Shown here: in pieces, positions 1-64,000 of the stretch
Layout: each line of letters starts with the position of its first letter
Numbering within the stretch: position 1 is the stretch's first letter
Notes under the pieces: generated by a model
The model's database searches: none
Told to the model about the DNA's origin: nothing
What the model saw: the letters and a program-made list of their open reading frames with translations, nothing else
DNA from: Polytrichum commune
Lineage: Eukaryota; Streptophyta; Polytrichopsida; Polytrichales; Polytrichaceae
Reading direction: 5' to 3'
DNA length: 64,000 nucleotides
NCBI GenBank assembly: GCA_950295325.1
Contig: OX485806.1
Coordinates: forward strand, 17,608,001 to 17,672,000
Position numbers and translations under genes: made by a program

Positions 1-60
1 GAGTTGGCCACCACCCCAACACAATTTTGTAGGCAACATATCGTGAAGAATGTGCAAAAA

Positions 61-64
<4 letters not shown>

Positions 65-114
<50 letters not shown>
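65..114. repeat. (TA)n microsatellite
   Basis: Uninterrupted TA dinucleotide run of about 25 units. A G-run follows at about 140-153. The rest of 115-1450 is AT-rich with only short reading frames and no recognisable gene or repeat. Confidence 0.95.
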
Positions 115-118
<4 letters not shown>

Positions 119-1457
119 ACTTTGGTATCTTGAAGCAAGGGGGGGGGGGGGGACCTTAGATCCAAGACTAAAATTTCTAAAAATCTAGCATTTTTTTTCT
201 TGATCAATTTTTTTGGCTCATTCATCACATTCTTGAGCCTACAAATCTCCCTTTTGGGTCGTTCAAGTTGTATGCTTTCTTGTCAAATTGGCCATTGAAG
301 TCATTTACTCGAGTCTTGATTGTGTTACAGAGGTTTTGGTGGTTGTTTGTTTTGAATTGATTCAATACCATCTATTTTATTGAATCTTTTTGTGGGTATG
401 TGTTTGAGGCTGACAAGGGCATTCGTCCACTACCTAAGAGTTTCTTGTATGTTGATGACACTATCAATCATATGTGAGATGTCCATAATATCCATTTTAA
501 TTTCCTCGTAGGGGGTTTTCATATGAAACCCTTTTGTCAAATCCAAAATTGATTTCCCTCTATGTTGTTTGGTTCCTTTACCACTTGTGAGATCAATTTT
601 AGAAGTTCATGTTCAAATTTGGGAGAATGAATTTGTGAAATGGTTATAGGGAGGGTGACATGGTTGTGTATATGTCCCCTTTTAATAAAGATGGGAATAC
701 TATGGATGTCTAGGGGGTGCACATTTCATTAAAAACCAATCACCACGTGCTTTTGCAACATTCTAAAAACCCCCTTCATAGAAGTTTTTATTTTTATTTT
801 TTGTAAAATCAAGTAATACATGTACGATTTCAATGATAAAGATATAAATGACAATATGTGTATGTAAAAACAGTACATTAAAATATAGTTTTTAACATAA
901 GTATACAAATAAACTTTTGAATAGTAATGTACCCCTATCATATGTTTAATGTAAAACTCTAGCATTTATGAATAAAGTCAATGAAGAGTTTTTCATCCCC
1001 CATATGTAAGTAATAAGCATCTAAGTTTATAATATATGTCATAAAAGCCAATGTAATTTTTGTTTCTAAATATGCCATCGAATGTTCTCTAAGATCATAA
1101 GTCCCCTTATTGTTGGTTCCTTTTTTATACCAACATAAACCAATCTCCATGATTGATCGTAGAACTTGCAACCCTTAAAACTTGCAACAATTATGATCCC
1201 TAAATGCTTGATCCAAATTATTGCACACATCAAAGGTATATTAATGATATGAAAAGGATTGACAAAATGCCCACTTGGGAATCAACACCTTTGCAATTTT
1301 GATGCCACCCATAATCTAAGTTATTCAACGAAGACATCAACCACCCGCATCAACTACAAAGAAACACCACAAAGAAGCGTCAACCATTTCACTTGCAACT
1401 CTAACAAGAAGTGACCTCTTTCTCAGCTCAACCACCTCATCCAAAATCCTAATACTA

Positions 1458-1935
1458 CACCAAATATGATATTTAGTGTCATATGGTACTTTATGTCACT
1501 ATGATAACTTTTTAGATGACACTTCTTATGAATAAGTGAATAAATATTATCATAGATGATGGATGTATTCATTTATTAATTTATTTTTGGCACAAATTGA
1601 GAAAATCAATTGCAAAGGTAACCCAAAATACAACCAACCTAGGCGAGCCAGTGCAACCTAAGTGGAAATCAAGAAATGATGCATCTATTGGCCAAAACCC
1701 TGCGTTCTCTTGTCAACAACTTGTGATGAAATATTGTCATTGATGATTAAAATTGGATGACAAATCACTTGGGAAGTGAGAATAATTGCAACGTTGTAAA
1801 TCTATAATCCTTCAAAAAATTTACAAGGAATGACATACAATTTTGGAGTAGCATTTAGTGCTTGTGACACTATACCGCGGTTTACAATTAGTATTAAGCA
1901 AAACAAATTGATGACACTAAATATCATATTTATTG
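1458..1935. mobile_element. TA-flanked MITE, family with CACC...ATTTAGTGTCA ends
   Basis: A 478-bp non-coding element with terminal inverted repeats of about 25 bp; each end reads CA(C/A)(C/T)AAATATGATATTTA from the outside inward and continues into GTGTCAT. A TA dinucleotide flanks both sides (1456-1457 and 1936-1937), as left by Tc1/mariner-type integration. The interior has no coding potential. Related ends occur at 14859-15421 and 38496-38714. The superfamily is inferred from the TA duplication only. A second TA microsatellite lies near 2101-2127, and 1938-2800 holds nothing else I recognise. Confidence 0.7.
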
Positions 1936-2102
1936 TACCTCATCCATGCATGAATGAGATAAGGAAATGAGAAAATTAATCATCATAGTTCCATTCAATC
2001 TTATGTATTTATCCTATAAAGTCTAATGAACCTACCATACAAGTACAAATGTTATATATATTTTTAGAGGTCCTCTATACATGTCTATAACTACGAGTTA
2101 TA

Positions 2103-2135
<33 letters not shown>

Positions 2136-2841
2136 TAATACAAAAATCAAATGAGTTTGCCCATTATTATTCACTTAGTTGTTGATACCTTGCATTTCAT
2201 AAATTAACTATCATTTGTGAGTTCGTTTGGATCCCAACATGACTCTAGAGAAACTGCAAATGATTGTCATTATACCCAATAGACTCCATTTAATTTCAAG
2301 GTGAAGTGGTTGAAGTGAGAGTGATATGTCTCAAAAGTCACATTGTTTTCCATTGGAGGATGACAAGGAGAATAAACTTGAGAAATAGTTGATCAAAACA
2401 TCATTTTGGGCCCATGTAAATACCTTTTAATGTATTTATCTATTATATTTTTGTTCATATATATTTAAAAATATGGTTTTCACCATCCCAATATTTTTAT
2501 GTCTTGATTTGCCGTTGGAAGATTGATTTCATGAAGGAATTTAGAAATTTAGAGAAAGACTTTGACAAAAAGATTGATGGAGATATGCCTATATTTAAAA
2601 CCTTGTGCTTACATTGAGAAATGAAGTATTCTTCTTTGGAAAGAATTATTTAAGCATTTTTTTAGTGACAAAAATGCATTTACAAAGCCCAATGTAATTG
2701 GTAGAGTTTATAGTGGAAGCATTGTTATCAGGGAGTAATTTACATGGTACATATTATTGTCCCTCTACTCAGCCTATGATCCATCAATAAGAAAATAAAT
2801 GGTTCTCTTAGATCAATTTATCTACTATTAAATTTCCCTTC

Positions 2842-4826
2842 TTGTTTGGTAGGTACTTTATTGGGGAGCCAGTGCTTTCTAATGCAATGTCCTTTAGTGC
2901 CCTTCCAAGAGTTTTTGCTTCATGGCTTGACAAATCTTTAGACCTTTGCATTTTCACAAAAATTGAGCTTGAAATTTGGGATTTTTTCACATTGAAACAA
3001 TGCCCTTGGTTTCTTGAGTGTCCCTTTATATTTCATGCAACATAGGATTAAAAGATTAGTCACCAACAATGTCTAATAAATATGCATGTGGATGATTTTG
3101 ATATAATAAACAATGAAAAGGAGATGGCTAAGAAAGTTAAGAAATTAGATGGAAGAAATAAAAAAAAATATTGATGCAAAGAGAAAAGAGGGTGCTATTG
3201 TTGTTGCACCCAAGTCCAATCCAGTTGCACCTAGTCCTAGTCCATTTTTCCAAAAATATTCTATGCCTCCCTTAGTTCGCACACCCTACGCTCTCAACAT
3301 GTGCCCAAAGCAATTGCAAGTAGTGCCTCACCTTCAAGAAAAAAATGTTCTATCTTGTTGGATAAGAATTTAATATCAACAACGATGAATGACAATGATG
3401 ATAAGAACCCGCTAATAGTGAAAACATTTGATTTTGTCAAAAATATTAGTCCATTACATTTTATAAAATTTTCCTTTATATTTCAATTCATTCAATATAT
3501 GGCACATGGATTGTTATTGGTTCTAATTAGTGCTTTAATTCTTTGCTATTAAGTAGGCTTTGGATGCCACATGAAGATGTTTTCAAAAGCATGGCATTTG
3601 AAGGATTTGACTTGGTTTTTGCAAATTTACCATAAGGACTTCTCGTGCCTATTGTCTTTTCTCTACCTAATAGAATGCCTTCTTGGAGCATCCACAAGAG
3701 TAAGAACATTGAGGCTTTCCTTAAATTTGTTTTTGCTTATCTCACTGATTACTACCCCTTGCTACTCTATGTCCATGAGAAGAAAGGTGTTAGGGAGGAT
3801 GTGAGGATGTTTGCGGCCTCTTACAATTTTGCACTTCAGAAGGATTGGTGGGTTTCAATGCGTTGCCATTGTGGTCTTCAGTGGAGACGTCTTTAACAAT
3901 AGATTCAAAACTTTCTAAAAATTTATATTTTATATTTTCTTCCTTTTCATTGTATTATAATGTACATTTATGTTTTTTCATCAACCACTTAACACAAGTT
4001 TATGCTTTGGAGACTTGCCTTTTCCACATTATATCGTATGTTCATTCAAATTCAAGGTCATAATTTGCTTTTCAATAGAAGGGTGTAATGTGTGATTTGG
4101 ATGTGGAGGCACTAGACGTATACTTTAATTTGACATCCACAATCATGCAACTTATGAACGAGAAGGTGGCATGGAGAGGTGGTAGAAAAAGGAACTTTGA
4201 ATTGTTGCAAATTTGGATCAAGGCTTAACAACTCCTCTGTCTATTGTCCTTGATGCCTACGCATCTAGGATCTTTTGAGAATATATTGGTTTATGATATA
4301 TTCTCAAAAGGTTCAAATTTTTTGTTGTGTCATTTATCGTGGCTTGTGATAATTTGAAACTAATCAACTCAACACCTTAGATTGGTAGGTGAATCTATCC
4401 ATGCTTGTAGACACAACGGTGGCCATTTGGTCACGTACAAGTACGATTTGGCATTGTTTGATGCCATTTTGTCTTCTTTACGTGATCCAATGTCAAATCC
4501 CATTGCCACAATATCCAAGCCACAATTTGTTGATGTTGATTCCAACAAAGAGCATGTGAAGAAGATTACGATGAAAAAATTGATTGAGTAAGTAAAATTT
4601 TCAATTTATCCATATGTTTTTCCACTTGTGTTCTAAAAATGGTAATTGTATTTTCCAAAAAAAAAAAATTCCTCTACAAAAAGGGTTTGCTAGTCTATGC
4701 AGAGAAAACGGCTAAAGTTATGGCAAACTCATCAATGTTGACTCCTTGCCATAGGTTTGCATGGATTGCTCATAACCCTTATGTAAATGACAAGGCGGTT
4801 GAGTGCATTGATCTTGATGATTGAGT
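2842..4826 (+). pseudogene. decayed beta-class DNA amino-methyltransferase-like coding region
   Basis: No intact frame survives, but successive blocks on the plus strand follow the motif order of beta-class N4-cytosine/N6-adenine methyltransferases. At about 3600-3645 a segment reads FDLVFANLP, a TAA stop, then GL; the stop sits where the tyrosine of a DPPY/NPPY-type catalytic motif would be. At 3830-3880 a KDWW segment continues after a frameshift as VGFNALPL. At about 4165-4230 WRGGRKRNFELLQIWIKA is followed, after a stop or frameshift, by SIVLDAYAS, a motif I-like cofactor-binding strand. After an insertion of about 110 bp, GESIHACRHNGGHLV, then a YKYD (motif II-like acid) and LFDAIL, completes the fold. 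The 2842-3045 and 3149-3373 reading frames and the lysine-rich tail at 4639-4824 may belong to it but I do not recognise them. Such enzymes transfer methyl groups to exocyclic amines of DNA bases. The assignment rests on motif order by eye. It could be a host gene relic or cargo of a transposon. Confidence 0.45.
4271..4311. repeat. perfect-arm hairpin inside the methyltransferase-like relic
   Basis: CTTTTGAGAATATAT and its reverse complement face each other across a short loop. The hairpin begins exactly where the motif I-like reading frame is lost and belongs to about 110 bp of DNA that separates two otherwise collinear protein blocks. Confidence 0.7.
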
Positions 4827-5046
4827 TACATTAGTGTATAGGCATTTAGATAGGTTTCAATACCATCCACTATAACTTTGTTGGAATGGATATGCTTGGT
4901 TTGGATATTTGTTGGTTGGATGTGTGACAATGTTTGAAATATTAAATTCCTTTTAAATTACCATAATTAGTGGACTTGGATTTGTGTGAGAAATTTCCCT
5001 TTATCCCTAAACATTTGTAAATGTTGTGTCCAACATTCTCATGCCC

Positions 5047-5199
5047 ATAACATTATTCAAATCCATAACAATGTTTTGTGGGATTAACAATATTATGTGG
5101 AATATTCTTGAATATTTTGCATATTCATACTAAATGTGGGAAATATCTAGGAATATTGTTAGTCCCACAAAACGTTGTTATGAATCTAAATAATGTTAT
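5047..5199. repeat. foldback (inverted-repeat) element
   Basis: Two 48-bp arms (5047-5094 and 5152-5199) are inverted copies matching at about 43 positions; the differences I count are transitions. They enclose a 57-bp AT-rich centre. Weaker symmetry continues outward for about 20 bp. It is probably a small foldback MITE, but no target duplication is clear. Confidence 0.65.
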
Positions 5200-5230
5200 G
5201 CCAATCATATATTCTTATGTTGACTCTTAC

Positions 5231-7156
5231 ATTATTTCAAAATTTTAATCCCAAGGGTTGGACTTTTCATTGAAAACCTAAATGACATGCATGGGTCGCT
5301 AGGAAACTAAAGCCCCTATATACAACAAGTTTATAGATAAAAAAAATTGTATACATACTAACGACATGCTAGAAAATAGGACTCATGTATTTATACTAAG
5401 CTTCTTAATTTATTGTGATAAATGCCTCTAGTACACATAGAAAATATAATTTATGGATTAAACAAGCATTTATGGCATATAAATTATTTTCATTTTCCAA
5501 TTAAAAACCCATTGAGCATTTTATTCATCCATAGCATGTAAACTCAACAACTGCATCAAACAAACAAAGACAAGAGCACAAGAACCCAACCACAATCTAC
5601 AAAGGGAAAACTCAAGTGAGCCCATGAGCGCTCCAAGCGCCTCCAATTTGCAAGTACCTAAAACCCTAATGCAAACCCTAATAAGAATGGACATAGTAGT
5701 CATTGAGAACTATTATCACATGACAACAATAGATGAAAAAATGAATTGCATGAAAATTGACGCATCTATTGTTAAATTTTCCTTTAAACCTTAGGCCGCC
5801 CTTTTGTACAACTATCTCTACTTCAAAATTCTTAATAGCCTTTTTTAATTAATGTACATACTAGGAAAAAAAAAATACCTCTCCCTAATGTAAAGTATGT
5901 GCGCTACTGCCTCAAATAATACCCCTACTTACACTCACGTTATTTCATACATTACATGAAAAGTCCACCTCCCAACATCTCTAATTTGGTTGTTGAATTC
6001 TAGAGTATATTTAGGGATTCACTTGGACAATTGCAATATGTTGCAACTCCTTGTTCACATTATGATGATATAAAGGCTATGGTCATGTGGTTTTGGTCAC
6101 CCTGGAGATGAGTAAGCTGGTTGGTGGGTGTCATGGTGTAATGATTGTGAAGGTTTGGGTCCGAAACCTTCTGAGATGCCTTAGGAAGCCAGTGTAGCAT
6201 GAAAGTGCCATCCCTTAAATTGAATCTGAATGGCAACATCCACAAACTACTTTTGCAATTTTTAGGTTTTTGTCATGTAATTATTGATGCTAAAATACCA
6301 TGGATATGGTGCATTGGTGGTTGTATTTCCAAATATTTTTCATACCTCATTGCTCATGTGTTACCACTCACATGATAGCACTCCGTGATACTCATGCTAT
6401 GAGGCCAAGGATTCCATGTAGCCATGTAGTTGAAGGTAAAAACGTTGAGAAACCAAAGAAAAGAAAAGAAATTGACGTTGTTTAGCAAACTAGTGTGAAT
6501 ATGAGTCCATTGCCTCTTAGGATCCAATTTTATTTTATTTTTCTTATAAATTTGATTGCAAAATTAACATGAAGGACCTCAAAGTGATCTAGTTATATTA
6601 AAATAAGAGGAATCAGCCATAAACTTTAAGGAGGTATGTATTGTTTTTTTACTAGACCCCCTTACATGGTTGTCAAGCTTTCAAAGCCATTTTATGAGTT
6701 TACATGTAACATGTGATTTATTTATTTCTTAACAGATTTTGTGCAAAGTCTTGCATCAGTGGGGAGTCCAATTTGATCTTCAAGAACATTTTAGTGTAGG
6801 TTGTTACAAACAAAAAATGGCATATATTTTACTCTTCTAGGAACTCGATGAATTATGTATATGTGTATTCTTATCGATCACTGATTTGGGATTCGTGGCA
6901 ACTATGTAAGTTGAAGTTGGAAATGAACATTGTCAATCCACTGACAAACATTATGTCCTTGTAACAATGTGGATTTTCTTATTCTGTTAAAATTTAAGCA
7001 CAAAATTAGAATGAAAGACCACAAATTAGCCTATGAAAGTGAAGTTAGTTAAATGGTAGGTCTTATAACTGAAATTTGTAATTTTGCAACATCAATGGTT
7101 CAAGATAGGAATTGGTAGCTAGAGTCTTCTCCTAATAAGGTTTAATTACACTAATA
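5231..7156. other. stretch without recognisable genes
   Basis: AT-rich DNA with scattered stops. A 61-codon frame at 6300-6485 with a basic C-terminus is the only one that looks at all protein-like, but it matches no family I know and has no supporting context. No gene is called. Confidence 0.6.
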
Positions 7157-7446
7157 CTCCCTCTGTCCCAAAATGATTGTATGTGTTCCTAACTTTGGCG
7201 AGATTAAGAATGTCCGTCGACCATTGACCGAGTAGTTGTAAGTATGACTCTTAAAATAAATAAAAACAACAACTACTTTGAACTGCCCCCGGAAGTTGTG
7301 ATGTCGAAAGACTTCTTGATGATGAAAGTTTGGCGCAAAAATATTTGACTTTGAGCCTCAAATTTCTAGCCGGACAAATAAACTGGACAATCATTTTGGG
7401 ACAAAAAAATCCGGGAGGTAGAACAATCATTTTGGGATGGAGGGAG
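7157..7446. mobile_element. Stowaway-type MITE
   Basis: A 290-bp element with the classic Stowaway end CTCCCTCTGTCCCAAAATGA and the inverted end ...TTTTGGGATGGAGGGAG. It is flanked by the TA duplication typical of Tc1/mariner-derived Stowaway elements (7155-7156 and 7447-7448). It is collinear over its whole length with the copy at 12136-12410. It has no coding capacity; short frames in it are chance. Confidence 0.92.
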
Positions 7447-7448
7447 TA

Positions 7449-9288
7449 TCTAAGGATGGTCTGCACTATTCATCATCAATCCATATTCATTGTCTTGCAA
7501 ATAGCACTACTGGTAACTGGAGAAGGTGGCATATGACACTTGTAGCCACATGACAAGTCATAAAGAACACTCTATTTTGACATGGCACACCAATACGTAT
7601 GCCACAGTAAATCATATTTAATAGTGTAAAGGGGGGGGGGTCTATTGTAAAGGGCAACATGGGTCGGAAGAGATTCCATCCCAAAAAGATTTTGAGAAAT
7701 GCAACATCCATTTGGAAGGCCATTGGTTCAAGCCCAAGTATCCTTGATGTATTCTTCAAGTATACATGTTTGAAATAAATGAACAATAGGTCCACTCAAC
7801 TACTTCCCACAAATTTATATGAGATGCTTATCACACCTAACCCTAACAAATATGTTGTCACTTCACCCCCACCAAGGGTCTCACATAGTCGAACATTACA
7901 AACCCAAATATCGATCCGGTCAATTAGGCCCACTTTAGAAAATCAAATTGAGTCACAAAGGCCCCCTTACCTACATGTAGGCTATGCTTATAGGAGTAGT
8001 ATTCAATGGATAAACCCATTTGACAAGCTTCGAAAAGTACGGGCCCTCAATCATGCCGGCAATAAAATTGCCAAAGTCCGATTTATCTATTCAATCAAAA
8101 AAATTGTAATAATATGTTTCTAATCATTTATCATACCATTACGATCCGGCCACCCTAATTGCGGGTTTGGTCAAAATTTCCAAGTGAGAATGCAATTTGT
8201 CATATTGTTGTGAAGGATGTTAAAATTTCTTGTGCAGTTGAATTTGCTACAAAGATTGTTAGAATAAGCGAGGGTTTTAGAATTGACTAGCATCATCCCA
8301 TGATCCAATCCCATCTTAATGTGTTGTGTTGCATGGGTGGGAGAGAAAACACAAATATAGCCCATGATGAGACAAAGAACCCAAATAAGGGTACACTATA
8401 TTGAATGCAATAAAGCATAGAGTCATTCACTCTTCATAATTTTTATGGACATTTGTGACTATAGCAAAGGGGAATCATTTCAAGCATTAGCATACAACAT
8501 ATACATAGGGTACACAAGGTACATGTATTGTCTTCTTTGGTTTTTTTTTTCTTCTTAATGTGTATAATTTCAGTTTAGAGGCTAGAGAGAGGTTTGAAAA
8601 GCCTACTGTAAGTACATGAGTACACCTTCCTAGCCTACCATAGTACGTAGTGACTCTTCATTTTCTTCATTGATTTCCCATATACACGGGGTTTTGTTTC
8701 ATAGTCACACACGCACGTCAATTGCAATGTAATGAATAGTCCACCCCACCCCCACGGCGGGTGTCATTAAGAACACATAAGAGCATGCACCCTAAACCAG
8801 TAAAATTTCTTGTTGACATCAACTTTGAAGGCTTTATAAGGTATAATGACATATTTACCTTGGCCGGGAGATGTTCTAGCATATTTGCCTTGAGCGGGAG
8901 ATGTTTGCATATTTGCCTAGCCAATGTCTCCAAAGAGCATGTTTTAGTAAACAAGGGACAAACATGCTAATGTACCTTGTACAAACTCAAATAACAATAA
9001 TAGCAATATTGCCTAGGCTGGTGGGCACCCTCTAAAATCACCTTTCACACTTTAGTCCGTTATGGAAGTTTTTTTTTGTAAGGGGTCCGATTTCAATATC
9101 CAAAGGTATGATGATCTTAATAGAACGTTTGAATGGTAGAAGTTTGATGTCTCCCTCCATTTGATGGAAATTACATTATATAGTTGGGAAATGATTGCAA
9201 TGTAATTATGTGACTCAAGTATATTTCTATTGTCCAAACAACATGGTTGTTTTCTTTTTGGATAATATGACCTAATTCATAGTTTAGT
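7449..9288. other. stretch without recognisable genes
   Basis: Holds a G-run near 7629-7638 and a short imperfect duplication (about 8860-8915, around the words GCCGGGAGATGTT and GCGGGAGATGTT). Frames of up to 114 codons at 7779-8123 show no family signature. No gene is called. Confidence 0.55.
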
Positions 9289-9296
9289 GGAACTTC

Positions 9297-9919
9297 CTTG
9301 GGGAGGTCACTAGCAAAAATTGTAGAAACAACGTGCGATAAAAAATAAGGTCTAATATATTCAATGTGGATAAAATTTACAAACAATGTACATATAACAC
9401 AAGGGGTTTTAAAATAATGGAACATGTTTACATGTAGAATACCATCACATGTAATGGCCTCTTTAATCTAGTCAATACGTATAAAATAACATGGAAACAA
9501 TTACTAGGGATGCTATGTTTAGGGTAGGGTATGTGCTAGTGGATGAAAAGAGATAATTTTTTGTTGACAAAACTTGGATGGATGACTTCGCAGGCTGGCT
9601 GGATTGAACGTTACTGAACCAACGTATCCAATGTGGAGTTAATGTTCTCTACCTATGTGCCGGGAGGGAAAATTTCAATGCGTTGTTTGAATTGCAATCT
9701 TCTTTCCAATTTTCTTTGGCAATTTAAGTAAAATAGGGTATTTTAAATGATTCCCCCCCAAAATATAATTACTGATAGGGTGTATTAAAATACAAGCATT
9801 TACATTTTTTTGAAAAATACCACAGTGAATATATTAGACCTTATTTTTTATCCACAGTCGATAAATAGGTCTTGAGCACACATGTATGCATTACTATAAG
9901 AGGAAGTGACCTCCCCGAG
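9297..9919. mobile_element. hAT-like MITE with CTTGGGGAGGTCACT ends
   Basis: A 623-bp non-autonomous element. The left end CTTGGGGAGGTCACT and the right end AGTGACCTCCCCGAG are inverted repeats. A second subterminal block containing GATAAAAAATAAGGTCTAAT is also inverted between the two ends. The flanks carry an 8-bp duplication, GGAACTTC at 9289-9296 and GGAACTTT at 9920-9927 (one transition apart). Eight-bp duplications are the hallmark of hAT transposases. Two relatives occur in the window (29361-29767 and 59326-60135). No reading frame of note. Confidence 0.82.
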
Positions 9920-9927
9920 GGAACTTT

Positions 9928-11900
9928 ACATGTAAATAGTGTCAATAACACAAAATAACTTACGTAAAGCATGCCAAGCTGCACAATTTTTTCTTGTAGG
10001 TCCCCGACTCAATATTCATAATAGAGTTATCTATAAAGGCCTTGAAAGAGGGACACCCCATGGATTTTATCCTTTCTTTGAGATTTTTTCTATTAAAAGC
10101 TTGTTAGCTCGTCGTTGTGTATTAGAGTTTATGTTGAAAGTTTGGGTGAAAGTTTTGATTATTTTCACCTCTCAAACTTTGAGAGAAGTTTAGGGTTGAA
10201 GATAGGATATGTGCGGACCCATTGTCCTAAAACTTGGATCGGCCTATGCAAGGCTAACTTGGTCCACCCATCCTAGTGAAACAAGCTAGAAAACCAATTT
10301 TTATTAGCCCGGCATTACTCTTTGTGTATCAAAATTTAAGCATCAAGAACTTGGGTGACTTTGACCTAATTCTCATAAACTTGTGGTTTGGGGCTAAATC
10401 CATGGTTTCATGTGCTTTACTTTACAAATAACTCTAATGCATAATCGAGCTAGACCATTTAGACAAATAGAAGTTGGCATCTAAGGTATTCCTTAGTTAC
10501 GACCTTATATAGTTTATAATGCATCTATGATTCAAGCTAGACTACCCAAATAGTATATTAGACATCTACAACTTTCTCTCATGTATCAAGCAAGGTCTCC
10601 ACATCATATTCTATAACGTGTCTTTAATTTGAGTTCGAACCCTTGGGCATTTAGGTGTGTGTTGGGGGAGGGGGTAACATATTAATTTGATGGCAAATGC
10701 AAAGTACATGTGAATTAATCCAACATAGCAAATGTGTGAACACCTAGTTTAGGATGGTTTTGCAACCAACAACTTCATTAAAGTGACATTGACCTCCCAT
10801 AATCACAAACAACCAAGAAAAATGCCTTAGTTAAAGAGACCCGACAACAATATTCATGAGTGAGATGCCCATAATATGAAAGTCTTTGCACCCAACAAGT
10901 CGACACAACTTGTTACCACACCTACCACTCTTGATCATATTTTGACGTCGTTATATTTACATAGTTCAAGTGTCCAGTTTCCATGTTTCTTAACAATGAC
11001 TTTAAGATGAGCGAGTGCCCATATTGCCAATACTCCCGTATAAAGACATGGAGTCATCATCAGGCAACATAGTCATTTAGTATTAGGGAAGCATGGTGCT
11101 CACGTAGCTAGCTAGTTAAGGAACAAAACGATTCGTTCCTAAAAAAATCACAACAAAAACTCCCACGAAATCCAAACTCGTCAACGATTGGTCGGGTGTG
11201 TAACATTTGCGAGCATCTAGAACACGCGGGAGCTTAAAATCGGCCACACGGAGGCATATATCCTCCTCGCAAGAGTGTGCAATTAAGCAACATGGGTCCT
11301 ACCGTAAGTAACTATAAGCTTTGACCGTCTCCAACTAAGTGGTCCACTCGAAGACTAGGAAAGATCTAGAGTGAAAAAGCATGAGGATTGTGGGAACCGC
11401 CCACAAAAATTGGGCTGATGTTACAAGATGCCAAAGCTTGTTATTCAGGTGGCAGCATTAGGCTTGCCATGGAAACTGTTGACAATGACAACCCCAAGCT
11501 TTCACGAATTGCATGGCCTACCTAATTGCTGCTTGCAAAGCCGGCTCTGACTATGCCTTCCAAATTCCGTTCCAATTTTAACTCGGCATTGGCTTGGAAA
11601 TCAAGTTACGAGCGGGCCACACCAACACTGCAATGAGCCCAGGGAGAACGGGGGTTGCTATTTCATGAGCGTCCTGACATGAGCATGCTCATGTCAAACC
11701 CCTAAGTTATAGGGGTTATAGGGTTTTGACCCTCGATTATAAAGGCCGAAGGATCCAGGGGTAGAGGTGTCCACCAAAAATAATTTAGCAACTTTGAACA
11801 CAAAATATTTATACATGCAAATTTCGGTGTTTAGAAATCATGGGCAGGTCTGAAAAAAGTTGGTCATAGGGCTTGCTCTTGCTCATGCTCATGCTCATGT
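9928..11900. other. stretch without recognisable genes
   Basis: No protein family, RNA gene or repeat structure recognised. The only longer frame (9939-10193) starts at the edge of the adjacent MITE and looks fortuitous. Confidence 0.55.
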
Positions 11901-11904
11901 CCTA

Positions 11905-12120
11905 GCTTCACTATGGGGAGAACCAACCACTTGGTTAGTAGATGAACCGGTTGAAGTTGAAGACCTGTAGGGAAATTGCCCATCGTCTTAGAGGAAAATG
12001 TGAAATATACCTCAATTTGATAGAGGAAAACTGAATGCTCCCAACTTGTAACCGGAGGACTTGGAAACACTCGGATTTTGACCGGTTATGCCCAAGAATC
12101 TCCCTGGAGACTGCCGACCA
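11905..12120 (+). repeat. dispersed repeat R1 (AACCGGTTGA family), copy 1
   Basis: About 215 bp shared by at least six places in this window. Landmarks in order: GGGAGAACC, GATGAACCGGTTGAAGTT, TTAGAGGAA, CTTGGAAACACT, TTTTGACCGGTTATGCCCAA and ATCTCCCTGGA. It is non-coding. I see no tRNA-like promoter boxes and no clear terminal repeats, so its class is undetermined. A Stowaway MITE lies just downstream. Confidence 0.75.
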
Positions 12121-12135
12121 ACACTCAAATCGTTA

Positions 12136-12410
12136 CTCCTCCGTCTCAAAATGATTGTCCAAGATCTCCTAACTTTGGCGAGATTAAGGCACGCTGACCA
12201 TTGACCGAGTCATTATAAATATGACTCTTAAAATAGAAAAAAAAACAACTACTCCGAACCGCCCCTTTGAAGTTGCGGTGTCGAAAGACTTCTTGATGAT
12301 GAAAGTTCAGCATGAAAATATTTGACTTTGATCCTCATATTTTTAGCCGGGTAGATCAATTGGACAATCATTTTTTGGGAGGTAGGACAGTTGTTTTGAG
12401 ACAGAGGGAG
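12136..12410. mobile_element. Stowaway-type MITE, second copy
   Basis: A 275-bp relative of the 7157-7446 element, sharing blocks such as CTAACTTTGGCGAGATTAAG and GTCGAAAGACTTCTTGATGA. It has Stowaway-like inverted ends (CTCCTCCGTCTCAAAATGAT and ...AGACAGAGGGAG) and a TA duplication at 12134-12135 and 12411-12412. Confidence 0.92.
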
Positions 12411-12499
12411 TATCAAGGAGAGAGACTGGTTGGCCGCATCCACTTAAGCTAAGTCGGTAAAATGACACTTTTCTCTCTTCACCTGCTTCTTGTGGGATA

Positions 12500-12830
12500 T
12501 GAAACGTGCAATTAGTTTAGTGCGAGATGAGTAATAGCAAATCCAAATCATGCCCAATGGGCACTTTCCTCGTGATTTTTGGAGTTCGTGTCAATGTTGT
12601 GTTCATCATCAAAGTAAAGATTTTGTGAGGTGATAATTGATCCTATGCATTTATAGGTTCCCCTTGATTATGTTGACTATTATGTCTAGAACGGTTAAGA
12701 AATTTTGTGTACATAGTTGAGCTCTCTTCAACACCAATGTTTTTGGTGTCCGTTCTTAGATTCATGCCCAACCATACATCACTCAAAAATAGGTGTCCAT
12801 TTAAAGATTAAAAATTTGAATTAGGCACAT
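12500..12830 (+). repeat. dispersed repeat R3, copy 1
   Basis: Member of a repeat family of about 450 bp with landmarks AGCAAATCCAAATC, TATAGGTTCCC, TTGACTATT, GGTGTCC and a closing CACTCAAA(A/T)A(T/C)AG(G)TGTCC. The closest relative here is 52785-53275. Non-coding; class unknown. Confidence 0.6.
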
Positions 12831-12924
12831 CCATATCATGTTAACCCCTGAAGGACCGAGGTGTTATCAACTAGTCTAGAAAGAGACCATGCTTTGGTCA
12901 CTCAGTCCTCAAAGGTATGGGGGT

Positions 12925-13275
12925 GTTGATTGGTTAATTTTTCTTGTTATCCATCTTCTACCGATCATGTTCACATCATACTTACATAATTGCGGTGCAT
13001 CAACAAATTTATGATATATTAACAACTTTTCTTTTTTCTTTTTCTTTTTCTTTTTTTTCCTTTTCAATCTTCCTTGATTTGGTTGTGCTTATCGAAGTGC
13101 ATGTGCACATTGATATCTTATATTGAAGACATATGTCCCAACAACTATGTTGACTATCGAGTGTAAAGTCTTAATAAAATTTGAAGAAAAGGTCCAATAT
13201 CCCTTCATAATGTTTCCTAAACCACACATTATTCAAGTACAAATATTTCATCAAGAAGAGTAACCGAATCACACC
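12925..13275 (+). repeat. dispersed repeat R3, copy 2 (5' variant)
   Basis: Matches 55180-55500 through ATCATGTTCACATC, AACAAATTTATGAT, TGTTGACTAT and a trailing CAAGTACAAATAT block. A pyrimidine-rich TTTTCTTTTTC tract interrupts it at about 13027-13060. Confidence 0.5.
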
Positions 13276-13424
13276 TACGTAGCTTAGGGGCTAAGGTATG
13301 TAGCCCTAAAAGTGGGCACTTTGAACTCCACATCAATTTGAGATGTAAAGTTGTAGGAGGCCAAAGCAAAGATTCTCTAGCTTTCTTTAAGTGGTCACAT
13401 ACGCCCTCTCAATTGTGTTGAATA

Positions 13425-13641
13425 CACTCATTGTCCCAATTAGTGCATGTATATTATTCAAAGTTATGCAATGCTATCACTATTTAATGAGAACGTAATA
13501 TTCGACCAAGCAAAGTCATTTATGTTCTATAATGTCCAAACAACAAATCGAACTTTTGTTAGTAAAATTTGAAATCTTGAGTAAGACATTATCGCATTGC
13601 GTAATCCAAATAGTAACAAGCACTAATTGGGATAATATGTG
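13425..13641. mobile_element. short TA-flanked MITE, copy 1
   Basis: A 217-bp element. Ends are inverted around a core TCCCAATTAGTGC, and the arms continue inward (CAATGC region) so the element is largely palindromic. TA flanks both sides (13423-13424 and 13642-13643). The sibling at 37296-37513 is nearly the same length and shares GCAAAGTCATTTATGTTCTA. It sits inside an R3 repeat. Confidence 0.8.
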
Positions 13642-13750
13642 TAATAAACCTAGAATGATGCATATACAATTCTCAACAGAGAGTCCGATCTCATTGTAAC
13701 ACATGATGATGCCTTTTTGTTGGTTTGCATTCTAAGTTCTTAACTAGAAG

Positions 13751-14031
13751 GTCCGAGATGACCCTAAACTACCGGGTGATAGTGGAGAGGTACCCATATC
13801 CGAATGAAGTGGTTGGCGGTTCGATTCTTGTTGTGAAATCTTCTCTCTCCTTGACAAAAAAAAACTAGCTAGGTAGGTAGGAAGTCAAGAGCGCACCCAA
13901 CTGCAAGGTAGGCAATAGACCCCACCCTGCACCAAGAAGATTCCCGAGCAGGGTAGAGCCAACGGACTCAAACTCACCTCGGAAAGGATTGCCCGACACT
14001 GGTTATTTATATCTATATTTATTCTTAACTA
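13751..14031 (+). mobile_element. tRNA-derived SINE (family B), full-length copy
   Basis: A 281-bp element bounded by a perfect 14-bp target duplication TTCTTAACTAGAAG (13737-13750 and 14032-14045), the signature of LINE-type retrotransposition. An internal RNA polymerase III promoter is visible: box A-like TGATAGTGGAG at 13777-13787 and box B GGTTCGATTCT at 13818-13828, 41 bp apart as in tRNA genes. The body contains ACCCTGCACCAAGA; the tail is AT-rich (ends near TTATTTATATCTATATTTA). A second copy is at 16251-16510 (minus) and a partial one at 29880-30000. Confidence 0.85.
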
Positions 14032-14858
14032 GAAGCATTACCATATACCAAACAAATGTAGGTGTCCGATTAGGAAAAAGAGTGACCCCATAAGGCCCAC
14101 ATTGGTGCCTTACGGTCAAGTCGATGACCGAGTATAGATTACCAAGTAAGCTGATCTGACAACTGGACCGGGTCTCGTGCCTTCATTTTGACACAATCCC
14201 ATCCTTACAAAACATTGTGTGTCATTACTGAACTAATCCTCTCTTGCATGAGCGTTGTTGGACTCGTTCTTTGGAGGAGGATGGGACCTTGTCCCTTGAG
14301 ATGGTGCCCATTTTTCGCGGTGCTAAAAATAAGTCGTTTCTTTTGCTGCGTGCGGATTATGCAAACCCCCCTTTACAATTGATCGAGAAAGGGAAAACCC
14401 AACCAAATAAACAAATTCGATTTTTTTGAAGTCCATTGAGTCAAAAACGCGTATGGGACTAGACGAAGTGTACATCGAGGTGGAGTCAAAAAGGGCTAGT
14501 TCTCTAGAGTAACCGAGTATTTAGTCTATGTGAGATGTCAACTAATATCATCCAACATGGTAGAAAGGTTGAAGACTACATTTTTGACTAGGAAAGTGAA
14601 CGTCTCTTCTCAAATAGAATAGAGGTAAAGTTTGCCGCCATAAGGTGATCCAAGTCTACAAGTTTAGATGGCGAGCAAATTACAAAGCTATTGTAGAACC
14701 TAGTAGTTATCCTAGTTTCCATTTTCCCATGAAATTATGAAGTGTGTGTATGTCTTTGAGAGAGAGAATGAAATATTTTATTTTTAGAGGCCCATTATGA
14801 AAATAACTGAATGAGACAAATTTGTATTTTTAATTCTCATCTCACACTTCAAAGTCTA

Positions 14859-15421
14859 CACCGTTTATGGTATTTAGTGTCACATACACTATTTGCAAAG
14901 CGCCTAAACTAGATGCCTAGAGTCTCAAAGTGTCACGCCTGTTGATTGCCAATGTGGTTTCATTCATCAACATAAGTAACTTTTTTAAGAGAAAAATTAT
15001 GTACATTATGACATTTAGAGTAGCACATCGGCATGCTTTTAGATGATAGTCTTGTGTTTTAGTATGCAAGGGGAAGACATTTTTGAGCATATTAATGGCA
15101 TGTGCCATGTATTTACATTTTACTATGCAAGAGGAAGATATTCTTGAGCATGCTAATGGCAGGTGTCATTTGTGTAAACTTTAGTCAACTTGTAGACCAT
15201 TGTGTAGTTAACATAGTCATGCACCTCATAACGCGATTGAACATACTCATGCCAAGATATTACTAAGCGCCAAAATGAATGTCAAGTGTCGTGAGATGAC
15301 ACACTTATGATGGAGCTGCTAATCATCAAGGGTCACCTAGCATATGCCTCAAAATAGGGTAAGTGACACTATTACACACGTGAGACTATTACGCATGTGA
15401 CACGAAATACCATAAGCGGTG
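14859..15421. mobile_element. TA-flanked MITE, CACCG(T/C)TTATGG ends
   Basis: A 563-bp element with inverted ends CACCGTTTATGGTATTTAGT and its counterpart, differing at few positions, each running into GTGTCACAT. TA flanks at 14857-14858 and 15422-15423. The interior holds an imperfect 60-bp duplication (about 15057-15120 and 15121-15183). Same TIR family as 1458-1935 and 38496-38714. Confidence 0.8.
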
Positions 15422-15423
15422 TA

Positions 15424-16239
15424 GCACGATGAAGTCAACACATCTTGAATTTGTAGTGGAAAAAAGAGAGTGTAAATTGTATTATTCATTTTGACAACAA
15501 AATTTGGTCATAATCAGACAATCATGCAGATATTGCAGGTTTGGTTTTCACACATGCACACTCGGAAGAATTCTTCACTTGGAAACTCTTCATAGCCCTA
15601 ATTGCATTTTAATGTCAACAATTTTATTTACTTAAGCTCCAACACAATATTGATATAAAAAAACCGCCTACAACTTGATATTTTGACCTATTACACGCAA
15701 AGTCTCGAGCGAGCTTGAATCTACACATCATGGTTCGTAAGCATCATCAACCTTGACCTTGGTTTTGGAGTCATGCAAAAAGTAGGTATCGAAAAGCCTC
15801 AACATTCCATTCTTCCCACTTCACTTATGTCACGACGCTAGATTCTCACTCAAATACTATGTCTACCTACGCACTTTAATAACAATATTTGGAAATGGAC
15901 TCTTGGGCTTTTCTTGAGGTTTTTTGGGTCGACAAAATTGAATAAGTCTTTCACCGGGCGCCCGCCTGTATAAATCGAAGGTAGGTCCTGCGATGACTTG
16001 GTTCTCATGCTTCATGATCTGGCCATGGGGACCGAGGACGACTCCTAATAAGGAACGTGTGTATGTGGGCCTTCAATAACGGGGTCACTTGTCTCCAAAA
16101 CGGGACATCTATTATTTGGGTGGTATAGCAAGGCCGCTTGTTTATAGTTGAGAACGGATACAGTAAAACTGAGAAGAATAATAAGCCATGGGCACGAATT
16201 GAAATAGACTAGGACACACGCACACAACTTCGTAGGAAT
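15424..16239. other. stretch without recognisable genes
   Basis: No gene, RNA or repeat recognised between the MITE and the next SINE copy. Confidence 0.5.
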
Positions 16240-16250
16240 GGAAGAAAAAG

Positions 16251-16510
16251 ATCAATAAATAATCAATGTCGGGCAACCCGACATGAATTTGAGTCCGTTG
16301 GTCCTGCCCTGTTCAAGAATCCTCTTGGTGCAGGGTGAGGTTTACTACTTATCTTGTGGTGGGTGGTCTCTTGGTTTTTTTTTGTTTTTTTGTTTTTTTT
16401 CCCTGTCAAGTAGGAAGAAGATTTCATAGCGGGAATTGAACTGCCAACCATTCCATTCGGAAATGGGTACCTCTCCATTACCACCCGATAGTTTAGGGCC
16501 ATCTTGGACC
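16251..16510 (-). mobile_element. tRNA-derived SINE (family B), second copy
   Basis: Reverse-strand copy of the 13751-14031 SINE, about 260 bp. Flanked by GGAAGAAAAAG (16240-16250) and GGAAGAAAAGG (16511-16521), an 11-bp duplication with one mismatch. Box B reads AGTTCAATTCC on the minus strand (16442-16432). An A-rich tract (T-run at 16375-16400 on the plus strand) lies mid-element, where the other copy has a short A8. Overlapping reading frames of up to 126 codons are fortuitous. Confidence 0.83.
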
Positions 16511-16521
16511 GGAAGAAAAGG

Positions 16522-17520
16522 ACTTGTAGCATGTGTGTGCAAACACACCAAATATACTGTGCCATGAGGCCTACATATGGTAGATCTTGTAGCCAAGTTG
16601 GTTTAGCTACGGTAAGTTTCCATGTGGGCTGTTCGCCCACCATATTCTAGTGGAAATGTAGTTTTCACTGGGTGGAATCTACATTCTCAATAGAATCTGG
16701 TGAGCAAGTGGCCTACATGGAATCTAACCCTAATGCCCCCTTCCCACTTGACTTTAGCTGAGCCTAAAAGTTGGTTCTAAAAACGCAACCTGCACACCAT
16801 CGACACTATCTAGTCGGGGGCCTAGTTGGCAAATGATGTGGCATGGTTCTAAAGTGGAGGTTTTAAGCCTCAAGCACCGATCCTTTCATCGGCACCTAGA
16901 CATAAGGCAAGAATGTAGGACCTTTCATACTATCGCCTTCCGCCCTTGTGATTGGTTGCTTTTAGTCTTAGCTATGAGGGCACAAGGAGCTCCACTAACA
17001 AAAACTGATGGTAAGATAGATGAGTAGTATGGCATTTGGTGATGGGACAAAAAGTATCCAACATTCCATTGCTTGGTAGATAAAACAATGAACATGTGTG
17101 AAAACTACTTAACAAAAACCTAGTCGACAATCTCTGGAGCAAGTTCTTGTAGGTGCATTGGGATAGGCGGATGCCTCCGCTATAACCGAGAGAGCTTTAC
17201 CCGGTTTTTAGGAAAGACTTTGGTTACTTGGTAAAGTCGGGTGGGAAGGGGGCATTAGAATGCCACAAAACTTTGGTATGGACCCTAAGTATTCAATTCA
17301 AGTCGATAAGCAACTAGGGGTCTTTATTTCTCCTGGCCTATCATTCTTAAACCTTATCTTATCACAACTTGGAAACTTCTAAAGGTAATTCAAAATTAAA
17401 CCTAAATTTGACCCAAAAAAAAAACATCTTCTCTATGGTAAATACTAAAATTTATGATATACCAACACCCGAAAGACACATGTCACAATGACGATGATTG
17501 ATGTGCTCGCAATATAAACA
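16522..17520. other. stretch without recognisable genes
   Basis: Short frames only; nothing matched to a family. Confidence 0.5.
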
Positions 17521-17524
17521 ACCA

Positions 17525-18250
17525 TTTTAGGTCCGATAGTGAACATACTTGAATAGGACATGCGTGGTCATGAGAAAAGAGATAGAGGAATTCTCACTCT
17601 ATCTCTCATAACTTTTGCATATCATATGCATTTCTGAAACATGATCCGGGAGTCTTTTGAGATTTGTAGTTGTATACAAAGATGAGATGAGACAACTCGT
17701 GGTCTCGTCCAATAGTATAGAATATTTACGAAGTTGGAAGTGCCCATGATAGGGTAGGCCTTGTTGTGGTGACACCAAGTTGCCTAACATGCACATGGCC
17801 TATTGTTTAGTTTGCAAATGATTGCGTACAAAATCGACTAAGCTCGGATAATGTGCCCGAAAAACCAACAACATCAATTTAGGTCCAACATTGAACACGA
17901 TTGGGGAGGGAGGTACCTATGTGGGTTGTGTAAAGGATGAGGAGATAGAGGATCTCCACGTTAAAAGCTTCCTCCCTCGCAACTTTTGCATATCAACTCC
18001 GATTCCGAAACTTCTTGAACTCACGAGACTCTCTTTTAAGCGCGCGGTTGCGATCTGGAGGAGACAACTCCTGATCCGATCCCATCGAACGGCCAAGATC
18101 GTTTACGGCGTCACAGGCGCCTACTGTTGGCCATCGATCGATCTACTCTCGGGGTCTCACCACCAAGTTGCATTTGTGGGGCCTGCAGGAAGGAGTAACG
18201 TAGCTCCGCCCCTGTTTTTTGTTTGTTCTGCAAACGACTGCGTAAAGGGC
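17525..18250 (+). repeat. diverged tandem direct duplication
   Basis: Two head-to-tail copies of about 330-360 bp (17525-17840 and 17880-18250). Shared blocks in order: GAGATAGAGGA, AACTTTTGCATATCA, GAGACAACTC, CACCAAGTTGC and TGCAAA(T/C)GA(T/C)TGCGTA. The first copy is AT-rich and the second retains many CpG sites (for example around CCCATCGAACGGCC). A 137-codon frame over the second copy has no recognised domain and its relative in the first copy is not open, so I do not call a gene. Confidence 0.65.
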
Positions 18251-18677
18251 ATTGAAAATCCACCCATCATCTTACCAACTTTCAGGAGTGGAGTGGGCCG
18301 ATGATTCTCACCGCTTCCACAACCAACAACTTGGCAGCGAGAAAACAAAAGAAATGAATTAACAAAAGGCGCTGCTGCTGCTGCTGCCTGCACTGGTTAC
18401 CGAGTAGTAGTAGGGGGGTATGTTAGTACGTGACGTGAGCTTGGCCTCGCGAATAAGTTACTTAAGCTGAGCTTCTTCAGATCCATTTGTGCGCACTGCA
18501 ACTAGCTAGGAGTAGACAGCAGGACTCTCACATATGCCAAAAAATTCCAAGTGTGGCCTGTCTGGATGCATGAGCTTCGTCGATGGAGTCGTATTATTTT
18601 GAACATGGGAACGTGAACACAATATTACTTATTGGTGGGACCTGCCCATATATTCGGCGAGGCTGGTGCAAGGCTTA

Positions 18678-18691
18678 GTATTATTATTATT

Positions 18692-18723
<32 letters not shown>
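18678..18723. repeat. TTA/TTG trinucleotide microsatellite
   Basis: A run of TAT/TTG triplets. A TATATATATT stretch follows at about 18735. Confidence 0.9.
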
Positions 18724-18826
18724 AGTACTCTCGCTATATATATTTTCTGGAGTCGCAGCTGACATACTCTCTGAAGTTACTTACACCCGCAGAGCAATAT
18801 GAGCATGTGAGCGTAGCCTTACAGCT

Positions 18827-18930
18827 CCAAAAATCACTGTCCACTTCAGCACCGGATGATTCGGGCCGACACACACTGCAACTCCCCGTGCATGTGTGGT
18901 CAACTTTAGCACACGTTGAGTCTAAACCTA
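18827..18930 (+). repeat. repeat carrying the empty insertion site of a TIR element
   Basis: Matches 37590-37690 through TCACTGTCCACTTCAGCACC, GGATGATTC, ACTGCAACT and GTTGAGTCTAAA. Here GTTGAGTCTAAACC is uninterrupted (TAAA at 18923-18926), whereas the other copy carries a 510-bp element at the same TAAA. Confidence 0.65.
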
Positions 18931-19164
18931 TTAACCTCAGTTGCGGCTACTATTCGTTACTACCACTAAATATACCAGTTAGTGAGGGTGGTACTAATTC
19001 AAGCCACACGCACAATTTAGCCAAACCTCGACGTTACCGAGGGTTCAAGCTGCTACCGAGTGACATTGAATTCATGACTATGGTAAACTTTATGTTTATT
19101 TATCATAAATTTCAAGTGAAATTAGTGTGTGCTTGTGATTAGTGCGCGCCGCATGCTTGTCAAT

Positions 19165-19265
19165 GAATAGTGCCAAGTGTTGGTACATTTAGTGATCAGT
19201 GCCAAGTGCCGATACGTTCATGCCAAGTGCCGGTACTTTAAGTGAAACGTGCCAAGTGCCAAGAT
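19165..19265 (+). repeat. short tandem repeat around GTGCCAAGTGCCG
   Basis: Four imperfect units of 23-30 bp each starting GTGCCAAGTG and most continuing (C/T)(C/T)G(A/G/T)TAC. Non-coding. Confidence 0.7.
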
Positions 19266-19269
19266 GAAC

Positions 19270-20655
19270 AATGCTTCCTAAGCTTAGATCAAAGGTCTTT
19301 TGGTGGCACTAATTCGTAAAGGAATTTCATGTCATCTTTACTAATTTTGCACACTCACTGATTGGTATATTTAGTGTAGTGTAATGAAGTATAATGGTTT
19401 TAATGGAATGGAGAGGAATAAACTTGGTTTTAAAGTCCAGGAAGCCAAAAGCCTTATGGAAAATATGTGGAGTTTAGAATCCTCGGGGGGGAGGGGGGTC
19501 ACTCCCTTGTATTAAGTGGGAACACATGAGAACACAAGGTGTTTGTTTGTTTGTTTTTTTGTTTTTTTTTTTGGGGGGGGGGGGGAGGGGGCATTATATT
19601 GGAGAAGGTTTATATTATGGAACCTACTACTATGTAATTTTCTAACATTCATTATTTTTGAGGACCCTAGGGGTAGGTTAGCTTGGTATATATTCTTCTT
19701 TTCCATGAGCATATAGTAGTTATAAATTGTAGTTTTTTGTTTAATGTCAAGTAAAATCTAACACTCACACATACAAGATCATAATTCACACATCAACACA
19801 ACATGCATACAATTTAGCTCCTAGTATCCACTCTACTCATGCAAAACATACATATGTGGAAACAAAATCAATCACCATCAATCACAAAGTTTGTATAGGG
19901 TTCACACATTCAATTATGAAGCAATTTGTGTCATTGTTCAAGTTCAAGTGGTTGAGACCGTTCAATAAACAACATCTAGTGTTTTGTGCTCGACATAGTA
20001 AGTCCAAACCCTAACTCTAAACTGTACAATCTGCCAAAAACACTGCCACACCAAAAATATTTTGACTAATACTACCAAGAGTTTGATTGATTCATTATCT
20101 TACTTCAAACCACTTAGATTTCTTGCACACATCTCCACAACATTGTGGCCCATTAACTACATGAGACAAGCTTATATAAAGTCTCTCTCAAGTCACGCAA
20201 AACACGTGAGTTTGGGCACTCGTAGACTTGCCTACTTACCTTTTGGGTGGGACAAGTGGACTTAATACTTACAATGCCCTATGTGTGTTCCCCTATTCTA
20301 CTTGTTGCACTCTTGCTTTGCAAGAAATCGTACCATACATTGGAAGGTGCAATTGATTAGAGTGCATTGCTATTCTCACATAATCATTACCACTTCTAAT
20401 TTAAAGGACAAACCACCGCTCAAACATTGGCGAGCACTCTAGGGCCCTTCTCCAAGGTTTTGCTTTAATAAGAAGACTTTGGCATTCACAGTAGCTACTG
20501 CAACTAACTAGCAAGCACTAACAACTCTACAACATAGGTACCTTTTCACCATACCACTTTCACATAAACTACACACCCAACAATATGGAAGAACTTTGAA
20601 GAGATGACCATCTTCCCAATTGGGATGAGAGATCCATCTTCAGTAAACTACACAC
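19270..20655. other. stretch without recognisable genes
   Basis: Contains G-runs at about 19484-19499 and 19574-19592 and a T/G-rich tract. No gene or repeat family recognised. Confidence 0.5.
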
Positions 20656-20669
20656 ATGATTAGCTCCAA

Positions 20670-20930
20670 TGAAAGGAGAGAACCGGCTGCTAGTTATAGA
20701 TGAACTAATTGAGTTTGAGGAATATCTAGTTGAAGCTCAAAACTTCAAGAAATGTATTGATCTTGTGAAATAACATCAACACTATTTGGTATTTCGCATT
20801 TGGTGGCGTTGATGTTTTGGAGCTATCAATCTTGTAGCATTGAGTTTAAGAAATAACTAGTTGGACTTGGAAACACTGTGATTTTGACCAATTATGCCCA
20901 AAAATCTCCCGGACATTGATTGGCTCTTAC
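20670..20930 (+). repeat. dispersed repeat R1, copy 2 (rearranged centre)
   Basis: Both ends match the R1 family (GAGAGAACCGGCTGCTAGTTA at the left; TTGGACTTGGAAACACT and AATTATGCCCAAAAATCTCC at the right). The middle is replaced by about 90 bp of different sequence and a second GAGTTTAAGAAATAACTAGTT block. Confidence 0.6.
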
Positions 20931-20934
20931 ATAA

Positions 20935-22623
20935 ACTTAGTCACTAAACTAGACTCCTAAATAGGTCCAAAACATAATTCATAGCCAAACCATAAAAACT
21001 CCACAACAACAACACCACCACCAAATGCAATTGCTACAAAGGGCAAGGCATGATGCTCATCAAGTACGAATTGTTTTCATTTTGGCAGTGAAGAAGTTCT
21101 TTCCTTCCATATGAGATGGAATGGGAACTTACTTCACACCATTCATACTAAATCAAGGGGAAAACATGATTATAAATCATGGAGCTAGACATGTAATTGA
21201 CATAACACATCTAGGAGTATAGATCCAGGAGCTACACACCTTCCTCACACAACAAGGTGCTAAACCCTAAATTCATACACACCACAAGCAATTTTCAAAG
21301 CACTTCAAAGAAAGGGAAAAAAGAAGAAGGTACTCACAACTTAACCACACCACCACACCACACTCAAAACTTGCACACCCATGTGAGCTCACACAACCTT
21401 GGTAGCCACATAAAACATAAGAGAGATGGGGTGGAGAGGAGCCCCCATTAGGGTTTTGGGAGGTCATTCCTATTTCCCTAACGTTTCCTTCTATGGATGA
21501 TATATTGAATGTTAATAATGTTAATAATGGAAGAAGTCTCACTATTTGGGATGATAGGATAGAGATCATTCTCATTAGGCAAATAGCATAAGGACTCCCT
21601 AAGGTGTGGGCCCTAATATATTCAATTTCCCACCCTACTGAACCCTATGGTATGTTAATTCTAAAATTTCTCTAATATGATCAATTTGTAAACACCCTAA
21701 TTTGATTATACCACATAGTTCAATATATAACACGGTCTTTGTTACAAATACATTTTTATAATTTGTAGGTCACAACTTTAAAGTGGACCCTATATTTGTT
21801 CTCACCCGGTTTTATGAAATACGGCAATTGATAGGTGGTTTGGGCACTCTTAGTGCTTACCACACATATGCTTAAGACCATGCATACCGCTGACATCCCA
21901 ATCCCAAACCCATACTTAATTTGCAAGCTACCCATTAATAATGGTGACTGCCAAGTGGGACTCAATGGCTTTGTGATGCCACAACCAAGGTGAACCAAGG
22001 CCTACCAAGGCCACATCGAGTTAGTCCTACCTCCCTCAATAAAGCTAAATGGGGAGTGCATGGCATACGACCACTACAAGACAACCTAGATCCTTTGTCC
22101 AACATGGCTTAGGCTTGGGAATCCCTTGGTCATAGGGACATGCCCCAACTCCCCATAAGTTATAACTATCACCACTCACTACCCTCAGATTCTCAATCGG
22201 GAGTTTTAGACATGCCTTTACTAATGCACGCAGTTGAAGAGCCCATATGGTTTCATTGGGGCTAGCCACACTCATTCCATAACTGGAGGAAGTCCGGGGA
22301 CACCACCTTGTGACTTGATAACCTTTCCCCATTTATTATACTAACCTCTAGCGGTTTGTGTAGGGTCCCAACTTCATAGTTAAAGTATGGAATGTCCATC
22401 TCAAAGTGAGGCTAATCATCACTTTTGGAGCTAACTACCTCAACATATTTTGATGAGCTCTATAGGCCGTGTTCCTTGTTTGATTAGGGCATTCTTTTTC
22501 ATGACAACCTTTGCACTTAATCATCACGAGGCTTAATGCGGTCCCTTAGCACCACTTTAGTGCCACCCATGAGCTTAACCACCCTTCCATATGGGTAGCC
22601 ATCGTTTCGTCACCTTGCAATAT

Positions 22624-22657
<34 letters not shown>

Positions 22658-23362
22658 CCTATGACCTAAATAACCAAAATCTAGGGTATAGTCTCTCAGT
22701 TGGCTTGAGTGGTGTACGTTACAAGCATTTGTCACATTACAATTCATTAACTAGACAAAATGGATGTTATTTCATTCTAAAAACATAGATGACATGTTTT
22801 TCACTTCTCTTTCTCTCAAAGGGTTCTCCTCATGACCTCTCTTCCAATATCTCATTTAGTCTTGTCTTTTGTTGTGGTTTGTTAGGTTCAGTTCTCTCAT
22901 GGTAAAGTGCAATAATTTTTTGTGTAACCATTGGCCAATGTATCTAGAAATCATGACAAGTTCCTTCATTAATTGGTCAACGCTAATTCCAATGACGGAC
23001 AAATTATTCATTTGTTACTTCCAAGATCTAATTATTACTCATAATTATGTATTTGATAGCTAAAACCAAGAACAAGCTATAGTCTTGATTGCCCTGCACA
23101 ACCTGCAACATTCATAACAGCAACCACGGTAACACACAAAACCATAGTTATGTTGGTAAGCTTACATTTTACTCTCATATATCATAGTTCCTAGACTAGA
23201 TATGAGGTTTTTATAATTATCCAAATCCAACTCATGCTTAAATTAAATGATAAGTCATAGTTCATTTTAACATTATAACTCACAATCTATCATCCCCATA
23301 ATTACTCAACTGATTAGAGTTATTTCTCATCACACTCAGTTGGTAATAGGGATCAGAATCAA
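20935..23362. other. stretch without recognisable genes
   Basis: Only a (GA)n microsatellite at about 22626-22654 stands out. Reading frames up to 100 codons are short and lack family motifs. Confidence 0.5.
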
Positions 23363-23363
23363 T

Positions 23364-23660
23364 TACACACCAATGACTACCGTAACACAATAGTTGGTTC
23401 GTCCCCTGGCGAACGAATATTTATTTATTTTGAAAAAATAAGGTTCGCCTCTCAAAAAACTGAATTTCTCAATTTTCATTTTTAGCAAAAAAAATCAGTA
23501 AAAATGACCTTAAATGGCTTAGAAACACCAAAAGATTGCAAAAATTATTTTATTTTATTTTCGTTTTTCTATCTTCATAATTTCATAATTTTTACGTTTT
23601 TTATTTTTAGAATTATTTTTGAACGAACCAGCTATGGTACTACGGTAGAGTTCTTGTGTC
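23364..23660. mobile_element. foldback MITE with CTACCGTA...TGGTTCGT ends
   Basis: Inverted ends of at least 28 bp: the left CTACCGTAACACAATAGTTG pairs with the right, which read inward gives CTACCGTAGTACCATAGCTG; both then continue into GTTCGT. The core is very AT-rich. Exact boundaries and target duplication are uncertain. Confidence 0.6.
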
Positions 23661-24049
23661 AACTATAATAAAAAAAAACTTAATCACATGGTTCACCATG
23701 TTTCTTCTAATTCCCTGTCACATGGTCTTAACAGTCATCAATAGTTTCCTCTCTTAGGCTAATTCTTGTCTTTCTTTCTCCTCAATACTCAACATGTCTT
23801 TCATAAGACTTGTTGAAGGTGGAACATTAGATTGCTTGTAGTCAATAGAAATGTAATGGAAGAGACATGAGAAACAAAAAGGTTATAATAAGGGCACAAC
23901 ATAGGTCCAAGATGGATAAGAGTAATCCCATATTATTTGTATGAACCAAGGAAAAGAAGAAAATTAATAAAAGCCAAAGCAAGGAGAGCATGAGATTATC
24001 TCACTCCAAGCATTGTTCATATGCCTTTGTGTATATGTTCTTACTTGTG

Positions 24050-24396
24050 AGGCACCACGGGCCTTGGCTTGGTGGTTAGGCTCATGGCCCCCAATGAGGA
24101 GGTTGTGGGTTCTATTCCCCATGCCGGCGTGGTGCTCACCACCTTAGTCCACCCAACTATGGTGGGGGGTCCTTGGACCTTGTTATATGGGTACCTCAAA
24201 GCCCTATGGGGGGATACCATGTCCGGTATCTTCAAGGCACTAGTGGCTAGCTAGGAACTAGTATAGTGTGTCACTATAGTGTCCATCCTCGAAAGGGGAG
24301 AGTAGTATTGTCCCAGTGTCCCCTTGTCCAGTGGCCATCGGGTTCATTGGCATTACGAACGGACACTTTATTCACGCCGGCCCCTTGTAGACCGGA

Positions 24397-24433
<37 letters not shown>
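24050..24433 (+). mobile_element. tRNA-derived SINE (family A) whose 3' tail matches the LINE at 38.8-40.2 kb
   Basis: A 384-bp element bounded by a perfect 12-bp duplication TTCTTACTTGTG (24038-24049 and 24434-24445). The 5' head is tRNA-like: box A TGGCTTGGTGG at 24065-24075 and box B GGTTCTATTCC at 24108-24118, 43 bp apart. The 3' part from about 24240 (CACTATAGTGTCCATCCTCG, then AAAGGGGAGAGTAG, CATTGGC-like, ACACTTTATTCACGCCGG and GTAGACCGGAGTTT) aligns in order with 40066-40223 of the LINE 3' UTR. It ends in a (CT)n run rather than poly(A). It encodes no protein and would depend on LINE reverse transcriptase. Family assignment beyond this window is not possible by eye. Confidence 0.88.
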
Positions 24434-24437
<4 letters not shown>

Positions 24438-24790
24438 TACTTGTGGATTCTCATCTCTAGTCATGTTGACTTCCAATAAGTTATGGGCCCATACATGTGA
24501 AATGCCTAGAGATTTGATTGCTTTGAGGTTGTGGAGTGGATCTTGAGGGTTTGATACTTTGGAGCTCAAAGTGTTGGAGGTGTTCGAAGGCACATTTGGT
24601 TGTTGTGAGAGTTTCTTTGTCATTTGCTTTTGCTTGAATGTATGTTTGATGCAAGAACATGTGACTTGAATAGCTTGAGTGTTTAAACTTCAAGAGCATC
24701 TAATTTGAGAGGCTTGAATGTTGAGGCGTTTATTTGAAAGCACTTCGAAAGCATATGATTTGCTTATTTTGAGTGGTTTAAAGCTTATAT

Positions 24791-26115
24791 ATGATCACTG
24801 CTTTGGAATTCATGCCGATGAAAGAGTTGATGATGGAGTACGTGACCGCACGTTTGATGCATGAGATGTCGAAGGGCAAGGAGAACAAACCCCAAGACGA
24901 AGACACAACGATGGTATTGCGTCAAAGTAAAGCAGGAGATCCACCTTCGTGGCAAGGCGTAAGGACGTGTTTCTATTATGGTAAACCAGGCCACATTGCA
25001 CGATTTTGCTACAAAGCAAAGAATAAAGATAGGGAGCATGCCAAAAATGCGAACGACAAGCACAAATTTGTATTTGTAACGCAACACGGAGCGCATTCAA
25101 GGAGCGTTTATAAATGAATTATGGATGCAAGAGCCGCAAAACATATGACTTTGCATAGGACGGCATTCGATACCTTCGAGGTAATTTCTCCACACAACAT
25201 GCATTTAGGTAATGATAGTGTAGTCGAAGCCATTGGATTGGGATCCATTGTTGTTGGAGTTGAAACGAGAGGCATAAGGAATAGAGTTCGCATTATAGAT
25301 GTGTTTCACGTGCTCAAATTGCAAGCCAACTTGCTCTTGATAAGCATGTTTTTGTCGAATAGGTTGAAGGTGCAATTTCTTGCAAAAGAGTGCATTGTAG
25401 AAGGTGCAAATGGCGACATGGTTGCAATAGCTCAATGCAAAGGAAAATTGTACCAAATGACTTTCATAGAGGTATGTAGAGCGAATGCAACCAACATCGT
25501 GTGTTCACGTGTGGGAGGTGGTCTAGTGAAGCTTTGGCATCGCTGACTTGGTCATTTGAATGTGAGGAGTGTTTATGCACTCCAAAGCATGGTAAGGGGC
25601 ATGAATCTGGGTAAAACCTTTCGTCCAACCTTAACATTGGTTTGCAAAGTGTGCATGGAGGTCAACCAATATGTGGCAAAATTGGGCAATGATGCGGAAA
25701 GGCAAGCAACAAAATCCTTAGAGATTGTTCATTTGGATGTTCATGGCCCAATGAAGAATATGTCTATAAAAAGGGAATTTTTCTTTTTCTTTTTATTGAT
25801 GATTTTTTGAGGAATGTGTAGGTTTACATGATGAAATACAAAGGAGAGTGGTTTGAGAGGTTGAAAGAGTTCCGAGCGTTTGTAAAAACGCAATCGGAGT
25901 ATGAAGTCAAGGCATTTCAATGATTGACCGGAGGGGACTCCATTTCAAAAGATTTTGAAGTGTTTTGGATGAATGAAAGTGTCAAGCGGACGACAGCGTA
26001 TACAGATGAAGGCGTAAGTGGATGATGACGTATACGGATGAAGACGTCGAGCAAATGAAGTTGTGTATGGATGGCAATGCATACGGATGAAGGCATCAAG
26101 CAAATGAAAGTTGAA
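24791..26115 (+). mobile_element. broken Ty1/copia polyprotein relic (gag zinc knuckle, protease, integrase)
   Basis: Plus-strand remains in canonical copia order. A gag end has a zinc-knuckle CFYYGKPGHIARFC (about 24970), with the second cysteine changed to tyrosine. A stop at 25115-25117 is followed by MDARAAKHM where copia protease normally has a DSGA/C active site, so the catalytic serine and glycine are lost. A pre-integrase segment follows, with LWHR, a stop, then LGHLN (about 25532-25563). An integrase core begins with LDVHGPM; IDDF and several stops follow. Blocks VYMMKYKG and GGDSISKDFE near 25830-25960 match the integrase second half in one frame. Reverse transcriptase, RNase H and LTRs were not found. 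An old, 3'-truncated, inactive copy. Confidence 0.82.
25981..26115 (+). repeat. local tandem expansion inside the copia integrase remnant
   Basis: About three imperfect units of roughly 35-45 bp around ACGTATACGGATGAAG and GTCAAGCAAATGA. The first unit still reads TAYTDEG, matching the integrase KR..TAYT region, so the amplification happened after the copia inserted. Confidence 0.65.
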
Positions 26116-26246
26116 CGGATGAAGGCCGTTGGATCAAGAGGGCGGAGAACAAAGACTGGTGGATTTACATGTTTAGAGAATGATAACTAAGGTGAAGTTG
26201 GCTATAAATGTTAACCATTAGATTTAGGTATGGCTAGATCTACGAC

Positions 26247-26249
<3 letters not shown>

Positions 26250-26294
<45 letters not shown>
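26250..26294. repeat. (CT)n microsatellite
   Basis: Uninterrupted CT run of about 22 units. The DNA from 26295 to about 26890 holds no recognisable gene. Confidence 0.95.
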
Positions 26295-26297
<3 letters not shown>

Positions 26298-26929
26298 GGA
26301 TTTTGCAGTATTAAAGGCTTAGAGATATGAGGTAGAAATAAAGTTAGTGTTTAGTGATAAAGTTAGACATTAAGGCTTTAGCTTTTGTCTTGATTGAAGT
26401 ATTGGCTTAGAGGATGACAAAAGATCACGCATCCAAGTATTATTCTTCAGAAGGGTGGCTTAACCCTCAATCCTTCCATTACTCGGCCAACCCAACCAAG
26501 GGGGGTTGGTGTGGAATTTGGTGAAACTTAGGTACCTTGAGGCAACCCACCCTCCCTTTCACGATAGCAAATATTAAGTACAATGGATGAATTTCAGATG
26601 AAGTTAGGGTGGTTTGCACGGATGAATGTGATGCATAAGAAATTGGATGATTGTAAGGTAGATATGATAGAAGGTCATTGCTTGGAGGCATTAAAGTAGT
26701 CCACCCATCTGGCCAATCTTGTGGGTTATTACTTTGATTGGAGTAGCAATTGTCACCACACTTTGTTTTTGTTTTTATTTTCTTTCTTCTCTTTGGTTTA
26801 TACAAACATTTTGGGATAACTCTTATCCCTTTTTGAACTACCGTTGTGGCCTCATTCTACTCTTATTGTTTCTCATATCTTTTCTATTACATTTTTATTA
26901 ACTATGAGCAATCTAATGTTGTACCTTCT

Positions 26930-27745
26930 ACAACAACTACAACCTTATTCTCATCAACAAATTAACCCTAAACAAACACAACACTAAAAAAACCTACATA
27001 ATATCACAAGAAGTTTAACATACAACAATCACTAGACACTTGATTTGTAAGATCCTAAATTTAAAATACCACAATATAAAAAAATGCAACCTGGATAAAA
27101 ACATATTGGCCACCCACCTCACAATACAAACATATCACAACACAACACTAATTCTTGACCACACTTGTTTGTACATAGAGACAATCACCTTGGAAAGGCT
27201 AAAGTGGTTGTAGGCCCACTTCACTGAACACCAAACCAACCCTTTTTCGTACATACTACAACTGCCATCACAATAATTTTCCATGGAATTGACTTGGCTC
27301 CTCACTAGATAAGTTGTGATACTACCCAAAAAAACCCCCAAAACAATATTATTGATCAATAACCACAACAACCTACACCCAACAACTTACAACCCTCGAT
27401 ATAAAAACCTTCAATTCAAAGTCTTGCTCTTACTACTCCTCACCACTAACATGTCCCACCCCCTTTACTACATACCACTCCCCACACATCCCACAAACCA
27501 CCAAACCACAACCAAAGCCATACATTAGGTATGAATGGCAGCTTACGTGGATCCCAACAACATCACCATTACGATCCTTAAATATAATGACTAGACCTTG
27601 CTAAAACTAGACATTGATTCTCTACAAGACATCCACACCTTCGCCACTATCCCACCGACAGAATCACACACCCACACGACCCCCAAGGGCCCACATACTA
27701 CAATCAAGTAGAAAACTTGCTCACATCAATTATATGTGTACATGC

Positions 27746-27794
<49 letters not shown>

Positions 27795-29340
27795 GTCAAC
27801 TCCACAATCATAAACCCTTTACAACAAACACAACGTGACAGGATAACATAACCATCCATATACATAACTCATCCTCAACCCACCATAAAACCATATAGGG
27901 TCAACATAATTGATAAATTGATAGAAACCCCCAAAAGAACACCCCCTATCCTTACCCTCCAAACTTAACCCCTCCCACAAATATTTTACCACCCATGCCT
28001 ATGTAAACTTGACCCATCACACAACACCTACATAGATGGATCTTTCATTTCCCCATGTAGCAACTTAGATAGTCAAGAGTGTGTAGCCCACACAATAATT
28101 TTCAAATTGCCAAAAGACTACTAGGCTTCCAAAACACACTATGAGCAAAACTATATGCCATATGGCCAACATTGTTAACACTCAAAATTCAACCCAAGAT
28201 GTACACGTCTTCAACAACAACCTCAATAACATACACCTCATTAGCAATTACACACAATGCCCATCATCACAACATCATCACCCTAACAAACTCCTCATAG
28301 CCTTCATGGTACATTACATGACGTGGGCCAAACACAAGATCACCATTCATAAAGTCAAAGCACACACAAAAATGATAGGAAATGAATTTCAAACACACTA
28401 GTCACTGACAAAAGCCACCATCTCTCCCATCCCGCATACACACATGGCACACACTATCCCATATAGATTCACACTTCCCATATGTCCTTCAGGCACTAAT
28501 CCAACTGAAATCTATGCAATCTCCACTCCTTCATCAACAAAGAACATAACATATTTACAATTGCGTATGCCAAAAAAAATTCAATATGTGGAAATATGGG
28601 TAACCAATGAAGAAATACACCCCAAACTCTAATTATTTCTAGAAAACAAAACAATCCACAAATGCACAAATAACACAACTATTGAAACTTAGATGTGCAC
28701 AATATATGGGCGATTGCCAAAAAAACCTATTCTAGCCCACTAAACACACCAATCCAAACCTCACGCTCTGCCATAAAAACCAAAGAGATATCTGGCCACA
28801 CTTGCTATCCACATATGCATTTAAATTCCTCAAAGGTCTCAAAATAGCAACAACCCATCAATCACAAATCTTCTCAAATCTTACACACACACCAAACACT
28901 TACATTAACCAACCTTGGCAATTGCCATGGCACCACTCAAGATAACATTATACCCCCATGGATATTTACAATATGATTATCACAATACATGATGTACATG
29001 CCTAGGAAACCTCCAACTATAGATTTGAACCAACCACGTACCAGGAGATACATATGATCAACCAAGCCTCATATGCCCAACCTTGTACCACAATATACAA
29101 ATTACATAATTCACATTTACCCATGATAGATACAATGAACAAAATATATAAACAAAATAAGACAAATATAACCCACTAATAGATGCAATCAAAGCACAAG
29201 TATGGCAAGTTGAACCTCTTATTGTCATCACAGCAGGAGTTAGAAAGGAAATCCACACTAAAAGCATTAACCTACTAAAAGAGATCTCCACATCCCACTC
29301 CCACTAATCAAAAACATCATTAAAGAATACACCAATCAAT
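26930..29340 (+). mobile_element. old, degenerate LINE copy (same family as 38.8 kb)
   Basis: C/A-rich plus-strand DNA with many frameshifts. Recognisable fragments in order: an RNase H-like IDGSF near 28035; KITIHKVKAHTKMIGNE at 28336-28386, matching PITLYKVRAHVNIDGNE of the younger copy; and near the end DKYNPLIDAIKAQVW and EPLIVITAGVRKEIHTKS (about 29160-29270), matching KYKPLIDSIAARGW and DPLIIITAGARATTHTPS. A (CA)n run at 27749-27792 interrupts it. The 3' UTR is missing, and a hAT-like MITE lies just downstream. It is longer than the 38.8-kb copy and might preserve decayed reverse transcriptase upstream of 28000, which I could not read reliably. Confidence 0.7.
27749..27792. repeat. (CA)n microsatellite
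   Basis: About 22 CA units within the degenerate LINE. Confidence 0.95.
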
Positions 29341-29360
29341 CCTAAAATATCTAACACACC

Positions 29361-29767
29361 CACGGGGAGGTCACTCCATTGTCAAATTGAACACCACGTG
29401 CGAACAAAAAAAATCTACTTTTTACATAAAGCATCACCAAAATGGGTCAAATTTTTATCAATTGTATATCATGGGTAGATATACACGGTATCTATCCCAT
29501 CGTAAAAAATGGTAACCAAATTTGATGATTTCTTTTTTTATAAAACATACCGTTTCTAACTAGAATGACACATGATTGAACTAAAATAATTACTACAAAA
29601 ATGAAGGTGACTAAAAATTTCAAAAGAATATACAAAAGATACTATCAATGGTTATGTATATGTAGAAAAATATCATAAATTTAAAATTATCTATGGCATG
29701 TAATATAGGGGTAGCAAACTTTGTTCGCACGTGGTGGTCAACTTGACAATGGAGTGACCTCCCCATG
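29361..29767. mobile_element. hAT-like MITE, GGGGAGGTCACTCC ends
   Basis: A 407-bp element with inverted ends of about 45 bp (CACGGGGAGGTCACTCCATT and its partner), continuing through TGTCAA and CACCACGTGCGAACAAA. Flanks AACACACC (29353-29360) and AACATATC (29768-29775) agree at 6 of 8 positions with two C/T changes, consistent with an aged 8-bp duplication. Its outer GGGGAGGTCACT and inner ACGTGCGA words tie it to 9297-9919. Confidence 0.82.
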
Positions 29768-29879
29768 AACATATCTTATACTAAACAAACGAAAACTAGA
29801 TTACAAACAACCCCCGTTCCCCCCCCCCCCCCCCCCATTCCCCCACTTACCTAGCTAATAGCATAACCTAGGTAGGAAA

Positions 29880-30000
29880 CTAAAAGTACATTGTTATGAC
29901 CAAAAGGCCCTACCTACCGCAGGGCAGGCAATAACCCCATCTTGCACCAATAGGATTCTTGAACAAGATAGGGCCAATGGGTTCTAATTCATGTTGGACG
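29880..30000 (+). repeat. partial SINE family B copy (3' half)
   Basis: Shares GGCAATA, CCCCATCTTGCACCAA, GGATTCTTGAACAAGATAG and GGCCAATGGGTTC with the two full copies; the tRNA-like head is absent. A C-run (29819-29836) precedes it. Confidence 0.65.
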
Positions 30001-30292
30001 AAACTTTGATGTTGGTTTTTATTTTTTCTTTCACCAATTGCTCATAGCGCTAAGTTGCACCATTCAACCCATGTTCAAATCTCAAGTATTTGTTTGCACT
30101 TCCGCCTTTGTGGAGCTCCAATGGTCACCCTCCACTTTCAACTTCAACTCCACATACATTTATGGCTATTTGCATATCATAGAATTGCTACTTTGCAAAT
30201 CTATTGGAGCAATCTGTCGGTTCCCTGGAAGGTCTGGTCTTGGAAACAATCACTTAAACTTCCTAGAGAGCCATAGATTTGGAATTTGCCTT

Positions 30293-30617
30293 CACTACTA
30301 GAACACTATGCCAAAATAACTGCAGCCAAAATTGGTTGTGGTTCTTTTGACCAGCCTGATTTGGAGTCGCTAAATGACTGCATATTTGTTTTAGTTTAGC
30401 GACTAAAATTTTATGAATTTGTGAACGTGTAATATACCGCTGGAAAGTCTTGAAAATAAATTTCCGACGGTATATTACACGCCCAATTTAAAAAAAATTG
30501 TAGCCGCAAAATGAGAGAGAAACATCTATAGTCGTTTAGCGACTGCAGATCACGTTGGTCAAAAGAACTGTAGCCGATTTCTGCTACGGTTTTTTTGAGC
30601 ATAGTTTTCAAATAGTG
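30293..30617. mobile_element. CACTA-type foldback MITE, copy 1
   Basis: A 325-bp element starting CACTACTAGAACACTATGCC and ending in the inverted ...CATAGTTTTCAAATAGTG, with a perfect 3-bp duplication CTT (30290-30292 and 30618-30620). CACTA ends plus 3-bp duplications define the CACTA (En/Spm) superfamily. Almost the whole element folds back on itself: CTTTTGACCAGC pairs with its inverse near the far end, and GTGTAATATACCG pairs with CGGTATATTACAC at the centre. Non-coding. Confidence 0.9.
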
Positions 30618-30654
30618 CTTTCAAGTGGTTTTATATTTTCTCTTTTGATTTGGA

Positions 30655-30830
30655 AATGATTCAACTTTTTAAATGATCATATAGGCCTTCCCAAGTGTGT
30701 TCACAATGGCATTTAGAGTGGTCAAATGTATTGAGAGCAAATGGTCCAATCTAATCGTAACACACATCTTTTTGGCACATTCATTCTTAATTATAGACCT
30801 TGTCATATACCCCTCAAAAACATTCTAATC
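30655..30830 (+). repeat. dispersed repeat R3, partial copy
   Basis: Matches 50765-50925 through ATATAGGCC(T/C)TCCCAA, GTGTT, CAATCTAATC and CCTTGTCATATACCCCTC. Confidence 0.5.
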
Positions 30831-31339
30831 TCTATGATATCACGCTTGTGGCAACAAAAGTGCACATGGTATTAAGGAGTTATGCAGATGTGTTAACATG
30901 GATGCATGATAAATGAAAGTTAGTGTAGCATGTGACACTATGGAACAATATAATGACAAGTCAACATTGCCATCATGACAATAATTACAAATGTGACAAA
31001 GTGATGCATGCAAGCATGTGGTTTGAATTATTTGGTGGTTTGTTTTAATGTGAGAGCCCATGATATATGGGAGGGAAGCATGATAACAAGGAGTGGGATT
31101 TAAACCTGAGAACATTTTTTCCCCTAAGGCTTTGGGATATAAGAGAAGGAGTGACATTGAGGAGGTTAATATTATGAAGTTTAAAGTGTATTGGTGTTCA
31201 TTGAAAAGAGTGACCACATAATGCTCATATACCTCAATATGTATGAACGGACATTTCAAGCTTACATCGACACTTTTGGAGTTTCAAAGTTCGGCTCGAG
31301 TTTGCAGCAAGTGGTTGGCATGGAATGGCTCTGGAGTAG

Positions 31340-32310
31340 AGGTGTCTATTCTTGATCAGGGCCCCATCGGGAACCTATAGGGTGCCATAATTCTGATTGG
31401 ACTAGGATTGATAAGGTTGGGTCAGAATTTCGATGTGCCTGGGTTTAAATTTCGAACAGGCTGGAATCAATAGTGCCATGACACAAGTCCTTGGTTTGAG
31501 CGTTAAAGTGAGGAGAAGTGAGACTCTAGACATTGGTCAGATGCTTGGGTCAACTTTTGACTTCAAAAATTCATAATAATTTCATTCAAGGAATAAAAGT
31601 ACCAAAAAAATTGCAATCCTCTTGATTTCTATCTTCCTACGTGGGAAAAATTTACGACGCCTTATACTTCTCCCGAACTGGCGTAGAATCTCTAAGTGGT
31701 CGGTTATGGGCACCTCTATTCTACCTTGGAATAACTTAACAACTTTTTGAGTGACGAGAGTCCATTGTAGTACTGGAACCTGGCCTCATGTGAGAGCTCA
31801 GAGTCCCAGTCTGTCTTTAGAACCAACAAGTCCAAACTATGTAATCATGAGCGAAGTTGCGGATCAGCAGCTCCAACAAATTTGAGTAAGGTATATGTTA
31901 TCCATTGGAAAAGGGCCACAGGATCAATGAATGGGAAGTACTGAGCACCTATTCCCAATCAGGATACCATCGGCAATCTATAGGGTACTGGAATTTCGAT
32001 AAGGTTGGGATTGAATTTCGATCACGTTGGAACCAATGGTACCATGATACATGTTCTGGTTTTGAGTGCTAAAGTGGGGAGAAATGAGTGGTTATAGTAT
32101 ACTCTAGACATTAGTAATATGTTCGGGCCAATTTTTGGTTTCATAAATTTATAGCAATTTCAATATAAGGAATAAAATTACCGAATTTTTTGTAGCCTTC
32201 TTGATTTCTATCTTCCTGCACGGGAAAAATTTGCACCATCATATACTTCTCAAGATCTGGTGCAAAATCTTTTAAGTGATCAATTATGGGCGCCTATGCT
32301 CTAATTATAG
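31340..32310 (+). repeat. diverged direct duplication of about 350 bp
   Basis: Copy 1 (about 31345-31730) and copy 2 (about 31945-32310) share, in order, CTATAGGGT, GAATTTCGAT, TGGAA(T/C)CAAT, CTCTAGACATT, TTGATTTCTATCTTCCT and GGTTATGGGC/CAATTATGGGC. About 215 bp separate them. Copy 2 runs directly into an R1 repeat. Non-coding. Confidence 0.7.
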
Positions 32311-32500
32311 GTGAACATGTGAAGTTTGAGAAAGAACTGGTTGAAGTTCAAGACTTCAGAGAAATTACCGATCATGTTAGAGGAATATATGAAATACAAG
32401 TCAAATCAATAAAGAAAAACAAAAGTATCACAACATGTAATCATTTGGACTTGGAAACACTAGAATTTTGACGGATTATGCACAAAACTCTCCCCATACA
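32290..32500 (+). repeat. dispersed repeat R1, copy 3
   Basis: Landmarks GTGAAGTTTGAGAAAGAACT, GGTTGAAGTTCAAGACTTC, TTAGAGGAATA, GGACTTGGAAACACTAG and GATTATGCACAAAACTCTCC. Confidence 0.75.
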
Positions 32501-32509
32501 TTGCACAAA

Positions 32510-33454
32510 ATTAAGGTGTCAAACATACGACCCTTATAGTGGGACCCCGGTGTCCCATAATGCACCGGTTCTCGCATAAAACCCGTGTCGATGTCAAAAA
32601 GGATTGGTTGAAGCGATCAAAGCAGTGTTGGTTTTTTTTTCTCAACTTTTTCAATCACTGACAACCACATGCTCTCGTTTAACTCTTGACTACACTATTC
32701 CTCAATCTTCTTTGACGCCATTGCAAATAATGGGGGTGCCAACACCATCCCCCACTCTCTATAGGAGATATCCCCTACCCTAAAAAAAGAATTAATGCAT
32801 TTTTTGGCTCTGGTTTATGTAGGACACCAGTGTCCCGCCATAAGGTTCATATGTCCGCTTAGGATATTACAAGTCATGAGTGAGAGTACGTACTACGAGC
32901 AATATTTATATATATAGAGAGAGAGGGGGCCTAGTTATTTGGGAGCACTGACTTGGACTGCTTGTGGTGCAAAATACCCCTCTCGTAGAATGTTCATTGC
33001 ATGACATTATTCGGCCCTTGTAAGGTGTGATGTGGGACCGGAAATAATTCGAAACATGTTATTATCGTGTAAATTTTCATATAGACCTTCTCAACACCAT
33101 ATTCAATGTTGGGTCTCATGGCTGGAAGTTTGTTTGTATGCGGCAGTTGCAGCATTTGATTTGTATTTCTGGGACAAACCGGGCTCACGTGGAGAGCAAT
33201 TCAAGCAATTTCCACGTGCTTTTCTATCCACGCATAGAGCATTCAATTCATAAGCCCTTGTTCAAATTCACAAGCATGAGCAAATTGGTTATGCCCTAGA
33301 AATGGTTTGAGTAGGTGAATCGGGGTCTTCATGCTTCTCCACATATGTGAACACTTGTGTTTGCATGGAGATGTAGATAATCATTATCGTCTCAAAGTTA
33401 AGTTGGCAATCAAGTTGATTTTCCTTTGGCATCCATTTGGATTACACATTAATA
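32510..33454. other. stretch without recognisable genes
   Basis: No family recognised; frames at 32994-33253 lie on both strands over the same bases and look fortuitous. Confidence 0.5.
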
Positions 33455-33457
33455 TTG

Positions 33458-33789
33458 CACTAGTAGAAAACTATGCCCAAAAAAACCGCATCCGAAATCG
33501 GCTGCATTCCTTTTGACCAGCTTGATTTGTAGTCACTAAAAGACTATAATTTTTTCTTTTTCATTTTGCGACTAACATTTTGATTTTTTTGGGGGGCGTG
33601 TAATATACCATTGGAAAGGTATGTTCAATACCTTTCCAAAAATATATTACACGCCCCAAAAATAACAAAATTTCAGTCGCTAAACCACAAAATAAATCTA
33701 CAATCGTTTAGTGACTACAGATCAGGTTGGTCAAAAGAATTGTAGCTGGATTTGGCTGCGGTTCTTTTTGGCATAGTTTCCTACTAGTG
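33458..33789. mobile_element. CACTA-type foldback MITE, copy 2
   Basis: A 332-bp sibling of 30293-30617. Ends CACTAGTAGAAAACTATGCC and ...GGCATAGTTTCCTACTAGTG are near-perfect inverses. The 3-bp duplication TTG is intact (33455-33457 and 33790-33792). The central hairpin GGCGTGTAATATACC faces ATATATTACACGCC. Two intact copies in 3.5 kb suggest a family that moved fairly recently. Confidence 0.93.
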
Positions 33790-33792
33790 TTG

Positions 33793-35195
33793 AGGCAAGA
33801 TTGATCCAACCCTACATCATTACATAATCACGTTCTATAGTGAATCATCTTACATATACAAATTGAGACAAATGTCTTTACATGGTGACGGTTTGAAAAT
33901 CCCGTGAATTTATTATTCCAGATCCACACTTTCCTCAAACTCAACTTCAAAATCAAATAGTCACATGAGGATGGGGTGAAAGCATGGCCCTTCCAAGTCA
34001 CCTATTCAATGCTAAATCTTGTGGACAAGGGAGGATCTACAAGTAGTTATCAAGGCACATGTTGTTGTTCAATCTTGGGCCCATGGAACATGTTATAGAG
34101 ACTTTCTAAGGTTACAAATGAGGTAACAATGCAATTTATTGTATGAATGCTTGCTTTTGTTAAGATATGAAGCTAAGAGCATTCCAAAGATGAAACCCAA
34201 CACTTTTTGGGGGGTAGGAGGAGAGGTGTTCAAAGAACATGCTCCACTATATGTATTTGTACATGTGTCAAGTCATGAAATGCAATCCACACTACCTCTA
34301 GAGGCTCCGTTTTCAATCATGCAATGTGGTCAATTGGCATCACTACCAACTTATGAGTCCTAGGCACACCAGATGAGAACTTGTCCATTACAACCATCTG
34401 TTGCGAAGATTGTTCATTGTGACTCATGGCAAGAAAATGCACAAAAAAATCATTTTGATTGTCAAACACATGTTTTGGTTGAAGTTGTTAGACAATTGAC
34501 AATCAAAATCCTCCAGTTGACAACCAAAATGAGTTTGACAAAATCCCACATATGGTTGTCAAACATCCCGTGTCAGTGAGAGTATTATGCAAATCCAGTA
34601 ATGTGATAGGTTTGCAAATTTTCCAGTGACGTAAGACAATTTTTTAATGATGCACGTCAAATGCCAATGAATTGTATAGTTGTATGGCATGCACACCATG
34701 GCAGTACATAGAAACAATCATCAAATAGGCACATCTATCATCATTTTCTGCAGCCGAAATTGCACTTGGTCTGACCTCGGTCTAGCGCTGGGAATTTTTT
34801 TGCCTCCCTTCCAGTCAAGTCGAATCTACCAAGTTACCCAAGTATGAGCCCAAAATGAGTGCTCATATTTGTTTTATGTTTAGAATTTATTTAGAATTGC
34901 ATTTGGAGTGTTATTGAAACAATCAAAAGTATAAAGAGAGTGAGGCTTGGTGTGGTTTATGTTTTAGGCTTTAAGCTTTAAGCCTATTTTGTGTGGTTAA
35001 GTAGAAGCTTAGTGATATTAGGGATTGTTGTGATTAAGTGAGTAGTGGTTGATGAAGCAAGAGGAAGGTCCTTGGATTTAAATGTTTGAATTAGAACATG
35101 CTCTTGTTGGCTTAAAGGGTGAAGGTTTAGTGGATAGGATAAGGTCCTACTAAGTAGGGGAATGTGAAGGGGCTTGTGGTCTTGGGTGCCCTCTC
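33793..35195. other. stretch without recognisable genes
   Basis: Includes an imperfect inverted pair near 34445-34510 (ATTTTGATTGTCAA and TTGACAATCAAAAT). No gene recognised. Confidence 0.5.
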
Positions 35196-35262
35196 CTCCT
35201 CCTCCTCCTCTCTCTTCATTCTCTCCTCTCCCTCTCCTCTCTCTCTCTCTCCCCCTCCTCTC
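35196..35262. repeat. CT/CTC-rich low-complexity tract
   Basis: Irregular CTC and CT runs on the plus strand. Confidence 0.85.
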
Positions 35263-35399
35263 TAGGATTTGGAACTCATAGAAGTAGAAGGATAGTGGAA
35301 TTAAGTAGTGATTTAGTAGGGGATTTAGTGGAATTATTATAATTAGGTAAGGGGATTAGTTACGGAACTTATGGTGTTAAGAGGTTGAATTTATGGTTA

Positions 35400-35875
35400 G
35401 GGGAACTATTGATTTCTACTTAGTAAGCTGTTGGTTGCAGTCGGAAGGAGCTACTGATTTTCTACTGAATAAGCTGCTGGTTGTAGTCGGAAGGAGCTAC
35501 TGATTTTCTACTGAGTAAGCTGCTGGTTGCAGTCAGTTGGGAGCTATTGATTTCTACTCAGTAAGTTGTTGGTTGCAGTCGGAAGCTGCTGGTTGCAGTC
35601 AGTTGGGAGCTACTAATTTCTACTTAGTAAGCTGTTGGTTGCAGTCAGTTGGGAGCTACTGATTTCTACTTAGTAAGCTGTTGGTTGCAGTCAGTTGGGA
35701 GCTACTGATGTCTACTTAGTAAGCTGCTGGTTGCAGTCGGAAGGAGCTACTGATTTTCTACTTAGTAAGCTGCTGGTTGCAGTCGGAAGGAGCTACTGAT
35801 TTTCTACTGAGTAAGCTGCTGGTTGCAGTTAGTTGGGACTCAGCTACTGATTTCTACTTAGTAAGCTGCTGGTTT
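35400..35875 (+). repeat. tandem array, about 56-bp unit, 8-9 copies
   Basis: Each unit contains GCTACTGATTT(T)CTACT, then (T/G)AGTAAGCTGCTGGTTGCAGT. Two variants alternate, one with CGGAAGGA and one with CAGTTGGGA after the GCAGT. The array is non-coding and has no relatives elsewhere in the window. Confidence 0.88.
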
Positions 35876-35879
35876 TACA

Positions 35880-37290
35880 TTTGGGGAGTGGCTGGGGTTA
35901 TAGCTCGGAGGGTTACATGAGGATTAAGTTCACATTATACGGGGTTGGTTAATGAGTAAAGGGATAGGGAGACTAAACTAGAAACTTAACTCCTTAAGAA
36001 ATTAAGGAGGGAAGAGGTTCCTAACATGCAAAAGTGTGACATAAGGGAACAATCTTTAAGTAAATATTGGAGTGTTGAGTTTTGAATCAGTGTGGGGAGA
36101 TGGGACTACTTGTGAAGAGTATTTTTTAATACTTGTACTTTTATCATGGAATAAATTGGTGTGTAAAAGTTGATGGAGAGTGAAATGGATTTTTATGAAT
36201 TTGGTAAGAGGTAGGATGTAAGCATGAATGTGGTACCCATACCCTCACCCGGACTAGGACGCTTAAGGGTGGGCGGTTTGGCCTCACACCAAGCCAACAA
36301 CAATATTTTCCATTCAGCGCGTTAATTAATGATGAACTAAGAAATATAAATTCAAAATATGCTATATGGCAAACATAGTAGAACATCTCTCACATGTTAT
36401 TGACATCCATAACATTACTCAGCTAAAGAGTTGTGTTCACGGGTTCGGCATCAAATTTGGAGAATAAAGACTTTGAATGTTGAAATTCCAATGTTTCAGA
36501 CTATACCTAAAGTCAAGGTAGTTGAACATAGCTCATTAGCTGAGCAATGTTATGTCACCTCAAGTGTTGTTAATTATGATAGTTTCTACTGTACTATCAC
36601 TTTTTTTTATATATATATATATTTTACACTCTTAGAAGTCATGAACTTTTTGGTATATTTTGAGTCAAGAATTTTGATAATAAGTTTTAGCTATAGAAGA
36701 GGCTTGTGATTTGCGGCAAATTCATCTCAAGTTAATCCCAGTGCACAATTTATGGTATTAAATGGTAGGGGCTTAATATCGTCACTTACTCTATTCCTAG
36801 GTTACACTAATGACCAACAAAACGATCATTAGCATGACCATGTGTCGCTTGCCATTATCATGCTAAATAATATCTTCCTCTTTGCCTTCTTTTCCCGCGG
36901 GGAGGGGGGGGGGGTTCAAGTGACACTTGTCGTTATTGTGCTCAAATTACCTTCTTGCATATTACAACATAAAATTATCATCTCAAGGACTCCAATATGT
37001 TGCACTAAATGCCAGAATGGAAAATTATCATTCATTTCAAAAATCACTTATGTTGGCAAATAGTGTTGTGTTGACAATTAAAGGTCTCTAACAACAACCT
37101 GATTTGGATTGTCTGCCAACAATGTATGTGACAATATGGTACTATAAGTCGTGTAGATTAATTGAGGGTCTTCATTTCTAATTATAGGATCATACCAACT
37201 ATTAAAAAAAGGAAAAAAATCCCCAACATTTCCTAATTTCAACTTACATGACCGTCATTATTCCATGAACTTCAAGGCGACATTGTATAA
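35880..37290. other. stretch without recognisable genes
   Basis: An isolated CACAATTTATGGTATTAAAT block near 36740, followed by TAGGTTACACTAATGACCAA at about 36800, resembles 38715-38790 and may be a fragment of the TA-flanked MITE family with its neighbour. A G-run lies at 36903-36915. Otherwise nothing is recognised. Confidence 0.45.
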
Positions 37291-37295
37291 TACTA

Positions 37296-37513
37296 CACTA
37301 ATTATCCCAATTAGTACATGTTATTGTTTGAAGTTACACAATGCTATTACTATTTAACGAGAATGTAGTATTTTACCAAGCAAAGTCATTTATGTTCTAT
37401 AATGTCGGAACAACTTACTGAACTGTTGTTAGTGAAAATATAAGCTCTTAAGTAAGACGTTATTACACTATGTAACTCCAAATAGTAATGGGCACTAATT
37501 GGGATAATCGGTG
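37296..37513. mobile_element. short TA-flanked MITE, copy 2
   Basis: A 218-bp sibling of 13425-13641 with inverted ends CACTAATTATCCCAATTAGT and ...CACTAATTGGGATAATCGGTG; TA flanks at 37294-37295 and 37514-37515. Confidence 0.82.
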
Positions 37514-37692
37514 TAGCACGCATATTGATTTCCTTTTCCAGTTGCGACAACAGACATCCCTTGAAGTTGCATCATCCGGAGCTCAGAAGGTTGAAAAAAT
37601 GAAGCTAAAATATCAACGTCCATTTCAGCACAGGATGATTCTGACAGACAGAACTGCAACTTCCAGTGGCTTCAGCTCCTGTTGAGTCTAAA

Positions 37693-38202
37693 GGGCCACT
37701 TCACACACGAGCCAAGAGCCGTGACCACGGAATTGTGAGAGCCCAAAAGAAAGTGTCCAAAGGCCGTCCCCAACACACCTCCAAAAGCATGTAGTATGGT
37801 CATGGACCCTCGAGTGTAGTCTGAAGTCATATGTGACCAGGCCCTCAACCAAATGCTATTTCAATGATTTTCTATTCATGCGGGGTCCTCACACCTGATA
37901 AAATCAAAATAAACCAACGGTTGTGGACGTTCGGAGTGCCATGATCTCTTGGTTTTGTGTTAGGCCTGCCTTCAAGAGGTGGTTTTTGACAATAGTCCAA
38001 GTGACCATGAAACACGATCCATTTGATGTCATGTAGGAATCCATGTAGACTTTACATGCATCCATCTTGCATTCACATGCTTCGTTGGTCCCTCAAGCGT
38101 AGCGTGAAGCGAACTTGGACCGGCTCCGCCTTTTCCACCAATGAGAGTGCATGCTTGAAGTGTAACGGCCACGGGCTCTCAGTCTCGTGTGTTAAGTGGC
38201 CC
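37693..38202. mobile_element. TIR element R2 (GGGCCACTTCACACACGAG), complete copy
   Basis: A 510-bp element with inverted ends GGGCCACTTCACACACGAGC and ...CTCGTGTGTTAAGTGGCCC. It is flanked by TAAA on both sides (37689-37692 and 38203-38206). The uninterrupted site is preserved at 18923-18926, which supports a true insertion. Relatives or fragments occur at 42085-42502, 44795-45645 and 54727-55130. The superfamily is uncertain; there is no coding capacity. Confidence 0.8.
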
Positions 38203-38495
38203 TAAACCCTAATTTGCAGCTCTATTTGTAGCTAGAGACCACTGACTGGATGACGGTATCGGGACTGGGTGAAGTAATTAAGTTGCATGATACCAAAGAT
38301 CGAGCTTGAGTCTTCCGGAATCCAATCAATATGATAAACCAACAAATTTGGAGGTCATGTTTTCACGACACCGGTCTCCCAGTAGATGTTGTGAATCAAA
38401 CTGCCAAGCGAAGAAAAACATCACTGCAAAAGAACAACCAACAACAACCCATTCGGTGGCAGAGGAGGTCACAAATCCTTGGCCCACTTTTACGA

Positions 38496-38714
38496 CACCG
38501 CTTATGTTATTTAGTGTCAATTGCTATATGGAATTACGTGATGCTATAACGTTTTGCTATAGAGTACATTTTCTACCAACACAGCTCAAACATGGTTTTG
38601 GACATCATTGAAAATACGCAATTCAATTTAGTAAAATGTGCATTCAAGCAACAACAAAACTTATGGTATTATGTACGTGTGAATAATAAGTGACATTAAA
38701 TATCGTAAATGGTG
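38496..38714. mobile_element. TA-family MITE, copy 3
   Basis: A 219-bp element with ends CACCGCTTATGTTATTTAGT and ...ATTAAATATCGTAAATGGTG, matching the 14859-15421 family. The flanking dinucleotides are GA and CA, so the TA duplication has probably mutated. A further inward-type end CACTATTTATGATATGTAGT sits immediately to the right at about 38717. Confidence 0.6.
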
Positions 38715-38782
38715 CACACTATTTATGATATGTAGTGTCATTGACCCAATAATGTCATGGGGTATACATCTAGGTTACGCTA

Positions 38783-39949
38783 ATGACCAATATATTGACC
38801 ATAAGTGTACTTCAAAACCGGACACAACCAATCACACTATACAAAGTTAGAGCACATGTCAACATTGATGGCAACGAACAAGCAGACAAATTGGCAAAAG
38901 AAGGGCTAGAACTAGAGCACAAAATTGCCATTCACCCATATGAGCATGCCCATGCCATCCCATACTACTACCAAAAGGACGTTTGGGCCTCAATGACAGA
39001 CGTTCCCGATAAAGGCCCCGTTAGATTCCTAGAAAAACAAATTATTAAATACGATAGGGAAAACAACTTGGAAAACATGGCCACACAAACCCCCAACACT
39101 TACAAATGGACAGGAAATGCAGATATAGATAAAGAACTTTCTAACGAATTCTGGGAAAACCCGGGAATCACGGATAAACAAAAATCATGCCTCATCAAAT
39201 TCCGAACAGGAACCTATATGGGCAATGCTCGAAAACAACTGTTCTTTGGTAGACAAATATATCCCTCTATTACATGCCCCATTTGCACCTCATACGAACC
39301 GGACACATGGTTACATGTACTACTTACGTGTAAACAACAACATATACATTCACTCCACGTCAAAAGACACAACAAAGCAGTATGGGAAATTAGGAAACTA
39401 CTAATCTCATCTGAAAAATCTCGATGTTATATTCTCATGAACGCGGGCACCTTCAATAATACACCCCAGGAAAACACCGTTCCCAATTGGCTACTCCCTT
39501 GCACATGCGGTACACAAAGATGCCATTGTAACTCCAGATTCAGACCTGACATCCTTTGTGTTAGAGGATTTCCATACCAAAATGACCCCCCCACAGACTT
39601 GGACCCCAACCTCACCATACAATTTATCGAATTTACATACTGTAATGATAGATTCTCTCCAAAAACACTCGAAACAAAAAATAACAAATACAAACCATTA
39701 ATCGATAGTATTGCTGCTAGAGGATGGAAAATTGACCCCCTTATTATAATCACCGCTGGCGCTAGAGCCACTACACACACTCCTTCAATGAAATCACTCG
39801 AAAATAAATTTAAAATACCCATGCCTATCATTAAAAATACCTTTAAAAACATCAATACTATCGCTATAACATATGCCATGGCTATCCTCCTACACAAAAG
39901 AAGAATAGAAAACCACCAACCACTACCCCAAACACTAGACCCCCCATAG
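38783..39949 (+). CDS. LINE ORF2 C-terminus: RNase H end, zinc finger, restriction-like endonuclease-like domain
   Basis: A 388-codon open frame; its first nine codons are host flank read in frame, so the true LINE part starts near codon 10. Residues 16-41 are the end of an RNase H fold (LYKVRAHVNIDGNEQADKLA: catalytic-loop H25 and last acid D35). A C-C-H-C finger follows at C165, C168, H178 and C183, then a second cysteine cluster (C240, C242, C247, C249). Directly after it come RFRPDILCV (P255-D256), FIEFTYC (E283) and NKYKPLIDSI, then PLIIITAGARATTH. A CCHC finger followed by PD, an acid and a KY-PL helix is the layout of the restriction-like endonuclease of R2-type LINEs. In the element it would nick target DNA for reverse transcription. 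Not expressed as a whole protein here because reverse transcriptase is missing. RNase H is solid; the endonuclease call is by motif only. Confidence 0.8.
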   Translation: MTNILTISVLQNRTQPITLYKVRAHVNIDGNEQADKLAKEGLELEHKIAIHPYEHAHAIPYYYQKDVWASMTDVPDKGPVRFLEKQIIKYDRENNLENMATQTPNTYKWTGNADIDKELSNEFWENPGITDKQKSCLIKFRTGTYMGNARKQLFFGRQIYPSITCPICTSYEPDTWLHVLLTCKQQHIHSLHVKRHNKAVWEIRKLLISSEKSRCYILMNAGTFNNTPQENTVPNWLLPCTCGTQRCHCNSRFRPDILCVRGFPYQNDPPTDLDPNLTIQFIEFTYCNDRFSPKTLETKNNKYKPLIDSIAARGWKIDPLIIITAGARATTHTPSMKSLENKFKIPMPIIKNTFKNINTIAITYAMAILLHKRRIENHQPLPQTLDPP

Positions 39950-40223
39950 ATAAAGCCATAAAACCTTAACAACTAAGCCACTCCACCCCACCCACTAACA
40001 ATGCACTAGAGACCTGGCGACCCAAATCATACTAACAATCCTCCCTAACAACTAACCATTTTGGTTCTTGTTACTAGTGACTGGTGACTATAGTGTCTAC
40101 TCTCGAAAGGGAGGAGTAGATCTTTACCTTCATACCTTTGTCCTGTGGGCATTGGATGGAGGAGGATCGAACATACACTCCATTCACGTCGGTCTCCTCC
40201 GGAGACCGAAGTTTTTCTTCTTC
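38810..40223 (+). mobile_element. young 5'-truncated LINE insertion
   Basis: A 1,414-bp retrotransposon fragment bounded by a perfect 14-bp duplication TGACCATAAGTGTA (38796-38809 and 40224-40237). It begins in the middle of an RNase H domain, as expected from incomplete target-primed reverse transcription, and includes the open C-terminal coding region and a 3' UTR of about 270 bp. Near the end CGGTCTCC and GGAGACCG form an 8-bp stem with a TCC loop at 40189-40207. The element ends in TTTTTCTTCTTC rather than poly(A). The last ~160 bp match the tail of the SINE at 24050-24433. The perfect duplication and open frame imply recent insertion. Confidence 0.9.
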
Positions 40224-40237
40224 TGACCATAAGTGTA

Positions 40238-40925
40238 AGCACATGACAATCAACATCAATGTGCTTAAGAATATATTGGTTACAATATGGTTAATAATAC
40301 TATTATAATATTACAAGTTTGGTCTAAGTGTAGATGAGCTAAGAACAAGTGTAGAAGTAAGTAAATTAACACCATCCCCTTGGCCAACAGTATTCATCCA
40401 ATGCCACTTCTAATGATCTCGCATTAATTGGTGACTATACTTGACACTCTCTCTACGAACTTTAAGGGGGAGACGGATAGGGGATGAGGCCCGCAATCTA
40501 GCACCCCGGGCACCCCCTCCCCCAAAAAGAAAATATAAAATTCTCATATCCCGACCAAAAGCTATTGCCCGCTCTACTCGACTTCGTAAAAAATATAATG
40601 CCCTTGCATTCTTGAAGGCCGCTTGTCCATATAACCCATATTAAGTGCACCTCACCTTCAAGGTTCAAAATCCAATGTATATGTTCACTTTCACTTAGTA
40701 AATATGAAGCAATGGATTGGGATTTCATTGTCGAAGTGAAACCTGTCAATGAAGCATGTAATTGACTTGGATGTCAAAAATATTACCAAAAAAAGTTGCG
40801 AGTTACAGTTTGAAAGGATCTTTGTCATGCTAGAATGAAACTCAAAGTATTGTTTTTATTTTGAGCATGCGTATTGTAGTCAACGCCGTCTACTTTTCAC
40901 AAGCATTTCATACACATTCACGCCA
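40238..40925. other. stretch without recognisable genes
   Basis: Low-complexity C-run near 40503-40522. No gene or repeat recognised. Confidence 0.5.
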
Positions 40926-40926
40926 A

Positions 40927-41480
40927 CTTAGGGCTGCTTTACACCTAGAGGCTCGGCCAATTGGTTGTGTAAGAGGTTTGAAATCCTCACTTTTGATTGG
41001 CCAAAAGGTTGAAATCGGCCCCAACCCCTTTACACCTAGAGGTCGGGCCGATTTGGTGGTATGATTTTTTTTAATCAAAAAATGCATGGTATGACACGGC
41101 CCAAGCTCGTTGAATTGGGTGCACCCAAAATGAAGGGCCAATTCTTGGCCTCGGGGCCAATGTCATATCTCGATAATTTATAAATAAAAATTTGAAGAAC
41201 TATATATATATATAATTATAGCAAACCAAATACGTTGGATTTTGTGGAAATTTGAACGGCTCTATGCTAGATTATGCTAGATCCGTTGGATTATGCTATA
41301 TTTATTAAATCGGCCTGGCTTCTTGGCCCTAAGGCCTTTACATATGGGAAAATTGGCCCCTGTTATAATCTTATTGTAATGTGTAGTTGAGGCCGGCCTC
41401 CAACCCAAAAGGGGCTGAAATTTCATGCAATCAACCTCAAGGGGAACTGGCTCGGCCTCTAGGTGTAAAGCAGCCCTAAG
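40927..41480. mobile_element. TIR element, CTTAGGGCTGCTTTACACC ends
   Basis: Inverted ends CTTAGGGCTGCTTTACACCT and ...AGGTGTAAAGCAGCCCTAAG bound 554 bp, continuing inward through AGAGGC and GGCCA. A third, internal copy of TTTACACCTAGAGG lies at about 41027. No clear target duplication. A 220-codon minus-strand frame that crosses the right end and an adjacent CTTTCT microsatellite is not a gene. Confidence 0.7.
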
Positions 41481-41534
41481 TGCGATTAGATGTAATTCAG
41501 TGTGCATAAGCGTAATTGAAGGCTTTGATAAACA

Positions 41535-41606
41535 CTCTTTCTCTTTCTCTTTCTCTTTCTCTTTCTCTTTCTCTTTCTCTTTCTCTTTCTCTCTCTCTCT
41601 CTCTCC
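41535..41606. repeat. (CTTTCT)n microsatellite
   Basis: About ten CTTTCT units ending in CTCTCT. A CCTC-rich tract follows at about 41728-41750 and a G-run at 41693-41703. Confidence 0.92.
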
Positions 41607-42084
41607 CATGGTGAGGAGGGTGGGTGATGGATGGGTCAACAACAAGAAGTGTGGAGGAGTTGGTGCAGGCCAGGAATAGCAGAAGAGAAGGTGGGGGGGG
41701 GGGATGTTAAGATTGACATGAAATATTCCCTCCCTCCCTCCCTCCCTCCCTGTTTGGGGGTGGGTCAGAAATCTAGGGGGGCAGGCAGGCAGGCATATGG
41801 GGCCGGGATTGATGCCGACCCACTTTCTATTTTCCCAGCGCCCTCCATTGGCCAGGCGGAACAGTAGCCGAGCAACGCCATTCGCAGCTGGCCCGCCCAT
41901 CAAACGGATCCTCCCGCAATAACACCCCCCAACTTGCAATTTAAGAAGGAGGAGGAAGGAGGGGCTACTACTAAGGACCGCTCTAACTTAATCCCCAACA
42001 CCTACCTAGCCTAGCCTAGGCGCCCAACACCATCACACTACCCTAATCTCACTCACTAACTACATGTTCTATATTTTGTGCGTT

Positions 42085-42502
42085 CGGATCACTCCACGCT
42101 CGACCCCACGGCCGTCACCATCCAATTGTGAGAGCCCAAGACACCTCCAGGATCGTGTCGTGTGGTCACGGGCCCTCAGCTAATGCAATTTCAATGAATT
42201 TCTAACCATGCGGGGTTAAAAATGTAGTAAATCGACGGTTGTGAGGTTTGAGAGTGCCGAGGTCTCCCGGTGTTGTGTTAGGCCTACCTCCAAGAGACGG
42301 TTTTTGAAAGTAGTCCAAGTGAGCATGAAACATGATCCATTGGATGCCATGTGGGAATCCGTGTGGACTTTACATCCATCTTGCATTCACTTACTCCTTT
42401 TGTCCCTCAAGCAAACTTGGGCTGGCTTCTCCGCCTTCTCCGCCAATGAGGGTGCTTGAAGTGCAATAGTCACGGGCCCTCAGTCTCCTGTGTGAAGAGT
42501 GG
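42085..42502. mobile_element. R2 element copy feeding a tandem array
   Basis: Aligns with 37693-38202 through CAATTGTGAGAGCCCAA, CATGCGGGGT, TTGTGTTAGGCCT, AGTCCAAGTGA, GACTTTACAT and CACGGGC-CTCAGTCTC. The left end is degraded. The right end (CTGTGTGAAGAGTGGCCC) runs straight into the tandem array. Confidence 0.65.
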
Positions 42503-43205
42503 CCCTTAGTTATGATGTTAGTTGCCTGCGGCAGCACACACAACTTGATCATGAGGCTCAACCTTGAAATGCAATGGTCACGGGCCCTCAGCCTCCTGTG
42601 TGAAGTGGCCCTTAGTTATGATGTAAGTTGCCTGCGGCAGCACACACAACTTGATCATGAGGCTCAACCTTGAAATGCAATGGTCACGGGCCCTCAGCCT
42701 CCTGTGTGAAGTGGCCCTTAGTTATGATGTAAGTTGCCTGCGGCAGCACACACAACTTGATCATGAGGCTCAACCTTGAAATGCAATGGTCACGGGCCCT
42801 CAGTCTCCTGTGTGAAGAGTGGCCCTTAGTTATGATGTAAGTTGCCTGTGGCAGCACACACAACTTGATCATGAGGCTCAACCTTGAAATGCACTGGTCA
42901 CGGGCCTTCAGCCTCCTGTGTGAAGAGTGGCCCTTAGTTATGATGTAAGTTGCCTGCGGCAGCACACACAACTTGATCATGAGGCTCAACCTTGAAATGC
43001 AATGGTCACGGGTCCTCAGTCTCCTGTGTGAAGAGTGGCCCTTAGTTATGATGTAAGTTGCCTGCGGCAGCACACACAACTTGATCATGAGGCTCAACCT
43101 TGAAATGCACTGGTCACGGGCCTTCAGCCTCCTGTGTGAAGTGGCCTTTAGTGATGTTAGTTGCCTGCAGCAGCACAGACAACTTGGTTGTGAGGCTCAA
43201 GTTGG
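42455..43205 (+). repeat. tandem array, 106-108-bp unit, seven copies
   Basis: The landmark GTTGCCTG(C/T)(G/A) recurs at 42521, 42627, 42733, 42841, 42949, 43057 and 43160, so the period is 106 or 108 bp except for the last, shorter unit. The 2-bp difference is an AG in GAAGAGTGG versus GAAGTGG. Each unit joins the R2 3' end (GTCACGGGCCCTCAG, GTGTGAAGTGGCCC) to about 62 bp of former flank (GCAGCACACACAACTTGATC). A minus-strand frame of four 36-residue repeats results from the 108-bp period and is not a gene. Confidence 0.92.
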
Positions 43206-43246
43206 GTGGGCCAAGGCAATGAACGTTGTGTGTTTATTTTCACCCG

Positions 43247-43460
43247 CTAGTTACAGATGCACTGGTTGAGTTTGAGAAATGACCAGGTGAGGTTCAAGAC
43301 TGCCCGAAAAATATACTGTCCATTTTAGAGGAATACTCTAGAGCACTCCTCAAACTGATAAAGAAAAACTGAAAGATGTCAACACCTCACCGGGTGCACT
43401 TGGAAACACTAGGATCATGACCGATTATGCCCGAAAATCTCCCTGGACACTGGGCCAAGG
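43247..43460 (+). repeat. dispersed repeat R1, copy 4
   Basis: The best-preserved long variant: CGCTAGTTACAGATGCACTG, GTTGAGTTTGAGAAATGACC, TTTTAGAGGAATA, AAACTGAAAGATGTCAACA, CTTGGAAACACTAGGAT and ATTATGCCCGAAAATCTCCC. Confidence 0.78.
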
Positions 43461-44132
43461 TAACCAAAAAAAAACCTCAATTTAATGAGCCCTAAGAACA
43501 TGTGCCTAGAATGGTGGATCTTTGTGCTAAGGCCTTGGCTAATAAGTGATTACTTTCAGATCAGTCATGTCATATAGCTTGAGTTCAAGTCTCAAGCTTG
43601 CAAGTATATGGCCCATGATTTGCTCCCGGTTTTTTCAAGTTGAAGTCCAATCTTGAACTTGTAGATTCAATCATCTAGTTTGGTGCTGACCAGTGTATAT
43701 TTGGGCTTTAACTTGATGAAATCAATTCCAAAGGAAGGAGGTCGTTCAACCAATGCTCCTACACCATCATACTAAGGCACATGTAAGGAAGAGTTCAAAT
43801 TTGTTTTTACCTTGGCCCATCACCAAAAGTTTGCAAGCATGAGCTCAAGCTTATATGTGTGTTTCACAGAGTTGCCACACATTTAAGCCGAAGTTGAGCT
43901 TCACATTTGCCTAAGATGGATATTAATAGCAAGGGTGCATTTTTATTATAAATAATGTTTTGAGTTTGTTTGTAAGTTCAGCTAAAACTTGAACTTGGAG
44001 AATTCTCCAGCTTGATGACTACATGCTTGAACTTGACTGCCAATCCCAAAATGGAGCAACCAAAGCTCCACCATTTTAGGCCCAAGCAAGGGCAATATCT
44101 TTTACATTGGCCCATCACCTTTGCAAGTCTAA
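43461..44132. other. stretch without recognisable genes
   Basis: A box B-like GAGTTCAAGTCTC at about 43582 is isolated and not enough to call a tRNA or SINE. Confidence 0.45.
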
Positions 44133-44699
44133 TAGCATGTCCACGCTAGGGGATTTGGGCGAACCAACCCATACACTCGTCCCTTGTTGGATGCCTAAAC
44201 CCTTGCCTCCAAGGAACCAATGTATGGGTTGGTTCGTCCCAACCCACACTAGGGCTAGTTGTTGTTCCTTAGAAAGTCCATACTAGCGAAAGTCCATCTT
44301 AATCTTTCCAAAATTTATAGCTATCAGTAAAGAATTTTTGTCCTACTCGTAAATTTAACCTCACTAGATGTACTATAGTTTCGCCCATTCAGATCATTGC
44401 ATACAAGATGGAAACTTTCCCATTATTGTGGGCTAGTCATTGGTCCTAGTATGGGCATGCTATAATACCATGCCCACAATAGGGCCAATTGATGTAGCAT
44501 GAGGAGTCCCTATTGATAGGAAAAAGTTAAACTCTTTCCAAAATTTGCATCTACCAATAAGCATTTTTTTCATCCTACTCACAATAATCTCATCGAATGG
44601 AATGTATTGTAGTTTCACTAAAGCATATAAGAACTCCTATAAAGATATAAACGCTCTTAATGGTGTGGGCAAGTCATTGGTGCTAGTGCGGGCATGCTA
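44133..44699. mobile_element. two head-to-tail foldback MITEs
   Basis: Unit 1 (about 44133-44462) and unit 2 (about 44465-44699) share TIRs of the form TAGCATG(T/C)CCAC...TAG and ...CTAGT(A/G)(T/C)GGGCATGCTA, plus internal CTTTCCAAAATTT, CATCCTACTC-like and GGGC(T/A)AGTCATTGGT blocks. Unit 1 has an extra ~128-bp hairpin at its left (44147-44275; CGAACCAACCCATACA against TGTATGGGTTGGTTCG). Confidence 0.65.
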
Positions 44700-44794
44700 T
44701 GAGTCTTTTGGAGCTTGAGCTCATCAAGCTTATGGAATAGATACATACGTGTGGCTAGCCCTCCCTTTCCATCATAAACTCATATTAAGTTACT

Positions 44795-45645
44795 TAGGAC
44801 CACTTCATACACGAGCCAAGGGCCACAACCATGTAATTGTGAGGGCTCCTATCTCTCATCAAAGATCGTACTAGCCGTCTAAGGCCCTTGCCTCCGACAT
44901 GGTCTGTTGAAATTTGCGTCACGCCTTTGTCCTCTTAGAGGTGGGTTTGACGCAAAATTTGGCAAACTATGAAACATTATTCATAGTCTGCCATGTAGGA
45001 ATTCATGTAGTTTGTTTATTCATGATATTTTCTTTGGGCCCTTAGAGCAAGCCCCATCGTTCCTAGATCTGCATTTGCGTCTAGGATCGAAAAGTGGCCT
45101 CCGTCCAGGATGCAAATGCAAACCCATGGAAAATTTACCACTCATCTTACATTGCCCATAGAGAAACTTACTTCAACCAGTTATTTTTCAAACTCTATGT
45201 TCTTCCCGTGCATTGGCTCTTTCTGCAATGATCGACCCTAACTTACTTACTTTAATACGGATGTCAACAGGTCATTTCTCAAACTCAACCGGCTCATTTG
45301 TAACTTACTTCCAGTTCTAGTTGTTAGGAACATTAAAGTAGGTTGTCTTATTCGTTATGTGGGCCTCTGCATTTCCAGCCCATTTGCAAGGCGGGCCCTG
45401 CATTGCTTTTCATCCATACATGCGATATGCAAGCATGAGCAAGACACTACCTTGCATTTGAATTTGCATTACATATGTAAAAGTGCAAATGCGGATGCAG
45501 AGGTAGGGTGAGCGGGCTTGCACTGAGGCCTTCACCTTCTAGCGTGAAGTGAACTTGGATAGTTCCGGGCCTTTTCGACCAACGAGAGATCATAGAATGC
45601 ACATATGGTCACGGACCTTCAGTCTCGTGTGTGAAGTGGCGTTCA
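44795..45645. mobile_element. R2-family copy enlarged by internal insertions
   Basis: Left end GACCACTTCATACACGAGCC and right end CTCGTGTGTGAAGTGG match the R2 termini. Interior blocks (AATTGTGAGGGCTC, GCGTGAAGTGAACTTGGA, ACCAACGAGAG) match the 37.7-kb copy. Fragments of R1 in reverse orientation lie inside at about 45170-45200 and 45255-45305. Confidence 0.55.
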
Positions 45646-45662
45646 TAACCTAGCTTGGAGGC

Positions 45663-46047
45663 AATGTTCAAGATTGAAGTCTTCAATGCCCTTCAAACGC
45701 GATTTGGCCCTTCAAAATATACCTCTCTCAAAACAACCCTTCAAAACGCAACCCAAATTGATAAAATGAAGACGTCACTTGAAATCCTCAATATAATCTA
45801 CCCACCACAAGAACCAACAAACGTAAGGCATTGTCCCTACAGAAAAGTGGAGTTAGATGGTTGATTCTCAATTCTTCAAACTGTACTGAAAACACATACC
45901 ATCTAATTCATGCACACGTTTAATATAAATTTTGTGTTTCATTTCTATATTCTTGGATTTGAAGCAGCCCTTCAACTGGAGGGTTGAAATCTGAGAGCCC
46001 TTCAGAATGAACATCATTGAAGAGCTTCAATGTTGAAGACTGCCTGG
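45663..46047. mobile_element. putative foldback MITE rich in CCCTTCAA
   Basis: The left GATTGAAGTCTTCAATG and the right TTGAAGAGCTTCAATG-TTGAAGAC are inverted imperfectly, with CCCTTCAA motifs on both arms. Boundaries are approximate and no duplication was identified. Confidence 0.4.
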
Positions 46048-46274
46048 AGGTTGCAGCTGCGGATGGGCGGATCCGCTGTCTGTCTGGCTGTCTGTCTGGC
46101 TGGCTGGCTTGCATGGAGTGCTGGACCCACCGCGCGTGGCTTTCAGTTTGATACACCAGAGGAAATGACAAAATGGGGGCTTATATTGGAATAGGCCTGC
46201 CCTGGCTGCGGCTTCCTTTTCATAATTCCCTCCCAAGGAACCTGCCTCCCGCTGGGGACTAGCTACTGTGCTCA

Positions 46275-46632
46275 GTGACAAGTGAGTACCCAACCCATAT
46301 ATATAGAGCTTTATCATAACTTCTACAGTGACCACCCCACCTTTATACATACATACATGCATACATACATACTCTGCTGTTTGCAAAACTGCACAAACTT
46401 GCCCCACAACGGGAGCCCAACGGTATGGCTGCTGCTCAATAACTTATATCCACCCACCCATCCCTTCATTAATTTTGATTTACCCATCCACTCACCACTG
46501 TTCCATCTATCTATGCGGATGGCTACGGAGGCGGCTGCTGCTGCAAGGGGCACGAGGGAATTATCGCATACAAGCGTACCTCCCATTCATCCCACCAAAA
46601 GCCCTGAAATAGTAGCTTGGCACCGGAATTAG
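46275..46632 (+). other. GC-richer segment with TATA-like box and short Ala-rich frame; gene status uncertain
   Basis: CCATATATATAGAGC at about 46296-46310 looks like a plant TATA box. About 200 bp downstream ATGCGGATGGCTACGGAGGC opens a frame that begins MRMATEAAAAARGTRELSH and stops at 46630-46632. It has no recognised domain and no splice donor I would trust. It could be a first exon, a captured gene fragment or chance. Confidence 0.25.
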
Positions 46633-46634
46633 CT

Positions 46635-48395
46635 TCAAAGATCTGGGATTTGTTGCGTCGAAGTCGTCGGATGAGGTGATTCAACCACAGACGTATTCAT
46701 GAGAATCTCAACGGTTACAACATCGGGCTGTGACTCTGTGAAAACCGAGAGTACTATTTTGTAACATGAGGAATTCTGTTTTTGATGGTTGACTTTAGAA
46801 AGGCATTGATGTTCCAAATTAGTCTGGTGGGTCTAGTTGAAAATGGGGGTCTGCTTGAAAACTAATCATGTGGCCCACAAAACGAGAGCTTAAACTCCCC
46901 ATATTGTTGAACATTGCAGTTCCCTCCATCAAGGTAGCTTAGGATTTTGATAAAAAGTTTATCAAGGTTTATCTATCAAGATGGCGTCTAATTGTTGCAA
47001 GCTCGGGATTTTTTTTTTAAAAAAATAAAAAAATAAAAAAATAAAATCTCAAGTATAAAGTGGAGGAGAGTGAACAAACGTGAGTAAGAAGCTCCCTTCT
47101 ACAAATCTTGCCCATGAGAAGGCTTCTTTCTTGCAACATTCAACCTCTCTACCTTTCTCAAAGCTAGCCTAACCACATCCCCTTTTAGATTGAAAAGCCT
47201 TCAAAGTGACACCAACACAAACTGAAATTAATCTGATCATCAGGTTGCTTTTGATTTTGATTGTTTTAGGGTGTTGTTTCATCTTTAACATAAAAAGGAT
47301 CATCACTAGTCTTGCATCGCCAAGGTTGTAGTGTGTTTTGAGGATCAAAGTTTGCAATGTACATAAGGATCCTCTAAGCTCACCCAGTCAATTCCTCTGC
47401 ACACCACGCTATAACCTTGTGCAACATAATTGCTTGAGAGTTGAGAATTGTTGTCCAAGTGACACTACTAGAATCCATTGGGTTTAACATCATATTTTTT
47501 TTGTCGACTTTGTCGCATTCTAAATTTCCACTGAGAGAAAGTATCTTATTTGTGACATTATTGTGCTCAATAACTTGACATTAACACAGTCAAAACACAT
47601 TAGTGTAAAATGCTTGGTGAGGGATCATGAGTAGTTATTCATTATAACTTTGGATTGCTAACCACAACCACAATCACCCTTAGGGTGGTTATTCGTGCTC
47701 ATGTGGAACCACTAGAGAGTTTCAAGGCCAACGTCCGGGGAGAAAGTTGAGGAGGCAACCACTTTAACACTACAATCCAAGATCAAATAGGATAACAAAA
47801 ATCACTTTAATCTCTTCTCGAGTGCAAATCCCAATCCAATGCTAGACCGCGATTAAAAAGACAGTCGACCCCGCCATCAACCACACCACAAGGATTCACA
47901 CACTTGAATCAAGGATGTGCAAATGAGAAAAACTGTAGTTGCGGTTATTGTTGGTGGTTAACCACAAGGTTCCGTTTCACAACCACCTTCGCAGTGTAAA
48001 CGACCCTTGACTCTCAAGGCTTTGGACTTGGAGCTGTTACAAGCTCACCTTGGGGAATATGATTTCTTCCTTCCTTCCGCCCGGGACAATAATCTAGACT
48101 TGAGAATAGTACCAACACGAATTCAACAGTGCATCTGCGGTGGGGAGCAGCACGTTCTTATTTGTTGGGATTGAATGTCACTCCTGCAATCTCTCGTCAC
48201 AAAGATCAGCTTCCCGCAAATCAAAATTGCTCATGACGTGAAGGCCAGACTGGCACGGGTAGCTCATAATTAGAGAGGGCCAGAAATCCAGACCGATGAA
48301 TATGCAACTTGCGGAGAGGATTGCGTCAGACAAGTGTGGAAAGCGGGACCTGCTGGTTGAAGAGAGGAAGTAGTTCATGGCATCTCGATAAGAGG
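46635..48395. other. stretch without recognisable genes
   Basis: Contains A/T homopolymer tracts at 47010-47045 and a lone CACTA-like end (CACTACTAGAATCC, 47463). No gene recognised. Confidence 0.5.
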
Positions 48396-48399
48396 GAAA

Positions 48400-49300
48400 T
48401 GGCTCCCTTTACACTAAAGAGGTTAAAAGCTTGAAGAAATGGGCCTTCTCACTGGCAGAAAGCTTTCTACATTGACATGAGCAGTTCACTTTACACCTGA
48501 GCTTTCAGCTTGAGAGCTCCAACATTCACTGGGCAACACAACGCTTAAATAGTGCCTTGATGGATCCCATGTGGAATAACTATGACAAGCTCTCTATCAT
48601 TTTTGACAAGATGCTCCTCTTGATCTAAGTCCTAAGCCATTTCATGGTGTACATGCTTTACACTAGAAAGTTAAGAGCTTGGAGAAAGGAGCCTTCTCAT
48701 TGGTGGAAGGGAGCCTCTTAAGCATGCTTGTTCACTCTAGATAACTTTACCCTTCAGCTTGAACTATTTATTGGGTGTACAATGCCTGAATGATGCCTTG
48801 ATTAATAGTATGGCTTGACCCATCGTGGATGAAGGAACTATAGTTAAAAGTAGCTCCCTACGCATCGAGGGCTTTATCCATTCCAATTTGAGGACTAATT
48901 TGGGGTCTTTGGTGTTATTTTCATAATTAAATCATGTAAAAATAATTTTGAAGCTATCAAATAGTTTGCTATGATTTCACCTTCCTAAATTAATGGATGA
49001 GTTTATGTAGACACCATGAGTCCTTGGCCAATGGATCCCATGTAAAGCAACTACAACAAGCTCTTGGTCATTTTTGACAAGTTGCTACTCTTGGTCAAAA
49101 TTCTAAGCTACCTCATGGAGGTCATTTGAGCCCCCCTTTACACTAGAAAGGTCCAGATTGTGAAGGAGATTGTTATGCATGCTTTCCCCCCCCCTCAAAT
49201 TCACTTTACACACGATTTTTCAAACTTTCTACCAGGCTTACAACATAATTTCAAATGGGACCGTGATGGATCCATGAAAAACGAGTATGACAAGCTCTTG
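48400..49300 (+). repeat. degenerate direct repeats around TTTACACTAGAAAG
   Basis: Repeated words in the same order: TTTACACTA(G)A(A)AG at about 48410, 48656 and 49138; ATGGATCC(C)ATG at 48560, 49034 and 49268; and ACAAGCTCT at about 48582, 49056 and 49290. The units are uneven and diverged. Non-coding. Confidence 0.6.
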
Positions 49301-49856
49301 TCCAAGAGCAGAAGCAACGTCACATAGGTCGCTTAGGAATGCCGAAAGTTCAAGCTTTCAATTTTGTGGGTCCCAAGCCAATGGGTTTGTCCAACATTCT
49401 TTGGCTTGTCAAGAATCCTCCTTTACTCACAATCATCTCTTTCTTGATATTATTACATTGTAAGCATGGCCAACTCTAAAGAGATCTCATGAGGATTAGT
49501 GATGTAATAAGCTCTCAATAGTTTGAGCTTTGGATGAGAGCTTCTCAAAACCAAGCATCCAATTACTCCCATTGGTAAGAAAAGTGGGTCTACATGACAC
49601 GCCAATCTAACACAAAGTATCCAGAATGACCAACTGGTGTCATTTATGGACACTTTCCTACTAGTGTCCCCAACTGAAACATTGCAAGTTGAAGTTCTAG
49701 TGTAAGGAGGAAATGTTTAGTAGCAGAGAGGTTGTTAACATCACTCTGGGTGTTGCAGAGCTGGGTAGGCGTAACAACAAAGTGGTCAGTGCGAAAGTAA
49801 TTATGTAACTACAACAACTGCGAGGGGACGCATTCCCAAGAAAAACCAGCCTTTCC

Positions 49857-49935
49857 CGGAGGTCAGGTCAAGTGGTTAAAATCTCACTTGTCCTATTCGG
49901 GACATGACTTGAGTTCCTCTTACCTCCCGAGTGTA
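49857..49935 (+). ncRNA. tRNA-like relic (possible SINE head)
   Basis: GGAGGTCAGGTCAAGTGGTTA (box A-like AGGTCAAGTGG) and GAGTTCCTCTTACC (degraded box B) lie about 50 bp apart, with a paired 5'/3' edge GGAGGT/ACCTCC. A functional tRNA cannot be folded convincingly and no target duplication was found. Confidence 0.3.
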
Positions 49936-49939
49936 ATAA

Positions 49940-50690
49940 TAACAATGGTTGAGTGCCACAAACCTTCAAGTTGATAAGTCGGAAGAGGGAAATAGGGAAA
50001 AATTAGGATTCCGTGAAGTGTTGCCTTGCCTCATCTCCCCCCTTTACATTTATATGTTGTTGTTGGAGCAGTTGTAGCATCTTTGCAAAATTTGAAAAAT
50101 TCCAATGCAGCAAGCCGGCCGGAGTGGAGTACTTATCTGGAAAATTCCTATATATGGAATCTTGCAATCTGGCAAGCAACTTTGCAGCTTCACATACTCT
50201 TTAAAGACAACTTAATGCAATGTGACCCGGGCTGCAGCCTGGCGCCCCCCATATGATGGAAAGTAAAAAATTCAGCCTGTCTCATCTGCATTCATCAAAA
50301 CATTGGCGTTTTTACATTTCAGAGTAGACAAGTAAGGCCAAACACACCCAGTAGGTGGTGCAGGGTTCTGGACAAAGGCTAAAGCTCCTCTGCAATAATA
50401 AAGCCAGGCTGCCACTACTTCAGCATATCAAATATTGCTGCCTTATTCCCATGTGAAGGCATGCGCTGAATCTGCAGTTGGTTTCTTCTTTACAATGGAA
50501 CTCTTTTTCATCTGAGCCAACCAAGAAAATCACCTCAGGATATCAGTTCATCATGGCAATTGCATACAAGAATATGGGCCCTAGTATGGGAACTTCCAGA
50601 CCCAAAGACAATATTGACGGTTGGACCCAACCGGTTTTTCGTTTCATCCGGTTAGCAATCACGAATCATGCAGATTGTTATTTCAAGTTT
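49940..50690. other. stretch without recognisable genes
   Basis: Somewhat GC-richer than its surroundings with short frames (for example 50026-50256) lacking any family signature. Confidence 0.45.
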
Positions 50691-50739
50691 TAGAATTGGA
50701 GTTGAGATGAAAACAAGCATAAGAGGTCAGAGTCAAGAT

Positions 50740-50925
50740 TCTCTCTCTGGCCAAGTGATCACATATATAGGCCCTCCCAATTGTGTTAACAATGGAGGCT
50801 ACAATGATTAACATATTTTGAGCACATATTTTCAATCTCATCTTAGCACAGGTCTTTCTTAGTGTCCATTCTTACCTACAAACCTTGCCATATAGCACTC
50901 AAATACAGGTGTCCACGGTGAAGAA
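50740..50925 (+). repeat. dispersed repeat R3, uninterrupted reference copy
   Basis: Reads GATTCTCT, GTGATCACATATATAGGCCC, TCCCAATTGTGTTAAC, CAATCTCATCTTAGCACA, GTGTCCATTCTTACC and CACTCAAATACAGGTGTCC without insertions. This is the comparison copy for the split one at 13370-14075. Confidence 0.6.
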
Positions 50926-50929
50926 TTGC

Positions 50930-52780
50930 CACATCGGTGGGGTTCGGGGACAAGTATCTCGTGAAGCAATATTAGAAGAAATTCCATGTCCCCCACAACC
51001 CCCAGCCCCTTAAAAAGGTGAGAGAACGCGTTCACAATGTAAAATTTACCACGAGTGCAGAAAAATGGCCATCGTCTGGGCCAAAATGCTAATAAAATGA
51101 CAGCAGCTATAGGTAAGTTACATGCATGGAGGAATTTACGCATGTATTTGTCTCCGTTTTCCATCAGATCACCCCTGGGGCCATTTCCCCGAAAGGCTAC
51201 CTTAACTTAGTTGATCTGTTCCTGCTGTGGTTCGCCACATCTTGATTGCTACAAAGGCAGCCATGCCATCAATCTGCTGCCTCCTAGATTTGCATCGTCT
51301 GGAATATGCGACCACAATCATTGCCTGCAAGTTTCAATATGATGCGCATGCTGCATCACCATCAGCACTTTTGAGGAGGGAATGGAATTACTTACAACGG
51401 TTTCGTCGATATCCATATTCCATATGAATTTGACTTCTCCTGATCCAGCTTAATCCTGCCTACTTCGTGATACCATGCGATGTACTTCAAAAGTAGCATT
51501 TATCACCGACCCTCTCATATGGATTGATTTACAATTATTACAAGTTTATGTTGCACTCAACTTTCAAAGTTATGGGGTGAGATTGATTGATGAGATGATT
51601 GTTTCTCTGAAACTGGCAGTAGCGCAAGTCCAGGGTTGCCCAATTTGCAAAGATTTTGTGAAATGCTGGCAAATAAATGAGTGGCATAAATGGCGTCATG
51701 GAGTTGACTGGTTCATTTTGGCGCCTTGGGTTGTTCGTGGCGCCATTTTTAAAGATCCGCAGAGTGGAGCATCCCCGGCATTCGAACTCCAACAGACAAA
51801 GCTTTGGTGAGATTTGGTTAACTACTAGTTTGGGGTATTACGATCATTTTAACCCAGATCTTAACGCTACTTCACTATATGCTGACTCCATTTTGTTTCT
51901 TCTAAAATACAAGCCACGGCCTTCTGCAACGCTCTCTGGGGCGATTTGGCACATATATCATGACCTTGCAATATGATTGATTGCGCCCACACTCGATCAG
52001 TCTCTTGACTTCTTGCAGTACCATTTTCAATTGAACCAGCACCGATCATTCAAGCCTTCTTAGAATCCCAATATCAATTGGTTTACAGAGGCTCCCTTTT
52101 AAAAACATTCTGCAGAGAAAGATGGATTGCTTATGTTTCTTCGACCGATACAATCATAGAGATGGTGCACTCATGTCATTAATGAAAAGAAGACCTAATT
52201 GACTTCGGTTCAGATGAACTGGGGAAATGGGTTCTGTGACTCCTCTACTTATTGATTACTGAGCGAGTTTGTGTGTCACCAAACACTTACCCATTCTTGA
52301 CATTTGTATCAATGTCAACTACTTATAGATTCCTGTACAGTACGAGTCAAAATATCTATAAAACTGTATTCTATTAGGGGATTCTTCGGAGATGTTGTGT
52401 TGAATCCGTCTACTACTTTTTGCTGTTGATCTCTACGTAGTTGTCCTGTTGAAGAATCACCCATTGAACCTAATTTTTATGACGAGTCAGCAACGTATGT
52501 ATGTAGCGTCAAATGCAAATTTCTGGCTCCCTGTTTGTGCTACAGATCGTTACAAATTACGCAACTCTAGGGAATTGAAGCACAGTGTGCAGCAGTTTTT
52601 GTAGCCCAACTTTTAGGGTTGAACACGCCAGACAAAAGAAAAGGCCTGGTAGCCTTCTGTTTCTTGACCTACTGTTCCCGACCCTGAATAGCTACAAGGT
52701 AGATGGGTCTTAAATGGATACCTTTTTTTTTCTTTTTTCTTTTTTCCTTTTTTCTTTCCCGAAAAGCCCACTTCTTCATG
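50930..52780. other. stretch without recognisable genes
   Basis: Frames of up to 111 codons (51475-51810) show no motif I recognise and overlap a frame on the opposite strand. A T/C-rich tract lies at 52721-52760. Confidence 0.45.
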
Positions 52781-52784
52781 GATA

Positions 52785-53275
52785 TAAAACACAGAATTAG
52801 CATAATGAGATGATTAGCAAATCCAAATCCAGGTTGGAGCCACACAACATTATTCAATTGAGTGACCATGTTGGGTGAGGCGGGAATATGTCATGTAAGG
52901 TGCTGGAATTACGTCTTGTAGAAGCTTGTCAATAAGTAGATTGGCCCTGAAAATGAGTAAGATTCGAGTGAAACAGTGCCATTGAGAATTATTAGAATGA
53001 AACAACTAATAGCAACTGAATAATGTTACACACTTTCATCATAATTTTGGAGCTCTTATGAATGTCTTATTGATTATTGAAGTGGTGATTCTTGTGTGCA
53101 TTAAGTAGTCATATAGGTTCCCCCAATTAGATTGACTATTGATCCTCAAACGGTTATTATAATATTTTGTGCATGTCATCCAATCACATTTAAACATGTC
53201 TCTTTGGTATCCATTCTTGAAGTCACACCTAATCACATACCACTCAAATATAGATGTCTAATTAAGGATAAGTAA
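52785..53275 (+). repeat. dispersed repeat R3, long copy
   Basis: Nearly 500 bp collinear with 12500-12830: AGCAAATCCAAATCCA, CATATAGGTTCCCC, TTGACTATTGATC, CGGTTAT, GGTATCCATTCTTGA and CACTCAAATATAGATGTC. Confidence 0.6.
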
Positions 53276-53279
53276 CCAA

Positions 53280-54720
53280 AGTCAGCACATCTACCTTAGA
53301 CCTTTACATTGGTGAATAATTTCTCTACATTAATTTGAGATGTTTTCCACATCATGTGTGATGACCTTGATGAATTTGGGGCAGATTCTGGTCATGAACC
53401 TCGCTAGTTCATGTGCAACTATGGTTTGTCGTTTAGGGATTTGCATGCATCTACAAAGATCAAAGGCTTCTTGAAGCTTGCAGCTTATCAAAATTTTCAT
53501 GGCAGTCTGAGAGGGATGACTACAAACTTAAATATTCTCCCACTCATTAGCCAATTTGTTCTTCATGGGCTGGTTTAGGTTATAATCTAGTAGTGCAAAT
53601 GAACATTGGAGCACCAAACTGTGGGCACATGTTTGCAGCCAAAGTTACTTGGATTCAAACTATCTCCTATTTCTTGAGGGAAGTAAGCACAAAATAGAGA
53701 TAATTTACAAAATGGTGAACCCTGATAGTTTGTGTTTCAACATCCATTTATTTCGAGTTTGTGAGCTATGTCACTTAGGGTGGGTCATCATGTCCGTTGC
53801 CAACCCACAATAATCTTGATAATAGTGGGTTGGATGTGTCTTCATCAAGATGACAAAAGCAAGCCACCAAGCACATTTTGGTTGTCTCCTAGAGTGTGGA
53901 TGGTTGTGACCACATGCCACTAGACTTCCATGCGCCCACTAAACATTTTAAACATGTGTTGCCAAAAACTTAACTTCTACACCAACATGTGCACATGTGT
54001 TGTTCAACTCAAAATCAGTTTATAAATCTAGTTTTGCAAAATTTTCAGTTGTACATGATCATGTATGCTCTTAGACTTGTATACTAATAGTTGTGTACGG
54101 ACATAATGGTCAAGCCATGCAATTTGCTGCACATGTCTACTCCTAATTGGATACAAGGAGATACATCATCGCCTATAATTGATGACCCTACCATGATCCA
54201 ATATTAAACATGTGTTACCCTACAATTGAATGCACTAAACACCTAATACCTACGTTGCCAGTACTGCAATTAGGTAAGTCGGGCACCTATAACTATAACC
54301 CATGGCAAGAGTCCTCACATCTGTAACCTCATTGCCTAAAGTTCGTGGTGGTAAGAATCAGCTTGTGATTGTCGCTGTACTTGATTAAGAAGAGGACTTG
54401 TGTAATTGTGAGCAAACTCAGTGTAACGGAGCAGCCTGACCATGGAGAATGGATCCAATGTCGAAGAGTACATGTAGCCGATACATAAAGATATAAACAT
54501 AAATTGGAGATGCAGGTCAGTTTCTAATTGATTAATTTCTTGATGTGACCAACTTCATGGGCAGAAATGTGTTGCTGCTAGAAACACATCAGTGTCCTTG
54601 TGCACAGTAACACTGCATGGTCGATGATGGGTCTGATGTGGTGTGGGATTAATTTTCTGACAAACTTTAATGAGATTTATATGAAGCTAAACCAGAGTAG
54701 TAGAATTGAGTTCAAGGGAA
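53280..54720. other. stretch without recognisable genes
   Basis: No coding, RNA or repeat signal recognised. Confidence 0.45.
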
Positions 54721-54726
54721 GTCCGC

Positions 54727-55130
54727 ATCAGCTAAGGGCACCTTACATTGTAATGGCCACAACCAGGAAATTATGAGGGCTCTTGAAACTCACCCGAAGG
54801 TTGTATCATAGAAGATTAAAATTGGATATTATGTGGTTACAGACATTGAAGTATTGTAATAATGTAAAGACTTAAGCAATCGGGCTCTCAATCAAATGCT
54901 ATCTCGTTGCCAAGTTATTTATGTGAGTCCTTCTACACAATAAGGTTCGATAAATCAAGGGTTGTGAGATTTCGATGTCTCAATGGTCTCCAGGTTTTGT
55001 GTTAAACTCACCTCTTTGAGGTAATCTTGTCTTGACGCAAAATCCAATAGATCATGACATTTTTTATTGTATGAAATGTAAGACTCCATGTAGGTTTTTG
55101 GTCCATTCAAACTTAATTGTATTTACTATA
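54727..55130 (+). repeat. diverged R2-family copy
   Basis: Follows the 37.7-kb element through GGCACCTTACA-type end, AATTATGAGGGCTC, AATCAAATGCTATCTC, TTGTGAGATTTCGATG, TTTTGTGTTAAACTCACCTC and GACTCCATGTAGG. The right end is not preserved; R3 sequence begins soon after. Confidence 0.5.
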
Positions 55131-55179
55131 GGACCTCAAGCTCTACAAGATGTGGATTTTATTCAATTAGTTTTGCTTG

Positions 55180-55500
55180 TTCTCCATTTGTAATTGATCA
55201 TATTCACATCTTAAAATTTGTGTTGCATTAGCAAATTTATGATGAAACATCAACACAAAAATTGGTTTGGAAATCAAAGCTCCCCTAATTTAATTATGAC
55301 TATTATTAGTGTAATTGTTTGATTCCTTAACTGAATGCAAAGCACCTGTCAATAATGTTGACTATTGAGTGTCAACAAATTTATAAAATATAAAGACAAA
55401 GCCCAATCTCTTTAAGCATTTGTCTTTATGGTGTTTGTTCTTTGATCCTCACCTAACCCCACACCAATCGAATACAGGTGTCCGAGTAAGAAAAGTGATC
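55180..55500 (+). repeat. dispersed repeat R3, 5' variant
   Basis: Matches 12925-13275: GATCATATTCACATC, GCAAATTTATGAT, ATGTTGACTATTGAGTGT and a closing AATACAGGTGTCC. Confidence 0.55.
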
Positions 55501-55504
55501 GAAG

Positions 55505-57975
55505 AACACCCCGCATTACCTTAGTGTAAAGTGCCGTAGTAATCAGGTGATGATCACGTGTTGTCCGGCTTCATGTCTAAGTCAGACAGGTTTCACGGAG
55601 TAATTCACACTGTTCTGGCAGCTGCAAGGCCTGAAAGGTACTGAATGTCGCTACTAAATCAGTCAAATCTATCGTTCTGTAGTGAAGTAATCTTTTATTG
55701 CTAATCTATTAGTATAGCTCGCTCAGGATGTATTGTATGACCACTTCAATTAATCTGCAAGAAAATAACTAACAGGGTATAGCCATTTTCCCAGTCTTCA
55801 CCACTCCTGAAAGAAAACTAATCTCTGTGATCAAGTAAAACATCTATTATCAACCATGAGAGGGGGGTCAAGGTGATCCATTTCCCATCAGCGTTTGATT
55901 GAGGACTACACAGATTACATCTTCACTGGTTAATTGGATTGTCATATAGTCATGGCATTGTTCCAGGTAGCAGGAAGAAGTTTCCAATATAGATGGGGCA
56001 TGATGGCTCTGTTCACTGCAAACTAAGTATGGGGGGACTCGACAAAGAGTTTAATTTTGCCAAAAGACGTAAACACAAGCAGCTCTAATAATATTGTCTG
56101 CATCCCTTTCCTGGGCATTCAATCTGCAGCTGGTGCTTCATGTGCGTAGCTAGAGTGATATGGAGACAATCTACACAATTCATTAAACAATTTCAACCCA
56201 ACAGAGGGTAGAGAAGATTAACAATATCTATCAGCGCTCAATTGAGGACTGCACAGATTACATAGATTTATGGGCATTCAACCTGCAGCTAGAGTGACAA
56301 GAGACATTATTTTACACATTGTGATGAACGACTCCCTCCTATCCTAGCGTACAAATGGACACTGTAGAACATCAAAGGCAGTTTCTGAGCCCTGATAGTT
56401 TTTGAGATCCCACTTCAAATCTTGAACAAACCTTGAGCATGAATCTGAAATTCGTGTGCAGAGGTATTGGGGAATAGATTGAGGAATAATATCTTTTCAT
56501 AGTATAGTATTTGATGGATCACGTGGGAGTATGGTTTCCGACAAATATCAATGTATAATTAACAAGGTCCTACATGTCTTTTTAATATAAACCTCATTTG
56601 CAGAAGTTGTTCATACAATCTTGCGTTTGTACATCTTAACAATCTTGCATGGGAAATATTATTAGAACTTGCAGTCCCCTTGCAGCTCAACAAAGACCAA
56701 GACATGGATGCCAACGTCAGCCTCCAGGAAGTTAATTAAAAACATTCGATGTAGTCTCAAACCAAAACTCCTGTAGTGTATGAGCCATAGCTATTGCAAC
56801 GTACGTACGAAACAAAAACAGGATTTTTTTCAATAAAATGCACTTAATCAAATTGATAAATATGCACTCAAAAAATATTTTTCGGTAGCAACCTGTAGTC
56901 CACCTCACCACACGAGGTGAGGCTTGCTAAGTCGGTTGAGATTAGCGTCAAGCTTGATAGTACCTGAGACTATCACTATCTAGCTTACGCCAATATATCA
57001 TTACAGGTGCCCCTACATTGTCTCAGACAAAGCACTTACATATCGCTGGAAGATGGTAGCCCATCGAACTTGCCTCTTATTTTAAACTCCTGCATAAGTA
57101 TATTTATGTATACTTAAATATATATATATATGTATGTGTGTGGAACGCCCTGGGGTCTGTGCCGAAGCTTCGACAAAACGGATCGGTACATATAATTGCA
57201 GAACTGCATCCCAACTGCATGTTGAACTGCGCGTTGCTACACTCTATGGGTGACCTCCGGGAACCTGGAGACCTGCACATCATCACAAGTCCACATAATT
57301 ACACGTTGCTGATTAGCGAGCAGGATACGAGTTCTTCAGCTACATGGTACAATTTCAGCCCAGAACTAGTGCAGCCACTCCGACCAGAGTAAGGGAGAGG
57401 GGACACCACCCGTCACTCATACTCACGTGAGGTGTACGTTTCGAATGGTGCAGAAAGGAAGGGTGTCTCCTCTCCATTAGCCATGCATCAACACTTCCAA
57501 TCGACATGCCCCTCCAGTCCCTTACACACTACTCGCACATGGCGAACGTCCGACGTCGCGGACCATCAAGGACCCTCCTCAAGTTGATGGAGAGCCACCT
57601 TTATGTGCACTTTAATGTCGGACATCGAGAATGTTCGACGTCCGATCGTCCGATCACAGTGTTCTACACGGTCGTCGAACGTTTTACTCTCAAAACAAAC
57701 ACTAGGATGAGTTATGATCAAGTTTCCTTGCTCGCCACAAATCCTGGCTTGCGAGTGGTGAGAACTCCATTGGTTTCTCATCCTCGTGTGAGTCATGACT
57801 TTCTACTGAGACATTTAACCCAAATGTTGGACATTGGCATGTGCGAGCGGTGTATTAGCCATGCATGAACACTTCCAATGGACATGTCCACAAACTGATC
57901 AATGCAGCAATTCCACATCATTTCAGATCCATCAGTGGTACCAATGCATGCATCATGACGACCCAGCCAGTTAGT
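55505..57975. other. region 3' of the lipid-transfer protein exon
   Basis: No repeats of the families above. Since the lipid-transfer protein gene reads leftward and its first exon ends at 58011, a short final exon and the polyadenylation site should lie in the right-hand part of this stretch; I cannot place them. Two overlapping frames at 57506-57868 and 57566-57796 on opposite strands have no recognised content. Confidence 0.5.
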
Positions 57976-58010
57976 TAGTTAATTAGCAGCTGAGCTCATG
58001 ACAAACTTAC

Positions 58011-58356
58011 CGTTGCAGACATAGCCAGCCTTGTAGTTGAGGTTGCATTTCTGGGGGATCTGGACGGCGAGCTGCGGCTTGGCCCCTGCGGCCGTTGCCG
58101 TGGGGTTGCTGATGGCCTGGCACAGGCAGGTCTGGCCGTCGGGGGTGCCGCCCTGGGCGAAGTTGGCCATGGCCTGGCAACAGCTGGGCGTGGGGTTCAC
58201 TCCCGGATTCTTGGCCGCGGGCAGGCAGCTGATGAGCGTGTTCACGTTCCCGCAGGCCGCCCCCGCTTCGTCCACAATCGCCATCGCCACCAACGTGGCC
58301 ACCAGCACCCCCACTGCGGCCCTGCACTGCCCACCCGCCATGACCTTCATCCCCAT
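58011..58356 (-). CDS. non-specific lipid-transfer protein (eight-cysteine), exon 1
   Basis: A GC-rich coding exon for a small secreted protein. From the Met at 58356 (next Mets at 58350 and 58341) a basic start MGMKVMAGGQCR leads into a hydrophobic signal segment (AAVGVLVATLVAMAIV), with likely cleavage before ACGNVN. The mature part has the eight-cysteine signature C-X8-C-X14-CC-X16-CLC-X24-C-X9-C, which forms four disulfides around a lipid-binding cavity. Such proteins bind fatty acyl lipids in the apoplast and serve in cuticle building or defence. An upstream in-frame ATG at 58431 would add a lysine-rich stretch encoded by a 5' UTR GAA repeat and destroy the signal peptide, so I reject it. 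After the last cysteine (GTCTGCAACG) comes GTAAGT, a perfect splice donor in phase 1, at the position where this family often has its intron. If unspliced, the frame would run to 57979. Exon 2 was not found. Confidence 0.88.
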
Positions 58357-58544
58357 CCTTCTCTTCTTCTTCTTCTTCTTCTTCTCCTTCTCCTTCTGCA
58401 AATTGCTAAGTAGCTGCGCAATTCCTCGCAACGGGACCTGGATCTCCGATGCAGCTAGGCTCGATCGATGGAGATCAAGGAGGAGAGCGCGAGTGTGGCG
58501 GCTGTAATAGTAGTGTAGGGAATTGTGGAGTTGAGTAGCCGAGT

Positions 58545-58565
58545 CGGCTCTTCATATACTCGCGC
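58545..58565 (-). promoter_or_regulatory. TATA-like box of the lipid-transfer protein gene
   Basis: On the minus strand GAGTATATGAAG lies about 200 bp upstream of the chosen Met, leaving a 5' leader of about 170 bp that includes a GAA/AAG-rich tract (58364-58393). An R1 repeat begins less than 100 bp further upstream. Confidence 0.5.
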
Positions 58566-58629
58566 CCACGCGCCTAGTGACACAGCCTTGGAGGACGTCC
58601 CTTGTGACCCACCGGACGGACTAGGGTCT

Positions 58630-58835
58630 TGGGACCAAAGTCCTAGTGTTTCCAAGCCCAACCGGTTACATGTTGTGATCTTTCAGTTTTTCTTCATTAA
58701 TTTAAGGTATTCTTTATAGATTCCTCTAAAATGATCGGTAATTTTCTTGACGCATTGATCTTCAACCGGTTATTTTTTAAACTCGGGTGGTTCATCTATT
58801 ACTAGCGGGTGCTAGTTGGTTCTCCCAGTCCACTA
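58630..58835 (-). repeat. dispersed repeat R1, copy 5, in the promoter region
   Basis: Reverse-strand copy: GGGAGAACCAACTAGCAC, ATAGATGAACCACC, AATAACCGGTTGAAGATC, ATTTTAGAGGAA, TGTAACCGGTTGGGCTTGG and AAACACTAGGACTTT. It lies just upstream of the lipid-transfer protein TATA-like box, in the same orientation as the gene. Confidence 0.72.
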
Positions 58836-59286
58836 ATAAGGACTAGGGAACCAAGGCCAAAGGTCTGAGCAAGGTTACTGGACATAACCATTTCGAACGG
58901 TCTCCAGCTTAATGAACAAGGAGAGCCGACCACTAGCTACAAATGAACTACAGTCTAACTTCGTTAGTATGGCACTCGTTTATACGACACCCTCAATATT
59001 AAGACACATTTTTGCGCGACCAAAGTTTCTAGTTCAAAACTCCCTCTTTTATACAACTATGACACTTGATAATACAACATTTAGAATCTCCGTTTTGTCA
59101 TATTAAAGAGGTAATTAATGCTAAAATCCCTTTCATCTATGTTATGTATATTTAAAATACACCCATTTTCACTTGGGAATTACTTGGGAACTTCACTTAT
59201 TATGGGAAACTTAATGATAATTAGAGTTACTAGTGTAGAATGGACATGGTTAGGGTTAGAGTGACCTCCTTCTTATTCTTTTGTCA

Positions 59287-61250
59287 GATTATGAGCCTAA
59301 AGATGTTTACAACATGGATGAGACTCTCGGGGCGATCACACCCCCTTACGTTTTGTAACCATGTCCGATATTGGGGTATTTAATAGGGGGATATTTATGC
59401 ACCTCTCAATATATTTTCCCGCCCTATTTGTACATATAAAGCTACTTTGACGTATTTTTTAGCACCCTATATTTATTTATAATTATTTGGAGAGGCTAAT
59501 TTTTGGCACCATATTTTCTTTATAAATCATACAAGTACCAAATAGTGGACGGAATACTATAGCATTGCAAAATCCACTATGTGAGCAACAAACATTCCAT
59601 ACCATACATCTTGTCATTCAATTAGTTATACCAATCCTAAATCATTCAAAGTACCATTCAAAACACAACCAATAGCATTTGGGTACTAGTTAAAGGGTTA
59701 TCAATAAACATGGAGACAGCAAAATATACAAGCTAACATAGACAAGTTGTAAACATGGATAGAACAAAACAAGAATTACAATCAGTTGTGACAAGACATC
59801 AAATTTTGCACAACTACCTACTCCAAAATAATAATAATAATAATAATAATTGCATTCAAATACAAGAAAGCTAAATACAAAAGCCATAATTATTGTATTG
59901 ATCCTACTACACACTTTTAGAGGATCCAATATCTATAACCTTTTCTTTTCTTTCTACTGATTACCAAAATGTAGGAATTATTCACCATCCTATTTTACAT
60001 ATAATCATGTAGGGGGCGTATTTCCAATACTATGGTAGATCTAACGAATTTATAATTTTTACCCTCGACAAATCAAATTGATCTTATTTTTTTATCTCAC
60101 GTGGTTTCTAAAATTCCACTAGTTACCTCCCCGAGATGAGACTGGATTGTATTTTAAAGCACATCCTAATAAAACATTAGGTCAAGGGAAGGTGAAGGGT
60201 TGAAAGTTACAAAAGGAGCATGTAACACTTGCTCTTGTTGTTAATCGAACTAGGACTGATAAGTTAAAGTTGCTTGTGATTTATGCATCCAAGCAACCAC
60301 GATGTTTTGGAAGGTGGCAACCTTATGAGTATGTTTGGTAGCACTCAAATAAAACAGCTTGGATGAAGGGGGATATATTTGAAGCTTGGATTTTGAAGCT
60401 CAACAATCAGTTCAAAGGTCAAAATCGAAAGGTGATTATGATTTTGGATAGTACATCTTCACATGTTGTTAGCTCAGCCAAAGTTGGTAAGTCTCATGGT
60501 TTGTCAACCTTGGAATTAAGCAACATAACTTTGGTATTCCTTCCTCCCAATGTTACAAGTGTAGTTCAACCTTTGGATCAAGGTATAATAACATCTTTCA
60601 AAATTCAGTATAAGAAGAAACTTTTGTAGTGGGTTTTATCACAGTATGATGATGCTACATTGAAGGACTTAAGGAAGGTGGTGCCCAACATCAGACAAGC
60701 TATCATGTGAAGTTATGAGGTATGGAGCAAGTTGGATGCACAGATAGTCAGGAATTGTTGGAGGATGGCGCATATTTTACCTGCAACATGGAATGTTGAT
60801 TTTGCCCTAGTTGATGAAAAGGAGAAGAATAGAATGTAAGAAGAATCAGATGATCTTGGTGCTCTGATTTCAAAGTTGCGATTGGGTGATGATGAGATGT
60901 CAATCAAGACTTACATTCAAATGGAAGGGGAAGAGATTACTAAGCTAGAATTGAGTATTGATGAGTTGGTGGATGTTGCTTTGGGAATCAATTATGCACA
61001 AGGCTTTAATCTTAATGTTGATCTACATTCAATAGACGTGGACGATGTTGCTCCACCTACGGTAAAGCTTAGTGATGCTAAACGTCATGCATCATTGTTG
61101 TCTAATTTCTTATTAGACAACTCTTTACATTTTGGTGTTAATGAAATTATTAATTTTCAAAAACTAGTAGGGAATTTGGATAAGATGACAATTGCTAACT
61201 TGGATAGGCAACACCAAAGATCTTTGAACTCATATTTCAAGAGCTCTTGA
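59287..61250 (+). pseudogene. pogo/Tigger DDE transposase, interrupted and stop-ridden
   Basis: Residues DYEPKDVYNMDET (59287-59325, first catalytic Asp) are cut by a MITE and resume at 60137 as DETGLYFKAHPNKTLGQGKV. The same frame continues through TLALVVNRTRTDKLKLLVI, AWMKGDIFEAW, VIMILDSTSSH (second Asp; the usual LDN is LDS), FLPPNVTSVVQPLDQGII (third Asp) and a C-terminal acidic segment to a stop at 61248-61250. Five in-frame stops disrupt it (TGA after KVKG, TAG after EYVW, TAG after KKLL, TGA after RQAIM, TAA after KNRM). A pyrimidine tract plus TTTTGTCAG just before 59287 looks like a splice acceptor. Similar transposases cut and paste DNA at TA sites. This copy is inactive. Confidence 0.85.
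59326..60135. mobile_element. hAT-like MITE nested in the pogo transposase
   Basis: An 810-bp element with ends CTCGGGGCGATCAC and (inverted) CTCGGGGAGGTAAC, flanked by a perfect 8-bp duplication ATGAGACT (59318-59325 and 60136-60143). Removing the element and one duplicate restores the transposase reading NMDETGLYF. The right subterminal GTGAGATAAAAAAATAAGAT resembles that of 9297-9919. A (TAA)n run lies at about 59826-59850. Non-coding. Confidence 0.9.
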
Positions 61251-61649
61251 GAATATTTGTATTTGTTTAGAGTTATAATTTATTATTTCATACAATTTAT
61301 ATTGCTTAAACTTGTTGTATATATATTTAAGCTCATATTGCTTATGTTTTTGTATTCCCTCGATAGTATGACAATTCTACGCCATTTGTCATATTAACGA
61401 GAAGACGACACCTCGATAATACGATATTTTTTTGTGTTTCCTAAACGTGTCATACTAAAGAGGGAGAACAGTAGTTGAAGTTCAAGATTTTAAGAAAATT
61501 ATCGATTATTTTAGAGTAATCTAAAAAATAGACCTCAAATCGATTATAAAAACTGGAAGATGTCAACATGTAACTGGTCGGACTTAAAATCTAAAGGATC
61601 TTGATCGATTATGCCCAAGATTTTCCCTAGACATTGTTCCAGGGAAGCA

Positions 61650-64000
61650 AGCATGGTCAAGTACACGGAAAAAGTGCTCCGGAATACAAAACCAATTTTT
61701 TTGGGTCAAATGCCTAAAAGTAGTAGGAAAGTGTTGTTTAAACTGGATTTCTTCACATGGCGCCCTCTAATGTTGTGTTAGGTAGTCAAATATTAAAATA
61801 ATGTTATGAAAATTTCAAAGCTTATCATTAAAAATACTACTCAAAAGGAAATGGCTAAATTTGGTTTGAACGTAGAATTCATGACGTTAAATATTTTGAA
61901 GTTGGAATTTTTTTCATGTTTCTTGAATTCATTTTAAACTTGAGGGCAACATTACAAAACTTTGTATAAAAACATCAATTTTAAGTAATTCTATCATGTT
62001 TTAAACAAATTTTAGATAATTATGTGTTCAATTGAAGATTTTAGAGTGTATATGAGTGTATCCATAAAGTAAAGACACTTCGAGATTTGTATATTTATTA
62101 CTTAGTGGAGCTAAAATCATGGACATTCTTTCATAATTTAAATAACAAGAGGTAATACTAATTAGTCGTATTAGAGGAGAGTGTTGTCGCCTTCGCTTAG
62201 ATCATTCAATTTGACCTTCTTTTAGATTTAAAATAACAACAAGTGACAATTAATCATCCAAATAGATGAGGGGGTGATGCATGAGACATGTGGCCCAGAG
62301 TGATGTCTATTCCAAGAGATCCAAACACAAAATTTGGCAAAAAATGTCCAAAAATTCTCTCTTCTTGAACAAACTCTTCTTGAACAAACAAAAAGGTGGA
62401 TTGTCTCAAATTATGAGGCTTTGTTAGAAGTATAATTTTAAAATATACTAAAAATAGAATTTGATGAAGATTCTCCCTAAACTCATGAGTTGAATTCTCC
62501 TATTTTCTACCTTACAAATAACTCTATTGTATTTTACTAGTCCCATAAGTCTTTTGGCTTCCAAAATTTGTAAATCAATTTTATTTCAAGTTGGTCCATT
62601 TCATCTTTTTCAAAAGGCCTATCTCACACACAGCTCAGGTTAGACAAAGAAATATCAATTAATTTTCTAATTGATGATTTTGGAGAAATTATGACTTGTT
62701 GTCCAAAATATGAAAGAATTATAATATAAAAAGCTTGCTTAAACTAGAGAAACATTTGTAAATGAATAAGTATATATATATATGAAGTACATGCATCAAA
62801 ATATTATTGGTCAATAACTTCATGTGAAATACTACCTAGCATTATAAAATTGCCTTTTAATAAGGAATTATTAAATCGACCACACGGTGGTTTAAATGAC
62901 CACAGAGATGTGTCAAAATTTGATTATTGAAATGTAAAGGAAGAGGGAGCAAAACTCATACCTTGCTCCTATTCATGTGTGAGATGACAACTTAAATCAT
63001 AAACAAACTACGTGGTCAATTTAACAATTCCCTTCAATAATTCACACACTAAAAATCACCAACACATATGTCATCATGTCCAAAAATTCAAAATCTTCAA
63101 ATAATGACCAAGGTGTCAAAAATGTAGAAGAATACATATTCATGTGGCCAACCTTTTGGATATTTCAAAGGAGGTGGCTAAATCATCCAAGTACTCAGAT
63201 ATTACATACTAGGCAACAACATGTCCAATTTGGCCCCAAATATATGGTATACCAACTAGTGGGGGGAAACTAACAAGGGATCAAGTTGGAGTTTGTGAAA
63301 GAGGCTATAATTTTAAAATCAAATAAAATTATTATTATAAATATATTTATAAATAAAATAAAATAAAATAAAATAAACCTTGACAATTCATAGACTTTGC
63401 TTGTCGAAAACTCTACATTTCACTGAACGAGTGCTCCCCATAAACAGGGACTCCTTGAATTGAAAGGGAATTATGCTTGCCCGATTCAAGGTCCCACGGA
63501 ACGCAATCAAGGAGTTGAGTATATGCTATGGATATTACAGATATTTGCAAACATATAATTACATCAAAATTCTTTGTAAGTAAAGATCAAGTATGGAACC
63601 TCGTTATGTAAGTTCAGGTTACGGATATTAAGTATCATTGGAATTAACAGCAACGGAGCTAATTTCTAAAATACACATGCCTACCGTTGCAAACCATGTT
63701 GCATGTTTCTAGGCACATCTCATGTCCATAAGAATAATGATGCAAACACAACTTTGACATGATTAAGAATGTTGACATGGACTATTCTTGAAATTCTAAA
63801 ATGTCCATGATCACATATAACACCGGTTTGGGTAAAAGTGCACATAAGCATGTGCATTTTTTTGGGGATTAATTTTAAATATTTTATTCTCAAAATTTGA
63901 AATGAATATGGAATAAATTCGTCCTTTGGCATAAATATTTTTAAAACAAGCATTATACACTATATGACCATCATATGTATATTGTGTTTCACCTTTTTAG
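61650..64000. other. stretch without recognisable genes
   Basis: Very AT-rich, with an AAATA/AAAATA tract at 63352-63378. Short frames (63076-63273, 63720-63953) have no recognised content. Confidence 0.5.

Follow-up and report, generated by a model that had tools for sequence, protein, structure and literature searches.

Stringent LINEs recognize the RNA by its 3' end, frequently a stem-loop, and this end is what their SINEs have in common with them (PMC3747384). A 2013 review lists, in its treatment of tail sharing, three tail-sharing SINE families in land plants, none of them with a Dualen/RandI partner (PMC3747384). The maize and sorghum families ZmSINE2 and ZmSINE3 resemble the system described here in being plant tRNA SINEs that share the 3' end of a LINE (LINE1-1) whose stem-loop carries compensatory mutations; that partner, however, belongs to the L1 clade (PMC3747384), and the LINE described here is unlike plant L1 in its type of RNase H, its C-terminal domain, and the way its 3' end is formed. 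In tobacco, the plant SINE TS likewise has a tRNA origin and carries a LINE tail that does not end in poly(A), but its partner is an RTE element ending in (TTG)n or (TTGATG)n, unlike the present LINE (PMC3747384). Plant L1 elements have an archaea-like RNase H (PMC4640811), and 224 of 233 flowering-plant L1 families end in poly(A) (PMC3747384, Table 3).

The closest described systems are found in a green alga. Dualen/RandI LINEs are defined by the combination of an apurinic endonuclease-type domain (APE), a restriction-like endonuclease (RLE), and RNase H in one element (PMC4640811; PMC3636483), and the Chlamydomonas families SINEX-1, -2, -4, and -5/6 end in RandI/Dualen LINE tails with non-poly(A) repeats (Ohshima, 2013; PMC3747384, Tables 1–2), as the SINE here ends in the tail of a LINE that looks similar. 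SINEX-5/6 is also tRNA-headed (PMC3747384). The likeness is drawn from published descriptions; the algal elements end in (ATT)n or (CTTT)n (PMC3747384), whereas the pair reported here resides in a land plant and has a hairpin backed by covariation. Tail-sharing pairs, and RandI-tailed SINEs in Chlamydomonas, are thus already known. What is new, within the literature searched, is that a land plant has a tail-sharing pair that looks RandI-like and whose hairpin covaries between subfamilies. Nothing on land-plant SINEs with Dualen/RandI tails appeared among the literature matches listed (titles and abstract openings of open-licence papers), which is weak evidence of absence.

A SINE and a LINE in One Window

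The window, a stretch of 64,000 nucleotides from the moss Polytrichum commune (contig OX485806.1, positions 17,608,001 to 17,672,000), contains both elements on its forward strand. The SINE (24050–24433) consists of a tRNA-like head, a body, a LINE-like tail, and a (CT)n end. It is flanked by a perfect 12-bp target-site duplication, TTCTTACTTGTG, at 24038–24049 and 24434–24445, a word with no other occurrence on this strand of the window. The head (24050–24137), delimited by sequence and fold, contains a box A-like element, TGGCTTGGTGG (24065–24075), and a box B-like element, GGTTCTATTCC (24108–24118), each with one mismatch to the RNA polymerase III consensus, and transcription by this polymerase is predicted. 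Its 5' segment GGCACCAC pairs with GTGGTGCT to give an acceptor-like stem of 8 bp in the predicted fold, which has no cloverleaf; ARAGORN called no tRNA in the head, and an Rfam scan of the window at gathering scores gave no match. The body (24138–24269) is followed by the LINE-like tail (24270–24400), which includes a shortened terminal hairpin, CCGGCCCCTTGTAGACCGG (24377–24395), and by the (CT)n repeat (24401–24433), whose length differs among copies. Downstream, at 25118–25807 (+), lie fragments of a Copia-like polyprotein, as judged by eye.

The LINE (38810–40223, +) is 5'-truncated and belongs to a group of copies designated subfamily A. Its 14-bp target-site duplication, TGACCATAAGTGTA, occurs on the forward strand of the window only at 38796–38809 and 40224–40237. 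The retained end of ORF2 (38810–39949), recognized from its open frame, homologs, motif and alignment, and structure comparison, covers the last stretch of RNase H, carries a CX2CX9HX4C motif, and finishes in a C-terminal domain that appears to resemble the RLE of R2 elements; Pfam RNase_H scores 21.6 bits, under the cut-off of 25.8. The 3' UTR (39950–40223) has its tail in common with the SINE from about 40073 and carries a terminal hairpin, TCGGTCTCC-TCC-GGAGACCGA (40189–40209), and TTC repeats (40215–40223). The first-pass annotation had described both elements with these duplications, the two promoter boxes, the LINE hairpin just before the end, and termini other than poly(A), all of which held.

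Several other features of the window were recorded. A decayed relative of the LINE's clade, with many stops and amino-acid identity of up to 44%, lies at 28339–29330 (+), and its end adjoins a MITE-like element of about 407 bp (29361–29767) with 48-bp terminal inverted repeats (94%). Arrays of direct repeats with units of about 108 bp and 46 bp occupy 42383–43242 and 35355–35884, respectively, and a gene for a lipid-transfer protein (LTP_2/Tryp_alpha_amyl; LTP_2 at 40.5 bits) lies at 57982–58431 (−). No third match to the shared tail was found within the window by blastn.

Copies of the SINE Across the Genome

The 408-Mb assembly containing the window was searched with the whole SINE, and the best 40 of 1720 candidates were scored (identity 96–100%); the first 28 of these were read (L001–L008, L059–L078). 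Target-site duplications of 8–15 bp, placed after the tail and repeat, flank 26 of the 28, while L076 has a 6-mer duplication and none was found for L075. Because this set had been picked by its likeness to the entire SINE, a second search used the head and body alone (24050–24249), giving 42 rows from the best 40 of 1023 candidates. The tail was present in all 40 head-selected places, 20 of them newly read (L079–L098), 14 among the 28 read earlier, and 6 assessed by the range of the whole-SINE alignment. The possibility, raised at the outset, that most SINE copies lack the tail was thus looked for and not seen. Median identity among copies is 99.7% (300 random pairs among 48 loci, gaps ignored). 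L087 is a SINE sitting inside another SINE copy, and L091 carries a duplication internal to the SINE.

The window copy has a short hairpin, as the first-pass annotation had noted in calling it a weaker version of that in the LINE. This description fits the window copy and part of the family: in the 34 head-selected loci that were read, the hairpin is long in 23, short in 10, and shorter still in one (L088). Across all 48 SINE loci the corresponding counts are 24, 23, and 1. L001 and L006, both 3.4-kb loci, have the short form, and L091 has the tail with a long hairpin.

The Shared 3' Tail and Its Closest LINE Relatives

Local alignment of the 3' ends of the SINE and the window LINE gave a score of 71 over 159 columns, partly made up of terminal repeats. 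Under a second scoring scheme that left out most of the terminal repeat the score was 54.5, whereas 500 shuffles never gave more than 20 and random segments of the window (up to 500) never more than 19.5, and blastn within the window aligned the two tails at 70% over 137 columns (E 2e-9). An alignment of about 150 bp had been proposed; the computed one covers about 140 bp at 70.7% identity (104 identical positions, 35 mismatches, and 8 gaps), begins at SINE position 24257, and contains all of the shared sequence blocks that had been named.

A second LINE subfamily, B, matches the SINE much more closely. Its tails at four loci are 86.9–88.0% identical to that of the SINE over about 131 bp, from about SINE position 221 to 351, so that this alignment begins only downstream of the body, and few positions differ in the last 60 nt ahead of the repeat. 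The tail of a further subfamily, E (L126, found independently), is 87% identical. A tree of 30 tail rows (28 distinct) places the rows of the SINE together with those of B and E at a support of 95/92, while the A, A', and C rows lie across a branch supported at 100/100 and subfamily D (L125) falls in between. The B and E rows form a group (100/99) that branches from among the SINE rows at weak forks (81/75); the SINE rows are neither one group nor nested within B/E, and the tree therefore gives neither the direction of descent nor the exact donor. A point against the pairing is that the terminal repeats differ, since the SINE usually ends in (CT)n or (CTTT)n and LINE-B in (TATC)n; a point for it is that some SINE copies (L079, L121) end in (TATC)n as LINE-B does. 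The closest sampled LINE tails are thus those of subfamilies B and E, which are sisters of the window LINE's subfamily. The earlier proposal that the SINE was mobilized by the family of the window LINE stands as to the kind of system and requires correction as to the subfamily, with 71% identity to A compared with 87–88% to B and E.

Architecture of the LINE Family

A protein search with the LINE (best 109 of 5961 candidates scored) returned two groups of matches. The first, led by the window copy and mostly 89–95% identical to it, constitutes subfamily A; the second, mostly 84–86% identical, includes LINE-B and LINE-C (L047). Fifty loci were read (L009–L058, of which L042 and L043 duplicate L026 and L035), and in every one of the 50 tails the hairpin is present along with a repeat, either rich in pyrimidines or made of TATC units. 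Repeats of at least 11 bp that could be target-site duplications were found in 9 of 55 tails examined, of which two or more are questionable (L039, where the repeat lies in a microsatellite, and L112); most copies extend past the examined stretch, and a missing duplication consequently says little.

Three LINE-B copies each have a single uninterrupted frame that spans 2625 codons from stop to stop, with pairwise identities of 99.35–99.62%. Upstream of it lies a slightly overlapping frame, truncated at the locus boundary, with up to 528 codons. In LINE-B, Exo_endo_phos scores 19.5 bits, below the cut-off of 24.5, with the ETK, GDFN, and SDH motifs in order. RNase H (PF00075) scores 49.9 bits in LINE-B and 49.1 bits in LINE-A (cut-off 25.8). 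In phmmer comparisons the reverse transcriptase scores 72–112 bits against R2 proteins versus 63–64 bits against LINE-1 ORF2p. The C-terminal region appears to resemble the R2 restriction-like endonuclease in a weak structural model, and Foldseek returned no significant match for it. With its APE motifs, R2-like reverse transcriptase, RNase H, and R2 RLE-like C-terminus, the predicted architecture looks like that of Dualen/RandI, whose combination of APE, RLE, and RNase H (PMC4640811; PMC3636483) it would parallel. Traits of plant L1 elements were not seen: the 50 LINE tails end in CT, TTC, T-rich, or TATC repeats and not in poly(A), and the RNase H match is to PF00075, with RVT_3 not among the matches. 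RVT_3 is the Pfam family that presumably corresponds to the archaea-like RNase H of plant L1.

Two further features are present in the LINE that the passages on Dualen/RandI in the cited accounts do not mention (PMC4640811; PMC3636483). A 2A-like motif, GDIEPNPGP, lies near the N-terminus of ORF2 in six of nine LINE-A and LINE-B loci read for it (L039–L044), and Pfam PCIF1_WW matches ORF2 in L039 and L042 at 33.1 and 36.7 bits (cut-off 31.1). The latter exceeds the cut-off in all 150 genome loci scored (best 150 of 697 candidates) and matched in none of 14 control genomes. This putative PCIF1-related domain would be cap adenine methyltransferase-like; the model of the region is useless (pLDDT 35), with no significant structural match and no sequence match in the PDB, which leaves the Pfam matches. 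Two places picked by PCIF1_WW within long open frames (2919 aa and 2924 aa) both have the tail about 2.3 kb downstream, at the spot predicted from the LINE-B layout. No relative was found in viral contigs at the sensitivity used.

Many LINE-C tail matches start at one query position, which raised the suspicion that another SINE family carries a LINE-C tail. This idea was rejected for the 20 loci concerned (L099–L118), 18 of which encode the LINE C-terminus upstream of the tail and none of which matches the SINE head; the two without a LINE C-terminus are L102, a short copy with a 14-bp target-site duplication, and L117.

Conservation of the Terminal Hairpin

The hairpin lies about 5 nt ahead of a short pyrimidine-rich repeat. 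Covariation was assessed in 47 distinct full hairpins from LINE subfamilies A, B, and C and long-form SINEs; the set did not include L091 or any SINE row with the short form. Of 423 hairpin cells, 93.1% are paired, a level reached in none of 500 shuffles, and pairing falls to at most 62.2% when the partners are slid by one to three columns. Whether tails covary across copies had been proposed as a check, and they do so: double-changed cells number 45, distributed over four pairs, compared with 15.5 in shuffled data (0/500 shuffles), and the covariation score is 0.357 versus 0.232 (0/500). Two of the five measures used are not above shuffles, namely how many pairs have double changes (261/500) and how many pair types occur (375/500). 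The double changes mostly track the splits between subfamilies, and the underlying events may be few. Pair 5 is a C.A mismatch in LINE-B and in all long-form SINEs except L008, whereas rows of A and C have U-A at this pair, as does LINE-E (L126). In two further LINE families, those at the two places picked by PCIF1_WW, the hairpin is built from different letters, CCGGCCTC-GAAA-GAGGACCGG and CCGGTCCCTAAACGGGACCGG.

A 21-base tail pattern, CGAACNNACACTNNATTCACG, has 1593 exact matches in the genome and none for its backward control. Among the 100 matches listed, 57, counted by eye, have the GG..TT form that is usual in the SINE loci read. Six matches with other letters comprise two SINEs, one 5'-truncated LINE-B, two that probably belong to another LINE subfamily, and one short decayed piece.

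The short-hairpin SINEs constitute the main loose end. Their predicted hairpin folds at about −6.5 kcal/mol versus −16 kcal/mol for the long form. These copies are near-identical and have therefore been amplified, so that amplification may not depend strictly on a complete hairpin; either a 4-bp CCGG stem is sufficient or recognition occurs through the flanking tail.

Proposed Relationship and Alternative Explanations

The observations are best accounted for by a stringent SINE/LINE pair, in which the tRNA-headed SINE very probably spreads via a 3' tail of about 130 nt held in common with a LINE lineage of B/E type. That a pair of this kind exists in a plant, as first suggested from the window, is well supported by the genome copies and the covariation. 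Both the SINE and LINE-B have spread recently, since LINE-B ORF2 copies are 99.4–99.6% identical and SINE copies have a median identity of 99.7%. RNA polymerase III would make the SINE RNA, the LINE-B/E-type protein would bind the hairpin in its tail, and the same protein would begin target-primed reverse transcription from the terminal repeat. As to its origin, the SINE may have arisen when a tRNA-like transcript gained a tail from a B/E relative, and the exact donor of that tail may lie outside the sampled LINEs. Mobilization by the LINE reverse transcriptase is an inference from sequence comparison.

It is possible, though rather doubtful, that the SINE was mobilized by an unsampled or extinct LINE lineage, of which B and E are the closest sampled relatives and nothing more. 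SINE and LINE-B tails are about 12% apart, yet copies within each are more than 99% identical, the SINE tails lie outside B/E in the tree, and each LINE search scored the best candidates only, all of which would fit such a lineage. The recent amplification of both the SINE and LINE-B points the other way, as do the small number of differences between them in the last 60 nt ahead of the repeat and the pair-5 mismatch that they have in common in nearly all copies read. An L1-type LINE that uses just the simple terminal repeat, with the tail as a relic, is improbable. Poly(A) ends without any similarity to a LINE are common among the SINEs of flowering plants (PMC3747384), and short-hairpin copies of the present SINE are frequent; against such relaxed recognition stand the lack of a poly(A) end, the retention of the tail in every head-selected copy (best 40 of 1023), and the compensatory changes in the hairpin. 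The abrupt start of LINE-B similarity at SINE position 221 is what might be expected of a separate repeat inserted into both elements, a reading raised early as one that would refute the pairing and one that now has very little to commend it. The target-site duplications enclose head, body, and tail as one unit, no tail with duplications of its own was seen, and the tail accompanies the head in all 40 head-selected places (best 40 of 1023). Moreover, the six tail matches with an odd signature resolve into two SINEs, one LINE-B, two probable members of another LINE subfamily, and one decayed piece, and the hairpin differs by LINE subfamily yet stays paired.

Implications for Tail Recognition and LINE Evolution

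Tail sharing between SINEs and LINEs is the classical evidence on how SINEs hijack LINE enzymes. With the stringent pair as the preferred reading, the more specific picture, which the evidence favors by a modest degree, is of a land plant in which a Dualen/RandI-type LINE serves a SINE that has been active recently; this LINE would have both endonuclease types together with a 2A-like self-separating motif and a PCIF1-related domain, and several of its subfamilies would have kept the 3' hairpin by compensatory change. Its mix of domains bears on the relation between APE- and RLE-type LINEs. The genome offers a young, high-copy pair, with open-frame LINE copies, long, short, and mismatched hairpins, and sister subfamilies with compensatory hairpins, and these natural variants make the enzyme's rule of tail recognition directly testable. 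If the picture is true, RandI-tailed SINEs would extend from green algae to land plants.
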